Shown here: positions 1-53,256 of the stretch, one piece after another
Layout of the letters: every line of letters starts with the position of its first letter
How positions within the stretch are numbered: position 1 is the stretch's first letter
DNA from: Gemmatimonadota bacterium
Lineage (GTDB): Bacteria; Gemmatimonadota; Gemmatimonadetes; Longimicrobiales; Gaopeijiaceae
NCBI GenBank assembly: GCA_022823225.1
Contig: JAJDXM010000061.1
Coordinates: 1-53,256, forward strand
Reading direction: 5' to 3'
Length of the DNA stretch: 53,256 bases
Translations under genes and position numbers: made by a program
Notes under the pieces: model-generated
Database searches by the model: none
Told to the model about the DNA's origin: nothing
What the model saw: only the letters and a program-made list of their open reading frames with translations

Positions 1-56
1 ACTTCCATGAGGCTGATCCCCTTCCGGTGAGCCTTGCCCGGTGCCTTCTGTGCCAT
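1..56 (-). mobile_element. 5' end of an IS1595-like transposase gene (runs off the left edge)
   Basis: Only the first 18 codons lie in the window. They read MAQKAPGKAHRKGISLMEV, which matches the usual N-terminus of IS1595-family transposases (APGK-x-x-R-x-GI-x-L-M-E). The start is ATG at 56, preceded by AAGGGG at 63-68 with a 6-base spacer and by a good promoter at 95-123. The outer end of the element is probably near 140, just beyond the promoter, but the terminal repeat cannot be confirmed because the other end is missing. The family call rests on a short peptide and is therefore moderate. Confidence 0.6.
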
Positions 57-94
57 GTCTAACCCCTTGCGCTGGTGTCTTTTACCATGCATTG

Positions 95-123
95 AAGTTA
101 ACAGGATCGCCCCCGACTGTCAA
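95..123 (-). promoter_or_regulatory. Promoter of the IS transposase
   Basis: On the minus strand TTGACA (118-123) and TAACTT (95-100) are 17 bases apart, with a predicted start of transcription near 88, about 30 bases ahead of the transposase ATG. A perfect TATAAT also lies on the plus strand at 132-137 and points outward toward ssb, but it has no clear -35 box. Bases 144-363 hold no convincing gene; they look like the long leader of ssb. Confidence 0.55.
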
Positions 124-363
124 GTTGGCTTTATAATCCCCATCCCGTTCCCAACCGGACATGCGGTCGCGCCGGGACTCGGCTTGTCCGCCGAGGGCCG
201 CGAAATCAGTCCCATCCAGCCATGTAGGCGCCCCGCGACTTCATCCACCTTGTTGGCACAGACGCGGCCGGGGCCCTCCCGGCGGTCGCGGTGCCGACTC
301 GTGCAGCACCGCTTCCGCCGGCCCCGGCGAGCCATCCACACACAGGAAGCGGAGGACCTACCC

Positions 364-705
364 GTGAGCCGTTCGGTAAACAAGATCATTCTCGTGGGAA
401 ACGTGGGCAGCGACCCCGATGTGCGCATCACGAGCGCCGGGGTGAAGGTGGCCCGGATCTCGCTGGCCACCAACTGGCGAACCGGGGGCGAGGACCCGGA
501 GGAGCGCACCGACTGGCACAGGGTCAACCTCTGGGGCCGTCTGGCGCAAGTCGCCGAGGACTACGTGTCCAAGGGGGACAAGCTCTTCGTCGAGGGGTAC
601 CTGCAGTACGACTCCTACGAGCGCGACGGGGTAACGATCCCCACGGCCGAGGTTCGGGCCCGGGAGATGATCATGCTGACGCCGCCGCCGGCCGGCGAGA
701 TGTAG
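364..705 (+). CDS. ssb: Single-stranded DNA-binding protein, short form
   Basis: Single-stranded DNA-binding proteins coat ssDNA during replication, recombination and repair. The 113-residue product is essentially one OB fold. It begins SRSVNKIILVGNVGSDPDVR and contains the family's typical RTDWHRVNLWGRLAQ and GDKLFVEGYLQYDSY segments. The start is GTG at 364, chosen because GGAGG sits at 351-355 and the family homology begins there; the open frame continues upstream to 34 but that part is not SSB-like. The acidic C-terminal tip (DDxPF) found in most SSBs, which recruits partner proteins, is absent: the protein ends PPPAGEM. It may therefore be an accessory rather than the main SSB. It converges on the sigma-factor gene. 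Confidence 0.9.
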   Translation: MSRSVNKIILVGNVGSDPDVRITSAGVKVARISLATNWRTGGEDPEERTDWHRVNLWGRLAQVAEDYVSKGDKLFVEGYLQYDSYERDGVTIPTAEVRAREMIMLTPPPAGEM

Positions 706-717
706 CCGGGGGGCGAC

Positions 718-740
718 GGCCGCCGGGCGCGCCGGCCGCC
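718..740. terminator. GC-rich hairpin between convergent genes
   Basis: A stem GGC-C-GCCGG / CCGGC-C-GCC closes a 5-base loop (727-731) with one internal C/C mismatch. It lies between the convergent stops of ssb and the sigma gene, so it could serve both directions. There is no T-tract, so this is not a classical intrinsic terminator. Confidence 0.3.
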
Positions 741-765
741 GGGGCCTGCGGCAGGGAGCCGCGGG

Positions 766-1626
766 TCAGTTAGCGGTCCAGAACCCCGAGAGAGACTCTC
801 CCTGCGGGCTTTCGCGGAGCTTCTCGAAGGCGCGGTTGCGGATCTGGCGGATGCGTTCGCGGGTCACGCCGAGCAGCGAGCCGATCTCCTCCAGGGTCCG
901 CTCCTCGCCATCGTCGAGGCCGTAATACAGGTAGAGGATCTTGCGTTCGCGCTCGGTCAGGTAGCTGTCGAACATGGTCTCGAGATAGGTGCGCCGTGCG
1001 ATCGCCTCGACGTCTTCCTCGATTTCGGTGCCGTCCACCCCGGCGAAGCGCTCGCCGAAGCTGGCGCTGTCACGGTCGCCGCGGTCGAGCGGCGCGTCCA
1101 GGCTCAGTTCGGCGGCGGCGACGCGGCGCAGTGCGCGCACCGTGTCGAGAGGCTCGCCCATCTCCCGGGCAAGCTCCTGGTCGGTGGGAGACCGGCCGAG
1201 TTGCTGGGTCAGGGCGGTGTTGGTGCGCGCCAACCGCGCGAGGTTGGAGTTCTGGTTGAGCGGAATCCGCACGGAGCGGGTCTGCTCGGCTAGCGCCTGA
1301 AGCACGGTCTGCCGGATCCACCACACGGCGTAGGAGATGAACTTCACCCCCTTGTCGGGATCGAATTTCTTGACCGCCTTCAGCAGCCCCTCGTTCCCGA
1401 TGCAGACGAGTTCCGCCAGACCCAGGCCGCGCCCCTGGTACTTCTTCACGTAGGAGATGACGAAGCGGAGGTTGGCGGTGACGAGGCGTTCGGCTGCCTC
1501 CTTGTCACCGGTTCGAGCCCTTCGCGCGAGTGCTCGCTCCTCCTCCGGGTCCGAGATTAGGGGATATCGCTCCACATCCTGGAGATACTGATCGAAGGAA
1601 TCGAGACCGCGCGAGTCTGCGAACAA
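766..1626 (-). CDS. RpoD/RpoS-type (group 2) sigma-70 factor
   Basis: RNA polymerase sigma subunit of about 286 residues. It has region 1.2 (FDQYLQDVERYPLISDPEEE), region 2 (LVTANLRFVISYVKKYQGRG and KGVKFISYAVWWIRQ), region 3, and region 4 (TLEEIGSLLGVTRERIRQIR). Region 1.1 of primary RpoD is missing, so group 2 is more likely. In region 2.2 the usual DLIQEGN reads ELVCIGN. The TTG start at 1626 is preferred because a perfect AGGAGG lies at 1633-1638 with a 6-base spacer; an upstream GTG at 1662 has no good ribosome site and would add 12 residues. A second sigma factor of the same type is encoded at 37571-38464. Confidence 0.9.
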   Translation of the reverse strand: MFADSRGLDSFDQYLQDVERYPLISDPEEERALARRARTGDKEAAERLVTANLRFVISYVKKYQGRGLGLAELVCIGNEGLLKAVKKFDPDKGVKFISYAVWWIRQTVLQALAEQTRSVRIPLNQNSNLARLARTNTALTQQLGRSPTDQELAREMGEPLDTVRALRRVAAAELSLDAPLDRGDRDSASFGERFAGVDGTEIEEDVEAIARRTYLETMFDSYLTERERKILYLYYGLDDGEERTLEEIGSLLGVTRERIRQIRNRAFEKLRESPQGESLSGFWTAN

Positions 1627-1745
1627 TGCCGTCCTCCTGAAAGGGGAATCGTAGGCAACCACCCTTCCCGCTTTCCGGAGGCTGCGCGGCCCAGAGACGG
1701 CGGGACTTCCTGGCGACAGCTCCGGCGTTCGGCGAAGGGACAGGT

Positions 1746-1774
1746 ATTTTACCGCTTGGGACGATTCAAGTCAA
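1746..1774 (-). promoter_or_regulatory. Promoter of the first sigma-factor gene
   Basis: On the minus strand TTGACT (1769-1774) and TAAAAT (1746-1751) are separated by 17 bases, giving transcription from about 1739 and a leader of roughly 110 bases. It sits between the end of the outer membrane protein gene (1863) and the sigma gene, so the sigma gene need not depend on read-through. Confidence 0.6.
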
Positions 1775-1862
1775 ATGTTTTTTCATGCAGGGCGATGCCG
1801 GGAGGATTCGCGGGGTGGCCGACGGGCCGCAATCCGGCCCTGGAGGGGGCGCTTTCCGCGCG

Positions 1863-3680
1863 CTACCTGCCGCCGAGCAACACCGCCGAGGGGCCCGCGC
1901 CGCGGCTCCGCTGCATCTGCCGGTCCCGGAGGGGCACCAGCAGGCTGGTCGCGTCGTAGCTGATCCGGAATCGGCTGTCCCGGAGACCCCCGGCGTGGAC
2001 CGGCACGGCCAGGTCGAACCGCACGACCTGCCTGGCTCCGGACGGGAGGGCGAAACGGAGTCCGGCCCCCGTGGCCGCGCGCATCCCCGAGTCCGTGCCG
2101 AAGGGAACGTCGCCCGCCCAGCCCTTGCCTGCATCGACGAATACGGCAAGCCCGACATCGAAGAGGTCGCGAACGGAGCCCAGCCTGATCCGGTCCTCCA
2201 CGCTGACCACCACCCGCCGGGCCACCGGAAAGTCGAGCTGGTCGTAGCCTCGGACGCCGAACGGCCCCCCCAGCGTCAGCTGGAACGGCCGTGCGTTGTC
2301 CCATCCCCCGGCGGCGGCGAGTCCGACGACGACCGTGTGCCGGCGCGCCGAATCCGGTTGCAGGTAGAAGTAGGTGTCGAACCTGGCGAGACCGTCCCGG
2401 TAGGTGGCCGCCGCGCTGCCACTGCCGGGCAGCCAGGCGCCTTCGAGGGCCACTTCGGAGTTGAAGACCCAGTTCTCGCCGGCGGAGCCACCGAAGAGGG
2501 AGAGGTTGCCGCGAAGTTCCCGGCTGTGGTCCTCGGCGCCGAGCTCGGGGTTTCCGAGCGTAGTTCCGACGGCGGCCAGCACCTGGGTGCCCACCCGCAC
2601 GTCCTGCTCGCCCGTTACCGCGTCGAGTCCGCGCCGGGTGATGAAGCGGATGTTCCGCTTCCCGGCGATCAGGTTGAAGCGCACCGCCCCGCGCCTGGCG
2701 ACCTGGTGGCGAATGGCCTCGATCGTTGCGGCGTCGGCGGTGTCCCGCGCGGAGTAGTCGAATCGCGAGACGAGCTCGACGTCCTCCGGGAAGCCGTCGA
2801 AGCGAAGGTCCTCCCAGGACAGGCCGGCCCCTAAGACGATGAGGTTGCCGGGTTTGCCGAACCTGCGGCCAACGGTGGCCTCCGCCCGCCGGGTCTGCAT
2901 GGGCAGGCTCGCGGTGCTGAAGGACGAGCCCTCCGGGGTGGCGTACGGGAAGAGGCCTTCGCGCATGGAATACGATTCGAGGAAGGCCCAGCGGCCGATC
3001 TCGCCGACGAAGGGATACGAGACCGTTTCGGTGAAGAAGACTCCCTTGCGGGTTCTCCCCGCCGAGATCACCGCGTCGGCCCGCGTCCGGGCCAGCCGTA
3101 CGGTGCGCACCTGCATGCCCAAGTCGCGCTGTTCGTCCTGTTCCCGGAAGTAGACGCCCAGAAGCGTCCCGGTGCCCCAGAGGTTTTCCTCGGTGGCCCC
3201 GGCGTACCCGATCCGCAGGCCGCGGTCGAATTCGGGCCGAATGTCCAGTTTTAGTGTCCAGTCATCTTTTGTGTCCACAAATACCAGCACCTCGCCGGCG
3301 TTCGCCCGGACGGCCTGGATGTCGGCTTCGGCGATGAACGGGAGCGACCGGAGGATCCTCTCGGACTCGTCCAGGAGTAGCTGGTCGAGACAGTCTCCAG
3401 CCTTGAAGAGCAGTTCGCTTTCGATGAGCTCCCGGCGCGTTCGGCGGTGCAGGCGGTCCGCGATCCAGGTGGCCACCCCCTGGATCCGCCCCAGTGGCTC
3501 GTCTTCTTCCGGACCCGCCGGCTGATAGATGGACCTGTTTTCCACGAAGATGGTGCCGATTGTCCCGGCGGGGCATTCGGGCCGGTCCTCGGCGGGCCGT
3601 TGCGCCCCGGCCGGATGCGCCACACCGAGCAGGGCGAGCAGGATCAGGGTGGCCGCCGGGCGGGCGGCGGATCCGGTCAT
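1863..3680 (-). CDS. BamA/TamA-like outer membrane protein (POTRA plus beta-barrel)
   Basis: A 605-residue exported protein of the Omp85 (bacterial surface antigen) type. A signal peptide (MTGSAARPAATLILLALLGV, then AHPAGAQ) is followed by a POTRA-like region (about residues 40-145, with the stretch RIQGVATWIADRLHRRTRRE) and a long barrel region. Near the end lies GGPFGVRGYDQLDFP, corresponding to the conserved (V/I)RG(F/Y) motif of Omp85 and two-partner secretion barrels. There is only one recognisable POTRA, fewer than in BamA (usually five), so it is not the main barrel assembly protein; a TamA- or patatin-barrel-like role is more likely. The open frame runs much further upstream, but that part is antisense to maeB; ATG 3680 is chosen because the signal peptide starts there. 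Confidence 0.8.
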   Translation of the reverse strand: MTGSAARPAATLILLALLGVAHPAGAQRPAEDRPECPAGTIGTIFVENRSIYQPAGPEEDEPLGRIQGVATWIADRLHRRTRRELIESELLFKAGDCLDQLLLDESERILRSLPFIAEADIQAVRANAGEVLVFVDTKDDWTLKLDIRPEFDRGLRIGYAGATEENLWGTGTLLGVYFREQDEQRDLGMQVRTVRLARTRADAVISAGRTRKGVFFTETVSYPFVGEIGRWAFLESYSMREGLFPYATPEGSSFSTASLPMQTRRAEATVGRRFGKPGNLIVLGAGLSWEDLRFDGFPEDVELVSRFDYSARDTADAATIEAIRHQVARRGAVRFNLIAGKRNIRFITRRGLDAVTGEQDVRVGTQVLAAVGTTLGNPELGAEDHSRELRGNLSLFGGSAGENWVFNSEVALEGAWLPGSGSAAATYRDGLARFDTYFYLQPDSARRHTVVVGLAAAGGWDNARPFQLTLGGPFGVRGYDQLDFPVARRVVVSVEDRIRLGSVRDLFDVGLAVFVDAGKGWAGDVPFGTDSGMRAATGAGLRFALPSGARQVVRFDLAVPVHAGGLRDSRFRISYDATSLLVPLRDRQMQRSRGAGPSAVLLGGR

Positions 3681-3706
3681 GTTCTCATCATGCTCGCAGT
3701 TGGTGT

Positions 3707-3736
3707 TTGACGGCGCTCCGTGGAGTCCGGTAGGAT
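3707..3736 (+). promoter_or_regulatory. Probable promoter of maeB
   Basis: TTGACG (3707-3712) and TAGGAT (3731-3736) are 18 bases apart, placing a transcription start near 3743 and a leader of about 70 bases before the maeB ATG. It lies in the 135-base gap between the divergent outer membrane protein gene and maeB. Confidence 0.45.
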
Positions 3737-3815
3737 CACAGCCCGGCAAACGTCGGTTGCCTGCGCGGACCGGAACCCGCGCAAGATACCACGAAGAACG
3801 GAGACTTGTCGTTAA

Positions 3816-6089
<2,274 letters not shown>

Positions 6090-6193
6090 ACGCTCCGCGA
6101 CACGGGGAGCGGGAACCTGCGCCGGGGCCGCCAGGCAGGCGGACAACCCACGATCCGCATCGAAACCCCGCAATTCCGGAACCCAGCAAAGAC

Positions 6194-7789
<1,596 letters not shown>

Positions 7790-7810
7790 CGGCGTTAGCG
7801 AAGGAGGGAC

Positions 7811-9004
7811 ATGAACCGGAGACGGCTGTCGATCGGCTTGCTGCTCGCGCTCGGCGCATTGGCCGCCTGTGAGCAGGCCGAGATGCTGGAGGACCGTTTC
7901 CGTGATCTGACCCCGTACGAGGCCTATCAGGAGAACCTCGCCGTGGCCGGGCTGCACGAGACCGCGCTCGCACACGATTGGGCCGCGGCCGGCCGCGAGG
8001 CGCTCGAGGACCCCATCGAAGTCGGCCTGCCCTTCGAGGAGGAGGCGTACATCACCGCCGACGATCCACTGGCGGTCGGATATCGGGTCCACGTTCCGCG
8101 CGGTCGCAAGCTCACCTTCGCGGTGGCGATCGACTCCGACGAGGGCACGCGTCTGTTCATCGACCTGTTCCGCGTGCCGAACGACGAGGAAGACCCGCTG
8201 AGGCCGGTGTTTTCCGCCGACTCGGTGGCCGGGATCTACGAGCACGAGGACCCGTGGCGCGCCGGCGACTACATTCTGCGCGTGCAGCCGGAGTTGCTCA
8301 GGGGCGGCACCTACCGGGTCATCCTCACCCAGGAGGCGCAGTACGCCTTCCCGGTGGAAGGGTACAGCATGGGGTCGATCCAGAGCTTCTTCGGGGCGCC
8401 GCGCGACGGGGGGCGGCGGGTGCACCACGGCGTCGACGTCTTCGCGCCGCGTGGGACGCCGGTGCTGGCGGCAACGGCCGGCGTTACCTACCGCGTGAGC
8501 GACACCAACATCGGCGGCAAGGTCGTGTGGGTGCGCGACGACGAACGCGGCGCCCGCTTCTACTATGCGCACCTCGACAGCCAGTACGTGGGCAACGGGG
8601 TGCAGGTGGAGGTCGGCGACACCATCGGCTTCGTCGGCAACACCGGGAACGCGCGCACGACCCCGCCGCACCTGCACTTCGGGGTGTATCGCCGCCGCCA
8701 GGGGCCGTTCGACCCCTATCCCTTCCTCGCCACGCCCCGCGGGACCCTTCCCGAAATGACGGCGGACCTGGCGATGCTCGGAAGCGAGGTGCAACCCGGC
8801 AACGACGGGATCAGGCTGCGGGCCTCACCGGCCATGCGCGGCGAGGTGCTGATGGAGCTGGACTCCGGTGCCAGCCTTCGCGTGCTGGGGGCGTCGGGCG
8901 GCTGGTTCCGGGTGCGGCTGCCGGATGGAGGGTACGGGTACGTGGCCGCGCGGCTAATGGACGCCGTGCCGGCGGTGCTGGCCGACGACGGAGGCGCACC
9001 GTAA
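7811..9004 (+). CDS. M23-family peptidase-like lipoprotein with C-terminal SH3 domain
   Basis: A 397-residue predicted lipoprotein: MNRRRLSIGLLLALGALAAC is a signal peptide ending in an LAAC lipobox. The middle is an LytM/M23 zinc metallopeptidase domain with HHGVDVFAPRGTP (first zinc ligands), YYAHLDS and HLHFGVY (final zinc ligand pair). The last 60 residues (GIRLRASPAMRGEVLMELDS onward) look like a bacterial SH3 domain that binds cell wall. All expected zinc ligands are visible, so cleavage of peptidoglycan cross-links in the periplasm is the likely job. The start has AAGGAGG immediately upstream. The stop codon lies inside a 37-base palindrome (9001-9037). Confidence 0.88.
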   Translation: MNRRRLSIGLLLALGALAACEQAEMLEDRFRDLTPYEAYQENLAVAGLHETALAHDWAAAGREALEDPIEVGLPFEEEAYITADDPLAVGYRVHVPRGRKLTFAVAIDSDEGTRLFIDLFRVPNDEEDPLRPVFSADSVAGIYEHEDPWRAGDYILRVQPELLRGGTYRVILTQEAQYAFPVEGYSMGSIQSFFGAPRDGGRRVHHGVDVFAPRGTPVLAATAGVTYRVSDTNIGGKVVWVRDDERGARFYYAHLDSQYVGNGVQVEVGDTIGFVGNTGNARTTPPHLHFGVYRRRQGPFDPYPFLATPRGTLPEMTADLAMLGSEVQPGNDGIRLRASPAMRGEVLMELDSGASLRVLGASGGWFRVRLPDGGYGYVAARLMDAVPAVLADDGGAP

Positions 9005-9037
9005 AGCAAACGTTACATCATGTCATGTCTGCTTTAC
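9001..9037. repeat. 37-bp imperfect palindrome, copy A
   Basis: The arms GTAAAGCA (9001-9008) and TGCTTTAC (9030-9037) are perfect inverted repeats, and 15 of the 18 base pairs over the full length are complementary. It starts at the stop codon of the M23 gene and ends 4 bases before the stop of the convergent TolQ-like gene. A related sequence is found in inverted orientation at 14036-14076. It could fold as a hairpin at both 3' ends or be a protein-binding site. It is AT-richer than its surroundings. Confidence 0.7.
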
Positions 9038-9041
9038 ATAT

Positions 9042-9416
9042 TCACCACGTTCCACGCGACTTCAACCCCGCGATACCCTGCAGGACCAGCCACGCCACCG
9101 ACGCGACCCCCAGGATCAGGAACCCGAAGACGGACGGGCCGACGGTAATCCCCACGCCCTCCCAGATGGTCGCAGCGTCGATCTCGCCGGCGAAGGCGAT
9201 GGCGGTGGCCATGGCCTGAACACCCATCAGACTCCCGACCAGCCCCACGCAGGAGCCGAGAGCGCCCAGCACGAGGACGGAGTGGATCTTCAGCGGACTT
9301 CCGGGGCCGTCGCCGCCCAGTACGTCGATCACGCCGCGCCCGATCTGGACAAGCGTGAGAAGAGAAACGAGAAGGAGCGGGTAGGCGACGGCTCCCAGTG
9401 AATCGATCATGGACAT
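9042..9416 (-). CDS. Small MotA/TolQ/ExbB-like membrane protein
   Basis: A 124-residue protein with three predicted membrane helices (about residues 9-33, 45-72 and 88-115). The pattern LGALGSCVGLVGSLMGV followed by a Gly-rich last helix resembles the conserved core of the MotA/TolQ/ExbB proton-channel family, in which two helices line the ion path. It is much shorter than TolQ (about 230 residues), and no TolR/ExbD partner is nearby, so it is a minimal or divergent member. GGAGG at 9423-9427 fits the ATG at 9416. It lies 33 bases after the HAAS membrane-protein gene in the padR operon. Confidence 0.6.
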   Translation of the reverse strand: MSMIDSLGAVAYPLLLVSLLTLVQIGRGVIDVLGGDGPGSPLKIHSVLVLGALGSCVGLVGSLMGVQAMATAIAFAGEIDAATIWEGVGITVGPSVFGFLILGVASVAWLVLQGIAGLKSRGTW

Positions 9417-9449
9417 GTGCTTCCTCCATTGGGTTGGTGAACAGGTGGT

Positions 9450-10211
9450 TTAGTCGGTTGAAGGGTAGAGGGGTGGCCGGCCCCGGGCGAAGAAGCGGGC
9501 GATTCGGCGCTCGACCTCTTCGTCGGTGATCATGCGGGGGGTGATGGCGAGCCAGCCGAAGAGGCCGAAGATCGCGGTTGCGAGCCCGATGGCCGCGACG
9601 TGCGCGACCTTCTGGACCACGGCCCATGCGAACAGGGACGAGACGGTGGCAGGGTCGATCGTGGCGAACGCGATCTGGCCTTCCCACGCGGCCGCCAGCG
9701 CTGCCAGTGCCACCGCCGCGACGATCAGGCCGCCGTGCCGAGTCCACAGAAGCCGGCGCTCGCCCGACCGCAGGTCCCCGTGGATCCAGAGCCGCGCCCC
9801 GGCCCAGGCTGCGTTGGCGGCCAGGAGAGCGATCAGAATCACCTGGGACCACACGAGGGTGGCCGACGGGCCCTCCGGCCCCGGTTCGGCAATCGTGATG
9901 GCTGCCAGGCCGGCAAGGGTCGCGGCCGCGCCGACTCCCAGCCTTACAGCCAGATCCAGCCACCTGGCGGCGAGGATCCGTCGTTGCAGCCGGGAGCCGT
10001 GGCGGGCTTCGAGCTGCTCCAGCGCGTCCTCGGCCGGCACCAGTTGCCGCAGCGCCTCTTCCAGGGCCTCGTCGGGAGTCCGCCCCCGCCGCTCCAGCTC
10101 GCCCTGCAGCGCCCGCACATCGGCATCGACTTCCTCGATCAGATCGAGACGGCGGCGCGGCCCGACCTTCAGCTCGCGTTCGACGCCCGCCAGGGGGTGT
10201 TCACGCGGCAT
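9450..10211 (-). CDS. HAAS-domain integral membrane protein
   Basis: A 253-residue protein. The first 80 or so residues (PLAGVERELK... EEVDADVRALQGELERRGRT) are charged and helical and resemble the HAAS / permease-prefix domain that commonly follows PadR regulators. Four or five hydrophobic segments follow between residues 95 and 235. Function is unknown; in other genomes such proteins are membrane partners or targets controlled by the adjacent PadR. Its ATG overlaps the padR stop by 11 bases, so translation is coupled. Longer open frame upstream is antisense and non-coding in character. Confidence 0.65.
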   Translation of the reverse strand: MPREHPLAGVERELKVGPRRRLDLIEEVDADVRALQGELERRGRTPDEALEEALRQLVPAEDALEQLEARHGSRLQRRILAARWLDLAVRLGVGAAATLAGLAAITIAEPGPEGPSATLVWSQVILIALLAANAAWAGARLWIHGDLRSGERRLLWTRHGGLIVAAVALAALAAAWEGQIAFATIDPATVSSLFAWAVVQKVAHVAAIGLATAIFGLFGWLAITPRMITDEEVERRIARFFARGRPPLYPSTD

Positions 10212-10530
10212 GGCTGCCCCGCACGAGCGCCATGAGTGCGCGCATCTGCCGCTCCAGCTCCGCGCCCCCGGCGGCCAGATCCGCGCGCCCGTCCCGCGTG
10301 ATCCGGTACGTCTTGCGCCGCCGTCCCTCGCCCTGCCACCGGCCGCGCACGCGCCCGTCCCCCTCGAGTCGGTGGAGGATCGGGTAGAGCGTGCCGTGCT
10401 GGAAGGAAAAGGCACCCCCGGTGCGCTCGTCGACCGACAGGGCGATCTGGTAGCCGTGCGCGGGGCCGCGGTCGAGCACCGCGAGGACGAGGAGCTCGTT
10501 GATTCGCTTGGAGAGTGTGACCTGTTGCAT
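10201..10530 (-). CDS. PadR-family transcriptional regulator
   Basis: A 109-residue winged-helix repressor of the PadR family. The core NELLVLAVLDRGPAHGYQIA, then FSFQHGTLYPILHRLEGDG, and the wing segment RRRKTYRITRDGRADL are classical. PadR proteins usually repress their own operon in response to a small molecule or envelope stress. ATG 10530 is chosen because the family begins with this helix. The operon continues with the HAAS membrane protein and the TolQ-like gene. A near-perfect 23-bp palindrome covers its promoter (10622-10650), which strongly suggests autoregulation. Confidence 0.9.
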   Translation of the reverse strand: MQQVTLSKRINELLVLAVLDRGPAHGYQIALSVDERTGGAFSFQHGTLYPILHRLEGDGRVRGRWQGEGRRRKTYRITRDGRADLAAGGAELERQMRALMALVRGSHAA

Positions 10531-10621
10531 TGGGTGGCGTGTCCCTGTGGTGGTGGGGGCGGGCCGGCGTGTGGCGGGTCTGCCGGGTTCCGGTCCGCCG
10601 GGTTCCCCGGGGGAGAGGTGA

Positions 10622-10650
10622 ATGATATATAGACCGTCTTTATATCGCAA
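10622..10650 (-). promoter_or_regulatory. padR promoter with overlapping PadR operator
   Basis: On the minus strand TTGCGA (10645-10650) and TATCAT (10622-10627) are exactly 17 bases apart. The palindrome at 10624-10646 spans the space between them: outer arms GATATA / TATATC and inner arms AGAC / GTCT, with 10 of 11 base pairs complementary around one central base. AT-rich dyads of this kind are typical PadR sites. The site would block both promoter elements. This lies in the 306-base gap 10531-10836, which also holds the blaI control region and a nondescript padR leader. Confidence 0.7.
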
Positions 10651-10760
10651 GTCTGACTATTGGGCGCCCGCCCAGGCGGGGCCGACAGGAACGGCTGGTC
10701 GGAGGGGGCCACGGCAAGCTTGAGGGACCGGCTCCCGCAGCCAGCGGCGTCCCGGCAGCC

Positions 10761-10800
10761 TTGCTTCGGTACTGCGATCTGTATTAAGATTACTACAGAT
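10761..10800 (+). promoter_or_regulatory. blaI promoter with overlapping dyad (candidate BlaI operator)
   Basis: TTGCTT (10761-10766) and TAAGAT (10785-10790) form a promoter with an 18-base spacer. A dyad at 10777-10800 has perfect 7-bp arms ATCTGTA / TACAGAT and three more matching pairs inside (10 of 12). It covers the -10 box and lies about 37 bases before the blaI ATG. BlaI-family repressors bind dyads containing TGTA/TACA, and autoregulation is usual, so this is the natural operator candidate. Confidence 0.6.
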
Positions 10801-10836
10801 TGCATACCAACGATTCACAACAGGGAGAACACCACC

Positions 10837-11208
10837 ATGGGCTTGCCGCGAATACCGAACTCCGAACTGGCCGTGATGGAGCTGCTCTGGCGAAAGGGCC
10901 GTCTTTCCGCGCGGCAGATCCTCGAAAAACTCTACCCGGACTCGACCCGGTCCCAGCACGGTGCCGTCCAGAGCCTGCTGCAGCGCCTCATGAAAAAGGG
11001 GTTTGTGGTCCGCGCCCGTGACGTGGGCGTCTACCTATTCTCCGCGGTCCCGAGCCGCGAGGAGTACGCGAGCGACCGGCTCGACGCGCTGGCCGGCAAG
11101 CTGACCGGCGGCTCGGTGGTTCCGATCATCACGCAGCTGCTCGAGGCGGACAGGCTGACGACGGAGGAAATCGAGAGACTTCGCACGATTCTGGAGGAGT
11201 GGAAATGA
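10837..11208 (+). CDS. BlaI/MecI/CopY-family repressor (locus 1)
   Basis: A 123-residue winged-helix repressor. The N-terminal half (ELAVMELLWRKGRLSARQIL and HGAVQSLLQRLMKKGFVVR) is the DNA-binding domain. The C-terminal helices (LLEADRLTTEEIERLRTILE) form the dimer that is cleaved when the partner protease signals. GGGAG at about 10823 supports the ATG at 10837. The stop overlaps the next start (ATGA), so repressor and M56 sensor are made together. In classical systems BlaR1 senses an extracytoplasmic signal and triggers BlaI proteolysis. No beta-lactamase is nearby, so the regulated function is unlikely to be beta-lactam resistance. Confidence 0.9.
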   Translation: MGLPRIPNSELAVMELLWRKGRLSARQILEKLYPDSTRSQHGAVQSLLQRLMKKGFVVRARDVGVYLFSAVPSREEYASDRLDALAGKLTGGSVVPIITQLLEADRLTTEEIERLRTILEEWK

Positions 11209-12713
11209 GTGCTTTCCTGTTGCAGATCGGCGCCACGAAGCTGGCGCTCTCGATTGTGCTGGCCGGGATCGTCTGGGTGGTCCAGCGTCGCGTGAACCGG
11301 CCGGCGACCGTCCACGCCCTGTGGCTGCTGGTGCTCGGCGTGCTGCTGGTTCCTGCGGTGGTGCCGCTTCGCGTCCTGCCGGGAGAGGTGGCGGGAGAGG
11401 TCGTGGCGCCGTCCAGTGCCGTCCCGATGGTCGTCGAAAACGCACGTTTGGGCGCACACGGCACGCCTGCCCGGGGTTGGCTCCGGGAGAGCGGGAGGCC
11501 GTTGGTCGCAATCGTCTGGCTCCTGGGCTCGGCGGGATTCTTCGGGTGGACCCTGGTGCGGACGGTGCGCTTTCAGCGAACGCTCAACCGGGCCGCCCGC
11601 CCGGCTCCGACGCTGCAGCGGCAAGCGGCAGGGATTGCCGACACCCTTGGCCTGCCGCGAGTGCCGCGCGTCTACACCACGACTGCTCGTCTGCGCCCAA
11701 TGGTGTGGTGGACGGGTGGCAGCGTCCGGGTCCTGATCCCGTCGGTGTTCGTGGACGAGCTCGATGAGACGGCGCTTCGCGCGGTTCTCGCGCACGAACT
11801 GGCCCACGTCCGGCGCCGGGACTACCTCGTGCGCGTCGTGGAGTGGCTGGTTTGCTCGGTCTTCTGGTGGAACCCGGTCGTCTGGTGGGCCCGGCGCGAG
11901 CTCCGGTCGGCGGAGGAGTCCTGTTGCGATATCCTGGCGGTCTGCGGCATGAGGTCGACCCGCGACCGGTACGCCGGATCCCTTCTCCGCGTGGTGGAGG
12001 TGATGTCCGCCGCGCCGGTTCAGCGGACACCGGCGCTGGCGAGTGCCGCAGACGTCGGCCGCGACATGAGGCAGCTGGAGAAGAGGCTGAAGACGGTTCT
12101 GAGGGAGGCTCCCGATTCGGACGTGGCCGGATGGCTTCGCGCAGTCGGGAAGGCGGCGCTTGTGGGTGGCATGTGCATGGGCATCGTCTATTGCGATACC
12201 GTCGAGCGGGCGGAAGGCCCCGGGACCGCGCAGCAGCCAACCGGCGTTGCCACTGACACGAATCCCGACACGCAAGCCCGCGGGCCCGATTCGTTCCTGC
12301 TCGCTCCGGACACGCTGAGGAACTGGATCGTCATATGGTCCGAAGGGAGTTTCGACCGTGGTCCCGGCCCGGCTGCCATGGCTGCCGACCCGATCACCAA
12401 CTGTTGGCTGGATGCCGAGGCCTGGAATGAGGGGGAGCGGCCGGTGTGGGATTGCCTGTTGTTGGCTGAAGGCGACAGCGCAGTTCTCACGGAAGTGCCG
12501 GTGACCTCCGTCACGGCCAGCGACAGCGTGTGGTTGCGGGGAATGCTCGGGCCCCTGGGTCGATCCCGCTATTCGATCGATTACGGCGCGACCCCAGCCG
12601 ACATCGTGTGGATTCGGGGAGTGCTTCGGGACCTCGATGGTTATGGGGGCAGCATTCGAATCCTGGAGCCGTCGTTGGTACGTAGGCCGGCGCTTCCGAT
12701 CATAAGGCGGTAG
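11205..12713 (+). CDS. M56-family (BlaR1-like) membrane metalloprotease sensor (locus 1)
   Basis: A 502-residue membrane protein of the BlaR1/MecR1 type. Helices near residues 12-27, 38-53 and 101-118 precede the zinc protease motif HELAH (His197, Glu198, His201) and downstream acidic segment ELRSAEESCCD. A further helix near residue 320 leads to a C-terminal extracytoplasmic domain of about 170 residues, rich in Trp, Asp and Cys, that is not a penicillin-binding domain and is not recognised. The sensed ligand is therefore unknown. The start is ATG 11205 with GGAGG at 11193-11197, overlapping blaI by 4 bases. The propeller lipoprotein follows 2 bases after its stop. Confidence 0.88.
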   Translation: MSAFLLQIGATKLALSIVLAGIVWVVQRRVNRPATVHALWLLVLGVLLVPAVVPLRVLPGEVAGEVVAPSSAVPMVVENARLGAHGTPARGWLRESGRPLVAIVWLLGSAGFFGWTLVRTVRFQRTLNRAARPAPTLQRQAAGIADTLGLPRVPRVYTTTARLRPMVWWTGGSVRVLIPSVFVDELDETALRAVLAHELAHVRRRDYLVRVVEWLVCSVFWWNPVVWWARRELRSAEESCCDILAVCGMRSTRDRYAGSLLRVVEVMSAAPVQRTPALASAADVGRDMRQLEKRLKTVLREAPDSDVAGWLRAVGKAALVGGMCMGIVYCDTVERAEGPGTAQQPTGVATDTNPDTQARGPDSFLLAPDTLRNWIVIWSEGSFDRGPGPAAMAADPITNCWLDAEAWNEGERPVWDCLLLAEGDSAVLTEVPVTSVTASDSVWLRGMLGPLGRSRYSIDYGATPADIVWIRGVLRDLDGYGGSIRILEPSLVRRPALPIIRR

Positions 12714-12715
12714 TG

Positions 12716-14008
12716 ATGAGCAGGATTGTTCTGGTGAGGCGCGGGACTGCCACTCTCCTGCTGGCCGTGCTTCCCGCCATTTCCTGTTCGCAGGGGTCGG
12801 AGTCAGGCACGCACGACCCCGACGCCGCCGGAACCCGCAACGACTCCGCGTCCGCCCAGCTCCCCCCATCATCCGACACCATCTGGCAAATCGAACCGGA
12901 ACCGGCCCTGGTCCTCGGCCAGTTCGAGGAGCAGATGGAGCAGCAGTTCTACCAGATTCGCGGCGCCGTTCGCCTCTCAACCGGCGTGGTCGTGGTGCTG
13001 GACGGTGCGTCCCGGGAACTGCGCGCGTTCTCGTCCGACGGAGCGCATCTGTGGACCGCGGGCGGCCCCGGGGACGGCCCCGGTGAGTTGCGCTTTCCCG
13101 AACACCTCGAGAGGCTTCCCGGCGACATCCTGCAGGTGCAGGCCGGGGTTGCCAGGATTCGCTACGGTGCCGACGGCAGTGTCGTTGCCCACGAGCAGTT
13201 GGCGGTGGCCGACCTGTTGGAATTCGGCCAGTACTACGCCTGGGAGTGCCCCCTCCCCTCTTTCGTCGGCGACCATGTGCTCGCGTGCTCAGGCAGTGGT
13301 CTTGATGCCATGCAGTTTCCCCGCGAGGCCGGACCGTGGCGAGGCGAGGCCGAACTGGCTCTGCTGCCGTGGGGTCTGGACTCGATCGCCGCTCTGGGGA
13401 CGTTCCTGGTGGAGGAGGCCTGGGCGCTTCGTCCCGAGCAACCGCTGGGCATTCCCGAGGGAATCGCTGTAACGGGCGGGTCGGGGTTGGGACTTGCACT
13501 CCCGCCAATGTCCCGCAAGGGGTTTTTCGCAATGGGCGGATGGCCGCGGAAGCTGGCGGTGGCGGACAGCTGGGGGGATTTTGTGCACGCATTCGACCTG
13601 GCGGCGGATGGCGCGCTCCCCGGGGTGACCATCCCCATCCGGAATGTCCGGCGACCTCCCACCACGGACGAACTTGCGGCGGCCTGGGAAGCCGCATCCG
13701 ATCGGGGAATGAGCCGGAATTCACCCGCGTACCTTCGGGAGCACCTTCCGGCGCCCGACTCGATCCCCAACGTCGACGACCTCCTGGTCGATGACGAGGG
13801 CATGGTGTGGGTCGGGTCGTATCGGGCCGATCCTTCTGCACCGCGACTGTACCATGTCTATGACGCTGAAGGTCGGTTTATGGCACGGGTCGCGATACCG
13901 GCGGACCTGGACGTGCTGGAAATCGGGGCCGGGCATGTGCTCGGGACCACCCGTGACGAGTTGGATGTCGAGCGGGTCGTGCTGCTGGAGCTGACTCGAG
14001 GGGGGTGA
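12716..14008 (+). CDS. 6-bladed beta-propeller lipoprotein (BlaI/M56 locus 1)
   Basis: A 430-residue predicted lipoprotein: a signal peptide ends in LPAISC. The rest has blade-like repeats such as VVVLDGASRELRAFSSDGAH and the motif GGPGDGPGELRFP that recurs in every propeller protein of this window. Such NHL/6-bladed propellers are abundant in Gemmatimonadota and Bacteroidota and usually bind proteins or sugars at the cell surface; no enzyme motif is seen. The gene starts 2 bases after the M56 stop (ATG 12716; GTG 12713 overlaps that stop), so it belongs to the BlaI/M56 operon and could be its sensing partner. Confidence 0.8.
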   Translation: MSRIVLVRRGTATLLLAVLPAISCSQGSESGTHDPDAAGTRNDSASAQLPPSSDTIWQIEPEPALVLGQFEEQMEQQFYQIRGAVRLSTGVVVVLDGASRELRAFSSDGAHLWTAGGPGDGPGELRFPEHLERLPGDILQVQAGVARIRYGADGSVVAHEQLAVADLLEFGQYYAWECPLPSFVGDHVLACSGSGLDAMQFPREAGPWRGEAELALLPWGLDSIAALGTFLVEEAWALRPEQPLGIPEGIAVTGGSGLGLALPPMSRKGFFAMGGWPRKLAVADSWGDFVHAFDLAADGALPGVTIPIRNVRRPPTTDELAAAWEAASDRGMSRNSPAYLREHLPAPDSIPNVDDLLVDDEGMVWVGSYRADPSAPRLYHVYDAEGRFMARVAIPADLDVLEIGAGHVLGTTRDELDVERVVLLELTRGG

Positions 14009-14035
14009 TCGGCGCCGGCCTAGAGCCGTCAAGAA

Positions 14036-14076
14036 ATGTAAACGCCACATGACATTGTGTCGTGTTTGCTTTACAT
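14036..14076. repeat. Imperfect palindrome, copy B
   Basis: The outer arms ATGTAAA (14036-14042) and TTTACAT (14070-14076) are perfect inverted repeats, with further pairing inside around CACATGACA. Read in reverse complement it aligns base for base with copy A at 9001-9039, sharing GTAAAGCAAAC, TGTCATGT and TTTACAT. It sits 28 bases after the propeller-gene stop in a 165-base gap ahead of the EVE-domain gene. Confidence 0.65.
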
Positions 14077-14173
14077 TCAGGCTCGCCGCGCGGATTTGGT
14101 ACGATGTTGCGGACAACCGGTGATTCCTGTCGCTTATCTTCGGAAGACCCCCCATCACTCTCCGGAGACCCCC

Positions 14174-14650
14174 ATGGCCCGCCAGTACTGGCTCATGAAG
14201 AGCGAGCCCTACGTCTACTCGATCGACGACCTGCAGCGCGACGGCACCACCTACTGGGACGGCGTCCGCAACTATGCCGCCCGCAACATCATGCGCGACA
14301 GGATGCGGATCGGCGACCGCGTCCTCTACTACCACTCGAACGCGAAGCCGCCGGGTGTCGCCGGCATCGCCGAGGTGTGCCGCGAGTCCTACCCCGACCA
14401 CACGCAGTTCGACCCGTCGAGCAAGTACCACGACCCCAAGGCCACCGACGAGAACCCCCGCTGGTTCATGGTCGACGTCCGCTTCGTGGAGAAGTTCGAG
14501 CGCGAGGTGTCGCTGCCGGAGATCCGGGCGACGCCGGAGCTGGCCGAGATGGTCCTGGTGAACCGCAGCCGGCTTTCGGTACAGCCGGTGACGCAGGCGG
14601 AGTACGATCGCATCGTCGGCATGGCCGCTGCGGCGTCTGAGGAGGGGTAG
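14174..14650 (+). CDS. EVE-domain (PUA-like) protein
   Basis: A 158-residue single-domain protein. It starts ARQYWLMKSEPYVYSIDDLQ and contains WDGVRNYAARNIMR, GDRVLYYHSNAKPPGV and the late segment EMVLVNRSRLSVQPVT, all typical of the EVE domain (formerly DUF55). The fold is related to PUA and YTH domains that bind modified bases in RNA or DNA; the cellular role in bacteria is not settled. Length fits the family. GGAGA at 14163-14167 supports the ATG. The dehydrogenase gene begins 5 bases after its stop. Confidence 0.92.
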   Translation: MARQYWLMKSEPYVYSIDDLQRDGTTYWDGVRNYAARNIMRDRMRIGDRVLYYHSNAKPPGVAGIAEVCRESYPDHTQFDPSSKYHDPKATDENPRWFMVDVRFVEKFEREVSLPEIRATPELAEMVLVNRSRLSVQPVTQAEYDRIVGMAAAASEEG

Positions 14651-14654
14651 GAGA

Positions 14655-16115
14655 ATGACGACCGCCCCACGCATCCACGCCGGCAACTACATAGCCGGTG
14701 AGTGGTCACGAGACGAAGCCTGCGAGATGCTTCCCGTCACCGACCCGGCGACCGGAGAGGCGCTTGGGCAAGTGCCCGTCTCGGGCCCCGCCGACGTCGA
14801 CCGCGCCGTCACGGCCGCGCACGCCGCCTTCCCCGCCTGGCGCCGCACCCCGGTGCCTGAGCGCGCCCGCGTCCTCTTCCGCCTCAAAGCGCTCCTCGAC
14901 GAGCACCACGACGACCTCGCGGCGAGCCTCTCGCGCGAACACGGCAAGAACGTCGCGGAGACGTGGGGCGAGGTGCAGCGCGGCATCGAGAACGTGGAGC
15001 ACGCGGCCGGGATGCCCACCCTGATGATGGGCGACACCTTGGAGGACATCGCGCGCGGCGTGGACTGCGAGACGGTGCGGCAGCCCGTCGGGGTCTTTGC
15101 TGTCGTCACCCCGTACAACTTCCCCGTGATGATCCCGCTCTGGTTCTGGCCGTACGCGGTGGCCGCGGGCAACACGGTGGTCCTCAAGCCGAGCGAGCAG
15201 GATCCGCTCACGCACCAGCGCGTGGTCGAGCTGGCGGTGCGGGCGGGGCTCCCCCCGGGCGTGCTGAACGTGGTGCACGGCCGCAAGGGGGCCGTGGAGG
15301 CGCTGATCGACCACCCGGACGTGGCGGGCGTGTCCTTCGTGGGGTCGAGCGCCGTGGCGAAGAGCCTGTATGCGCGAGCGGGGGCGGCGGGGAAGCGGGT
15401 GCAGGCGCTCGGCGGCGCGAAGAACCACATGATCGTGCTGCCGGACGCCGATCCCGGGATGGTGGCCGATGCGGTGGTCGGGTCCGTTTTCGGGTCCGCG
15501 GGGCAGCGCTGCCTGGCGGGGTCGGTGGTGGTGGGGGTGGGGGACGTGTACGAGCCGGTGCGCGACGGGATCCTCGACGGGGCGGCGTCGCTCACGATCG
15601 GGCGGGGACTCGACGAGGGCGTGGACATGGGGCCCGTGATCTCGGGGGCCCACAGGGACCGCGTGAACGGGTTCATCGACGAGGGCGAGCGCGACGGGGC
15701 GCGGCTGGTGATGGATGGGCGCCGAGTGCGTGTGCCTGGGTACCCGCACGGCCATTGGGTCGGCCCCACCGTCTTCGAGGACGTGACGCCCGCGATGCCG
15801 ATCGGCCGTGAAGAGGTGTTCGGCCCGGTGGCCGGGCTGGCCCGGGCGCCCAGTCTGGAGGCCGCTCTCGACCTGCTCGCGAAGAGCCCCTACGGCAACG
15901 CCGCGTCGATCTTCACGAACTCGGGCCGCGCCGCGCGCGAGTTCCGCTACCGCGCGGAGATCTCGATGATGGGCGTCAACATCGGGGTGGCCGCGCCGAT
16001 GGCCTTCTTTCCGTTCGGGGGAACGCGGAACTCGTTTTACGGGGACCTGAAGGCGCAGGGGAGGGACGCGGTGTCGTTCTTCACGGACCAGAGGGTGGTG
16101 ATTTCGAGGTGGTGA
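14655..16115 (+). CDS. mmsA: CoA-acylating methylmalonate-semialdehyde dehydrogenase
   Basis: Oxidises methylmalonate or malonate semialdehyde to propionyl- or acetyl-CoA with NAD and CoA. The 486 residues match the MmsA/IolA family. Visible marks are TPYNFPVMIPLWFWPYAVAA, the cofactor region LKPSEQDPLTHQR, the family-typical ALGGAKNHMIVLPDAD, and the catalytic cysteine in GSAGQRCLAG. It ends in FPFGGTRNSFYGDLKAQG, also typical. The pathway is catabolism of valine, beta-alanine, thymine/uracil or inositol. An AGXT2-like aminotransferase (18080-19393) that could supply the semialdehyde lies nearby, which favours beta-amino acid breakdown. Confidence 0.93.
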   Translation: MTTAPRIHAGNYIAGEWSRDEACEMLPVTDPATGEALGQVPVSGPADVDRAVTAAHAAFPAWRRTPVPERARVLFRLKALLDEHHDDLAASLSREHGKNVAETWGEVQRGIENVEHAAGMPTLMMGDTLEDIARGVDCETVRQPVGVFAVVTPYNFPVMIPLWFWPYAVAAGNTVVLKPSEQDPLTHQRVVELAVRAGLPPGVLNVVHGRKGAVEALIDHPDVAGVSFVGSSAVAKSLYARAGAAGKRVQALGGAKNHMIVLPDADPGMVADAVVGSVFGSAGQRCLAGSVVVGVGDVYEPVRDGILDGAASLTIGRGLDEGVDMGPVISGAHRDRVNGFIDEGERDGARLVMDGRRVRVPGYPHGHWVGPTVFEDVTPAMPIGREEVFGPVAGLARAPSLEAALDLLAKSPYGNAASIFTNSGRAAREFRYRAEISMMGVNIGVAAPMAFFPFGGTRNSFYGDLKAQGRDAVSFFTDQRVVISRW

Positions 16116-16305
16116 GGGTGGGTGCGGGATTGCGTCAGGGTGCTTCGCCCGGATGAGAAGCCGCGTCCGCCAGAGGGCCGGAACACGCCGTCCGCGATCC
16201 GGTCTTCCTCGCCGATAGCGGGACGACGGATTCGGGTGTCACCCAGCGGCAAGGATGCGCGAATCGTGGAGTCCGCGCTATACTCGCGTGCATCCTGCCC
16301 GCCGG

Positions 16306-16353
16306 ACGCCTCGCCGCGCTCGGTGCGACGCGGGGACTATCCACGGACTGCTG
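16306..16353 (+). repeat. Dispersed repeat, tail copy
   Basis: The stretch beginning CGCCTCGCCG and ending TATCCACGGACTGCTGA matches the right-hand part of the repeats at 38465-38634 and 43423-43470. The gap 16116-16355 also has a TATACT (16279-16284) and inverted AGGATGC / GCATCCT arms, but no clear promoter. The repeat ends directly before the ATG at 16356. Confidence 0.55.
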
Positions 16354-16355
16354 AA

Positions 16356-16685
16356 ATGAAACGCGAGAAGGCTTGGCCAAGGCCATGGACCCCTCGGCCG
16401 CGCTTCGACGGGTTTGTCCTGGCTGCGGCCGTGGCCGCCATTCCGGGAATGGTCGTCTTGGTGGCCTATGCCAATCGACCGTCGCCGCTTCACTTGATTC
16501 CGGTCGTCGCGGGCCTGGTGCCGTTGACGGCGCGGACCTGGGACACCGCGTTCATGACCCGTACTCTTTCCGCCGGGCTGTTTGGTGTATTCGTGCTCCT
16601 GGGTGCCGCGTCGGGGGGTGGCTTGCTGTTCGTGCCCTCGGCAGGGCTTGCGGTTGCGGGAGCGATCGCCGCGACACGCCGCTGA
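16356..16685 (+). CDS. Small membrane protein of unknown function
   Basis: A 109-residue product. Residues 1-19 are basic and Trp/Pro-rich (MKREKAWPRPWTPRPRF). Three or four hydrophobic segments follow (near 20-40, 46-60, 70-85 and 88-105), so it is probably an inner membrane protein. No family is recognised. The frame is open further upstream, but that part has no ribosome site and crosses the repeat; ATG 16356 begins just after it. It converges on the propeller gene at 16746, with a hairpin between. Confidence 0.5.
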   Translation: MKREKAWPRPWTPRPRFDGFVLAAAVAAIPGMVVLVAYANRPSPLHLIPVVAGLVPLTARTWDTAFMTRTLSAGLFGVFVLLGAASGGGLLFVPSAGLAVAGAIAATRR

Positions 16686-16724
16686 CTCCAGGCCTTGCGA
16701 TCGGGATTCGATCGAGCGGTTGGT

Positions 16725-16742
16725 CCGGGGTCATCGCCCCGG
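16725..16742. terminator. Hairpin between convergent genes
   Basis: CCGGGG (16725-16730) pairs perfectly with CCCCGG (16737-16742) around a 6-base loop. It lies between two converging stop codons (16685 and 16746). No T-run follows, so this is a candidate only. Confidence 0.35.
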
Positions 16743-16745
16743 CGG

Positions 16746-17972
16746 TCAGCCCGCCTCCCGGTCCAACGCCCACACCTGCACGTATTCTATGCCGAGCTCG
16801 TCTCTGGACCGACCGAGAATGTAATCCTGGCCGATCTCGAAGATGCGAAGTCCGGCAGGGGTTTCCACCAGTCCCCGTACCCGACCCTCCTGGTCGAAGA
16901 CGGTCCACACCGAACTCTGGCGCTCCTGTACCCAGAGATCGCCGCGCCGGTCCGACAGAATGCCGGAGAAGGCGGGATAGGAATCGACCAGAGGCATGTC
17001 CCTCACCGCCCTGAGCGATTCGGCGCGCCTCTCGGGGGGCTGGTCGGCGTACCGCTGCTCGTAGTATGAGATCTGGTCGGCCTGGGTCGGGCGCTCCAGC
17101 TCGCCGTCGCGGCGGACAATTCTGACGAGTGTGCCGTCCGCGGCGAAGGCCTTGATCTCGTAGGTGGCCTGATCGCCGATCGCCACGAGTTCTCCCCAGG
17201 CGGCTCCCTCCGTGTCGCGTGAGAATGGGTGACCCCTGAGGCTGTTTCCGTCTGGCGCGAAGGTGACCCACATCTCCACGGAGGGGAATTCGCCGAGCGA
17301 GGCCTCCAGCTTTCCGTCCGGGCCCAGGATCCTCCATTCCACGTCCTGGCGCAGCAGTCCCGAGGTTCCGGTCATGAACGCGTCGACTCCCCCGGTGCCG
17401 CTGAAGACGGTTCTTCCGCCCGGCAGGAAATCGACAAAGGCAACGGCGTCGCCTGTTTCGAGGGCCATGTCGCGACCGTAGCTGCCGTCGCCGGCGAAGA
17501 TCGACAATCGCGCCCCCCGGTAGTTCGGAGCGGCGATCGAGTCGCCGGGCCAGAGCCCGACGTCGAGCGGGGCGCCGTAGGCAAACTCCCCGGGGCCCTC
17601 GCCCCGGCCTCCCAGGGTGGCCCAGTGCGAACCATCGGCGCTGAAGATCCTGAGTTCGCTGCTTCCGGAGTTGGCGATCACGATCCGGCCGTCCGGGAGC
17701 CGGGTGGCGTCGAAAACCGAGTAGAGCTGGTCGGCTCCGCCGCTGTTGACGGAACCGATGGCAAGCGACGGCTGCCCCGCGATCTCCCAGGGCAGCCGCG
17801 AGTCGGGCGGAGGGCGCTCGTTGTCCACGATGATGACTCCGGCGCTGTCCTCGACGACCGCGCCGAAGCCGTATGGGCTGTCATCGCCGGGGCCTTCGCA
17901 CGCGGCCGGGAGAGCCGGGAGAATCGCCAGGAGGAACATGGCCTTCCATGGCCGGGGGGGTGGGTTCTTCAT
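16746..17972 (-). CDS. 6-bladed beta-propeller lipoprotein
   Basis: A 408-residue predicted lipoprotein. The signal peptide ends LPALPAAC. The mature protein begins with the paralogue-typical VEDSAGVIIVDNERP, then has repeating blades such as RLPDGRIVIANSGSSELRIF and the recurring motif GGRGEGPGEF. The end (IFEIGQDYILGRSRDELGIE) matches the C-termini of the other propellers here. Likely function is binding at the cell surface; no catalytic residues can be named. ATG 17972 is preferred over the longer frame because AGGAGG lies 9 bases upstream and the signal peptide starts there. It is transcribed divergently from the aminotransferase gene and has no M56 neighbour. Confidence 0.8.
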   Translation of the reverse strand: MKNPPPRPWKAMFLLAILPALPAACEGPGDDSPYGFGAVVEDSAGVIIVDNERPPPDSRLPWEIAGQPSLAIGSVNSGGADQLYSVFDATRLPDGRIVIANSGSSELRIFSADGSHWATLGGRGEGPGEFAYGAPLDVGLWPGDSIAAPNYRGARLSIFAGDGSYGRDMALETGDAVAFVDFLPGGRTVFSGTGGVDAFMTGTSGLLRQDVEWRILGPDGKLEASLGEFPSVEMWVTFAPDGNSLRGHPFSRDTEGAAWGELVAIGDQATYEIKAFAADGTLVRIVRRDGELERPTQADQISYYEQRYADQPPERRAESLRAVRDMPLVDSYPAFSGILSDRRGDLWVQERQSSVWTVFDQEGRVRGLVETPAGLRIFEIGQDYILGRSRDELGIEYVQVWALDREAG

Positions 17973-18079
17973 TGACCGGCCTCCTGTCGCTTCGCTGGCG
18001 GTCCCGACGCTTGCGGCGGCATCTCGCCTGCCGGAAGTTAATTCAGGAGAGACCGAACCTCCAACATGGACCAAGCGAG

Positions 18080-19393
18080 ATGCGAACAACGGCCAGCCTC
18101 GGCGCGGACATCTTCGCCGAGCAGCAGAAACACATATTCCAGTGCGTGAAACCCCTCTACCACGAGCCGCTGGCGATCGCCGAGGGCTCCGGGTGCTGGG
18201 TGAGGGACTACGACGGGCGCGAATACCTCGACGCCTTCGCCGGCATCCTCACGACCTCGCTGGGCCACTGCCACCCGGCGGTGGTCTCGGCCGTTCAGGA
18301 GCAGGCCGCCCGGGTCGGCCACCTTTCCACCCTCTACGTCAACGACCGCCAGGTCGAAGCGGCCCGCGCGCTGGCCACCATCTCGCCCGGCGACCTTTCC
18401 CGCACCTTCTTCCTGAACAGCGGCACGGAGGCGATCGAGACCGCCCTCGCGGCGGCGCGCCTCCACACGGGCCGCACCGAGATCATCGCGCTGCGGCAGG
18501 CGTACCACGGCCGCACCAGCATGGCGTCGGCCATCACCGCGCACGCCGAATGGCGCGTGCTCCCCGCGACGGTGAGCGGGATCACGCATGCGCTCTCGCC
18601 CTACCCCTACCGCGCCCCGTTCGGCGCCGTCTCCGACGAGGAGCTGGTCGAGATCTACGCGCGCGACCTGATCGAGGTCATCGAGACCACCACCAACGGC
18701 CGCCCGGCAGCCTTCATCGCCGAGACGATCCAGGGGGTGGGCGGCTACATCGTGCCGCCGCGCGGGTACTTCCAGCGGATGGCCGAGATCATCCGGTCCT
18801 GCGGGGGCGTCTTCATCTGCGACGAGGTGCAGGCCGGGTTCGGGCGCACCGGCGGGAGGTGGTTCGGGATCGAGCACTGGGACGTGGTGCCCGACATCAT
18901 GGTCATGGCGAAGGGGATCGCGGGCGGGATGCCCGTGGCCGCGACGATCACCACCGACGAGATCGCCGGGAACTGGCGCGGCAAGACCATCTCGACCTTC
19001 GGCGGCAACCCGGTCTGCATGGCGGCGATGATCGCGACCCTCGACACCATGCGGGCGGAGGACGTCCCGGCGCGGGCGCTTGAACGCGGCGCGCAGCTCC
19101 GGCGCGGCCTCGAAGCCCTCCAGCGGGCCCACCCCTGGATCGGCGACGTGCGCGGGATGGGCCTCATGCAGGCGCTCGAGCTGGTCGAGGATCCGGCCAC
19201 GAAGGAGCCCGCACCCCACCTGTCCGGCGCGCTGCTCAACGCGGCCAAGGACGAGGGGCTGCTGATCGGGATCGGCGGGCTGCACGGCCATGTGATCCGG
19301 ATCGGGCCGTCGCTGCTGATCACGGAGGGCGAGGTGGCGGAGGCGGTGGCGCGGCTGGGCCGGGCCTGCGCCGCGGTCGAGGCGAAGGGGTGA
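18080..19393 (+). CDS. Class III PLP-dependent aminotransferase (AGXT2-like)
   Basis: A 437-residue fold-type I aminotransferase. Marks include LTTSLGHCHPAVVSAVQEQA, FFLNSGTEAIETALAAARLH (phosphate binding), YHGRTSMASA, FICDEVQAGFGRTGGRWFG (cofactor aspartate), the PLP lysine in MVMAKGIAGGMPVAA, and TFGGNPVCMAA. It most resembles alanine-glyoxylate aminotransferase 2 / beta-aminoisobutyrate aminotransferases, but 4-aminobutyrate aminotransferase is a possible alternative. With mmsA upstream it would complete beta-alanine or beta-aminoisobutyrate breakdown (amine to semialdehyde to acyl-CoA). ATG 18080 has only a weak ribosome site (GCGAG just before it). A small membrane protein and a sodium symporter follow on the same strand. 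Confidence 0.87.
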   Translation: MRTTASLGADIFAEQQKHIFQCVKPLYHEPLAIAEGSGCWVRDYDGREYLDAFAGILTTSLGHCHPAVVSAVQEQAARVGHLSTLYVNDRQVEAARALATISPGDLSRTFFLNSGTEAIETALAAARLHTGRTEIIALRQAYHGRTSMASAITAHAEWRVLPATVSGITHALSPYPYRAPFGAVSDEELVEIYARDLIEVIETTTNGRPAAFIAETIQGVGGYIVPPRGYFQRMAEIIRSCGGVFICDEVQAGFGRTGGRWFGIEHWDVVPDIMVMAKGIAGGMPVAATITTDEIAGNWRGKTISTFGGNPVCMAAMIATLDTMRAEDVPARALERGAQLRRGLEALQRAHPWIGDVRGMGLMQALELVEDPATKEPAPHLSGALLNAAKDEGLLIGIGGLHGHVIRIGPSLLITEGEVAEAVARLGRACAAVEAKG

Positions 19394-19451
19394 CCGGGCG
19401 CGCTCCGGGAACCGGGCGGCCTGGGAGGTGGTGGCCGGCCGGGAGGCGCGC

Positions 19452-19610
19452 ATGATCGCCGGACTCCCCCTGGGCACCTGGGTGCTGATGGTGGTGTCCG
19501 TCGTGCCGGGACTGGTGCTTGTGGCGATGGCCTACCGGGCGCACCGGGGCGATGTGGGCGACCCGCCCCCAGACCGCCGTCACCACTCGCGGAGCACGGA
19601 TGATGCCTGA
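19452..19610 (+). CDS. Small single-span membrane protein preceding a symporter
   Basis: A 52-residue peptide: one hydrophobic helix (about residues 7-28, LGTWVLMVVSVVPGLVLVAM) followed by a charged tail (RAHRGDVGDPPPDRRHHSR). GGGAGG at 19441-19446 stands 5 bases before the ATG, and the stop overlaps the symporter start by 11 bases, so translation is coupled. This size and place match the small accessory proteins found ahead of sodium:solute symporters; assignment to that role is by context. Confidence 0.65.
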   Translation: MIAGLPLGTWVLMVVSVVPGLVLVAMAYRAHRGDVGDPPPDRRHHSRSTDDA

Positions 19611-21117
19611 AGCCGCCAGCCCCAGCGGCGCCATCATCGCCGTCGTCGTCGGCTACTTCCTGATCCTCGTCGGGATCGGCTGGTGGGCGAGCCGCGAGAG
19701 CCGCTCGGTCAAGGGGTTCTACGTCGCCGGCAAGAAGCTCCCATCGTGGGTGATCGCGTTTTCTTCCAACACGACCGGCGAAAGCGGCTGGCTGCTCCTG
19801 GGACTCACCGGGATGGGCTACCTGGTCGGCTTTCACGCGCTCTGGGTCGTCCTCGGCGAAGTGCTCGGCGTGGCGCTCGCGTGGGCGGTCGTCGCGCGCC
19901 CCTTCAAGGAATTCACCGACCGCTACGACGCGATCACGGTCCCCGACTACCTCACCGACCGCTTCGCCGACCGGCTCAACATCATCCGCATCGTGAGCGC
20001 GGTCATCATCTTCACGATGGTCGGCGCCTACACCGCAGCGCAGCTCACCGCCACGGGCAAGGCCTTCTCGTCCTTCATCGGGACCAGCTACGAGGCGGGG
20101 GTCTACATCGGGCTCGCCGTCATCCTCCTGTACACGAGCATCGGCGGCTTCAAGGCGGTCGCGTACAGCGACGTGCTCCAGGGCGTCCTCATGTTCCTGT
20201 GCCTCCTGATCCTGCCGATCGTCGGGATCTGGCATGCCGGCGGGTGGGGCGAAATGCTGGCGGGCGTCGGCGAAGCGGACCCCGCGCTGCTGCGGCCGAT
20301 GGGCGAACACGGCCTGACGGTCACGGGGGTGATGAGCGCGATCAGCTACGTGGGAATCGGGCTGGCCTTCCTGGGCGCGCCCCAGCTCCTGACCCGATTC
20401 ATGTCGGCCCGGAACCGGGGCCAGATCTCGCGGGGCGGTGTGCTCGCGGTCGTCTGCATCGTGGTCTTCGACATCGGCGCGGTGCTGACCGGGGTGGCGG
20501 GCCGCTACCTCTTCCCCGGGCTCGCCGACCACGAGACGATTCTGCCGGTCATGTCCACCGAGCTCTTCCCGGCGGTGATCGCGGGGGTGATCCTGGTGGT
20601 CGTTCTGGCCGCGATCATGTCGACCGTGGACTCGCTGCTGATCCTCGCCTCCTCGTCCGTGGTGCGGGACGTAATGCAGAAGATCTTCCGGCCGGACCTC
20701 TCCGACTGGGGGCTGGCCATGATCGGGCGGGTTCTCACGGTGCTCCTCGGCCTGGCCGGACTCGGAGTCGCACTGGGCGAACCCCGCATGATCTTCTGGT
20801 TCGTCCTCTTCGCCTGGTCGGGGCTGGCGTCGGCCTTCACCCCGGTCGTCCTGTGCTCGCTCTTCTGGCGGCGGACCACGCTCGCGGGCGCCGTCGCAGG
20901 CATGATCGCCGGCTTTGCGGCCGCGATGCTCTGGGTGGTGTTCGTCAAGGACCACTTCTACGATCTCTACGAGATGATCCCCGGCTTCGCGGCGGGCTTC
21001 GCCGTGACGATCGGGGTCAGCCTCTACACCAAACCGCCCCCGGACGGCGGCTCGATCGTGGATGACGTGAAGCGGGTGGTCGGCGGGCCGTTCTCGGCGG
21101 GAGAAGGGGACAGGTAA
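19600..21117 (+). CDS. Sodium:solute symporter (SSS family, PutP-like)
   Basis: An integral membrane transporter of 505 residues with about 13 predicted helices. SSS-family features include the N-terminal YFLILVGIGWWASRESRSVK, GFYVAGKKLPSWVIAFSSNT (sodium-site region), YTAAQLTATGKAFSSF, and AAIMSTVDSLLILASSSVVRD, which is the signature of PutP-type carriers. The substrate is probably an amino acid or carboxylate; the neighbouring aminotransferase and mmsA suggest a beta-amino acid or related compound, but this is inference. Two ATGs are possible (19600 and 19603); GGAG at 19591-19594 fits either. Its stop overlaps the lepB ATG by one base (TAATG). Confidence 0.9.
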   Translation: MMPEAASPSGAIIAVVVGYFLILVGIGWWASRESRSVKGFYVAGKKLPSWVIAFSSNTTGESGWLLLGLTGMGYLVGFHALWVVLGEVLGVALAWAVVARPFKEFTDRYDAITVPDYLTDRFADRLNIIRIVSAVIIFTMVGAYTAAQLTATGKAFSSFIGTSYEAGVYIGLAVILLYTSIGGFKAVAYSDVLQGVLMFLCLLILPIVGIWHAGGWGEMLAGVGEADPALLRPMGEHGLTVTGVMSAISYVGIGLAFLGAPQLLTRFMSARNRGQISRGGVLAVVCIVVFDIGAVLTGVAGRYLFPGLADHETILPVMSTELFPAVIAGVILVVVLAAIMSTVDSLLILASSSVVRDVMQKIFRPDLSDWGLAMIGRVLTVLLGLAGLGVALGEPRMIFWFVLFAWSGLASAFTPVVLCSLFWRRTTLAGAVAGMIAGFAAAMLWVVFVKDHFYDLYEMIPGFAAGFAVTIGVSLYTKPPPDGGSIVDDVKRVVGGPFSAGEGDR

Positions 21118-21899
21118 TGGCCAGGAAGCGCAAGCCGAAGAAGGGTGGCCCCAATGGGCCCGGGCAGGCGGCCAGCGGCCGGAAGCGGGAAGCCGCCAAC
21201 CGCCGGGCGGAAGGGGCCACCGGCAAGCGCGGCAGCCTGGCCGAATGGACCAGATCCCTCGCACTGGCGTTTGTCCTTTTCCTGATCGTTCGGATCTTTT
21301 TCGTCGAGACCTTCGTGATCGACTCGGGATCGATGAAGAACACCCTTCTCGTTGGCGACTACCTCTTCGTGAACAAGCTGGCGATCGGTTCCCGCGTTCC
21401 CTTCACCGACCTCGGCGTCCCGGGCTACTCGGAACCCCGGCGAGGCGACATCCTCGTCTTCGACCCTCATCACGAGGAGAACATGACGGTCGTGAAGCGG
21501 GTCATAGGCATGCCGGGCGACACGCTGCAGATGCGCGACAAGGTGGTCTACCTGAACGGCGAAGCGTACGACGAGCCCTATGTGGAGACGTTCGCCACCC
21601 GCGATGTCTACGATCCGGACATGGCCTGGCAGAACGATCACCTGGTCGGCGGACCCCGCGACGACTACCGCCCCACGCCGGACAACTGGGGGCCGCTGGT
21701 GGTTCCCGGGGGCCACTACTTCATGCTTGGCGACTACCGTGACGACAGCCTGGATTCGCGCGTCTGGGGTTTCCTCGAAGGCTGGCGGTTCAAGGGGCGG
21801 GTGGTCTTTATTTACTTCTCCTATGACCGCGATTCCTACCGGCCGTTTCCCTGGATAACGGAAATCCGCGGCAGTCGAATCGGGGACCGGGTGCGGTAG
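21117..21899 (+). CDS. lepB: Signal peptidase I
   Basis: Cleaves signal peptides from exported proteins at the outer face of the inner membrane. The 260-residue protein has a very basic 40-residue cytoplasmic N-terminus, one membrane anchor (about residues 46-63), the nucleophile Ser72 in DSGSM, the general base Lys127 in VVKRVIGMPGD, and the conserved LGDYRDDSLDSR. Both catalytic residues are present. An insert of roughly 40 residues (PYVETFATRDVYDPDMAW...) between the lysine box and box E is common in non-proteobacterial forms. The start is coupled to the symporter stop (TAATG). Confidence 0.94.
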   Translation: MARKRKPKKGGPNGPGQAASGRKREAANRRAEGATGKRGSLAEWTRSLALAFVLFLIVRIFFVETFVIDSGSMKNTLLVGDYLFVNKLAIGSRVPFTDLGVPGYSEPRRGDILVFDPHHEENMTVVKRVIGMPGDTLQMRDKVVYLNGEAYDEPYVETFATRDVYDPDMAWQNDHLVGGPRDDYRPTPDNWGPLVVPGGHYFMLGDYRDDSLDSRVWGFLEGWRFKGRVVFIYFSYDRDSYRPFPWITEIRGSRIGDRVR

Positions 21900-21937
21900 A
21901 CTCCCGCAGAGTTGCAGGCACACAGATGGAGGATCCG

Positions 21938-23635
21938 ATGAAGTCACTGACGAGAGGCCAGTTCCTGGGAGCAGCCGCGGGCACCGTCGGCGCCGGACTG
22001 CTGGCCGGCTGCGAGGGCGGTCCGGGAGTAGTCCTGCGCACCGACGGGTCGGATGCCACCGCCGCCGACTTGATCGCGCACGGCCGCGTCATCCACACCA
22101 TGGACGACGACAACCCCTCCGCCGAGTCGCTTGCGGTGAAGGACGGCCGTTTCATGGCGGTGGGTTCGCGGGGTGACATCGACGCGCTCCGCGGCGCGGG
22201 CACGCAGGTCTTCGATCACGGCGACGCCGTCATCACCCCCGGTTTCATCGACGCGCACACCCACCCGGCCGGGGCGGGAGTCCGCGAACTCAAGGACGTG
22301 AACGTCGACGTGCGCTCGATCGCCGAGATCAAGGACCGGATGGCCGCGCGCGCCCGCGAGACGCCGCCGGGCGAGTGGATCCGCGGCTTCAAGTACGACG
22401 ACACCAAGCTCGCCGAGGGCCGTCCGCTGAACCGCCTCGACCTGGACGAGGCGCTGCCGGACCACCCCGCGGTCGTCGGCCACCGGGGCGGCCACACCAG
22501 CGTCTACAATTCGCGCGCCTTCGCGCTGGCGGGGGTGACCGCCGGGACGCCCGACCCGCCCGGCGGCAGGTTCTACCGCGAGGACGGCGAGCTCACCGGC
22601 CTGGTCGCGGAGCGTGCCAACTACGTCTTCTCCGGGCTGATCCCCAGCACGCACACCGACGACGACAGGCAGGCCGGCGTCAAGCTCATCACCGAGCTGA
22701 TGGCCCAGGCCGGTCTGACCTCCTTCCACGACGCCGGCACCGGCGCGAGCAGTGTGCGCGCCTACAAGGCGGCCTACGACGCCGGCGAACTGTCATGTCG
22801 GGTTTACATGATGCTGCGTGGACCTTACAACAGCCTCCGCCAGACCGGCGTCTCCACCGGGTTCGGCGACGAGTGGCTGCGCGTGGGTGGGGTCAAGTAC
22901 GGCGCCGACGGCTCTGCGTCCGAGCGCACCATGCGCATGAGCACCCCGTACGTCGGCCGCCCCGACGACTACGGCATCCTCACCATGAGTCAGGAGGAGA
23001 TCCACGAGGTCGTCGAGGTGGCCCACCGCGCCAACTGGCAGGTCGGGATCCACGCCAACGGCGACGTCACCATCGACATGGTCCTGAACGCCTACGAGCG
23101 CGTCCAGCAGATGTGGCCCAGGCCCGACCCGAGGCACCGCATCGAGCACTGCTCGCTGGTGAACCCGCAGCTCCTCGAGCGCATCAAGGCCGCAGGCGCC
23201 GTCCCCACTCCCTTCTACACCTACGCCCACTACCACGGCAACAAGTGGGTCGAATACGGTCCCGAGAAGATGGAGTGGATGTTCGCCCACCGGTCGTTCC
23301 TCGACTACGACATTCCGGTCGCCCCGGCATCCGACTACACCCCCGGCCCCTACGAGCCGCTGATGGCCATCCAGAGCATGGTCACGCGCAAGGACTTCGA
23401 CGGCCGCGTCTGGGGCCCGAGCCAGCGGATCACCGTGCCGGAGGCGATGCGGATCTGCACCATGGGCGGCGCCTACGCATCGTTCGAGGAGGAAATCAAG
23501 GGCTCGGTCACGGCCGGCAAGCTGGCCGACTTCGTGGTGCTGGAGTCCGACCCCCACGACGCGGATCCGGACGCGATCAAGGAGATTCCGGTGCTGAGGA
23601 CGGTGGCGGGGGGACGGGTGACGTGGGAGGCGTGA
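21938..23635 (+). CDS. Exported amidohydrolase (YtcJ-like, metal-dependent)
   Basis: A 565-residue member of the amidohydrolase superfamily. The N-terminus MKSLTRGQFLGAAAGTVGAG with LLAGC following suggests a Tat-like or lipoprotein signal, so it acts in the envelope. The catalytic domain starts ADLIAHGRVIHTMDDDNPSA and carries PGFIDAHTHPAGAG (first metal ligands), GGHTSVYNSRAFALAGVT, VGIHANGDVTIDMVL, RHRIEHCSLVNP and the late Asp in PVAPASDYTPGPY. This order matches YtcJ-type enzymes; the substrate cannot be told. ATG 21938 is chosen because GGAGG (21928-21932) stands 5 bases ahead; an ATG at 21926 would add four residues. Confidence 0.85.
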   Translation: MKSLTRGQFLGAAAGTVGAGLLAGCEGGPGVVLRTDGSDATAADLIAHGRVIHTMDDDNPSAESLAVKDGRFMAVGSRGDIDALRGAGTQVFDHGDAVITPGFIDAHTHPAGAGVRELKDVNVDVRSIAEIKDRMAARARETPPGEWIRGFKYDDTKLAEGRPLNRLDLDEALPDHPAVVGHRGGHTSVYNSRAFALAGVTAGTPDPPGGRFYREDGELTGLVAERANYVFSGLIPSTHTDDDRQAGVKLITELMAQAGLTSFHDAGTGASSVRAYKAAYDAGELSCRVYMMLRGPYNSLRQTGVSTGFGDEWLRVGGVKYGADGSASERTMRMSTPYVGRPDDYGILTMSQEEIHEVVEVAHRANWQVGIHANGDVTIDMVLNAYERVQQMWPRPDPRHRIEHCSLVNPQLLERIKAAGAVPTPFYTYAHYHGNKWVEYGPEKMEWMFAHRSFLDYDIPVAPASDYTPGPYEPLMAIQSMVTRKDFDGRVWGPSQRITVPEAMRICTMGGAYASFEEEIKGSVTAGKLADFVVLESDPHDADPDAIKEIPVLRTVAGGRVTWEA

Positions 23636-23691
23636 GGGGGGCGGTTGCGGTTGCCCGAGGGCGCGATTTCCCTTGAAGGGATCCCACGGAT

Positions 23692-23718
23692 AGACTAAGT
23701 TCAATAAACCAGACTAAG
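23692..23718 (+). promoter_or_regulatory. Direct repeats upstream of the toxin-antitoxin pair
   Basis: AGACTAAG occurs at 23692-23699 and 23711-23718, 19 bases apart, in the 106-base gap before the antitoxin gene. The patch is AT-rich compared with its surroundings. Phd/YefM-type antitoxins usually bind repeated sites over their own promoter, so this is a candidate operator; the exact promoter boxes are unclear. Confidence 0.4.
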
Positions 23719-23741
23719 GTCTCGAATCCGGGAAGCCCCCC

Positions 23742-23987
23742 ATGCGCACCTACAACATGCACGAAGCGAAGACCCATCTTTCCCGCCTGGTGCGGGAAGC
23801 CGTGGATGGCGATCCGTTCATCATCGCGCGCTCCGGCAAGCCGCTGGTGAAGGTCGTGCCGGTCAGCGCACCCGAGCCCGGCGCAATGCGGCGGACCGGG
23901 TTCATGCGCGGCCGGATCTCGGTGCCGGACGACTTCGACATCATGGGATGCGCGGAGATCGAAGCCATGTTCGGGCGCGAACGGTGA
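23742..23987 (+). CDS. Phd/YefM-type antitoxin
   Basis: An 81-residue antitoxin. The start MRTYNMHEAKTHLSRLVREA and the following PFIIARSGKPLVKVVPV are the DNA-binding fold of the Phd/YefM family (also called VapB-like in PIN operons). The C-terminal part (ISVPDDFDIMGCAEIEAMF) is the flexible toxin-binding tail, with the usual PDDFD pattern. GGAAG at 23731 precedes the ATG. The stop overlaps the toxin's GTG by three bases, so both are made together. It would neutralise the PIN toxin and repress the operon. Confidence 0.9.
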   Translation: MRTYNMHEAKTHLSRLVREAVDGDPFIIARSGKPLVKVVPVSAPEPGAMRRTGFMRGRISVPDDFDIMGCAEIEAMFGRER

Positions 23988-24370
23988 CAGTCCTCCTCGA
24001 CACCCACCTTCTGCTATGGGCCGCAGGGTTCCCCGAACGCCTGTCGGCGGATGCGCGCGACATCCTGAACCACCCCGACACGAAGCCGGCCTACAGTGCC
24101 GCATCGCTGTGGGAAGTCGCCATCAAGAGCGGACTGGGGCGCTCCGACTTCGTCGTCGACCCGCGGCTTCTCCGACGCGGACTCCTCGAAAACGGCTACA
24201 CCGAACTGCCGGTCACCGGAGCCCACGCGGTTGCCGTCGACCTGCTCCCCGACATCCACAGGGATCCGTTCGACCGGATCCTCGTCGGCCAGGCCCAGGC
24301 CGAGGGAATCACGCTGTTGACGATGAACGAGGCGGTGGGCCGGTATCCGGGGCCGGTCAGGGTGGTGTGA
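23984..24370 (+). CDS. PIN-domain ribonuclease toxin (VapC-like)
   Basis: A 128-residue PIN-domain protein. It starts TVLLDTHLLLWAAG with the first active-site aspartate at residue 6, then YSAASLWEVAIKSGLG with the conserved glutamate, and IHRDPFDRILVGQAQAEGIT with the second acidic cluster. All catalytic acids of an RNA-cleaving PIN toxin are present, so it looks active. The start is GTG 23984 (GTGA overlap with the antitoxin stop). The target RNA is unknown. It converges on the hicB gene with 7 bases between the stops. Confidence 0.9.
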   Translation: MTVLLDTHLLLWAAGFPERLSADARDILNHPDTKPAYSAASLWEVAIKSGLGRSDFVVDPRLLRRGLLENGYTELPVTGAHAVAVDLLPDIHRDPFDRILVGQAQAEGITLLTMNEAVGRYPGPVRVV

Positions 24371-24377
24371 GGGCGCC

Positions 24378-24596
24378 CTATTGGGTAGCCCGAGCCTCCT
24401 CCGACCCCACGGAAGTGTTCGGTTCCGGAAACGGAACCCCGTCCTCCTGGAGTGCTTCCAGGTGATAGCCGACCGCTTCTCGAATCAGCTTCTCGACTTT
24501 CTCATACGAACCTGCCGCAGCGACGCATCCCGGAATGTCGGGCACGTAGGCTGAGTAGCCGTTTGCGGTTCGCTCAATTACGATCGCGTAGTTCAT
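24378..24596 (-). CDS. hicB: HicB-family antitoxin (orphan)
   Basis: A 72-residue protein with the HicB core: MNYAIVIERTANGYSAYVPD followed by IPGCVAAAGSYEKVEKLIREAVGYHLEAL. This RNase H-like fold binds the HicA toxin. AGGAGG lies 8 bases before the ATG. The full-length HicA expected immediately upstream is missing; only a short stub remains (24593-24652). The C-terminal DNA-binding domain found in longer HicB proteins is absent, as in the short form. It may be a leftover or may have been kept for another role. Confidence 0.8.
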   Translation of the reverse strand: MNYAIVIERTANGYSAYVPDIPGCVAAAGSYEKVEKLIREAVGYHLEALQEDGVPFPEPNTSVGSEEARATQ

Positions 24597-24652
24597 GCCG
24601 TGCCCTCCTTTTCGAGCTTCGCCTGTCTGAGAATACTCTTCCAGGTTCCACC
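24593..24652 (-). pseudogene. hicA: Remnant of a hicA toxin gene (last ~19 codons)
   Basis: Upstream of hicB and overlapping its start by ATGA, one frame reads GTWKSILRQAKLEKEGTA then stop. The segment GT-x-x-SILRQA-x-L is the conserved C-terminal helix of HicA toxins. The rest of HicA, including the catalytic histidine and glycine region, is absent: the sequence runs directly into the end of the neighbouring propeller gene at about 24674. The hicA-hicB coupling is preserved, so this is best read as a deletion remnant. Confidence 0.55.
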
Positions 24653-24673
24653 GCCGCTACCTCGCCGCCCCCG

Positions 24674-25644
24674 CTACCGCCGCTCCAGCCTCAGCACCTG
24701 AGGATGCTGAACGTCGAGCTCGTCGTACCAGACAGCCAGGACCGCGTCCATCTCGATGTCCACGATCCGGAACCTGTCGGGCAAGCCCACCGTTCCCAGC
24801 CACGTGCCGTCGGCGGCGAGCACCAGCCAGCGCACCGGCTCGTCCGCTTCGCTCTCCCCGCGGTATAGTTGGAGCCACACCGCCCCCGTCGGATCCACGA
24901 TCATCTTGCTGTACGCGGGGCGCGTTCCCGACGCCGGGGTCCGCTCGGCGGCCTCCTGGAGGAGCGACGACGACCTCCCGCCGAGAAACGCCTCCCGCTC
25001 GGCTCTCAGGACGGCTCCGGACAGGGTCAGGGGATAGTCCGGGATTCTCAGGATGCGGACGAGGTCGCCATCACGCGTGCGCTCCTCCACCTCGATGAAC
25101 TCGGCGTTGCCGACAAAGAGGCTCACGCCGAGGGTGGCCACCTGGGCTTCCTTGCGAAAAAGGGACGACACACTCGCCGTATTGCCGTTCCGGCGCCGAG
25201 CCACGTACTCGTCGTAGCCGGCCGTGGCCGTGATGCTGTCGAGACGCGTACCCTCGGCGTCGAAGCGCCAGAGTACGGTCGGGTTGCGAATCGCCCCGAT
25301 CGCATCCCTGGCCCAGAACGGGGAAACGTACTGCACGGCCATCGAGCCGTCGCCGAGGTCATGGATCGAGCTGGCGTTGGCCAGCAGGTTGAAGGTGCGG
25401 ACCAGCCCGAGGTCGGGGCCGAATGCGGACACGCGTCCGTCCCAGTCGAGGACCCACACGGTGTCGCCGACCGCGCCCACCATCTGTTCGATCCCGCCGC
25501 TGAACTCGCCCGGACCCTCACCGTTCCCGCGCTGTCCTCGCGCTGGGTCAATGGAGGGTCATTGGCCTGCGCGTCACAGACCGACGGGTCGGCCAGGGCG
25601 ACGGCTGCACTGGCAATCACGAGTGTTCCCATGGTCCTCTTCAT
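24674..25644 (-). pseudogene. Decayed 6-bladed beta-propeller gene with internal deletion and frameshift
   Basis: The first part (ATG 25644, MKRTMGTLVIASAAVALADP, signal peptide, then REDSAG near 25525-25539) is in one frame. The body from GEGPGEFSGG (about 25502-25522) to the stop at 24674 is in another. In intact paralogues about 80 residues separate DSAG from the GEGPGEF motif; here only a couple of bases do. A deletion of roughly 240 bases plus a frame change therefore joined the two. The body remains open and could start at ATG 25483 (269 residues), but without a signal peptide or first blade. Its end DELDVQHPQVLRLERR matches the family. Confidence 0.7.
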
Positions 25645-25710
25645 GTCATGTGTCTCCTCTTGGTGGGCCAACTGCTTTCTGGTGTGTCAATGTCAAGTCC
25701 GGACGGCCCC

Positions 25711-26967
25711 TCACTTCTCCAGCCGGTACATCCGCACATGCTCCACGTCCTGCTCGTCCATCCACACACCCAGCAGGTAGTCTTCGCCGATTTCGCCATC
25801 GCCCAGCTGAAGCCCGGGCGGGGTGGCCATTTGGCCCAGCCAGGTCCCGTCCGGCGCGTACACCTCGTAGGGGAGGGACTCGGCGAGGGGAAGCGAATAC
25901 GGACGCACCCAGAGGTTGCCCGCCTTGTCCAGATGGACCGCGCTCAGCACGGGAAGCGTCGGAGCCATGGGGCGGTTGCGCCACGACGGCCTGTAGGACT
26001 CCGCCTGCTCCTCCGTCATCCCTCCCCACACCTGGTTTCGCCAGACCATCCAGTCCACGAAGGCTTCGACGTGCTCTTCGGTCACGGGCACGAGCGGCTC
26101 GTCGCGGCGGATGATCCGTGAAGTGGATCCGTCGTGGAGGGAGACCGACTGGATCGAGAACGCCTCGGTGTCCACCACGGCGAGGGTGCCTGCACTGACC
26201 GCGGACAGCGGACCCTTGCCGTATTGATAGCTCATTTGGGCCCATCCACCGTCCGGGTATGAGGTGATCTCCTGTTCGCTGCCCCGGACATCGATCAGGC
26301 GGGCCACCGCCCCGTCGTCCAGCGAAACGGTCGCGAACCGAACCCCCGGCCACCGCACCACCCCCTCCGGCATCTCCTCCCGGTAGTCGGCGAAGGACAT
26401 GACGAGACTCCGCCCCCAGATGCCCTGGACCCCGGTCGGAGTGAAATCGGACCAGGGGGCTTCCACGCGAATTGAGCGCCCGAACGAACCGTCAGGACCG
26501 AAGATCTGGACGCGGCGCAGATAGCCGTCCCAGGTCACGATGGAATCACTCGCGAGCGCGCCCACCCACTCCAGGAGTTCGTGTTCGCCGGGCCCTTCCC
26601 CCGGTCCCGACGTTTCCCAAACGAAGGTCCCTTCACGGTCGTCGTAGCGGCGCAGCACCTGATTCGACCAGTCCCCGACCACGATGTCCCCATTGCTCAG
26701 GCGCACGGCCCGCGCGACGCTCGCGAGCTGGTACTCCACGGGCCCGTCGATGGTGCCGATCTGGACGAAGGGCTCCTCCGAAATGGTCCACTCGTCGCCG
26801 GGACCCCAGGCGGGCGCGAGCGGGGTGGTGATCGGGATACCGGCGGAGTCGACCTCCATGGTGGTCAAGGGGCCGCCGGTCGTGTCGCAGGCCGCGAGTC
26901 CGAGTCCGAGGCTGAAGAGCAGCCATTTTGGGGTCCGTGTTTGCCGGGTCGTGTTGGAACGGGTCAT
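25711..26967 (-). CDS. 6-bladed beta-propeller lipoprotein
   Basis: A 418-residue predicted lipoprotein. The signal peptide (TRTPKWLLFSLGLGLAAC) ends in a lipobox. The mature part begins MEVDSAGIPITTPLAPAW, then RLSNGDIVVGDWSNQVLRRY, the recurring motif SGPGEGPGEHELLEW, and ends EDYLLGVWMDEQDVEHVRMY, all as in the paralogues. No catalytic motif is seen; a surface binding role is probable. ATG 26967 has GGAGG upstream with a 10-base spacer. The decayed paralogue follows 66 bases after its stop. A promoter with direct repeats lies about 100 bases upstream. Confidence 0.8.
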   Translation of the reverse strand: MTRSNTTRQTRTPKWLLFSLGLGLAACDTTGGPLTTMEVDSAGIPITTPLAPAWGPGDEWTISEEPFVQIGTIDGPVEYQLASVARAVRLSNGDIVVGDWSNQVLRRYDDREGTFVWETSGPGEGPGEHELLEWVGALASDSIVTWDGYLRRVQIFGPDGSFGRSIRVEAPWSDFTPTGVQGIWGRSLVMSFADYREEMPEGVVRWPGVRFATVSLDDGAVARLIDVRGSEQEITSYPDGGWAQMSYQYGKGPLSAVSAGTLAVVDTEAFSIQSVSLHDGSTSRIIRRDEPLVPVTEEHVEAFVDWMVWRNQVWGGMTEEQAESYRPSWRNRPMAPTLPVLSAVHLDKAGNLWVRPYSLPLAESLPYEVYAPDGTWLGQMATPPGLQLGDGEIGEDYLLGVWMDEQDVEHVRMYRLEK

Positions 26968-27064
26968 CGCCAGTGCCTCCTGTGGTCTGGCCGCGCCGGT
27001 CGCGAAGGGGTCCGGCGCGGAAGCTGTCGGCCGCATCAGGGGTCGAAGCAGCCGGTCGAACACA

Positions 27065-27111
27065 AGGGTATGGCGGTGGCGGTGAAAAATCAACAGTACG
27101 GTGAAAAATCA
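27065..27111 (-). promoter_or_regulatory. Promoter with two 12-bp direct repeats
   Basis: GGTGAAAAATCA occurs twice, at 27081-27092 and 27100-27111, 19 bases apart. On the minus strand TTGATT (27088-27093, inside one repeat) and TACCCT (27065-27070) form a promoter with a 17-base spacer reading toward the propeller gene at 26967. The repeats overlap and lie upstream of the -35 box, as expected for an activator or repressor site. The rest of the gap 26968-27199 shows nothing recognisable. Confidence 0.45.
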
Positions 27112-27199
27112 CCGCGGCCCGAAAGGAGTCTGACGAGAACCGGCCTGCGCGGGGCACTCCAAGTTGGACCGTGGACCTATCCGGAGTGAGCCGTTCCGG

Positions 27200-27583
27200 C
27201 TAGCGCCCCTCCCCGGACGCCTGATCGATCAGCTCCTTCATGCGGGCGCGCTCCTCCGGGGTGAGTTGGGTGTCCTCCAGCTCGAGGAGGGTGTTGACAG
27301 CGCCCTCCACCGAGCCGTCGAAGAAGGTCCTGAGAACATGCCGCATGACTGAGCGCCGCGCCCGCTGCACCGGCACCGTGGGTGAATAGACCAGGCGAGG
27401 ACCGTCGTACTCGGTTGACAGGTGTCCCTTGTCGACGAGGATGCGCAGCACGGAGCGCACGGCCGAGTAGCTGGGCGGGTCGGTCATTCGCTCCCGGATT
27501 CGGGCGGCGGTGGCGCTGCCCAGCTCATGGACGATGTCCATTGCCTGGCGCTCGCGTCTGCTGAGCGGCGGCATGTGGGTCAT
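27200..27583 (-). CDS. BlaI/MecI/CopY-family repressor (locus 2)
   Basis: A 127-residue winged-helix repressor. PPLSRRERQAMDIVHELGSA, AARIRERMTDPPSYSAVRSV and LRILVDKGHLSTEYDGPRLV are the DNA-binding half. The C-terminal helix region (LEDTQLTPEERARMKELID) is the dimerisation/cleavage part. It starts at ATG 27583, overlapping the stop of the M56-propeller gene by ATGA (ATG 27574 is an alternative). Here the repressor is the last gene of the operon, the reverse of the usual repressor-first order and of locus 1. It is the natural target of the fused protease. Confidence 0.88.
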   Translation of the reverse strand: MTHMPPLSRRERQAMDIVHELGSATAARIRERMTDPPSYSAVRSVLRILVDKGHLSTEYDGPRLVYSPTVPVQRARRSVMRHVLRTFFDGSVEGAVNTLLELEDTQLTPEERARMKELIDQASGEGR

Positions 27584-29769
27584 TGGCGCGCACCGTAGTG
27601 ATCCGGCCACGGGTGCCGGCTGAGGGTCACGCCGTCGGGATAGTGCTTCGTGGCGACGTACAGGGACGAGGAGCCCGAGCCGACGATGGTGCGGTTCTCC
27701 GGCAGGCGAATCGTTCCCCGCAGCGAGCCGGTCCGATCGATCACATCGTAGCGCCTCCCGGGAGCGTCGGCCATCAGCGTCCGCTGAATCAGCAGCATGC
27801 CGCTCGGGGCCGGTTGAACCGCAATGCCTCCCGGGGTCGTCCTGTCGTGCCGCGCCATCACAAAGGGTGGAATATGGTCCGGCGAAGGCAGATCCACGTA
27901 CATGGCCAGGCCGGGGCTGTCGCAAGCGTCACGGTCTCTGTCTCCTGTTGCCGCAAAGCACTTCTGCCAGTCGGTCGCCGGCACGCGGTCGAACGGCAGC
28001 GGGGCGCCCCTCACCCATCCGCCGTCCGGCCGACGCCAGTCCACACGGTATGGGTCGGGATGCGCGACCGCGACCCAGCCGTCCCAAAAGAGCCAGGCTT
28101 GTCCCTCGGTAGCCAGCGGGCTGGTATAGTACCATTGGCCGAACCGCAACTGCCGCGACTCGCCAAATCGGCCCTGCGCTCCGACCGTGGCGATCGTCTC
28201 CTGGCTCCCCGGCTCCCAGTCCATGACGTTGCCGGTTGTGAGGAGGATCCGCGACGAGTCGGCCTCCACCCGAGACATGAGCAGCCTGTCCCCCGGATGG
28301 CCAAATCCCTCGACCCCGAGGACGCGGCCGAAGCGATCGGCACCCCAGGGTGGCTCCGCGCCGAGCCGGGCGATCAGCAAGGTGCCTGCGTCCAACGTCT
28401 CGGGGTGGTCGCCATCTGCCACGAGAAACGCCCGATGTGTATACTGATCGGTGAAGAGCGTGGAATCGGGACCGAGCGGATAGAGAAACCCCGGATACCG
28501 GAACTCGCCGGGCCCGTCGCCGATACGGCCCAGGCTCCGTACCTCGTCGGTGCGAGGGTCCGCCAGATAGAGGTACCGTTCGCGCTCGCCCATGTCGGAC
28601 AGCAGAATCCTGCCGTCAGAGAGTTCTCTCACGCTAATGATCTTGCCGAACGTCCTCCCGTCCAGCGTCTGGTCCGCAGGAAGCAGGCCCACGAACTGCT
28701 CTTCCTGCGAAGAGTCGCGAACCGGATGGGTGACGGCCGTGGAGACCCCCACACAGCCGATCGTGGCGAACAGGACAGCGGTGGCGGCGGCGCTTCGGCG
28801 CGGCCGCCGCGGATTGAGGACCGACAAGATCCGCCGCTCCAGCTGGGACCGTGAGTGCCGAACCAGTGGCAGCGACAGCACCGATGGACCAGGACTCACA
28901 CCTGCTGATGCGGCAAGCAGATGTCCGGCGTATTCCGATGCGCGGGTTCCGCGAGCCAGCACCTCTTCGTCGCACGCCTCCTCCCGGGCGGATGCGGCGA
29001 GGCGTGAAGCCAACCAGGCGAGCGGGTGGAACCAGTAGATCGCGAGCGCGGCCCGAATCAGCAGCTGCCGAAGGGTGTCGCGGCGACGCACGTGAATGAT
29101 CTCATGCATCAGCACGGCTCGCCGCCGCCCGACGGCCCAATTCACTGCGGATGCCGGTAGCAGGACGGCTGGCCTCCACAACCCGCCCGTCATCGGAGGG
29201 CCGGCCCGCTCGGTGAGGTAGAGCCTGACCCCGCTACGGAGTCCGACTCGCTCGCGGATCGCGTCGACCTGCCGGAGCCACACCGGGTCGCGAACCGGTT
29301 GCGCCAGGCGGATGAGTGCCCGGAAACGAGCCCTGCCGACCGCAAGCGAGATCAGCGAGACAGTGCACCCGAGGCCCCATAGGAGAAGAGGGAAGGGGAT
29401 CATCCAGCCTGCCGCGGGGGCCTCCATGGGAGGGGTCGCCGCCGGCCTGGCACCGGGCGACGGCGGGTTCGCCGCCGGCAGAGAGATGGACTCGGTTGAG
29501 GCGCCGGGTGCCGGAGCAACAATCGTTGGCGGCTCAATGGGCGGGCCGCCGGCGGGCAGGAGCGAAACCTCCCAGGCAGGTGCGAAGAGTTTCAGCAGCG
29601 GCAGCGCAACCAGGAGGGCAAATGCCATCGTCCACAACATGTGACGGACCCCGGCACACCGCCGCCGGGCGAGCCACGCCAGAACCAGCGCAACCGTCAA
29701 CAGGACCGTGGCCCTGGCGGCGATCTCAAACAGGATATCGGATCCGGGCATCATGGGCATGCTGCTCAT
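27580..29769 (-). CDS. M56 (BlaR1-like) metalloprotease fused to a 6-bladed beta-propeller
   Basis: A 729-residue fusion. The N-terminal half is a BlaR1-type membrane protease: helices near residues 15-32 and 42-58, a Pro/Ala-rich linker, further helices, the zinc motif HEIIH (His222, Glu223, His226), and the acidic EEACDEEVLARG. A last helix (AAATAVLFATIGCVGVSTAV) ends near residue 345. The rest, about 380 residues, is a propeller beginning LPADQTLDGRTF and carrying RIGDGPGEFRYP. It replaces the penicillin-binding sensor domain of BlaR1. By eye about two thirds of the propeller is identical to the adjacent lipoprotein at 29766-30971. The start overlaps that gene's stop (ATGA) and its own stop overlaps blaI (ATGA), so all three are coupled. 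The frame has no interruption. Confidence 0.88.
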   Translation of the reverse strand: MSSMPMMPGSDILFEIAARATVLLTVALVLAWLARRRCAGVRHMLWTMAFALLVALPLLKLFAPAWEVSLLPAGGPPIEPPTIVAPAPGASTESISLPAANPPSPGARPAATPPMEAPAAGWMIPFPLLLWGLGCTVSLISLAVGRARFRALIRLAQPVRDPVWLRQVDAIRERVGLRSGVRLYLTERAGPPMTGGLWRPAVLLPASAVNWAVGRRRAVLMHEIIHVRRRDTLRQLLIRAALAIYWFHPLAWLASRLAASAREEACDEEVLARGTRASEYAGHLLAASAGVSPGPSVLSLPLVRHSRSQLERRILSVLNPRRPRRSAAATAVLFATIGCVGVSTAVTHPVRDSSQEEQFVGLLPADQTLDGRTFGKIISVRELSDGRILLSDMGERERYLYLADPRTDEVRSLGRIGDGPGEFRYPGFLYPLGPDSTLFTDQYTHRAFLVADGDHPETLDAGTLLIARLGAEPPWGADRFGRVLGVEGFGHPGDRLLMSRVEADSSRILLTTGNVMDWEPGSQETIATVGAQGRFGESRQLRFGQWYYTSPLATEGQAWLFWDGWVAVAHPDPYRVDWRRPDGGWVRGAPLPFDRVPATDWQKCFAATGDRDRDACDSPGLAMYVDLPSPDHIPPFVMARHDRTTPGGIAVQPAPSGMLLIQRTLMADAPGRRYDVIDRTGSLRGTIRLPENRTIVGSGSSSLYVATKHYPDGVTLSRHPWPDHYGARQ

Positions 29770-30971
29770 CTCGCACCAAACATATCCGGCCACCGGTGCC
29801 GGCTCAGCGTCAGCAGGTCGACGTCGTTCTTCGTCACGACGTACAGCGACGTGGAACTCGAGCCGACGATGGTCTGGTTCTCCGGCATGACAATGGTGCT
29901 CCTCAGCGAGCCGGTCCGGTCCACCACATCGTAGCGCCTCCCCGGAGCGTCGGCTATCAGCGTCCGCCGAATCAGCAGCAACCCGTCCGGCCCGGGCTGA
30001 AGTGCAATGCCCCCCGGGGTCGTCCGGTTCCGCCGCGCCATCACGAAGGGAGGCAGGTAGTCCGGCCAGGGCACTTCACCAATTCTGCGACTTTCCTCAC
30101 AAGCGCCGGGATCCCTGTCCCCGGTCCATGCGAAGCACCGCTCGCGCGGGGTTACCGGGACGGGGTCGAGCGGGAGCGGATCGCCTCTCAACCACTCGCC
30201 GTCCGGCCTGCGCCAATCGACCCGATAAGGTTCAGGATGCGCCAGCGCGATCCAACCGTCCCGGAAGAGCCATGCCTGGCCCTCGACAGCCAGGGCGCTG
30301 GTGTAGTAGCGGCGTCCTCCAAACTGTGTCCGCCCCCAAGCGCCCAGCCGTCCCTGTCCTCCGACCTCGGCGATCGTCTCGTGCTCTCCCGGCTCCCAGC
30401 TGAACACGCTGCCTGTGGTGAGGAGAATCCTGAGCGAGTCGGCCTCGACGCGGGACAAGGCAAGCCTGTTTCCTGAGTAGCCGAACCCCTCGACCCCGAG
30501 GACCCGGCCGGAGCGATCGATCCCCCAAGGGGCCTCGCTGCTGAGGAGGCCAATGAGTTCGGTGGCTGCACTCAAGTCTTCCGGGTAGCCGTCACCTGCC
30601 ACAAGAAACGCCCGATGCGTGGTCTGATCGGTCAGGAGGGTGGAATCGGCACCGATCGGGTAGAGGAATCCCGGAGACCGGTACTCGCCGGGGCCATCTC
30701 CGACGCTTCCAAGGCTGTGCACGCCCCCGGACCGCATGTCCACAACGTAGAGGGATTCCTCGAGCAGGTCAGACACCAGGATCCTCCCGTCGGTCAGTTC
30801 GGACACGCCCCGGATCCGTGAGAACTGCTTCCCTTCCAGCGTCTGGTCGGCGGGAGGCAACCGCACGGTCGGGTGGTCCGGGACGTCAGGCAGGGGTGTG
30901 CACGAAAGCGTCCACCCGAGGCAGAACAGCAGGGAAGTCGCGAATCCGGGTTTCAGGCGTTGCGTGGGCAT
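29766..30971 (-). CDS. 6-bladed beta-propeller lipoprotein (paralogue of the fused sensor)
   Basis: A 401-residue predicted lipoprotein with signal peptide MPTQRLKPGFATSLLFCLGW and lipobox LSC. The mature protein starts near LPPADQTLEGKQF and is collinear to its very end with the propeller fused to the M56 protease. Shared stretches include PGFLYP, THRAFLVA, GRVLGVEGFG, SRVEAD, RILLTTG and DAPGRRYDV. Two proteins of the same fold, one free and one protease-linked, would face the same compartment and could bind the same or competing partners. AGGAGA lies 8 bases before the ATG. It is the first gene of the operon; a promoter with palindromic sites lies just upstream. Confidence 0.85.
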   Translation of the reverse strand: MPTQRLKPGFATSLLFCLGWTLSCTPLPDVPDHPTVRLPPADQTLEGKQFSRIRGVSELTDGRILVSDLLEESLYVVDMRSGGVHSLGSVGDGPGEYRSPGFLYPIGADSTLLTDQTTHRAFLVAGDGYPEDLSAATELIGLLSSEAPWGIDRSGRVLGVEGFGYSGNRLALSRVEADSLRILLTTGSVFSWEPGEHETIAEVGGQGRLGAWGRTQFGGRRYYTSALAVEGQAWLFRDGWIALAHPEPYRVDWRRPDGEWLRGDPLPLDPVPVTPRERCFAWTGDRDPGACEESRRIGEVPWPDYLPPFVMARRNRTTPGGIALQPGPDGLLLIRRTLIADAPGRRYDVVDRTGSLRSTIVMPENQTIVGSSSTSLYVVTKNDVDLLTLSRHRWPDMFGAR

Positions 30972-31012
30972 GAGGGCTCCTCTCCTCTGGGTACCGGTCG
31001 GTTCACCCAGTC

Positions 31013-31063
31013 ACGGTAACACTGGTGTGCCGATATTTCAACACTTTGCCGAAATTTCGGCAC
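31013..31063 (-). promoter_or_regulatory. Operon promoter with tandem palindromic operators (BlaI locus 2)
   Basis: On the minus strand TTGAAA (31036-31041) and TACCGT (31013-31018) are 17 bases apart, starting transcription near 31006, about 35 bases before the lipoprotein ATG. A perfect 16-bp palindrome TGCCGAAATTTCGGCA occupies 31047-31062, and a 13/16 match to it lies at 31028-31043 over the -35 box, 19 bases away. Together they also make 13-bp inverted arms (31027-31039 and 31051-31063, one mismatch). This is a strong operator candidate for the BlaI protein encoded at the end of the operon. Confidence 0.65.
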
Positions 31064-31166
31064 AGGACGCACGGTCGCGGGTGACCCACCACCTCGTCCG
31101 GATCGCCCTTCCCGCGCTACCTTGGGGGACGTTGCGAAAGCCCCTCCGCCAGCGAACCCTACCGCC

Positions 31167-31805
31167 ATGCCATCCACCCCGCCGCCGTCCCCGACCCCAG
31201 GCGCGGACCCCGCTGGCAGCGCCCCCCTCCTCTTCTTCCCCACCCCCGCCCACTTCCGCGCCTGGCTGGCGGAGCACCACGACCAGCGCGACGAGCTCTG
31301 GGTCGGCTACTACAAGAAGGCGACCGGCCTGCCGAGTATCACGTGGCCCGAATCGGTGGACGAGGCCCTCTGCTTCGGCTGGATCGACGGCATCCGAAAG
31401 TCCCTTGACGAGAAGAGCTACAAGATCCGCTTCACACCCCGCCGTCGCGGCAGTCACTGGAGCGCCCGCAACCTCGGCCGCATGACGCACCTGATGGCCG
31501 AGGGGCTGGTCACGGAGGCGGGGATGGCAGCATACCGCAAACGGACCCCGGCCAGGGAGAAGCAGGCGGCGCACGAGCAGAAGAAGGTCGTCCTCCCGGC
31601 CGAGTACGAACGGCAGTTGCAGGCCGACGCCGACGCCTGGGACTACTTCCAGCGCGCCCGCCCGTCGTACCGCAAGCAGGTGACCTGGTGGGTGGTCAGC
31701 GCCAAGCGCGAAGAGACGCGGCTCCGGCGGTTGCGGATCCTGATCGAATCGTCGGCGAAGGGGGAAGTCATCCCGCCGATGCGGTGGGCGGAGAGGAAGA
31801 AGTGA
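31167..31805 (+). CDS. YdeI/OmpD-associated-type protein
   Basis: A 212-residue cytoplasmic protein of the YdeI family. The conserved core runs from FFPTPAHFRAWLAEHHDQRD through ELWVGYYKKATGLPS, DEALCFGWIDGIRKSLDEKS and YKIRFTPRRRGSHWSARNL. The C-terminal half (PAEYERQLQADADAWDYFQR, PSYRKQVTWWVVSAKREETR) is the usual helical second domain. Family members were linked to resistance to cationic peptides, but no enzymatic function is established. ATG 31167 is preferred to a TTG at 31122. It is divergent from the BlaI/M56 operon. A shorter paralogue lies at 34356-34745, on the other side of the penicillin acylase gene. Confidence 0.87.
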   Translation: MPSTPPPSPTPGADPAGSAPLLFFPTPAHFRAWLAEHHDQRDELWVGYYKKATGLPSITWPESVDEALCFGWIDGIRKSLDEKSYKIRFTPRRRGSHWSARNLGRMTHLMAEGLVTEAGMAAYRKRTPAREKQAAHEQKKVVLPAEYERQLQADADAWDYFQRARPSYRKQVTWWVVSAKREETRLRRLRILIESSAKGEVIPPMRWAERKK

Positions 31806-31911
31806 CCCTCATTCGCCGGGCGGAACAGGCTGGCGGTCGTTCCCTGAAATAATACGCCGTACATTCCCATGGTTCGAACCCAGCACCTCAAACACCGGAG
31901 ATCCTACGAAG

Positions 31912-34359
31912 ATGCCGGCACGCAACCGCCCCCGGGCCTTTCTCGCGGTCGCAGCCGCGGTCGCGCTCGTCGCTTCCGCCGCCCTCCTGACCGCGCCATC
32001 CCGGCCGACCGCCACCACCCTCACCGTCCCCGGCCTCCAGGCCCCCGTCGAGATCATCCGCGACCGGTGGGGGATCAACCACATCTACGCCGAGACCGAG
32101 TACGACCTCTTCTTCGCGCAGGGGTACGCGGCCGCGCGCGACCGCCTCTTCCAGTTCGAGGTGTGGCGCGCCCAGGCCACGGGCACCGTCGCCGAGATGC
32201 TGGGCCCGGACGAGCTCGAGCGCGATATCGGCTTCCGCCTCTTCAAGTACCGCGGCGACATGACGGTGGAGATGAACCACTACCACGACCGCGGCTCCCT
32301 GATCATTCCCGCGTACGTTGACGGGGTTAACGCCTATATCGCGGAGACCGAAACAAATCCGGAGCTACTTCCGATTGAGTTCGACTTACTCGGAGTCCGC
32401 CCCAAACTCTGGACGCCCGAGGTGGTGATCTCCCGCCACCAGGGACTGCTGGGGAACATCGGTGCGGAGCTGCGCTACGGACGGGCGGTGGCGGCGGTGG
32501 GGGCCGACGCGGTCAAGCGTGTCGCAAACTTCCATCCCGGTGACCCGGACATCGAGCTGGATCCGGCCATCGACGGCGCGCTGCTCAGCCAGGACATCCT
32601 CGGGCTCTACAACGCCTTCCGCGGTTCGGTGCGCTTCCGGCGCGAACACCTGGTCCCGGAGCACCGGGGGGACGAGGAGGCGTTCGCGAGGTTGGAATCG
32701 GCGATGCGGGAGCCGGACCCCCTCGCCTGGCCCGACCACGAGAGCCTCGGCTCCAACAACTGGGTCGTCAGCGGGCGTCTGAGCGAGAGCGGCTACCCCC
32801 TCATGGCCAACGACCCGCACCGGGCGCAATCGGCGCCATCGCTGCGCTACTGGGTGCACCTCGTCGGCCCGGGCTGGAACGTGATCGGTGGCGGCGAGCC
32901 GGAGATCCCGGGGGTGAGCATCGGGCACAACGGGTACGGGGCGTGGGGGCTGACCGTCTTCCGGACCGACGGCGAGGACCTGTACGTCTACGAGACCGAC
33001 CCGGACAACCGCAACCGGTACCGCTACCGCGACGGCTGGGAGGAGATGACCGTCATCACCGAGGAGATCCCGGTGAAGGGGCAGGCCCCCCACACTGCCG
33101 AGTTCAAGTACACGCGGCACGGGCCGGTCGTCTTCGAGGACACGCGCAACAACGTCGCCTACGCGGTGCGCGCGGCGTGGCTGGAGCCCGGCGGCGCCCC
33201 CTACCTGGCGAGCCTGCGGATGGACCAGGCGAAGACCTGGGAGGAGTTCGTCGAGGCGTGCAACTACTCGAACATCCCGGGCGAGAACATGATCTGGGCG
33301 GACCGGGAGGGGAACATCGGCTGGCAGGCGGTCGGGATCGCGCCGATCCGCCGCAACTGGTCGGGACTGGTCCCGGTCCCGGGCGACGGGCGCTACGAGT
33401 GGGACGGCTACCTGCCGATCCGGGCCAAGCCCAGCGTACACAACCCGCCGGAGGGCTACTTCGCCACCGCCAACAACCACCTCACGCCGGACGACTACCC
33501 GCACATGGACGCGATCGGCTACGAGTGGTCGGACCCGTACCGCTGGGCGCGCGCCGCCGAGGTCCTCGGCTCGGGGCGGCTTCACTCCATGGCCGACATG
33601 ATGGCGCTGCAGACCGATTACCTCTCGATCCCCGCGCGCACGATCGTTCCCATGCTGCGCCACGTCGGCCCCTCCTCCGACCCCGCCGTCGAACGGGCGC
33701 GCGAGCTGCTCCTGGCCTGGGATTTCGTGCTGGACCCCACCTCCGTCGCGGCGGGAATCTACGTCGCCTTCGAGGGCCGCGTGCGCGGCAACGTGCGCAG
33801 CGCCATCGTGCCGGCGGCCCAGCGAAGCGTCCTCGGCGGGCTGGCGATGACGAAGGTGATCGACCACCTCAACGCGCCCGGGGGCGAGTTCGGCGACGAT
33901 CCGGTGGCCGGGCTGGACGCGGTGCTGCTCCGCAGCCTGGAAGAGGCGGTCGCCGCCCTGCGCGCGAAGCTCGGCCGCGACATGGACGGCTGGCAGTACG
34001 GGCAACCCGACTACAAGCACGCCAGGATCTTCCACCCCCTCTCCCGCGCCGCCCCGCCCGACATCGCGGCCCGCTTCACCGTCGGCCCGCTCCCGCGCGG
34101 GGGCAACAGCTACACCCTCAACAACACCGGCGGCGGCGACAACCAGACCTCCGGCGCGTCCTTCCGCCTCATCGTCGACACCGGCGACTGGGACCGCGCG
34201 GTCGGCAGCAACACGCCGGGCCAGTCCGGCGACCCGGATTCGCCCTTCTACGACAACCTCTTCGAACTCTGGGCCAACGACCGCTTCTTCCCGGTATTCT
34301 ACTCGCGCGAGCGGGTGGAGTCGGTCGCGGCCGAGCGCTGGATGCTGACGCCCCGATGA
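31912..34359 (+). CDS. Penicillin acylase-family N-terminal nucleophile hydrolase
   Basis: An 815-residue Ntn hydrolase. An N-terminal hydrophobic segment (FLAVAAAVALVASAALLTA) exports it. The small-subunit part contains VEIIRDRWGINHIYAETEYD and FFAQGYAAARDRLFQFEVWR. The autocatalytic site is in HESLGSNNWVVSG, where the serine after LG becomes the new N-terminus and nucleophile. The large subunit has GHNGYGAWGLT, the oxyanion/Asn segments and FATANNHLTPDDYPH. The family cleaves amides such as penicillins, acyl-homoserine lactones or other N-acyl compounds; the natural substrate here is unknown. GGAG at 31897 precedes the ATG. The small YdeI gene begins within its stop (ATGA). Confidence 0.92.
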   Translation: MPARNRPRAFLAVAAAVALVASAALLTAPSRPTATTLTVPGLQAPVEIIRDRWGINHIYAETEYDLFFAQGYAAARDRLFQFEVWRAQATGTVAEMLGPDELERDIGFRLFKYRGDMTVEMNHYHDRGSLIIPAYVDGVNAYIAETETNPELLPIEFDLLGVRPKLWTPEVVISRHQGLLGNIGAELRYGRAVAAVGADAVKRVANFHPGDPDIELDPAIDGALLSQDILGLYNAFRGSVRFRREHLVPEHRGDEEAFARLESAMREPDPLAWPDHESLGSNNWVVSGRLSESGYPLMANDPHRAQSAPSLRYWVHLVGPGWNVIGGGEPEIPGVSIGHNGYGAWGLTVFRTDGEDLYVYETDPDNRNRYRYRDGWEEMTVITEEIPVKGQAPHTAEFKYTRHGPVVFEDTRNNVAYAVRAAWLEPGGAPYLASLRMDQAKTWEEFVEACNYSNIPGENMIWADREGNIGWQAVGIAPIRRNWSGLVPVPGDGRYEWDGYLPIRAKPSVHNPPEGYFATANNHLTPDDYPHMDAIGYEWSDPYRWARAAEVLGSGRLHSMADMMALQTDYLSIPARTIVPMLRHVGPSSDPAVERARELLLAWDFVLDPTSVAAGIYVAFEGRVRGNVRSAIVPAAQRSVLGGLAMTKVIDHLNAPGGEFGDDPVAGLDAVLLRSLEEAVAALRAKLGRDMDGWQYGQPDYKHARIFHPLSRAAPPDIAARFTVGPLPRGGNSYTLNNTGGGDNQTSGASFRLIVDTGDWDRAVGSNTPGQSGDPDSPFYDNLFELWANDRFFPVFYSRERVESVAAERWMLTPR

Positions 34360-34745
34360 GCGGCGCTCCCTCCGCCGGCCTGCACTTCTTCCCCGCGCCG
34401 GCCGACCTGCGCGCCTGGTTCGAGGAGAACCACGACCGTTTCGGCGAGCTCTGGGTCGGTCTCTACAAGAAGGGGACGGGACTGCCGACCGTCACCGTCG
34501 CCGAAGCGATCGACGAGGCCCTCTGCTTCGGCTGGATCGACGGGCTGAAGCGTTCCGTCGACGAGAGGAGCTACAAGCTGCGCTTCACCCCGCGCCGTAA
34601 GCGAAGCAGCTGGAGCGCGCGCAATCTCGGGCGGATGGAGCAGCTGATCGAGGCGGGGCGGGTCGCGGACGCGGGCATGGCTGCGTACCGTGCCGGTGCC
34701 CCCCGGCGGGAAACACCGCGGGCCTGCCGGCTCCCCCAGCCCTGA
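34356..34745 (+). CDS. C-terminally truncated YdeI-like protein
   Basis: A 129-residue product that matches the N-terminal domain of the YdeI protein at 31167-31805 (FFPAPADLRAWFEENHDRFG, ELWVGLYKKGTGLPT, DEALCFGWIDGLKRSVDERS, YKLRFTPRRKRSSWSARNLG). Homology stops after DAGMAAYRAG; the last 15 residues are unrelated and the second domain of about 85 residues is absent. The start overlaps the penicillin acylase stop (ATGA). It may be a decaying duplicate or a functional single-domain form; codon pattern remains gene-like up to the break. Confidence 0.7.
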   Translation: MSGAPSAGLHFFPAPADLRAWFEENHDRFGELWVGLYKKGTGLPTVTVAEAIDEALCFGWIDGLKRSVDERSYKLRFTPRRKRSSWSARNLGRMEQLIEAGRVADAGMAAYRAGAPRRETPRACRLPQP

Positions 34746-34766
34746 ACGAGGTTCTCCGGCACGCCG

Positions 34767-35879
34767 CTACCGACTCGGCGGCGCACCCCCCAGCCACCGC
34801 TCCGGCGCCACCGCCCGCTTCCGCTCCTTCGGCCGCCGGTTGAACCAGGTCACCGTCAGCAGCACCTCCGCCGCCGCTTCCCCCTCCAGACTGAACTCCC
34901 GGTCCGCCAGCGTCGGCCGAAACGCCTCCTCGACCGCCCGGTTCGCCCGCCGCCGCGCCCCGTCGCTCTTCGGCCACGGCATCTCGCCGTGGAGCCGGCC
35001 GCGCCGGATCAGGTAGACCCGGTCCTCGCCCCCGAAACCCGACACAGGGTACACCAGGTTCAGCTTCTCGATCTGCCCGCGGAAGCCGGAGAGGTGGTCC
35101 CAGAGGCTCTCGAGGGTGCTCATCCGCTCATGCAGCCGCCCGGCGTACTCGAAGTCGAGCCGCTCGGCGGCCTCGGTCACCGCCTCCGACAGCTCCTCCA
35201 GCGGCCTGCGGCTCCGCGCCTCCAGAAACGCCCGGGCCCGGGCCACGCGCCGCTCGTACTCCGCCACCGTGCAGCGGCCGGCACAGGGCGCAGGGCAGGT
35301 CCCCGTCTCGGCGCGGATGCACAGCGGGGTCCGCGCGCCCGGGAACATCTCGATCTGGTCGCCGAAGTGCACCGGGACGCCGGACGCGCAGTCCCGCAGA
35401 CCCGTCGCCAGCGACAGCTCGTGCACCGCGCGCGCCATCCAGCCGGTCCGCGAGAACGGCCCGTAGTACCTGGCGCCGTCGCTCACCGGCCGCGACACGG
35501 GGATCAGCCGCGGCGCCGGCTCGCGGGTGACCTTGATGAACCCGTACCGGCGGTCCCGCTTGTGCTGCACGTTGTACTCGGGCTGCCAGGCGCGGATCAG
35601 GCGCATCTCGCGGAAGAGCGCGGCGAACTCGTTGGGGCTGTAGTCCCACCTCACCGCCTCCGCCTCGGCGACCATCCGCGCCGCCTTCCCCGTCTCCTCC
35701 CGGAAATAGGAGAGCAGCCGCGTGCGCACCCGCACCGACTTGCCCACGTACAGGATGCGCCCGCCCGCGCCCAGCCAGCGGTACACCCCGGGCCGGTCCT
35801 CGGCCCCGGCGCGGACCTCGTCCCGCAACGGCGAAGCCGTCCCCATGGAGGAGTTCGGGCGAATCGATGTGGCCGTCAT
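34767..35879 (-). CDS. UvrC-like GIY-YIG nuclease lacking the C-terminal nuclease half
   Basis: A 370-residue homologue of the N-terminal half of UvrC. The GIY-YIG domain reads PGVYRWLGAGGRILYVGKS with RVRTRLLSYF (catalytic Tyr and Arg region) and ends at QPEYNVQHKRDRRYGFIKV. A cysteine cluster follows (GLRDCASG, PLCIRAETGTCPAPCAGRC), matching the iron-sulfur ligands of UvrC, then a UVR-like coiled segment (LDFEYAGRLHERMSTLESLW). The RNase H-like 5'-incision domain and helix-hairpin-helix of full UvrC (about 600 residues) are missing. It resembles Cho, which makes only the 3' incision, though it is longer than Cho. ATG 35879 is chosen; it is divergent from the HD hydrolase gene. Confidence 0.82.
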   Translation of the reverse strand: MTATSIRPNSSMGTASPLRDEVRAGAEDRPGVYRWLGAGGRILYVGKSVRVRTRLLSYFREETGKAARMVAEAEAVRWDYSPNEFAALFREMRLIRAWQPEYNVQHKRDRRYGFIKVTREPAPRLIPVSRPVSDGARYYGPFSRTGWMARAVHELSLATGLRDCASGVPVHFGDQIEMFPGARTPLCIRAETGTCPAPCAGRCTVAEYERRVARARAFLEARSRRPLEELSEAVTEAAERLDFEYAGRLHERMSTLESLWDHLSGFRGQIEKLNLVYPVSGFGGEDRVYLIRRGRLHGEMPWPKSDGARRRANRAVEEAFRPTLADREFSLEGEAAAEVLLTVTWFNRRPKERKRAVAPERWLGGAPPSR

Positions 35880-36023
35880 TGGACACGCAACTTCGCCATT
35901 TATTCGGTTTTCGTCAACGGAAACGCTCGAAAGAGCCCGGCGGAGGCGGTCAGGCGCGGCCTGGAGGCGCCCCACGGCGGATTTTTCCCATCCAGACATT
36001 GCAACGCCCCCCGCCAACCGCTA

Positions 36024-37397
36024 ATGTCGCCTTCCATGGTCAGCCATGGTCGGTCGCTCGTCATCCGTGATCCGGTGTGGAACACGATCCGCCTGGATCC
36101 CGTAGCCGCTGCCATCATCGACACCCCGGCCTTCCAGCGGCTTCGCTACATCCGGCAGCTGGGGCTGGCGCACCTCGTCTACCCGGGCGCCACGCACACC
36201 CGGTTCGACCACGCGCTGGGCGTCTACCACCTAGCCGACCGCGCAATCCGCATCCTCCAGGCCGGGCCGCCGGTTCCGCCGCGGGTCTGGGAGGGCATGC
36301 ACCTGATTCCGTACGCCGCGCTCCTGCACGACATCGGCCACTACCCCTTCTCCCACGCTCTGGAGGAACTCGAGCAGGCGCAGATCGCCGCCAACCACGA
36401 GGAGATCGGCGCCCGGTTCTTCGAATCGAAGGAGATGAGGGCGGCGCTGGCCCCGCTGGGAGAGGGCGCCGCCGAAGGGATCGGCCGCATCATGAGGGGA
36501 GGGGGCGAGAACGCTCTGCGCGGACTCGTGAGCGGAAGCCTCGATCTCGACAAGATGGAGTACCTGAGGCGCGACGCGCGCTTCTGCGGCGTCCCCTACG
36601 GCGAGGTCGACGTCGAGCGGCTCCTCCAGGGGCTGGTGCTCCTGCAGGACCCCGAAACGGGCGAATGGGAGGTCGGCGTCCGCGCCAAGGCGCTCAGCGC
36701 CCTGGAGTCCCTGCTCTTCTCGAAGTACCAGATGTTCCGCAATGTGTATTGGCACCATGCCGTCCGCGCGGGCACCGGGATGTACAAGCGCATCGTCGAG
36801 GAGGCGGTCGCGGCCGGGCTCCTGTCGCCGGCCGATCTGATCGGCCCCACCGACGAGGAACTCCTCTACGAGCTGGGACGGCGCGCGCGCTCCCGCGACG
36901 GGGAGGTGGCGGCGAGGCTCGCCGGACGCTGGCTCCCCGCGCTCAGGAACCGGAACCTGCCCAAGCGGGCCGTCGAGATCCCGGCGTGGCGGCTCGAGGG
37001 ACGTTCGCTTGCCGGCTGGGTGAGCGGCAACACGATCGAGAAGCGGCGCTGGGAGGACGCGCTCGCAGACGAACTGGGCCTCGCCCCCGGCGAGGTGATC
37101 CTCGATTTCCCCATAAAGAAGCAGATGTTCCAGCTGGACGTACTGGTCGAGAGACCGGGCCATCCCGTGCGCCGCATCGGCCGCCAGGGGATCCCCGGCC
37201 TGTTCGATCTGCCGAAACTTGCGGAGGCCTTGTACCGTACCGCCCGTGTGCTCAGGCTCTTCACATTCGAGCGGCGCGAGCTGAAGCCGGAGTGGGTGCT
37301 GGAGCGGCTCGCCGCGGGGCAACCGGGAACCCCGGTGGGAACGTCTGACGTAGCAGGTGTACAAGAGATTCCCGGGACAACGGAGGAGCGACAGTAA
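36024..37397 (+). CDS. HD-domain phosphohydrolase (dNTPase/SAMHD1-like family)
   Basis: A 457-residue HD-superfamily metal-dependent phosphohydrolase. The N-terminal domain has TPAFQRLRYIRQLGLAHLVY, then PGATHTRFDHALGVYHLA and the HD signature AALLHDIGHYPFSHALEELE, giving the metal ligands His and Asp. SGSLDLDKMEYLRRDARFCG holds the second conserved Asp. The family includes dGTP triphosphohydrolases and YdhJ-like proteins; substrate is unproven. The C-terminal 130 residues lack further motifs. Several ATGs lie near the start (36024, 36036); 36024 is used. It is followed by the second sigma factor after 173 bases, where a strong promoter is seen. Confidence 0.85.
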   Translation: MSPSMVSHGRSLVIRDPVWNTIRLDPVAAAIIDTPAFQRLRYIRQLGLAHLVYPGATHTRFDHALGVYHLADRAIRILQAGPPVPPRVWEGMHLIPYAALLHDIGHYPFSHALEELEQAQIAANHEEIGARFFESKEMRAALAPLGEGAAEGIGRIMRGGGENALRGLVSGSLDLDKMEYLRRDARFCGVPYGEVDVERLLQGLVLLQDPETGEWEVGVRAKALSALESLLFSKYQMFRNVYWHHAVRAGTGMYKRIVEEAVAAGLLSPADLIGPTDEELLYELGRRARSRDGEVAARLAGRWLPALRNRNLPKRAVEIPAWRLEGRSLAGWVSGNTIEKRRWEDALADELGLAPGEVILDFPIKKQMFQLDVLVERPGHPVRRIGRQGIPGLFDLPKLAEALYRTARVLRLFTFERRELKPEWVLERLAAGQPGTPVGTSDVAGVQEIPGTTEERQ

Positions 37398-37470
37398 ACG
37401 AAATGCGGTCCCTGCGTGTCCCCTGATGGGGAATGAGACCGCGGGAACGGAAGACCGAACAGAAAAATCA

Positions 37471-37499
37471 TTGACAACGGGCACCTGCAGCCGTACCGT
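37471..37499 (+). promoter_or_regulatory. Promoter of the second sigma-factor gene
   Basis: A consensus TTGACA (37471-37476) is followed after 17 bases by TACCGT (37494-37499), starting transcription near 37506 and giving a leader of about 65 bases. The -10 hexamer is identical to that of the BlaI/M56 operon at 31013-31018. An AGAAGAG precedes the ATG at 37571. Confidence 0.6.
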
Positions 37500-37570
37500 T
37501 AATGGCTGTATGTGCAACGCGCTTGCTGGACGATTGTCCGGCTGGTAACGGAGAAATCGAGAAGAGAAAA

Positions 37571-38464
37571 ATGGCCAGGAAAACTCGGCGCGGAAAGAAG
37601 CGCGTGAACCCGCTCACCGGGTTCGATTCCAGCCTCGACGAGCAGACCGCTCTGGACCAATACCTGCGGGATGTCAGCCGCCACGAGCTGATCACGCCCG
37701 AGATGGAGAAGATCCTCGGCGCCAAGGCACAGAAGGGCGACGAGGAGGCGATCCAGGCGCTCGCGAAGGCGAATCTGCGCTTCGTCATCAGCGTTGCGAA
37801 GAAGTACCAGAACCGTGGGGTGTCACTGACCGACCTGATCCAGGAAGGGAACGTGGGCCTCGTCACGGCCGCCCGGAAGTTCGATCCCGAGCAGGGGGTC
37901 AAGTTCATCTCCTACGCGGTGTGGTGGATCCGCCAGGCCATTCTGGCGTCGCTGGCGAACCACGGCCGCCCGGTTCGGGTGCCGCTCAACAGGGCTTCGG
38001 ACCTCGCGCGGATCTTCCGCGAGAAGGAGCGCCTGAAGCAGGAGCTCGGCCGCGACCCGACCAGCGAGGAGCTGGGGAAGGCGACCTTCCTCACGCCCCA
38101 GCTGGTGGAGTCGCTGCAGACGCTCAACGCGGCGGAGATCCGTCTGGACGCCCCGATCGGCGACAGCGAGGATTCGCAGCTGGTCGAGCGGTTTATCACC
38201 GAAGAGGCTGCGGAGCCCGAGGTGGAGGTCGAGAACCGGCTGCTCACCGAGGCGGTTTCCAGCGCGCTCGGCACGCTCGAGGCGCGCGACGCACGGGTGC
38301 TGAAGCTGTACTTCGGCCTCCAGGGAGAGCGCGAGCACACCCTGGAAGAGATCGGCAACCTGCTGGGTGTCACCCGCGAGCGGATTCGCCAGCTCAGGGA
38401 CCGGGCGCTCAGGCGCCTGCGCGAAGGGGACAAGGGCAAGGCCCTGAAGTCCTTCGCGGCATAG
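37571..38464 (+). CDS. RpoD/SigA-type (group 2) sigma-70 factor
   Basis: A 297-residue sigma subunit. A basic N-terminus (ARKTRRGKKRVNPLTG) precedes region 1.2 (TALDQYLRDVSRHELITPEM). Region 2 has ALAKANLRFVISVAKKYQNR, LTDLIQEGNVGLVTAARKFD and KFISYAVWWIRQAILASLAN; region 3 has RVPLNRASDLARIFREKERL; region 4 ends EEIGNLLGVTRERIRQLRDR. Regions 2.4 and 4.2, which read the -10 and -35 boxes, are close to primary sigma factors. Region 1.1 is lacking. It differs from the first sigma gene in having the canonical DLIQEGN. A dispersed repeat begins at the base after its stop codon, so this repeat may form its 3' end. Confidence 0.92.
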   Translation: MARKTRRGKKRVNPLTGFDSSLDEQTALDQYLRDVSRHELITPEMEKILGAKAQKGDEEAIQALAKANLRFVISVAKKYQNRGVSLTDLIQEGNVGLVTAARKFDPEQGVKFISYAVWWIRQAILASLANHGRPVRVPLNRASDLARIFREKERLKQELGRDPTSEELGKATFLTPQLVESLQTLNAAEIRLDAPIGDSEDSQLVERFITEEAAEPEVEVENRLLTEAVSSALGTLEARDARVLKLYFGLQGEREHTLEEIGNLLGVTRERIRQLRDRALRRLREGDKGKALKSFAA

Positions 38465-38634
38465 CAGCCCGTGGAGAGAATCCCCCCGGCATTCGAGCGG
38501 CGATGCATCCGGGCTGGGCCGCTCCGCTCTGCGTTGCTCCTCAGCCCAATAGCGCTGCTATTGGCCCCTCGTCGCGCCTTGCCAGCCCGGCGCCTCGCCG
38601 CTCTCGGTGCTCGGGCGGCTCTGTCCACGGGCTG
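38465..38634. repeat. Dispersed repeat element with 11-bp terminal inverted repeats
   Basis: A 170-bp element bounded by CAGCCCGTGGA (38465-38475) and its perfect inverse TCCACGGGCTG (38624-38634). Near the middle a hairpin CCAATAGC-GCT-GCTATTGG (38546-38564) is perfect. The segment from about 38521 to 38605 is closely similar to the reverse complement of the right window edge (53161-53246), and its last part to 16306-16353 and 43428-43470. It fills the whole space between the sigma stop and the rsgA coding sequence. It has no coding capacity and looks like a non-autonomous (MITE-like) or other intergenic repeat. Confidence 0.7.
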
Positions 38635-38641
38635 TTAGCCT

Positions 38642-39535
38642 CTGACCGAGGGGCAGGTCATCGAGGCGGTCGGCGGGCGATACCGCGTCCGGACCGCCGC
38701 CGGCACCGTGGAGGCATCGCTGCGCGGACGCCTCAAGCGCGGCGGCCGCACGGGAGACAAGGTCGTGATCGGCGACATTGTCACGGTGGGCCGGGGGTCC
38801 GGCGACAGTCCCGTGATCGAAGCGGTGGGGCCGCGCCGGACCCATCTGGCGCGGCGTCCCTCCTGGAGCCGTGTGGCGAGGGTCGTGGCGGCCAACCTGG
38901 ATCGCCTCATGGTGGTCGTGTCGGTTGCGGATCCCCCGGCTTCACGGTCCGCCATCGACCGGATGCTGGTCATGGGCGAATCCGGCGGGATGGCCTGCCG
39001 TCTCGTGCTCAACAAGGTGGACCTGGCGGGCTCGGCCGCTTCGGTCGGCGAGATCACGCGATCATACCATGCGGCGGGCTACCGGGTGCTGCCGACGTCG
39101 GCGGTGACGGGCGCGGGAATCGACGCCTTTCGCGCGGAGATCGAGGCCGGGTCGTCGGCGCTGGCAGGCCCGTCCGGCGCGGGGAAATCCTCCCTTCTGA
39201 ACAGGATCGAGCCGGGTCTGGATCTTCGCACCCGCCCCGTGGGAAGGCGCTCCCGCGCGGGCCGGCACACCACAGTGTCGAGTCGCCTCATTGCGCTGAC
39301 CGGGGGCGGTCAGGTTGCCGACACGCCCGGCTTTTCGGATGTGGGGCTCGGGGATGTCGACGCGCTGGCGCTGGCGCGGTGCTTTCCCGAGATGCGCCCG
39401 TTCCTGGGCCGGTGCCACTTCAAGGACTGCAGCCACGTCCACGAGCCCGGCTGCGAGGTTGTGGCGGCCGTGTCGGACGGCCGCGTGCAGGAGGACCGGT
39501 ACCGGAGCTACCAGGCGATTCTCGAAGAGCTGTGA
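38642..39535 (+). CDS. rsgA: Ribosome small-subunit-dependent GTPase A
   Basis: A circularly permuted GTPase that helps mature the 30S subunit. The N-terminal OB fold (GQVIEAVGGRYRVRTAAGTV, then SLRGRLKRGG) is followed by the G4 motif LNKVDL, the G1 P-loop GPSGAGKSS, the G2/G3 region GRHTTVS and VADTPGFSD, and the zinc finger CHFKDCSHVHEPGCEV. All motifs are intact. The start is unusual: homology begins at 38645, an in-frame stop lies at 38636-38638, and the only candidate that keeps the OB fold whole is CTG 38642 (297 residues). GTG 38708 would remove the first strands. The repeat ends 7 bases upstream, so the original start may have been altered. Confidence 0.88.
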   Translation: MTEGQVIEAVGGRYRVRTAAGTVEASLRGRLKRGGRTGDKVVIGDIVTVGRGSGDSPVIEAVGPRRTHLARRPSWSRVARVVAANLDRLMVVVSVADPPASRSAIDRMLVMGESGGMACRLVLNKVDLAGSAASVGEITRSYHAAGYRVLPTSAVTGAGIDAFRAEIEAGSSALAGPSGAGKSSLLNRIEPGLDLRTRPVGRRSRAGRHTTVSSRLIALTGGGQVADTPGFSDVGLGDVDALALARCFPEMRPFLGRCHFKDCSHVHEPGCEVVAAVSDGRVQEDRYRSYQAILEEL

Positions 39536-39647
39536 GGGGCCGGGCTGCCATATCCGGTGTTGGTGGAATGGTGTGGGCCGGGGTAAGATCCACCATGCGA
39601 CTCGACATCCGGCTCGATCCCCTCCCCTTGCGTCACGTCACGGGTCC

Positions 39648-40844
39648 GTGACCCGGGCCCGGCGTGCCCTCTGGATCCCGCCGTTCCTTCTAGGCTCGGC
39701 GATTGCCACCGCCGTGGGCACCGGGGCGGGCATCCTCCTCTACAACGACGAGGGGCTCCTGCGGGCCGCTCTGGTCCTGGCGGGCGTCAACCTGGTCGCG
39801 ATGACCGTCGGGTTGCGGACAGCCGGAGTCCGGGAGGCCAGGCGGGATCCGCTCGCCGGAAAATGGTGGCTGGGTCTGATGGTGACGCTCCTTGGGGCCG
39901 CCGGTTTTGCGGTGGTTTGGGAGGGGATGGATGCGTTCGCCGCCGCGCCGGCCGCGCAGGGGCTGGGCCTTGCGCTGACCACGGCGCTTCCGGGGTACTG
40001 GGCCGCGGGCACCTGGGCGCGTCTCGGCGCGCTGGAGGCCCTGCTGCGCCGCGGCAGGAAACACCAGACCGGCCTGGGCGCCGCGGCGGGTGCGGCTGTG
40101 GGGGCTTTGCTGGTGATCGTCTTTCTGGGGCGTCCGGTCTGGGCGGTGACGGCTTTTCTGGCCGCGATGGTCCTGGGATCGGCGGGGGCCCGGCTTCACG
40201 TCTGGATTCTGGACAGGATGCCCCGTCTCCACCGGTCGCTGGAAGATCCTGACCGTCCCTGGCTCAGCTTCGAGGAATGGCGCACGGTTCTGCCCGAGCG
40301 ACGGACGCGGGCGCTGTTGGCCGGACGCCGCTGGCTGACGATCGATCCACCACCGCCGGGCGACTGGCGGGTGTGTGTGACCGGCACCCTGGACCCGGGC
40401 TGCCAGGTTCTCTTCGTTGGCATCGGCAGCTGGTTCGAACTGCCCCAGGACCTGGAATGGAGCATCTACGAGCCGGACGACGGCGTGCGGAAGCTCGCCG
40501 CAAAGGGCTTCGAGTGGGAGGAGCAGGCGCTTGTGGAGTCGCCCGTTGCGGAGGCTGTGGGCCGGGTGGTGCTCGCCGACCTCGGTGCGACGGTCGCAAT
40601 CCGTCCCGGGCTGCTCCGTGACGCGGGGGCGGAGCGGGTGTGGATCGGCGGACCGCCCAACGGCCTCCCCGAGTCGTTCAGGGAGGAGGCACGGGAAGCC
40701 GGGTTCGGGTTGGCCCGGTACCGGAGCGCGGTTCCCGGCGTGGAGGGTCCGCCCAACGTGGAGCCCAGGGCCGACGAGGTATGGTGTCTCGACGCCGGCG
40801 GGTCGCCGCCGGAATCGGTTCCGGGCATGGTGACGGTGCCGTGA
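39648..40844 (+). CDS. Membrane protein of unknown function
   Basis: A 398-residue protein. The N-terminal half has about six predicted helices (from ALWIPPFLLGSAIATAVGTG to about residue 185). The C-terminal half is soluble and lacks a known motif; it contains WFELPQDLEWSIYEPDDGVR and AERVWIGGPPNGLPESFREE. GTG 39648 is the likely start but has no ribosome site. An 18-codon frame, MRLDIRLDPLPLRHVTGP, runs from ATG 39596 and ends with TGA overlapping this GTG, so translation may be coupled to it. The gene in turn overlaps the SbcD-like gene by GTGA. The order rsgA - membrane protein - SbcD-like - SbcC-like suggests one operon. Confidence 0.6.
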   Translation: MTRARRALWIPPFLLGSAIATAVGTGAGILLYNDEGLLRAALVLAGVNLVAMTVGLRTAGVREARRDPLAGKWWLGLMVTLLGAAGFAVVWEGMDAFAAAPAAQGLGLALTTALPGYWAAGTWARLGALEALLRRGRKHQTGLGAAAGAAVGALLVIVFLGRPVWAVTAFLAAMVLGSAGARLHVWILDRMPRLHRSLEDPDRPWLSFEEWRTVLPERRTRALLAGRRWLTIDPPPPGDWRVCVTGTLDPGCQVLFVGIGSWFELPQDLEWSIYEPDDGVRKLAAKGFEWEEQALVESPVAEAVGRVVLADLGATVAIRPGLLRDAGAERVWIGGPPNGLPESFREEAREAGFGLARYRSAVPGVEGPPNVEPRADEVWCLDAGGSPPESVPGMVTVP

Positions 40845-41896
40845 CGGTGGCGCACCTGTCGGACCTGCACCTGGGCTACGGTGCCGGGACGGCAGGCCGT
40901 ACCAGCGACGCCGCAAGAGTCTTCGAGGAGGCACTGGCCCGGATTGCGGGCATCGGCCCCAGGCTGGTGGTGATCGCCGGGGACGTCTTCGACCATCCGG
41001 ACGTCACGGCGCCGCCGATCGCGACCTTTACGCGCGCGATCCACAAGCTCCGCGAACGTGTGCCCGATGTGGTCGTGGCGGTGGTGGCCGGTGTGCGCGA
41101 CACCCCCCTCGACCCGTCCCACCAGGGCCCGCTCGCCGTTGTCGGCGCGCTGCAGTCGGTCGAGGCGGCGACCGTCGCGTCGCGGCGGCTTGTCCTGCTC
41201 GACGGCGACCTGTCGGTCACGCTGGTGCCGCACCACGCAGCGCGGCGAGCGCCCCCCCCGAAGCTGGCGCCGGACCGCGCCGCGAAGTGGAACGTCCTGG
41301 TTCTGCACGGGGTACCGGCCACTGCGGGCCCGGGCGCCCGCGGATCGCAGCCGGGGCGCGCTCGACGCTCGGCGGCGCCGTCGCCACGCGCCGGAAGCGC
41401 GCTCCCGGTGCCGCTTACCGGCTGGGACTACGTCGCGCTCGGTTCCCGCCACACGCGTGCGCAGATCGCGGAGCGCGCTCATTATTGCGGTTCGCTCGAA
41501 CGAATCGGCCCCGATCCCTGGGAGGAGGCCGCCGTGGACAAGGGGTTCCTCACCGCGCATCTGGAGTCGGGCGAGGTGTCGTTCGAGCCGGTGGAGGCCC
41601 GCGCAGCTGTGAGCCTGGCGCCGGTGGACGCGACCGACGGGGGCACGGCGACGGCCGCTCGCCGCCTGGGCGAGGCGCTTGCCGGGGTGCCCGGCGGGAT
41701 CGATGGCAAGCTGCTGCGCGTGCCGGTGCGGGGTCTCGGCCCCGACGCCATGGCCGCGCTCGACCGGGAGGTGCTGGCGCGGGTCCGGCGCAGGGTCGCG
41801 GAACTCCGGATCGACGCGCTGCCCGGTCCGGCGCCGGCGGGGAAAGCGGCCGCGGCGAAGGGAGCGGCGGGCAGCCGCGCGGGCCGGTCGCCATGA
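40841..41896 (+). CDS. SbcD/Mre11-like metallophosphoesterase with degenerate active site
   Basis: A 351-residue protein with the calcineurin-like fold. The first two metal motifs are intact: LSDLHLG (Asp8, His10) and GDVFDHPD (Asp48). The third motif, GNHD in SbcD, is GVRD (Val85, Arg86), losing the metal-binding Asn and catalytic His. The last motif, GHxH, is GSRH (Ser202, His204), losing one His. LHGVP keeps His156. The C-terminal part has a capping region and an Ala/Gly-rich tail. Loss of these residues argues against Mre11-type nuclease activity. It starts at GTG 40841 (GTGA) and overlaps the SbcC-like gene by ATGA, the classic sbcD-sbcC order. Confidence 0.75.
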   Translation: MTVAHLSDLHLGYGAGTAGRTSDAARVFEEALARIAGIGPRLVVIAGDVFDHPDVTAPPIATFTRAIHKLRERVPDVVVAVVAGVRDTPLDPSHQGPLAVVGALQSVEAATVASRRLVLLDGDLSVTLVPHHAARRAPPPKLAPDRAAKWNVLVLHGVPATAGPGARGSQPGRARRSAAPSPRAGSALPVPLTGWDYVALGSRHTRAQIAERAHYCGSLERIGPDPWEEAAVDKGFLTAHLESGEVSFEPVEARAAVSLAPVDATDGGTATAARRLGEALAGVPGGIDGKLLRVPVRGLGPDAMAALDREVLARVRRRVAELRIDALPGPAPAGKAAAAKGAAGSRAGRSP

Positions 41897-43422
41897 AGCT
41901 GGAGCTGCTCTGCACCGCGACGCGGACCGCTGCGCTCGAGCTCTCGGACGCGCGCGGCCTGGTGGCCTTCGTGTCCGACCCTGATGCGCTGTGGCGCGAG
42001 TACATGGCCGCGATCCGTGCGGCGCTGGCGAGCCGGGGGAGGCTGCGGGGAAGGGGGTCGGTGGTGAGCGTGGGGGCGGAGGGGCGGGGCGGGCGTGGCA
42101 GACGCGGCGCCCCCGCGGTGGCGACGGTCGGCAGCGCCGACTTCGAGTCCCTCCTGGAGAAGATGCTCGCCGCGCACGCGCTGCGGCGTGAGGAGTTCGC
42201 CGCCGTGTGGCTCGGGACGGGGCGCGCCGAGACGTGGCTGTCGGCGGCGGTTGCGCTTCTGAACGGGCCGGAGACGACGCGCCGCGCCAGGGGGGACCTG
42301 GGGGCGGTGGGGGGTGGGGCGGGGGGTCGCCCCGACCACGCGCCGGCCCGCGACGAATCGGCGGCGGCATGGGTGCGGCGCCTGATCCGCGAGGCGACGA
42401 GCGATGTGCAGCGCCTTGCCCGGGCGCAGGTGGGGACTGCCGAACTCGAAGCCCGCGCGAAGGAATTGCGTGAGGCGGCCGCCGTGAAGCGGGGCGACGC
42501 GGAGGCCGCGGCGATGGCCTGGGTGCGCGAACGGCAGGATGCGGAGACCCGCCTGCTGCTCTATCGCGACCGCGAGCGGGAGTTGCGGGAGCGGCTGAAG
42601 CGAATCCGCGACGCCGGCCGGGACGCCGGGTGCGTGAACTGCGGCCGGCCGCTGGAAGATCGGCTCGACGCGGTGAGGGAGGCGCGCCGGGAGGAGTGGG
42701 AGGACGTGGTTCAGGACGGAAAGTGGTGGCGCCGGCGAAGGGACCAGCTCGAGCTCAAGCCCGATGAACTGAAGGAGATCGAAAGCCGGGCCCTGTCGCT
42801 CGGTGCCGAAATCGAGGATCTCTCGGAGGAGCTCGAACGCCGCAAGGTCCAGGCGCTCGAACTGGCCGCGGCCACCGACCGGCTGACACAGCTGCGGGAG
42901 CTGGAGGCCAGGATCGCTGAAGGGACGGGTCGAACACGGCAGACGGAAGATGCGAACCGTGACGAAGCTGTCCGACTGGTGGAAGCGGCGCGGGAACGGG
43001 TCCGCGCAAAGGTCCATGCGAAGTTGATCGCCCTGACCGGGGGCCGGTTTGCGGGAGCGTTTCCGGAACTCTATGCCGACTGGCTCGCCGGCAACCGCGG
43101 GAGCGGAGAGGACTCGGCGGTGCTGGAGACCGCGGCGCGCATCACCCTGGCCGAGATCGCCGTGGACGCGGGCGTTGCGCTGGGGTCCGTCGTCCTGCCC
43201 GCCGGGCTCGAGCGCCTGAACGGCGAGGACCTCCCCCGGACGCTGGCCGATCTGGCCCGCCTCGCGAGACGCATTCCCCTGGTGCTCGTGAAGGCGACCC
43301 CGCGTGTGGCGGCCGGGGCGCCCGAGAGCTTCGATCTTCTCTACAGCCTCGAAGACACGGGGAAGGGACAGCGTGTCAGACGCCGGCGTCCCGGCCCCGC
43401 GGCTCTATGGCTGCAGGGCTAG
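41893..43422 (+). CDS. SbcC/Rad50-like zinc-hook coiled-coil protein without P-loop
   Basis: A 509-residue protein organised like a short Rad50. Two coiled-coil arms (about residues 170-240 and 255-370) flank a CVNC zinc hook (Cys247, Cys250, followed by GRPL). The end resembles the C-terminal ATPase half (VHAKLIALTGGRF ... LARRIPLVLVKATP ... SFDLLYSLED). No Walker A exists at the N-terminus, where MKLELLCTATRTAALELSDA replaces it. The Walker B position reads SVVLPAGLERLN instead of LLLDEP-x-x-x-LD. The H-loop His is replaced (VLVKATP), and no LSGGE signature is seen. ATP hydrolysis is therefore unlikely. A Gly/Arg-rich stretch (GRGGRGRRG) lies near residue 65. It is coupled by ATGA to the SbcD-like gene. 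Confidence 0.72.
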   Translation: MKLELLCTATRTAALELSDARGLVAFVSDPDALWREYMAAIRAALASRGRLRGRGSVVSVGAEGRGGRGRRGAPAVATVGSADFESLLEKMLAAHALRREEFAAVWLGTGRAETWLSAAVALLNGPETTRRARGDLGAVGGGAGGRPDHAPARDESAAAWVRRLIREATSDVQRLARAQVGTAELEARAKELREAAAVKRGDAEAAAMAWVRERQDAETRLLLYRDRERELRERLKRIRDAGRDAGCVNCGRPLEDRLDAVREARREEWEDVVQDGKWWRRRRDQLELKPDELKEIESRALSLGAEIEDLSEELERRKVQALELAAATDRLTQLRELEARIAEGTGRTRQTEDANRDEAVRLVEAARERVRAKVHAKLIALTGGRFAGAFPELYADWLAGNRGSGEDSAVLETAARITLAEIAVDAGVALGSVVLPAGLERLNGEDLPRTLADLARLARRIPLVLVKATPRVAAGAPESFDLLYSLEDTGKGQRVRRRRPGPAALWLQG

Positions 43423-43470
43423 CAGCCCCTCGCCGCTCTCGGTGCTCGCGGGGCCTTATCCACGGACTGC
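43423..43470 (+). repeat. Dispersed repeat, internally deleted copy
   Basis: CAGCCC (43423-43428), like the left end of the 38465-38634 element, is joined directly to the tail CCTCGCCGCTCTCGGTGCTC (43428-43447), and the copy ends TATCCACGGACTG. The hairpin portion is missing. It lies in the 60-base gap between the convergent SbcC-like and DUF2723 genes. Confidence 0.55.
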
Positions 43471-43482
43471 AATTGAACCCGG

Positions 43483-45840
43483 CTACCGGGTCTCGCCATC
43501 ATCGACCGTCACTTCGTTCAGGTCGTCGCCCAATGCGGCCCAGGCCTCCAGGCGCCCGCGATACCTTGCGGCCGTGTCGGCGTCTCCGGACTCCGCCGCC
43601 CAGCGCTCCAGGGCCCGATAAACCCATGAGTAGTAGTTCGGAATACCGATCGTGGACTTGTCCTTCCAAACCGTCCACTCCTCTGGAATGCCGTTTCGGT
43701 GCAGGAACACCTCGTCCGCGAGCGTTCCGGTGCGGACGACGTCCACCCACGGCCCCACGACCCCCGCGTATTCGTCGTAGGTGAGGTTGGGCACCACGCC
43801 GAACTCGGCGTACTGGCCCGGGCTTCCGGGTACGAGCCTGAAGGCCAGTCCCTGGCGAACCAGGTGTCTGCGCAGGCCGAAGGTAAGCGCGGCCGATCCG
43901 CTGGAGGCGAAGTAGACCGGGCGGTCATCGATTGAATTCGCGATCGCGGACAGTGCGAACAGGTGCCAGGGAAGGAGTGAGGACCGGCCGACGATGGTGG
44001 CTGTCACGGGCCCGAGATTGAAGCTCTGGACGCTGTCGATCGCGGTGTACTGCCGCGCCGCCTCCTCGATCCTGGCGTCGTCCAGCGCCGGGGCGAAGAC
44101 CGACCGGGTCGGGACGCGAACCGGTTCCCAGAGGAGGATCGGAACCTTGCCCGCGGCCTCCGCCTCGACGGGGTCGTCCGTGTACATGGCGCCCGTGTTT
44201 TCGGCCGTATAGGGCCGCTGGCAGAGGATCCGGGTCGGGTCCGCGTCGGGATCCTCGCCGGGTCCGCAGGGGCGGGTCAGGTCGCGCAGCTGCTTGACGT
44301 ACCAGTCGGTGTTGAGGTAGGACGTGACGGCGACGGTGACGTCCCGCCGGATTCCCTCGACCTCCTGCAGATACCAGAGCGGGAAGGTGTCGTTGTCGCC
44401 GTTGGTGAAGAGCAGGCCGTACGGCTCCACGCTCATGAGCAGGTTGTAGGCCCAGTCGCGGGCGGAATAGTCGCCCGCCCGGCTGGCCCAGTTGAAGTTC
44501 AGCACCAGTGGAATGAGCGCCAGTCCCAGGGCCGGCGCGCCGAATGCCAGCGACCGGCCGGAGCGGCGCCGTATCCAGTCCCACAGGCTGGCAATCCCGA
44601 TGCCCGCCATGAGCCCCCAGACGGAAAAGCCGACCGTGAAGAAGTAGTCGCGCTCGCGGACTTCCCGCAGGTCGAGCGGGAGGTCGGGGAACGAGTGGCC
44701 GAACTTGAAGTTCAGGTAGTAGACGAGCCCCACCGACAGCACCGCGAAGAGGGACACCATGTAGTACCAGCTCGCGCGGTCCCTTCGGTAGTGCTCGACG
44801 GCGCCGAGCAGTCCCAGGGCGATGAAGAGCGCGGTAACGGGGGCCCGCAGACGGCCGAAGAGCAGGCTGTCCGAGGAAAGTCCCCTCGACCACTGCCAGT
44901 CGAAGTACTGCATCCAGTTCTGGAACTGGCTGGTGAGGGGCGCCTGCCGCGGCATGAGAGGCGGCTTGCTGTACTGTTCCCGCTGCAGCGCCGCGGAAAG
45001 CTCCTCACACCCCGCATTGCCGTAGGTGACGACGCTGCCCAGGGCGGCACCGAGGTTCTCGCAGGTCGGCGCGGCCTCGTTGATGACCGGACCGAGTTCC
45101 GACCGGATCGGAAGGAAAAGGTGGATGCTGAGCCCCAGGATGATCGCCGGGACGCCGAGCACGTAGAGACGGTAGTTGAGCAGGGTGGAGGGGTGCACCA
45201 GGACGATGAACACGACGAGCGCGGGCGCCGCCAGGAAGGCCATGAGGTGGTTGCCCACTGAAAGTGCCAGGATGAACGCCATCAGGATGAGCAGGTTGTC
45301 GTCCTTGCCGCGTCCGAGCCTCTCGCGCCAGAGGCAGGCGAGCCAGGACAGCAGAGCGATCGTGAAGAGCGAGACCGTGTAGACCTTCTCGTTGACATTC
45401 GACTGGTTCCACACCGTGAAGGCGGTCGCGCTCACCAGGGTGGCGGCGGCCGCGCCGATCAGGCGGAAGCGGCGGTCGCTCGAGAAGTGGCCCAGGATGT
45501 GATGAGCCACCAGGAACCAGCACCCGTGCGCCAGCGCGCCCATCAGCGCTGAGAAGAGATTGATGCGCACGGCGGTGGAGAGTCCGAACGGCGCCAGCAG
45601 AGTTTCCCAGGTGCGCGCCAGCACCACGAAGAGGGGGTTGCCCGGCTGATGGGGGATCCCCAGGATGTGCGCGGTCGCAATGTACTCGCTGGTGTCCCAG
45701 AAGGCGGTTCCGGGAGCGAGCGTGAGCGCATACAGCGCCCCGACGGCGAGGGCGGTCACGCCGGCCCAGAGGTATGGAGGCGCGTCGACGGTTGCCGGCT
45801 GCTCCGGTTTCCCCGAAGGTCGTTTAGCTTTCAACTGCAT
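43483..45840 (-). CDS. DUF2723 multi-span membrane protein (GT-C glycosyltransferase-like)
   Basis: A 785-residue protein with about 12 predicted helices in the first 470 residues and a large soluble C-terminal part. LAPGTAFWDTSEYIATAHIL, then GIPHQPGNPLFVVLARTWE, is the DUF2723 hallmark; the acidic DTSEY in the first loop corresponds to the catalytic loop of GT-C enzymes such as protein O-mannosyltransferases. VWNQSNVNEKVYTVSLF and LFTNGDNDTFPLWYLQEVEG are also conserved. Glycosyl transfer from a lipid-linked donor to proteins at the periplasmic face is the likely role, by fold analogy. It is divergent from trpE with 63 bases between the starts. Confidence 0.83.
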   Translation of the reverse strand: MQLKAKRPSGKPEQPATVDAPPYLWAGVTALAVGALYALTLAPGTAFWDTSEYIATAHILGIPHQPGNPLFVVLARTWETLLAPFGLSTAVRINLFSALMGALAHGCWFLVAHHILGHFSSDRRFRLIGAAAATLVSATAFTVWNQSNVNEKVYTVSLFTIALLSWLACLWRERLGRGKDDNLLILMAFILALSVGNHLMAFLAAPALVVFIVLVHPSTLLNYRLYVLGVPAIILGLSIHLFLPIRSELGPVINEAAPTCENLGAALGSVVTYGNAGCEELSAALQREQYSKPPLMPRQAPLTSQFQNWMQYFDWQWSRGLSSDSLLFGRLRAPVTALFIALGLLGAVEHYRRDRASWYYMVSLFAVLSVGLVYYLNFKFGHSFPDLPLDLREVRERDYFFTVGFSVWGLMAGIGIASLWDWIRRRSGRSLAFGAPALGLALIPLVLNFNWASRAGDYSARDWAYNLLMSVEPYGLLFTNGDNDTFPLWYLQEVEGIRRDVTVAVTSYLNTDWYVKQLRDLTRPCGPGEDPDADPTRILCQRPYTAENTGAMYTDDPVEAEAAGKVPILLWEPVRVPTRSVFAPALDDARIEEAARQYTAIDSVQSFNLGPVTATIVGRSSLLPWHLFALSAIANSIDDRPVYFASSGSAALTFGLRRHLVRQGLAFRLVPGSPGQYAEFGVVPNLTYDEYAGVVGPWVDVVRTGTLADEVFLHRNGIPEEWTVWKDKSTIGIPNYYSWVYRALERWAAESGDADTAARYRGRLEAWAALGDDLNEVTVDDGETR

Positions 45841-45903
45841 GGCTTCTCCGAATCTGCAATTCCTGGCCAGTCCTTCAACCCGCCCAACCGTGGCACCCGT
45901 TCA

Positions 45904-47418
45904 TTGGACGTCAAACCTTCCTTGAGTTCGTTGCTTCGCGACGCCGCGCCGGGGCTCCGGATCCCGGTGTGGAGCGAGTTCCTCTTCGACTCCGATACCG
46001 CTGTCACGGCCTACCACAAGCTCAAGGAAGGGCCTTTCGGGTTCCTGCTCGAGTCGGTGGTCGGTGGTGAACAATGGGCCCGTTACAGCTTCTTGGGAAG
46101 CCGCCCGCGAGAAGTCTGGCTCCTTCAGGGGGATTCCGTCTCGCTCTGGACCCCTGGAAACAGCTGGCGCCCGGTCGACGCGGCCGATCCGATGGACGAC
46201 CTGCGGGCGCGCCTCACCCGGGCCGATCCTCGCGCGGACCCGGGACTCCCGCGCTTCTGGGGCGGCGCCGTCGGCTATTTCGGCTACGACTTCGTGCGCC
46301 GCATCGAGCGCCTCGGCCCGGGGCCGCGGGACGACCAGGGCTTCCCCGAGGCGGTGGTCATGTTCTCCGACGTCGTCGTTGCGGTCGACAACCTCCATGG
46401 CCGCGCGATGGCGATCACCACCATCGAGACCGGAGGCGACGCCTCGGCCGCCACCCTGAAGCGACGGTACAACGAGGCGGCGGAAAGGCTCGCGCGGACC
46501 GTCGATCGCCTCCGTTCCCGCGCCGCCCCCGCGCCACTCGAGCTGGCTCCCGCCGCCGCCGACGAACCCGGCTTCACCAGCAACTTCGATGAGCGGGCGT
46601 TCAAGGACGCGGTGCGGCGCATCAAGGACTACATCACGGCCGGAGACGCCTTCCAGGTCGTGCTCAGCCAGCGCCTGGCCACCCCGTTCGAGGAGGATCC
46701 GTTTCAGCTCTACCGCGCCATTCGCACCATCAATCCCTCTCCCTACCTCTTCAACCTCGACTTCGGCGACTTCCAGATCGTGGGGTCGTCGCCGGAGGTG
46801 CTCGTCCGCCTCGAGGATGGCGTGGTGACGGTGCGGCCCATCGCGGGGACTCGCCGGCGCGGGCGCACCCCGGCCGAGGACCGCGGGCTGGCCGAGGAAC
46901 TCGCCGCCGACGAGAAGGAGCTGGCCGAGCACCGCATGCTGGTGGACCTGGGGCGCAACGACGTGGGACGCGTCTCCGAGTATGGGACGGTCACCGTTCC
47001 GGAACTGATGAAGGTCGAGCGCTACTCGCACGTGATGCACCTTTGCAGCCAGGTCGAGGGGCGCGCGCGGAAAGGGCTGTCGGCGCTGGATGTTCTGGGC
47101 GCCTGCTTCCCCGCGGGCACCGTGTCCGGAGCGCCCAAGATCCGCGCCATGGAGATCATCGACGAACTCGAGCCCACCGCCAGGGGGCCCTACGCCGGCG
47201 CGGTGGGGCACATCGGCTGGGGGGGCGCCCAGATGGACACCGCGATCGCCATCCGGACGATGATGGTGCGGGACGGAGTCGCACGGATACAGGCCGGAGC
47301 CGGGATCGTCGCCGACTCGGACCCTGAAAAGGAGTACCGGGAGACGCTGAGCAAGGCCAGGGCGCTGCTGCGCGCGGTGGAGATGGCGACCGCAGCGTCG
47401 GGGCGGGAGCGCCGCTAA
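45904..47418 (+). CDS. trpE: Anthranilate synthase component I
   Basis: Makes anthranilate from chorismate with ammonia or glutamine, the first step of tryptophan synthesis. The 504-residue protein has the N-terminal regulatory part (SFLGSRPREVWLLQGDSVSL) and the chorismate-binding domain: GDAFQVVLSQRLATPFEEDP, SPYLFNLDFGDFQIVGSSPE, RPIAGTRRRGRTPAEDRGLA, HRMLVDLGRNDVGRVSEYGT and FPAGTVSGAPKIRAMEIIDE. These are complete. Start TTG 45904 is taken because no ATG or GTG lies in frame near the expected N-terminus; there is no clear ribosome site. trpG or other trp genes do not follow, so the gene stands alone. It overlaps the convergent peptidase gene by 4 bases. Confidence 0.92.
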   Translation: MDVKPSLSSLLRDAAPGLRIPVWSEFLFDSDTAVTAYHKLKEGPFGFLLESVVGGEQWARYSFLGSRPREVWLLQGDSVSLWTPGNSWRPVDAADPMDDLRARLTRADPRADPGLPRFWGGAVGYFGYDFVRRIERLGPGPRDDQGFPEAVVMFSDVVVAVDNLHGRAMAITTIETGGDASAATLKRRYNEAAERLARTVDRLRSRAAPAPLELAPAAADEPGFTSNFDERAFKDAVRRIKDYITAGDAFQVVLSQRLATPFEEDPFQLYRAIRTINPSPYLFNLDFGDFQIVGSSPEVLVRLEDGVVTVRPIAGTRRRGRTPAEDRGLAEELAADEKELAEHRMLVDLGRNDVGRVSEYGTVTVPELMKVERYSHVMHLCSQVEGRARKGLSALDVLGACFPAGTVSGAPKIRAMEIIDELEPTARGPYAGAVGHIGWGGAQMDTAIAIRTMMVRDGVARIQAGAGIVADSDPEKEYRETLSKARALLRAVEMATAASGRERR

Positions 47419-48782
47419 AGCGCTGCCAGTTCGTCGTACAGCCGGATCAGCGTGTCGATGCCCCGCTCGAAGCAATCCGTCGCGAACCACTCGTTCGGGG
47501 CGTGCATGTTGGCCCCGGGCAGCGCGAAGCCGAGGAGGAGGGAGCTCGCGCCGAGGATCTCCTCGAGTTCAACGACGATCGGGATCGTGCCGCCTTCGCC
47601 CGCGAGCACCGGCGCGGCACCGAACGACTGCTCCAGCGCCCGGGACGCGGCCTCGTAGAGCGGCCCCTCGAGCCGGGCGAGCCAGGGCCGGCCGCCGTGC
47701 AGCTCCACCAGTTCGAGGTCGACTCCGGGCGGCTCGACCCGCGCCAGATGCGCCTCGAGGAGTTCCTTCACCCGCTCCGACGACTGGCCGGGGACCAGGC
47801 GAAAACTGACCTTGGCCATCGCCTTCGAGGGGAGCACCGTCTTGGCGCCTTCCCCCGTGTACCCGGACAGCAACCCGCAGACGTCGCAGGTGGGCCGCGT
47901 CCAGAGGCGCTCCAGAGGCGGGTACGCCGACTCGCCGCCCGCGGGAGGCGCCCCTACGGCACCGGTGTAGGCCTCGGCGTCGAAAGGCAGCTGGCGGAAC
48001 CCCGCGATGGTCTCCGGGGACGGGTCGACGATATCGTCGTAGAACCCCCGTATCGCGATACGGCCGTTCTCGTCGTGAAGGTCGCCGATGACCTTGGCGA
48101 GCGCGTTGGCGGGGTTGCGGATTGCGCCGCCGTAAGCGCCCGAGTGCAGGTCGGTGGAGGGGCCCGTGGCGTGGATCTCGAAGTAGGCGAGGCCGCGCAG
48201 GGAGAACAGGAGCGACGGGAGCCCGGGCGCGAACATCGCAGAGTCCGAGATGACGACGGCGTCTGCAGCCAGGCGGTCCCGGTGCTTCTTCACGAAGGGG
48301 ACCAGATTGGGCGAACCCACCTCCTCCTCGCCCTCGGCGAGCACCACCACGTTCACCGGAAGACGGCCCCTCGTGGCCAGATGCGCTTCCAGCGCCTTGA
48401 TATGCAGGAAAAGCTGCCCCTTGTCGTCCGCGGAACCGCGCGCGTAGATACGGCCATCACGGATCTCGGGCTCGAAGGGAGGCGAATCCCACAGCTCCAG
48501 CGGCTCCGGAGGCTGGACATCGTAGTGTCCGTAGATCAGGATGGTCGGCGCGTCGGGCCCGGCCCCCGACCACTCCCCGAGCACAACCGGGTGCCCGGGG
48601 GTGGGAATCGTCTCCGCCTCGAGACCGGCCGCCTCAAGTTGCGAGCGCACCCACTCGGCAGCCCGCTCCGTGTCGCCGTCGTGCTCCGATTTGGCCGATA
48701 CGGAGGGGATGCGCAGGAACCGCCAGAGTTCGTCATAGAACCTGCCGCGCTCCCTGCGCGCGAAGTCGATGGGGGTGCTCAT
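47415..48782 (-). CDS. M20-family dipeptidase/carboxypeptidase
   Basis: A 455-residue zinc peptidase of the M20 family (PepV/CNDP-like). The metal motif ILIYGHYDVQPPEPLELWDS gives the first His and the Asp of the catalytic dyad; YARGSADDKGQLFLHIKALE carries the bridging Asp; VVLAEGEEEVGSPNL has the general-base Glu and the next ligand; PGANMHAPNEWFA has the last His. The dimerisation insert (STDLHSGAYGGAIRNPANAL) is typical. It likely cleaves short peptides in the cytoplasm. The 3' end overlaps trpE by four bases on the opposite strand, an unusually tight convergence. Confidence 0.92.
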   Translation of the reverse strand: MSTPIDFARRERGRFYDELWRFLRIPSVSAKSEHDGDTERAAEWVRSQLEAAGLEAETIPTPGHPVVLGEWSGAGPDAPTILIYGHYDVQPPEPLELWDSPPFEPEIRDGRIYARGSADDKGQLFLHIKALEAHLATRGRLPVNVVVLAEGEEEVGSPNLVPFVKKHRDRLAADAVVISDSAMFAPGLPSLLFSLRGLAYFEIHATGPSTDLHSGAYGGAIRNPANALAKVIGDLHDENGRIAIRGFYDDIVDPSPETIAGFRQLPFDAEAYTGAVGAPPAGGESAYPPLERLWTRPTCDVCGLLSGYTGEGAKTVLPSKAMAKVSFRLVPGQSSERVKELLEAHLARVEPPGVDLELVELHGGRPWLARLEGPLYEAASRALEQSFGAAPVLAGEGGTIPIVVELEEILGASSLLLGFALPGANMHAPNEWFATDCFERGIDTLIRLYDELAAL

Positions 48783-48837
48783 CGAGCTGAAACTCCGCCG
48801 TGCGGTTGCCGGGGGCGGACTGCCAACCGGCGGGCGC

Positions 48838-49116
48838 TCAGGTGAGCGCCTTGATGCCCCAGCGGTAGAGCCAGGTCATGAAGGCTGCAAAAACGACCGC
48901 GCCCCCCATGCCGCCGATGCTCAGCGCGACCGGGTCGTCGAACTCGAAGATGCCCACGCCCAGCATTCCCCCGATGCAGGCAGCGAAGGCCCCAAGCGTG
49001 AAGAGGAGGCGCGAATGTCCCGGGGTCGTGGGGGGAAGCTTGACGACGGCCTTCATCCCCAGGCCGATTGCCCCGCCCAGCACGATCCAGATGCCAACGC
49101 CGATCCAGTTTTCCAT
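48838..49116 (-). CDS. Small membrane protein of unknown function
   Basis: A 92-residue protein with three predicted helices (about 4-24, 38-55 and 66-86). The Gly-rich spacing (WIVLGGAIGLGMKAVV, LGAFAACIGGMLGVGIFE, SIGGMGGAVVFAAFMTWLYR) recalls the GlsB/YeaQ/YmgE transglycosylase-associated family, but it is not a confident match. It begins 9 bases after the stop of the coiled-coil gene, so it is the last member of the E1-alpha operon. GGAAG precedes the ATG. Confidence 0.6.
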   Translation of the reverse strand: MENWIGVGIWIVLGGAIGLGMKAVVKLPPTTPGHSRLLFTLGAFAACIGGMLGVGIFEFDDPVALSIGGMGGAVVFAAFMTWLYRWGIKALT

Positions 49117-49125
49117 GCGCCCAAT

Positions 49126-49776
49126 CTACTTCCTTCCCATGCGCCGCTTCAACTCCTCGAGCCTGGCGTCCGCGACCTCTTCGCGCCGCGCGCGCCGCAG
49201 CTCGTGGTCGAAATCGCCGGCGTCGTCGAACAGTTCGTCGGCCGCGTCGGTGTCGGCCTCGTTGCCCTCGATCCGGTCCGCCATCCGGTCCAGTTCGCCG
49301 AAGAGGTCGTCGGAACCCTGGATCGAACTCCGTGCCCGCGTGCGGCCGGCGGTGGCCTTGAGCGATTCACGACTGGCCCGCGCCTTCTTGATTTGCTGCA
49401 GCATATCGCCGTACTCGGCCTCCAGGAGACGGACTTCGGCCTCGATTGCGGCGGCCTTGTCCGACAGCACCTGCTGCCGGTTTTCGTGTTTCTCGGCGAA
49501 CTTCGCGGCGATGTCCGCGGTTTCCGAATCGCCGATCTTCCGCGCCAGCTCCTCCCGGCGCCGGCACACCCCGGCCTCCCGCTCCTCGGCAGCGATCCTG
49601 CTGCGTGCGGTGGCAAGCTGTTCCTTCAGCGACTCCAGGCCCGCCCTGGTTGCGACGGCCTCCTTTTCCATGCCCTTGAGGAGCCCGTCGACGGTTTCGG
49701 ACACGCCTTCGCGGCTCATCTCGCGGTTGAAGTTGTCCACCGCTTCACGGAAGGCCTTTCGCAGATTCTCGAACAT
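49126..49776 (-). CDS. PspA/IM30-like coiled-coil protein
   Basis: A 216-residue, mostly helical protein. Coiled coil extends from about residue 30 to 160 (GLESLKEQLATARSRIAAEE, AKFAEKHENRQQVLSDKAAA, AEVRLLEAEYGDMLQQIKKA). The amphipathic N-terminus FENLRKAFREAVDNFNREMS and overall layout resemble PspA/IM30 (ESCRT-III-like membrane-repair) proteins, and the C-terminal 70 residues are acidic then basic. It may therefore bind membranes, and the neighbouring small membrane protein could be its partner. ATG 49776 is chosen over a longer frame that lacks homology. It starts 10 bases after the E1-alpha stop. Confidence 0.6.
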   Translation of the reverse strand: MFENLRKAFREAVDNFNREMSREGVSETVDGLLKGMEKEAVATRAGLESLKEQLATARSRIAAEEREAGVCRRREELARKIGDSETADIAAKFAEKHENRQQVLSDKAAAIEAEVRLLEAEYGDMLQQIKKARASRESLKATAGRTRARSSIQGSDDLFGELDRMADRIEGNEADTDAADELFDDAGDFDHELRRARREEVADARLEELKRRMGRK

Positions 49777-49786
49777 GGCAGTAATC

Positions 49787-50962
49787 CTAACCGGACGGCC
49801 CGGAACCCGCACCGGGAGTCGTCCCGGAACCCGCGGCCGCGGCTTCCACGCGGTCGCGCAGACCGTGTAGCACACCCCCCTCCGAGATGCCCTGGAAAAG
49901 CGCCGTTTCCGGACTTGGCGAGCGGTCGCGCGACGTGAGTGCGCGTTCGGCGGCGTCGGTCACCGCTCGGTCCGCTTCGGCCTCGACGGCCTCGATCCGC
50001 GCGGCGGGGATTCCCCGGCCCCCCAGATAGGCCTCGAACAGCCCCACCGGATCGCGGCGTCCCCAGTGTTCGAAGAGTTCGGGCGCGAAGGTCTCCCGGG
50101 CCTCGCGCTCGTCGTGCGTTGCGTGCCCGCCCATGCGGAAGGTCTCGGCGACCACCACCATGGGCCCTTGCCCCGCCAGGCACTGCTCCCTCGCGAGCGC
50201 CGCCGCCGCGTAGATGTCGAGGATGTTGTTCCCGTCGCACACCAGGGCTTCGGAACCGTACGCGGCGGGGATGTCTCGCATCCGGCCCGCGCCGTGCTGG
50301 TCCAGCCGGGTTCCGAGCGCGACCTGGTTGTTCTGGATCACGACGATCAGCGGGACCCGGACGCGAGCCGCGAAGACCATCCCTTCGTGAAACGCCGCGG
50401 TGCGCGTGGCCCCGTCCCCGGTCCAGGTGAGCGCGACGCGCTCCTCGCCCCGGTTCCTGAAGGCCAGCGCCGCTCCGGCAGCGATCGTGACGCTGGTGCC
50501 CATGTGACTGACTGGCTGGATCACGCCTCTTGCGATGTCGCCGTAGTGGAAGTCCCTCCCTCCGCTGGGACTGTCGGCCGTTCCCAGATAACAGGTGAAT
50601 CCGTGTTCGAGCGGAAGTCCCATCATGTGGCAGGCTCCGGCGTTCCGAATCATCGGGATCACCACGTCGCTTCGGCGGTTCAGCGCGGCCACGCACCCGA
50701 CGGTGACCGCTTCCTCGCCAACGCCCAGCCACGCCTTGCTGATCACCCCCTGGCGCACCCAGCGCTTGAGCGCGGTATCCTGGAGTCTGGTCGTGACGAG
50801 ATCCCGGTAAAGGGCCAGCAGGAATTCATCGGTGAGGTTCGCGAGATGGGCCGTGCGCTCATCGCTGCCGTTCTCGAGACGCTCACGGTAGGCGCGCACC
50901 AGTTCCGGGTCGGCGGTCCAGTTGCGGTATTCGGGAGGGTCGAAGGCTGGGTGGCGTTTCAC
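49787..50962 (-). CDS. Thiamine-diphosphate-dependent 2-oxoacid dehydrogenase E1 alpha subunit
   Basis: A 391-residue E1-alpha protein. The TPP motif runs LTWTGDGATRTAAFHEGMVF to VVIQNNQVALGT (GDG ... NN), and ARGVIQPVSHMGTSVTIAAG precedes it. RMGGHATHDEREARETF holds the phosphorylation-loop-like region. Such subunits decarboxylate pyruvate, branched-chain 2-oxoacids or similar, and normally work with an E1-beta and E2; neither is encoded nearby, so the substrate is uncertain. GTG 50962 is chosen as start (KRHPAFDPPEYRNWTADPEL follows); longer frame upstream is not homologous. The two downstream genes encode envelope-type proteins rather than metabolic partners. Confidence 0.85.
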   Translation of the reverse strand: MKRHPAFDPPEYRNWTADPELVRAYRERLENGSDERTAHLANLTDEFLLALYRDLVTTRLQDTALKRWVRQGVISKAWLGVGEEAVTVGCVAALNRRSDVVIPMIRNAGACHMMGLPLEHGFTCYLGTADSPSGGRDFHYGDIARGVIQPVSHMGTSVTIAAGAALAFRNRGEERVALTWTGDGATRTAAFHEGMVFAARVRVPLIVVIQNNQVALGTRLDQHGAGRMRDIPAAYGSEALVCDGNNILDIYAAAALAREQCLAGQGPMVVVAETFRMGGHATHDEREARETFAPELFEHWGRRDPVGLFEAYLGGRGIPAARIEAVEAEADRAVTDAAERALTSRDRSPSPETALFQGISEGGVLHGLRDRVEAAAAGSGTTPGAGSGPSG

Positions 50963-51065
50963 GGTACCGGCGGGTGGGATCTGCTGCGTGCGACAGGGCC
51001 CCAAAGCTATGAATCGTCGGGCGCGAGGAGCAAATCGGGGCGCGCACCGATGTTCTGCCGCCGCA

Positions 51066-51094
51066 TTGCTGACAAAGTGGACCTTGTGTAAGAT
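51066..51094 (+). promoter_or_regulatory. Promoter of the V4R-like gene
   Basis: TTGCTG (51066-51071) and TAAGAT (51089-51094) are 17 bases apart, giving a transcription start near 51101. The boxes are nearly the same as those of the blaI promoter at 10761-10790 (TTGCTT/TAAGAT). It lies in the 207-base gap between the divergent E1-alpha and V4R-like genes. Confidence 0.5.
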
Positions 51095-51169
51095 TGAATC
51101 GTCTCCCTGGGTATTTTTCGCGGAATCGCCGCCGGCAGGGAACGACAACGCGCACTCGGAAACTCCACC

Positions 51170-51778
51170 TTGACCCCATCGCCCGACTCCCGCATTGCGG
51201 CTGAAGTCACGCTGGCGCTCCTCGAAGCGATTCGCTCCACCGACCGCCCGCAGGAGGTCCTGCAGGACGAGGACATCTCCCGCACGATGCCCCGCAAGTT
51301 CGGCTTGAGCGCGGTGGTCGACCGCCAGATAGACCTGTACCGGTCGCGGGTTCGCAAGAAGGTGAGGCTGACGCGGGAGGAGTTCACGGAGTTCATGAAG
51401 CTGGTCATCAAGAGACCGGACTCGGCCGACATCTTCCGGGCAATGGGCGCGAGCCTTGCGGACAAGGAGATTCCACGCAGGATGTGGTGGCTGCCCCGCT
51501 TCCTGCGGCTCCGGCAGACGAAGAAGAGGATGGAACGGTCTCTGCGCCGTCTGTTCGGTCGCCGCGTCGGCGGCTTCGCTTCGGGCGCGTTCATCTTTGA
51601 GGTTTCGGCGTCACCCTTTGTCCAGATGGACGGATCGGGGGATGCCTGCGAGGTGATCACGGGCTTCTGCCAGCTCGCCCTGGGAAAAGGGGTGGATCCG
51701 AAGATGGTTGTGGCGAAGCGGAGCTGCGAAACGAACGGCCACCGGGTCTGCAGGTGGGTGGCTGAGGTGCGCGGCTGA
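51170..51778 (+). CDS. V4R-like small-molecule-binding domain protein
   Basis: A 202-residue protein. The first 110 residues are helical and basic (LRLRQTKKRMERSLRRLFGR). The end, FVQMDGSGDACEVITGFCQL with ALGKGVDPKMVVAKRSCETN and GHRVCRWVAEV, has the cysteine spacing and fold pattern of the V4R (4-vinyl reductase) domain, which binds hydrocarbons or other ligands in regulators. It carries no DNA-binding domain. The start is TTG 51170; no better in-frame start exists. Its stop ends one base before the stop of the convergent DUF420 gene. Confidence 0.6.
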   Translation: MTPSPDSRIAAEVTLALLEAIRSTDRPQEVLQDEDISRTMPRKFGLSAVVDRQIDLYRSRVRKKVRLTREEFTEFMKLVIKRPDSADIFRAMGASLADKEIPRRMWWLPRFLRLRQTKKRMERSLRRLFGRRVGGFASGAFIFEVSASPFVQMDGSGDACEVITGFCQLALGKGVDPKMVVAKRSCETNGHRVCRWVAEVRG

Positions 51779-51779
51779 A

Positions 51780-52202
51780 TCAGTGATACAACATCAGGTA
51801 GACCACCAGCCCCGTCACTGACACGTAGAGCCAGATCGGAAAGGTCCAGCGAGCCAGGGCCCGGTGGGCGCCGAAGCGCTCGCGGCTGGCGAGTTGGAGC
51901 AGTCGGATGACCATCGGCAGGACGGCCATCGCGAGCACCATGTGGCTGAAGAGGATCGCCAGGTAGTAGGGGCGCACCGAGTCGGGGCCCGGGAAGGGAT
52001 GCGTGCCGGTCAGCGAGAACCGGATCACGTAGAACACCAGGAAGAGGGCGCTGGTGCAGACGGCGGCCAGCATGCAGCGCCGGTGCCGCCGGATGTCCCG
52101 CCGAAGGATGAAGCGGAGACCGGTCAGCAGCAGGAGCGCGCTCGCGAGATTCAGGCCGGCGTTTACGGCTGCCAGCGCCCTGCCGACGGCCTCGGCGGTC
52201 AT
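51780..52202 (-). CDS. DUF420 membrane protein (cytochrome-oxidase-associated)
   Basis: A 140-residue protein with four predicted helices (about 8-28, 42-63, 77-98 and 115-136). Conserved histidines and arginines include LRRDIRRHRRCMLAAVCTSA, FSLTGTHPFPGPDSVRP and ILFSHMVLAMAVLPMVI, as in DUF420 (YozB-like) proteins often coded with cytochrome c oxidase and heme A synthesis genes. Function is unproven. Its ATG overlaps the heme A synthase stop (ATGA), so the two are coupled, in line with a shared role in oxidase assembly. Confidence 0.85.
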   Translation of the reverse strand: MTAEAVGRALAAVNAGLNLASALLLLTGLRFILRRDIRRHRRCMLAAVCTSALFLVFYVIRFSLTGTHPFPGPDSVRPYYLAILFSHMVLAMAVLPMVIRLLQLASRERFGAHRALARWTFPIWLYVSVTGLVVYLMLYH

Positions 52203-53122
52203 GCGCGGGGCCGCCGGGCGCGGGTCGTCATCGCCACCGCCAGGGTGAGCAGGATCGCGGCGAGGAGCGTGTGCGTGGACACGTAGGGGGGCTCGAGCCG
52301 GAACGCGACCGAGGCGAAGCCCAGGATGATCTGCCCCACCACGCCCACGGCCAGCGCGACCCCGAGACCGCGCTGCACGGGGTCCTGGGTTCGCGCCAGG
52401 ATCTTGCGGGTGCCGCTGATGACCACGATCGCGACCGCCAGGCCCAGGACCCGGTGGAGGAAGTGCAGCTGCACCATCGGGTGAACCAGGGGCGGAATGA
52501 CCCTCCCGAGGCAAAGGGGCACGTCGGGACAGCCCATGCCGGAATCGGTGTGGCGCACCAGCGCCCCGACGATCGACTGGGCGAAGATCATGGTGGCCGC
52601 CCACAGGCCCGCCCGCCTGGAGGTCGCGTCGTTCAGGGCGGCTCCCGCGGTCGGTCCGGTCAGCACGAGCATGACTGTCGCCAGGGCCAGGAAGATGAAC
52701 GCGACCGCGAGGTGGGAGGTCGAGATGGCGTCGGGAAGGCGATAGATGACCGTGAGTCCCCCCAGCACCGACTGGAAGAGCAGCAGACCGATGCCGGCCA
52801 GTCCGAGAGTGAAGAGATCCGGCCGCCCGGGGAGCGTGCGGCGCGCCACGATCACCGCGGCCGTGAACAGGACGACGAGCGCCCCCGCCCAGAGGCGGTG
52901 GAGGTGCTCCCAGAATACGCCGCCCTTCATCTCGGGCATCATCGTGCCGAAACACGTCGGCCAATCCGGACAGGCGAGACTCGATCCGGTCGCGTGGACC
53001 ACGCTGCCGAGGAGGAGCAGCGCCAGCGTCCACACCAGCACGGCGTGGAGCAGGGCGCGGACCCATCCGGGATCCCGGCCGGGCGCCTTGCCGTGCCCGA
53101 GGGCCGGGGGGATTTCGTCCAC
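52199..53122 (-). CDS. ctaA: Heme A synthase (CtaA/COX15 family)
   Basis: Oxidises heme O to heme A for cytochrome c oxidase. The 307-residue membrane protein has eight predicted helices in two similar halves. Each half carries a cysteine pair in its first outer loop: LACPDWPTCFG and MGCPDVPLCLG. Heme-binding histidines appear in EHLHRLWAG, ISTSHLAVAF, LHFLHRVLGLAV and STHTLLAA. GTG 53122 is the only reasonable start because an in-frame stop lies just upstream and no ATG is near. Its upstream region is formed by the dispersed repeat at the right edge. DUF420 follows by overlap. Confidence 0.92.
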   Translation of the reverse strand: MDEIPPALGHGKAPGRDPGWVRALLHAVLVWTLALLLLGSVVHATGSSLACPDWPTCFGTMMPEMKGGVFWEHLHRLWAGALVVLFTAAVIVARRTLPGRPDLFTLGLAGIGLLLFQSVLGGLTVIYRLPDAISTSHLAVAFIFLALATVMLVLTGPTAGAALNDATSRRAGLWAATMIFAQSIVGALVRHTDSGMGCPDVPLCLGRVIPPLVHPMVQLHFLHRVLGLAVAIVVISGTRKILARTQDPVQRGLGVALAVGVVGQIILGFASVAFRLEPPYVSTHTLLAAILLTLAVAMTTRARRPRA

Positions 53123-53156
53123 GGGCTTCTAGTGTCCCGTCCCGGAAGTTCGCGTG

Positions 53157-53256
53157 CTAGCGAGAGTGCCGAGGCGCCGGGCTGGCAAGGCGCGACGAAG
53201 GGCGAATAGCAGAGCTATTTGCCCGAGGAGCAACGCATAGCGGAGCCTCAAGGACC
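53157..53256 (-). repeat. Dispersed repeat, copy at the right edge (incomplete)
   Basis: In reverse complement this stretch follows the 38465-38634 element closely: shared runs include GCGTTGCTCCTC and TCGTCGCGCCTTGCCAGCCC. A hairpin GGGCGAATAGC-AGA-GCTATTTGCCC (53200-53224) matches the one at 38546-38564 in place, with changes that keep pairing. The copy runs off the window. Between it and the ctaA start the bases TCCACGGGCT (53119-53128) resemble the terminal repeat. Confidence 0.65.

Follow-up and report, generated by a model that had tools for sequence, protein, structure and literature searches.

A hook-bearing protein pair of a Gemmatimonadota family descends from Mre11-Rad50 and appears to have lost catalysis

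This study analyzed a 53,256-nucleotide stretch of DNA (the window) from a Gemmatimonadota bacterium and revealed that two of its genes, D and C, descend from an Mre11-Rad50 pair of the archaeal type, which persists intact in sister families. In the GTDB family of the organism (f1; members deposited as Longimicrobiales), none of the ATPase motifs remains in C, whose coiled coil has lost the greater part of its length, and catalysis in the D-C pair appears, judging from sequence, to be lost. We consider it somewhat probable that D-C is a pseudoenzyme offspring of Mre11-Rad50, an ATP-independent, hook-dimerized scaffold or tether whose remodeled site is predicted for one metal; the tethering role is what we infer from the retained architecture and the lost motifs.

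The preliminary description of this locus had proposed overlapping genes in sbcD-sbcC order, and the open reading frames, their order, and their overlap were as claimed. D (positions 40841-41896, forward strand; 351 aa, GTG start) encodes an Mre11/SbcD-fold protein comprising a phosphoesterase and a capping domain, and C (41893-43422, forward strand; 509-511 aa) encodes a Rad50-fold protein. The two genes overlap by 4 bp, with the ATG start of C lying within an ATGA overlap; a possible alternative GTG start is located at 41887. The stop codon of a membrane-protein gene, M (39648-40844, forward strand; 398 aa), identified by the ORF call and by homologues upstream of D-C, overlaps the start of D (GTGA). 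Besides M, the genes around D-C were read as encoding RsgA, a large membrane protein, and an anthranilate-synthase-like protein.

Comparison of C with its intact relatives by hhalign yielded a probability of 99.9% (E 7e-38), and the top PDB match of the AlphaFold model of C (pLDDT 87.8) was the P. furiosus Rad50 head (Z 16.4, 262 residues). These results rule out an unrelated coiled-coil protein and indicate a Rad50 ABC-ATPase head fold, although SMC heads scored within 2 Z units. The zinc hook, a CxxC between two coiled-coil arms, was present as C247-V-N-C250 (42631-42642, forward strand), flanked in the model by predicted long helices at residues 182-244 and 255-287/291-343. All 85 aligned sequences carried CxxC (CPTC in 62), and the surrounding hook block (residues 201-290; 42493-42762, forward strand) was the best conserved stretch of C. 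On the N side, the arm from head to hook comprised approximately 63 residues, compared with approximately 230 in intact relatives. A Pfam T2SSF match of C (E 0.006) fell under its cut-off and was located on the coil.

Walker A, the signature, Walker B, and the H-loop were all missing from C. According to the secondary structure of the model, the P-loop-equivalent position reads VSDPDALW (residues 27-34; 41971-41994, forward strand), between a predicted strand (22-27) and helix (32-46), and the pattern G-x4-GK[ST] occurred neither there nor elsewhere in C. Alignment of C from f1 with that from the sister families f2 and f3 revealed VVLPAGLERLN in place of LLILDEVFGSLD at the Walker B/D-loop position (43189-43221, forward strand) and VKAT at the H-loop position. 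The Pfam AAA_23 profile returned no match to C even at E 1. Neither an overlooked Walker A nor a misplaced start explains this result, since no f1 C contained G-x4-GK[ST] even when full upstream-open frames were included; among the sequenced-out f1 loci, Walker A was found in 0 of 69. The hook between two coiled coils, the absent N-terminal Walker A, the replaced Walker B, and the lost H-loop His, all claimed in the preliminary description, were thereby confirmed.

The match of D to the SbcD profile TIGR00619 (E 2.5e-8, 34 bits) did not reach the curated cut-off of 77.65. The top PDB match of its AlphaFold model (pLDDT 83) was M. jannaschii Mre11 (Z 26.9, 285 residues, 3.5 A), and the lowest Mre11 entry (Z 21.8) ranked above the first non-Mre11 phosphoesterase (Z 19.2), indicating the Mre11 phosphoesterase fold with a capping domain. 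The complete nuclease motif set (DxH, GDxxD, GNHD, H, and GHxH) was not found in D, which reads GVRD and GSRH at two positions; the partner had indeed been described as lacking two metal/catalytic motifs. On the forward strand, motif I (D8-L-H10; 40862-40870) and motif II (G47-D48-V-F-D51; 40979-40993) are kept, with D and H of motif I and D48 of motif II each present in 88 of 89 f1 D proteins. Motif III has become G84-V85-R86-D87 (41090-41101), and this change is clade-wide, with R and D each in 88 of 89 (x-R-D in 88/89); N-H never occurred in the 89 f1 D proteins, compared with 15 of 16 f2/f3-type relatives. His156 of motif IV (41306-41308) is kept here and in 65 of the 89, the other 24 carrying Y, R, C, T, or Q. 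Motif V reads G201-S202-R203-H204 (41441-41452), with the first His lost and the second kept; across the 89 proteins, the first position is S in 44, G in 36, H in 8, and L in 1, and the second is H in 87. D thus retains Asp8, His10, Asp48, and His204, with metal sites 1 and 2 assigned by comparison with the P. furiosus Mre11 structure. No Rad50-binding C-terminal helix-loop-helix was predicted in the window D, whose chain ends behind the capping domain, with pLDDT under 50 for residues 338-351; the C-terminus of D is longer in other f1 genera. Because D in the window's genus lacks this helix-loop-helix, formation of a D-C complex cannot be taken for granted in that genus.

The sister families f2 and f3 carry an intact pair with GPNGAGKS, CPTC, and GNHD. 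These pairs and archaeal-type Mre11-Rad50 resemble the f1 cassette in both folds, the gene order, the CPTC/CxxC hook, the VQDGxWW block beside the hook, and, in f3, the divergent lipoprotein-like gene. In contrast to them, f1 C has lost Walker A, Walker B, the signature, and the H-loop, f1 D lacks N-H in motif III and, in most cases, the first of the two His in motif V, the arms have been cut to approximately one quarter, and D and C often form one fused protein. Bacterial SbcCD also shares the sbcD-sbcC order, both folds, and the hook, but the window pair is devoid of ATPase motifs and falls far short of the SbcD cut-off; the ancestor of D-C is nearer archaeal-type Mre11-Rad50 than E. coli SbcCD. 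The suggested link to the upstream membrane gene was likewise supported. In 56 of the 69 loci without Walker A, the gene immediately preceding D-C was an M homologue, and the intact f3 pair has the same divergent lipoprotein-like neighbor as f1 and a homologous membrane gene upstream (locus L164, 3934-5745), which matches NF037959 (fused MFS/spermidine synthase) at E 7e-30. Intermediate forms, for example in L084, matched both models. M is therefore an altered relative of the membrane spermidine-synthase-like gene upstream of the intact f3 pair.

The cassette was carried by 83 of 101 f1 genomes and was missing from 18, among them the entire sample of ten genomes from genus g12. D and C were fused in 36 of 73 loci, a state that changed at least 5 times on the tree; the D tree did not give good support (43/42) for the f1 form having arisen only once. 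The mean pairwise identity of the hook block was similar in f1 (0.61) and in intact relatives (0.60), whereas that of the C-lobe fell from 0.85 in intact relatives to 0.38 in f1. The pattern is thus inverted, the best conserved part of C being the hook in f1 and the ATPase in intact forms. The dN/dS ratio was 0.12-0.36 for D and 0.13-0.46 for C, and for each pair tested, dN in the hook fell below the average over C. The N-lobe and C-lobe of C are still under purifying selection, suggesting that the head has some duty left. Conservation across dozens of species together with purifying selection excludes chance and a pseudogene. An N-lobe search of 35 f1 genomes found no intact orthologue elsewhere in the family: the best matches (E 1e-10 or weaker) were other ATPases, whereas the intact N-lobe in f2/f3 genomes scored E 1e-29 to 1e-110. 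A distantly related intact Rad50-type pair in one genome (G085) was judged a non-orthologue, its Walker A and D sequences differing strongly, as was a similar D in another (G019), for the same reason of sequence difference.

Several other readings were weighed. D may be a retooled one-metal phosphoesterase with a new small or nucleic-acid substrate, in which Arg86 replaces metal 2 and the proton donor and C only dimerizes D. The site-1 ligands and R86-D87 are nearly invariant in f1, and the changed motif III looks selected rather than decayed because it is so strictly conserved; there are also Mre11 structures in which each active site holds a single Mn (4fbk). We nevertheless regard this reading as unlikely, given that the catalytic His, reported to be essential for nuclease activity in P. 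furiosus Mre11 (H85; PMC4996933), is gone, that f1 proteins vary at the motif IV His and at the first His of motif V, and that no known one-metal member with the signature of D was found. A function in the envelope, with M-D-C as a structural module linked to the membrane and having nothing to do with DNA repair, would fit the position of M directly upstream in f1 and of its homologue in f3, the nearby divergent lipoprotein-like gene in both families, and the GTGA overlap coupling M and D in the window. This function is rather improbable: the intact f2/f3 pair bears all DNA-repair hallmarks, M has no known contact with D or C, and the conserved order may reflect shared ancestry only.

The search for a normal sbcCD elsewhere in the genome, as proposed earlier, found a separate complete one on contig C88; D-C is thus not the only SbcCD of this genome. 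A third pair, YhaO/YhaN-like with AAA_27, sits separately on contig C16 and has no CxxC hook, and C itself had no AAA match, which argues against YhaO/YhaN as its identity. Zinc hooks by nature pair between subunits, and C could form mixed hooks with active SbcC or another hook protein, damping or redirecting it; SbcD above the TIGR00619 cut-off accompanied the cassette in all 23 genomes of the window's genus (g1). Such a regulator is nonetheless very unlikely, because 58 of the 62 cassette-bearing f1 genomes outside g1 have no SbcD above the cut-off, the third pair lacks a hook to pair with, and D-C fusion implies a self-contained unit. The earlier proposal that D-C is a structural or regulatory relative of SbcCD keeping architecture while losing catalysis is supported by the hhalign and Rad50 fold matches and by the absence of a Walker A from the 69 loci, although a dedicated SbcCD regulator is unlikely. 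Slow loss of decaying pseudogenes could account for the genomes without the cassette, including those of g12, but is extremely improbable in view of frames that stay open in many genera, dN/dS ratios far lower than 1, the invariant hook, repeated fusions, and 4-bp overlaps.

In the favored scaffold or tether reading, two C proteins would join through Zn2+ at the hook and hold two D modules approximately 10-20 nm apart without ATP, forming a constitutive scaffold or tether in place of an ATP-gated nuclease. D would no longer cut DNA by the Mre11 mechanism; it may bind one metal, with Arg86 occupying the place of the catalytic His, and may serve in phosphate or DNA binding. D may also, on its sequence, be a weak one-metal hydrolase. 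M would possibly place the complex near the membrane. The only tie of the cassette to DNA is its ancestry.

Partial parallels are available. Mimivirus R555 and bacterial or plasmid Mre11/Rad50 fusions carry an N-terminal Mre11 and a C-terminal Rad50 in one chain (PMC3175470), the same domain order as in the 36 related loci with a D-C fusion. The R555 fusion retains both Walker A and Walker B together with the majority of its nuclease residues. Two such fusions reportedly lack one P-loop segment (PMC3175470), but this was not described as a clade-wide loss combined with a conserved hook. The B-subunits of eukaryotic replicative DNA polymerases are inactivated PolD DP1 relatives that use an Mre11-like phosphoesterase domain as a scaffold (PMC4996933). 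They resemble D in keeping this domain once the catalytic motifs were lost, but have no Rad50 partner or zinc hook and belong to an unrelated complex. Lamassu LmuB gave a weak profile match to C over the coiled coil (E 3.8e-5) and a structural match; it was rejected since C has no Walker A, the match is confined to the coiled coil, and the neighbors are housekeeping genes, not LmuA/LmuC. The literature searched, whose coverage is incomplete, contained no report of an Mre11-Rad50 lineage devoid of catalysis.

It has long been asked, usually with the help of mutants, to what extent Mre11-Rad50 works by hook tethering and to what extent by ATP-driven cutting. In f1, both catalytic parts have seemingly been eliminated in the course of evolution, whereas the hook persists in more than 80 genomes, and intact sister families are available for comparison. 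We tentatively suggest, at somewhat less than even chance, that both activities were taken apart on one or a few occasions and that the rest was rebuilt family-wide as a distinct machine, an ATP-free, often fused zinc-hook dimer with a one-metal-plus-arginine pocket. The f1 cassettes would represent a natural separation of function, in which hook-only complexes are directly comparable with their intact relatives.

The Mre11-fold protein gene D (40841-41896) and the Rad50-fold protein gene C (41893-43422) form a cassette on the same strand as the membrane protein gene M (39648-40844), and the three genes are joined by 4-bp overlaps (GTGA between M and D, ATGA between D and C). An RsgA gene lies upstream of M-D-C and a divergent large membrane protein gene downstream. 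The contig, C63, belongs to a draft genome of 4.19 Mb whose close relatives are Gemmatimonadota MAGs, several of them deposited with the label Longimicrobiales.

The SbcCD/Mre11-Rad50 kinship proposed in the preliminary description was borne out. D matched TIGR00619 (SbcD) with an E-value of 2.5e-8 and 34 bits, below the cut-off of 77.65, and sequence-only family searches yielded nothing useful for C. When a profile of 16 C proteins from f1, the window's own Gemmatimonadota family, was compared by hhalign with five intact relatives, a probability of 99.9% was obtained (E 7e-38, 333 columns), the alignment spanning the hook, the coils, and the C-lobe. AlphaFold models of good quality, which inform on fold and not on activity, were obtained for C (pLDDT 87.8) and D (pLDDT 83.4). 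The best structural match of C was Pyrococcus furiosus Rad50 (Z 16.4, 262 residues), followed by SMC heads (14-15), and D matched Mre11 (Z 26.9, 285 residues, 3.5 Å), with every Mre11 row outranking the first other phosphoesterase (Z 19.2). These results show that the pair is homologous to Mre11-Rad50 and shares its folds. The Rad50-binding helix-loop-helix was not predicted in the window D because the protein stops after the capping domain.

No Walker A was found in C, which reads VSDPDALW where strand 22-27 gives way to helix 32-46. Alignment with f2 and f3, sister families carrying the intact pair, revealed that ISGGEED is replaced by SGEDSAV, LLILDEVFGSLD by VVLPAGLERLN at the Walker B position, and ITHI by LVKAT, the H-loop His being absent. 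The missing Walker A, the altered Walker B position, and the missing H-loop His had been noted previously, as had the loss of two D motifs. Motif III (GNHD in intact relatives) reads x-R-D in 88/89 f1 D sequences and N-H in none of the 89, and the first His of motif V (GHxH) is S or G in 80/89 and still His in eight. D8, H10, and D48 are each retained in 88/89, the last motif V His in 87/89, and the single His of motif IV in 65/89. With P. furiosus Mre11 as the reference, we take the retained ligands to be the metal 1 set and the lost Asn and His to belong to the metal 2 set. H85 of P. furiosus Mre11 is reported to be the essential proton donor (PMC4996933), and a role in nuclease activity is reported for His173/206/208 (PMC3175470). 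The zinc hook was retained as claimed (CxxC in 85/85 sequences). As judged from these alignments, f1 shows a loss of catalytic motifs with retention of the hook.

Hook-block identity is 0.61 in f1 versus 0.60 in intact forms, and C-lobe identity falls from 0.85 in the intact form to 0.38 in f1. The order of conservation has thus flipped, the ATPase being most conserved in the intact form and the hook in f1. Selection on D and C was shown by dN/dS values of 0.12-0.36 and 0.13-0.46, respectively, obtained by the simple counting of Nei-Gojobori on GC-rich, partly overlapping genes; hook-block dN was below the C-wide average in every pair tested. Purifying selection persists on the C head lobes, and these lobes must therefore have some duty. 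The N-side arm of C comprises approximately 63 residues versus approximately 230 in intact relatives; with 0.148 nm taken per residue, this corresponds to approximately 9 versus 34 nm.

Two peptide patterns retrieved 73 loci from 84,980 species genomes, nearly all labeled Gemmatimonadota; Walker A was absent in 69 and present in four. D and C are fused in 36/73 loci, with at least five state changes in a tree sample. Among 101 f1 whole genomes of at least 85% completeness, in a sample consisting mostly of MAGs, 82 gave a match to the D profile with an E-value no weaker than 1e-69; adding G024, in which C lies at a contig edge, the cassette is present in 83/101. The intact N-lobe was detected in f2/f3 genomes (E 1e-29 to 1e-110). 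None of the f1 genomes searched yielded it, and their best matches (E 1e-10 or weaker) were other ATPases. The sister C proteins (811-815 aa) carry GPNGAGKS or GPNGSGKS and CPTC, are paired with a GNHD-type D, and in NCBIfam are nearest to archaeal Rad50 (E 1.5e-55), then SbcC (3e-27). A D tree computed with motif columns masked placed all Walker-A-less rows on one side of one branch with weak support (43/42), which does not settle the number of catalytic losses; the clade of intact pairs was well supported. One f3 locus (L043, G054:C53) has GDRD for GNHD, P for the last motif V His, and a C with Walker A, and is apparently a separate partial loss; G054 also has a second, intact pair (L170).

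The suggested link to the upstream membrane gene held, an M homologue lying immediately 5' of D in 56/69 f1 loci and also upstream of the f3 D, in a form recognizable as membrane spermidine-synthase-like. In f3 and in the majority of the remaining f1 genera, D-C has a divergent lipoprotein-like gene in its vicinity. Because these neighbors are common to f1 and f3, the f1 pair is best read as an inherited locus rather than an import. M is an altered relative of the f3 protein (L164:3934-5745), which matches NF037959 (E 7e-30); no family match was found for the window form. M thus seems to be a second enzyme-like protein of the cassette with its hallmarks lost.

A normal SbcCD elsewhere in the genome had been raised as a check, and a complete one is present on C88. 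A YhaO/YhaN-like pair without a hook lies on C16 (L160:1294-5498), with intact motifs, no CxxC, and a hydrophobic segment in the long coiled-coil protein. SbcD above the cut-off was found in 23/23 genomes of the window's genus, g1; outside g1, it was missing in 58/62 cassette carriers and present in 11/16 cassette-less genomes, counts that are clumped by genus and hence not independent. Because most carriers outside g1 lack such an SbcD, this gene distribution speaks against D-C as a dedicated regulator of SbcCD. In g12, another f1 genus, the cassette is absent and SbcD above the cut-off present in 10/10 genomes, a clean swap at the genus level.

Additional MR-like genes, different in type, occurred sporadically: L168 (G085:C160) and L170 (G054:C23) are complete pairs (Walker A GSNESGKS and GQNGSGKS, with CPTC), and in L169 (G019:C26) a D that looks intact lies at the end of a contig. 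An f2 HerA-type-ATPase-like protein (L162:4459-6573, G041:C559), with no NCBIfam match, lies upstream of an intact pair; archaeal clusters combine HerA, Mre11, and Rad50. On C89 of the window genome, an AAA protein (L002) with a partial DndD match (E 2.6e-14) adjoins a helicase-like gene, a possible defense or DNA-modification locus.

DNA polymerase B-subunits are inactivated Mre11-like phosphoesterases, and their use as scaffolds is documented (PMC4996933). The fused loci share their single-chain arrangement with Mre11-Rad50 fusions already known; for two of these, the absence of one P-loop segment has been reported (PMC3175470). The literature searched contained no case of both activities being lost throughout a clade while the hook was strictly retained. 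We propose, as the most likely mode of action, that C dimers would form through Zn and keep D modules at a set spacing without requiring ATP, D binding phosphate or DNA in place of cutting. The cassette could, on the gene distribution, stand in for some non-catalytic SbcCD task. D-C descends from Mre11-Rad50 and should not carry the SbcCD annotation, because it fails the defining catalytic features.
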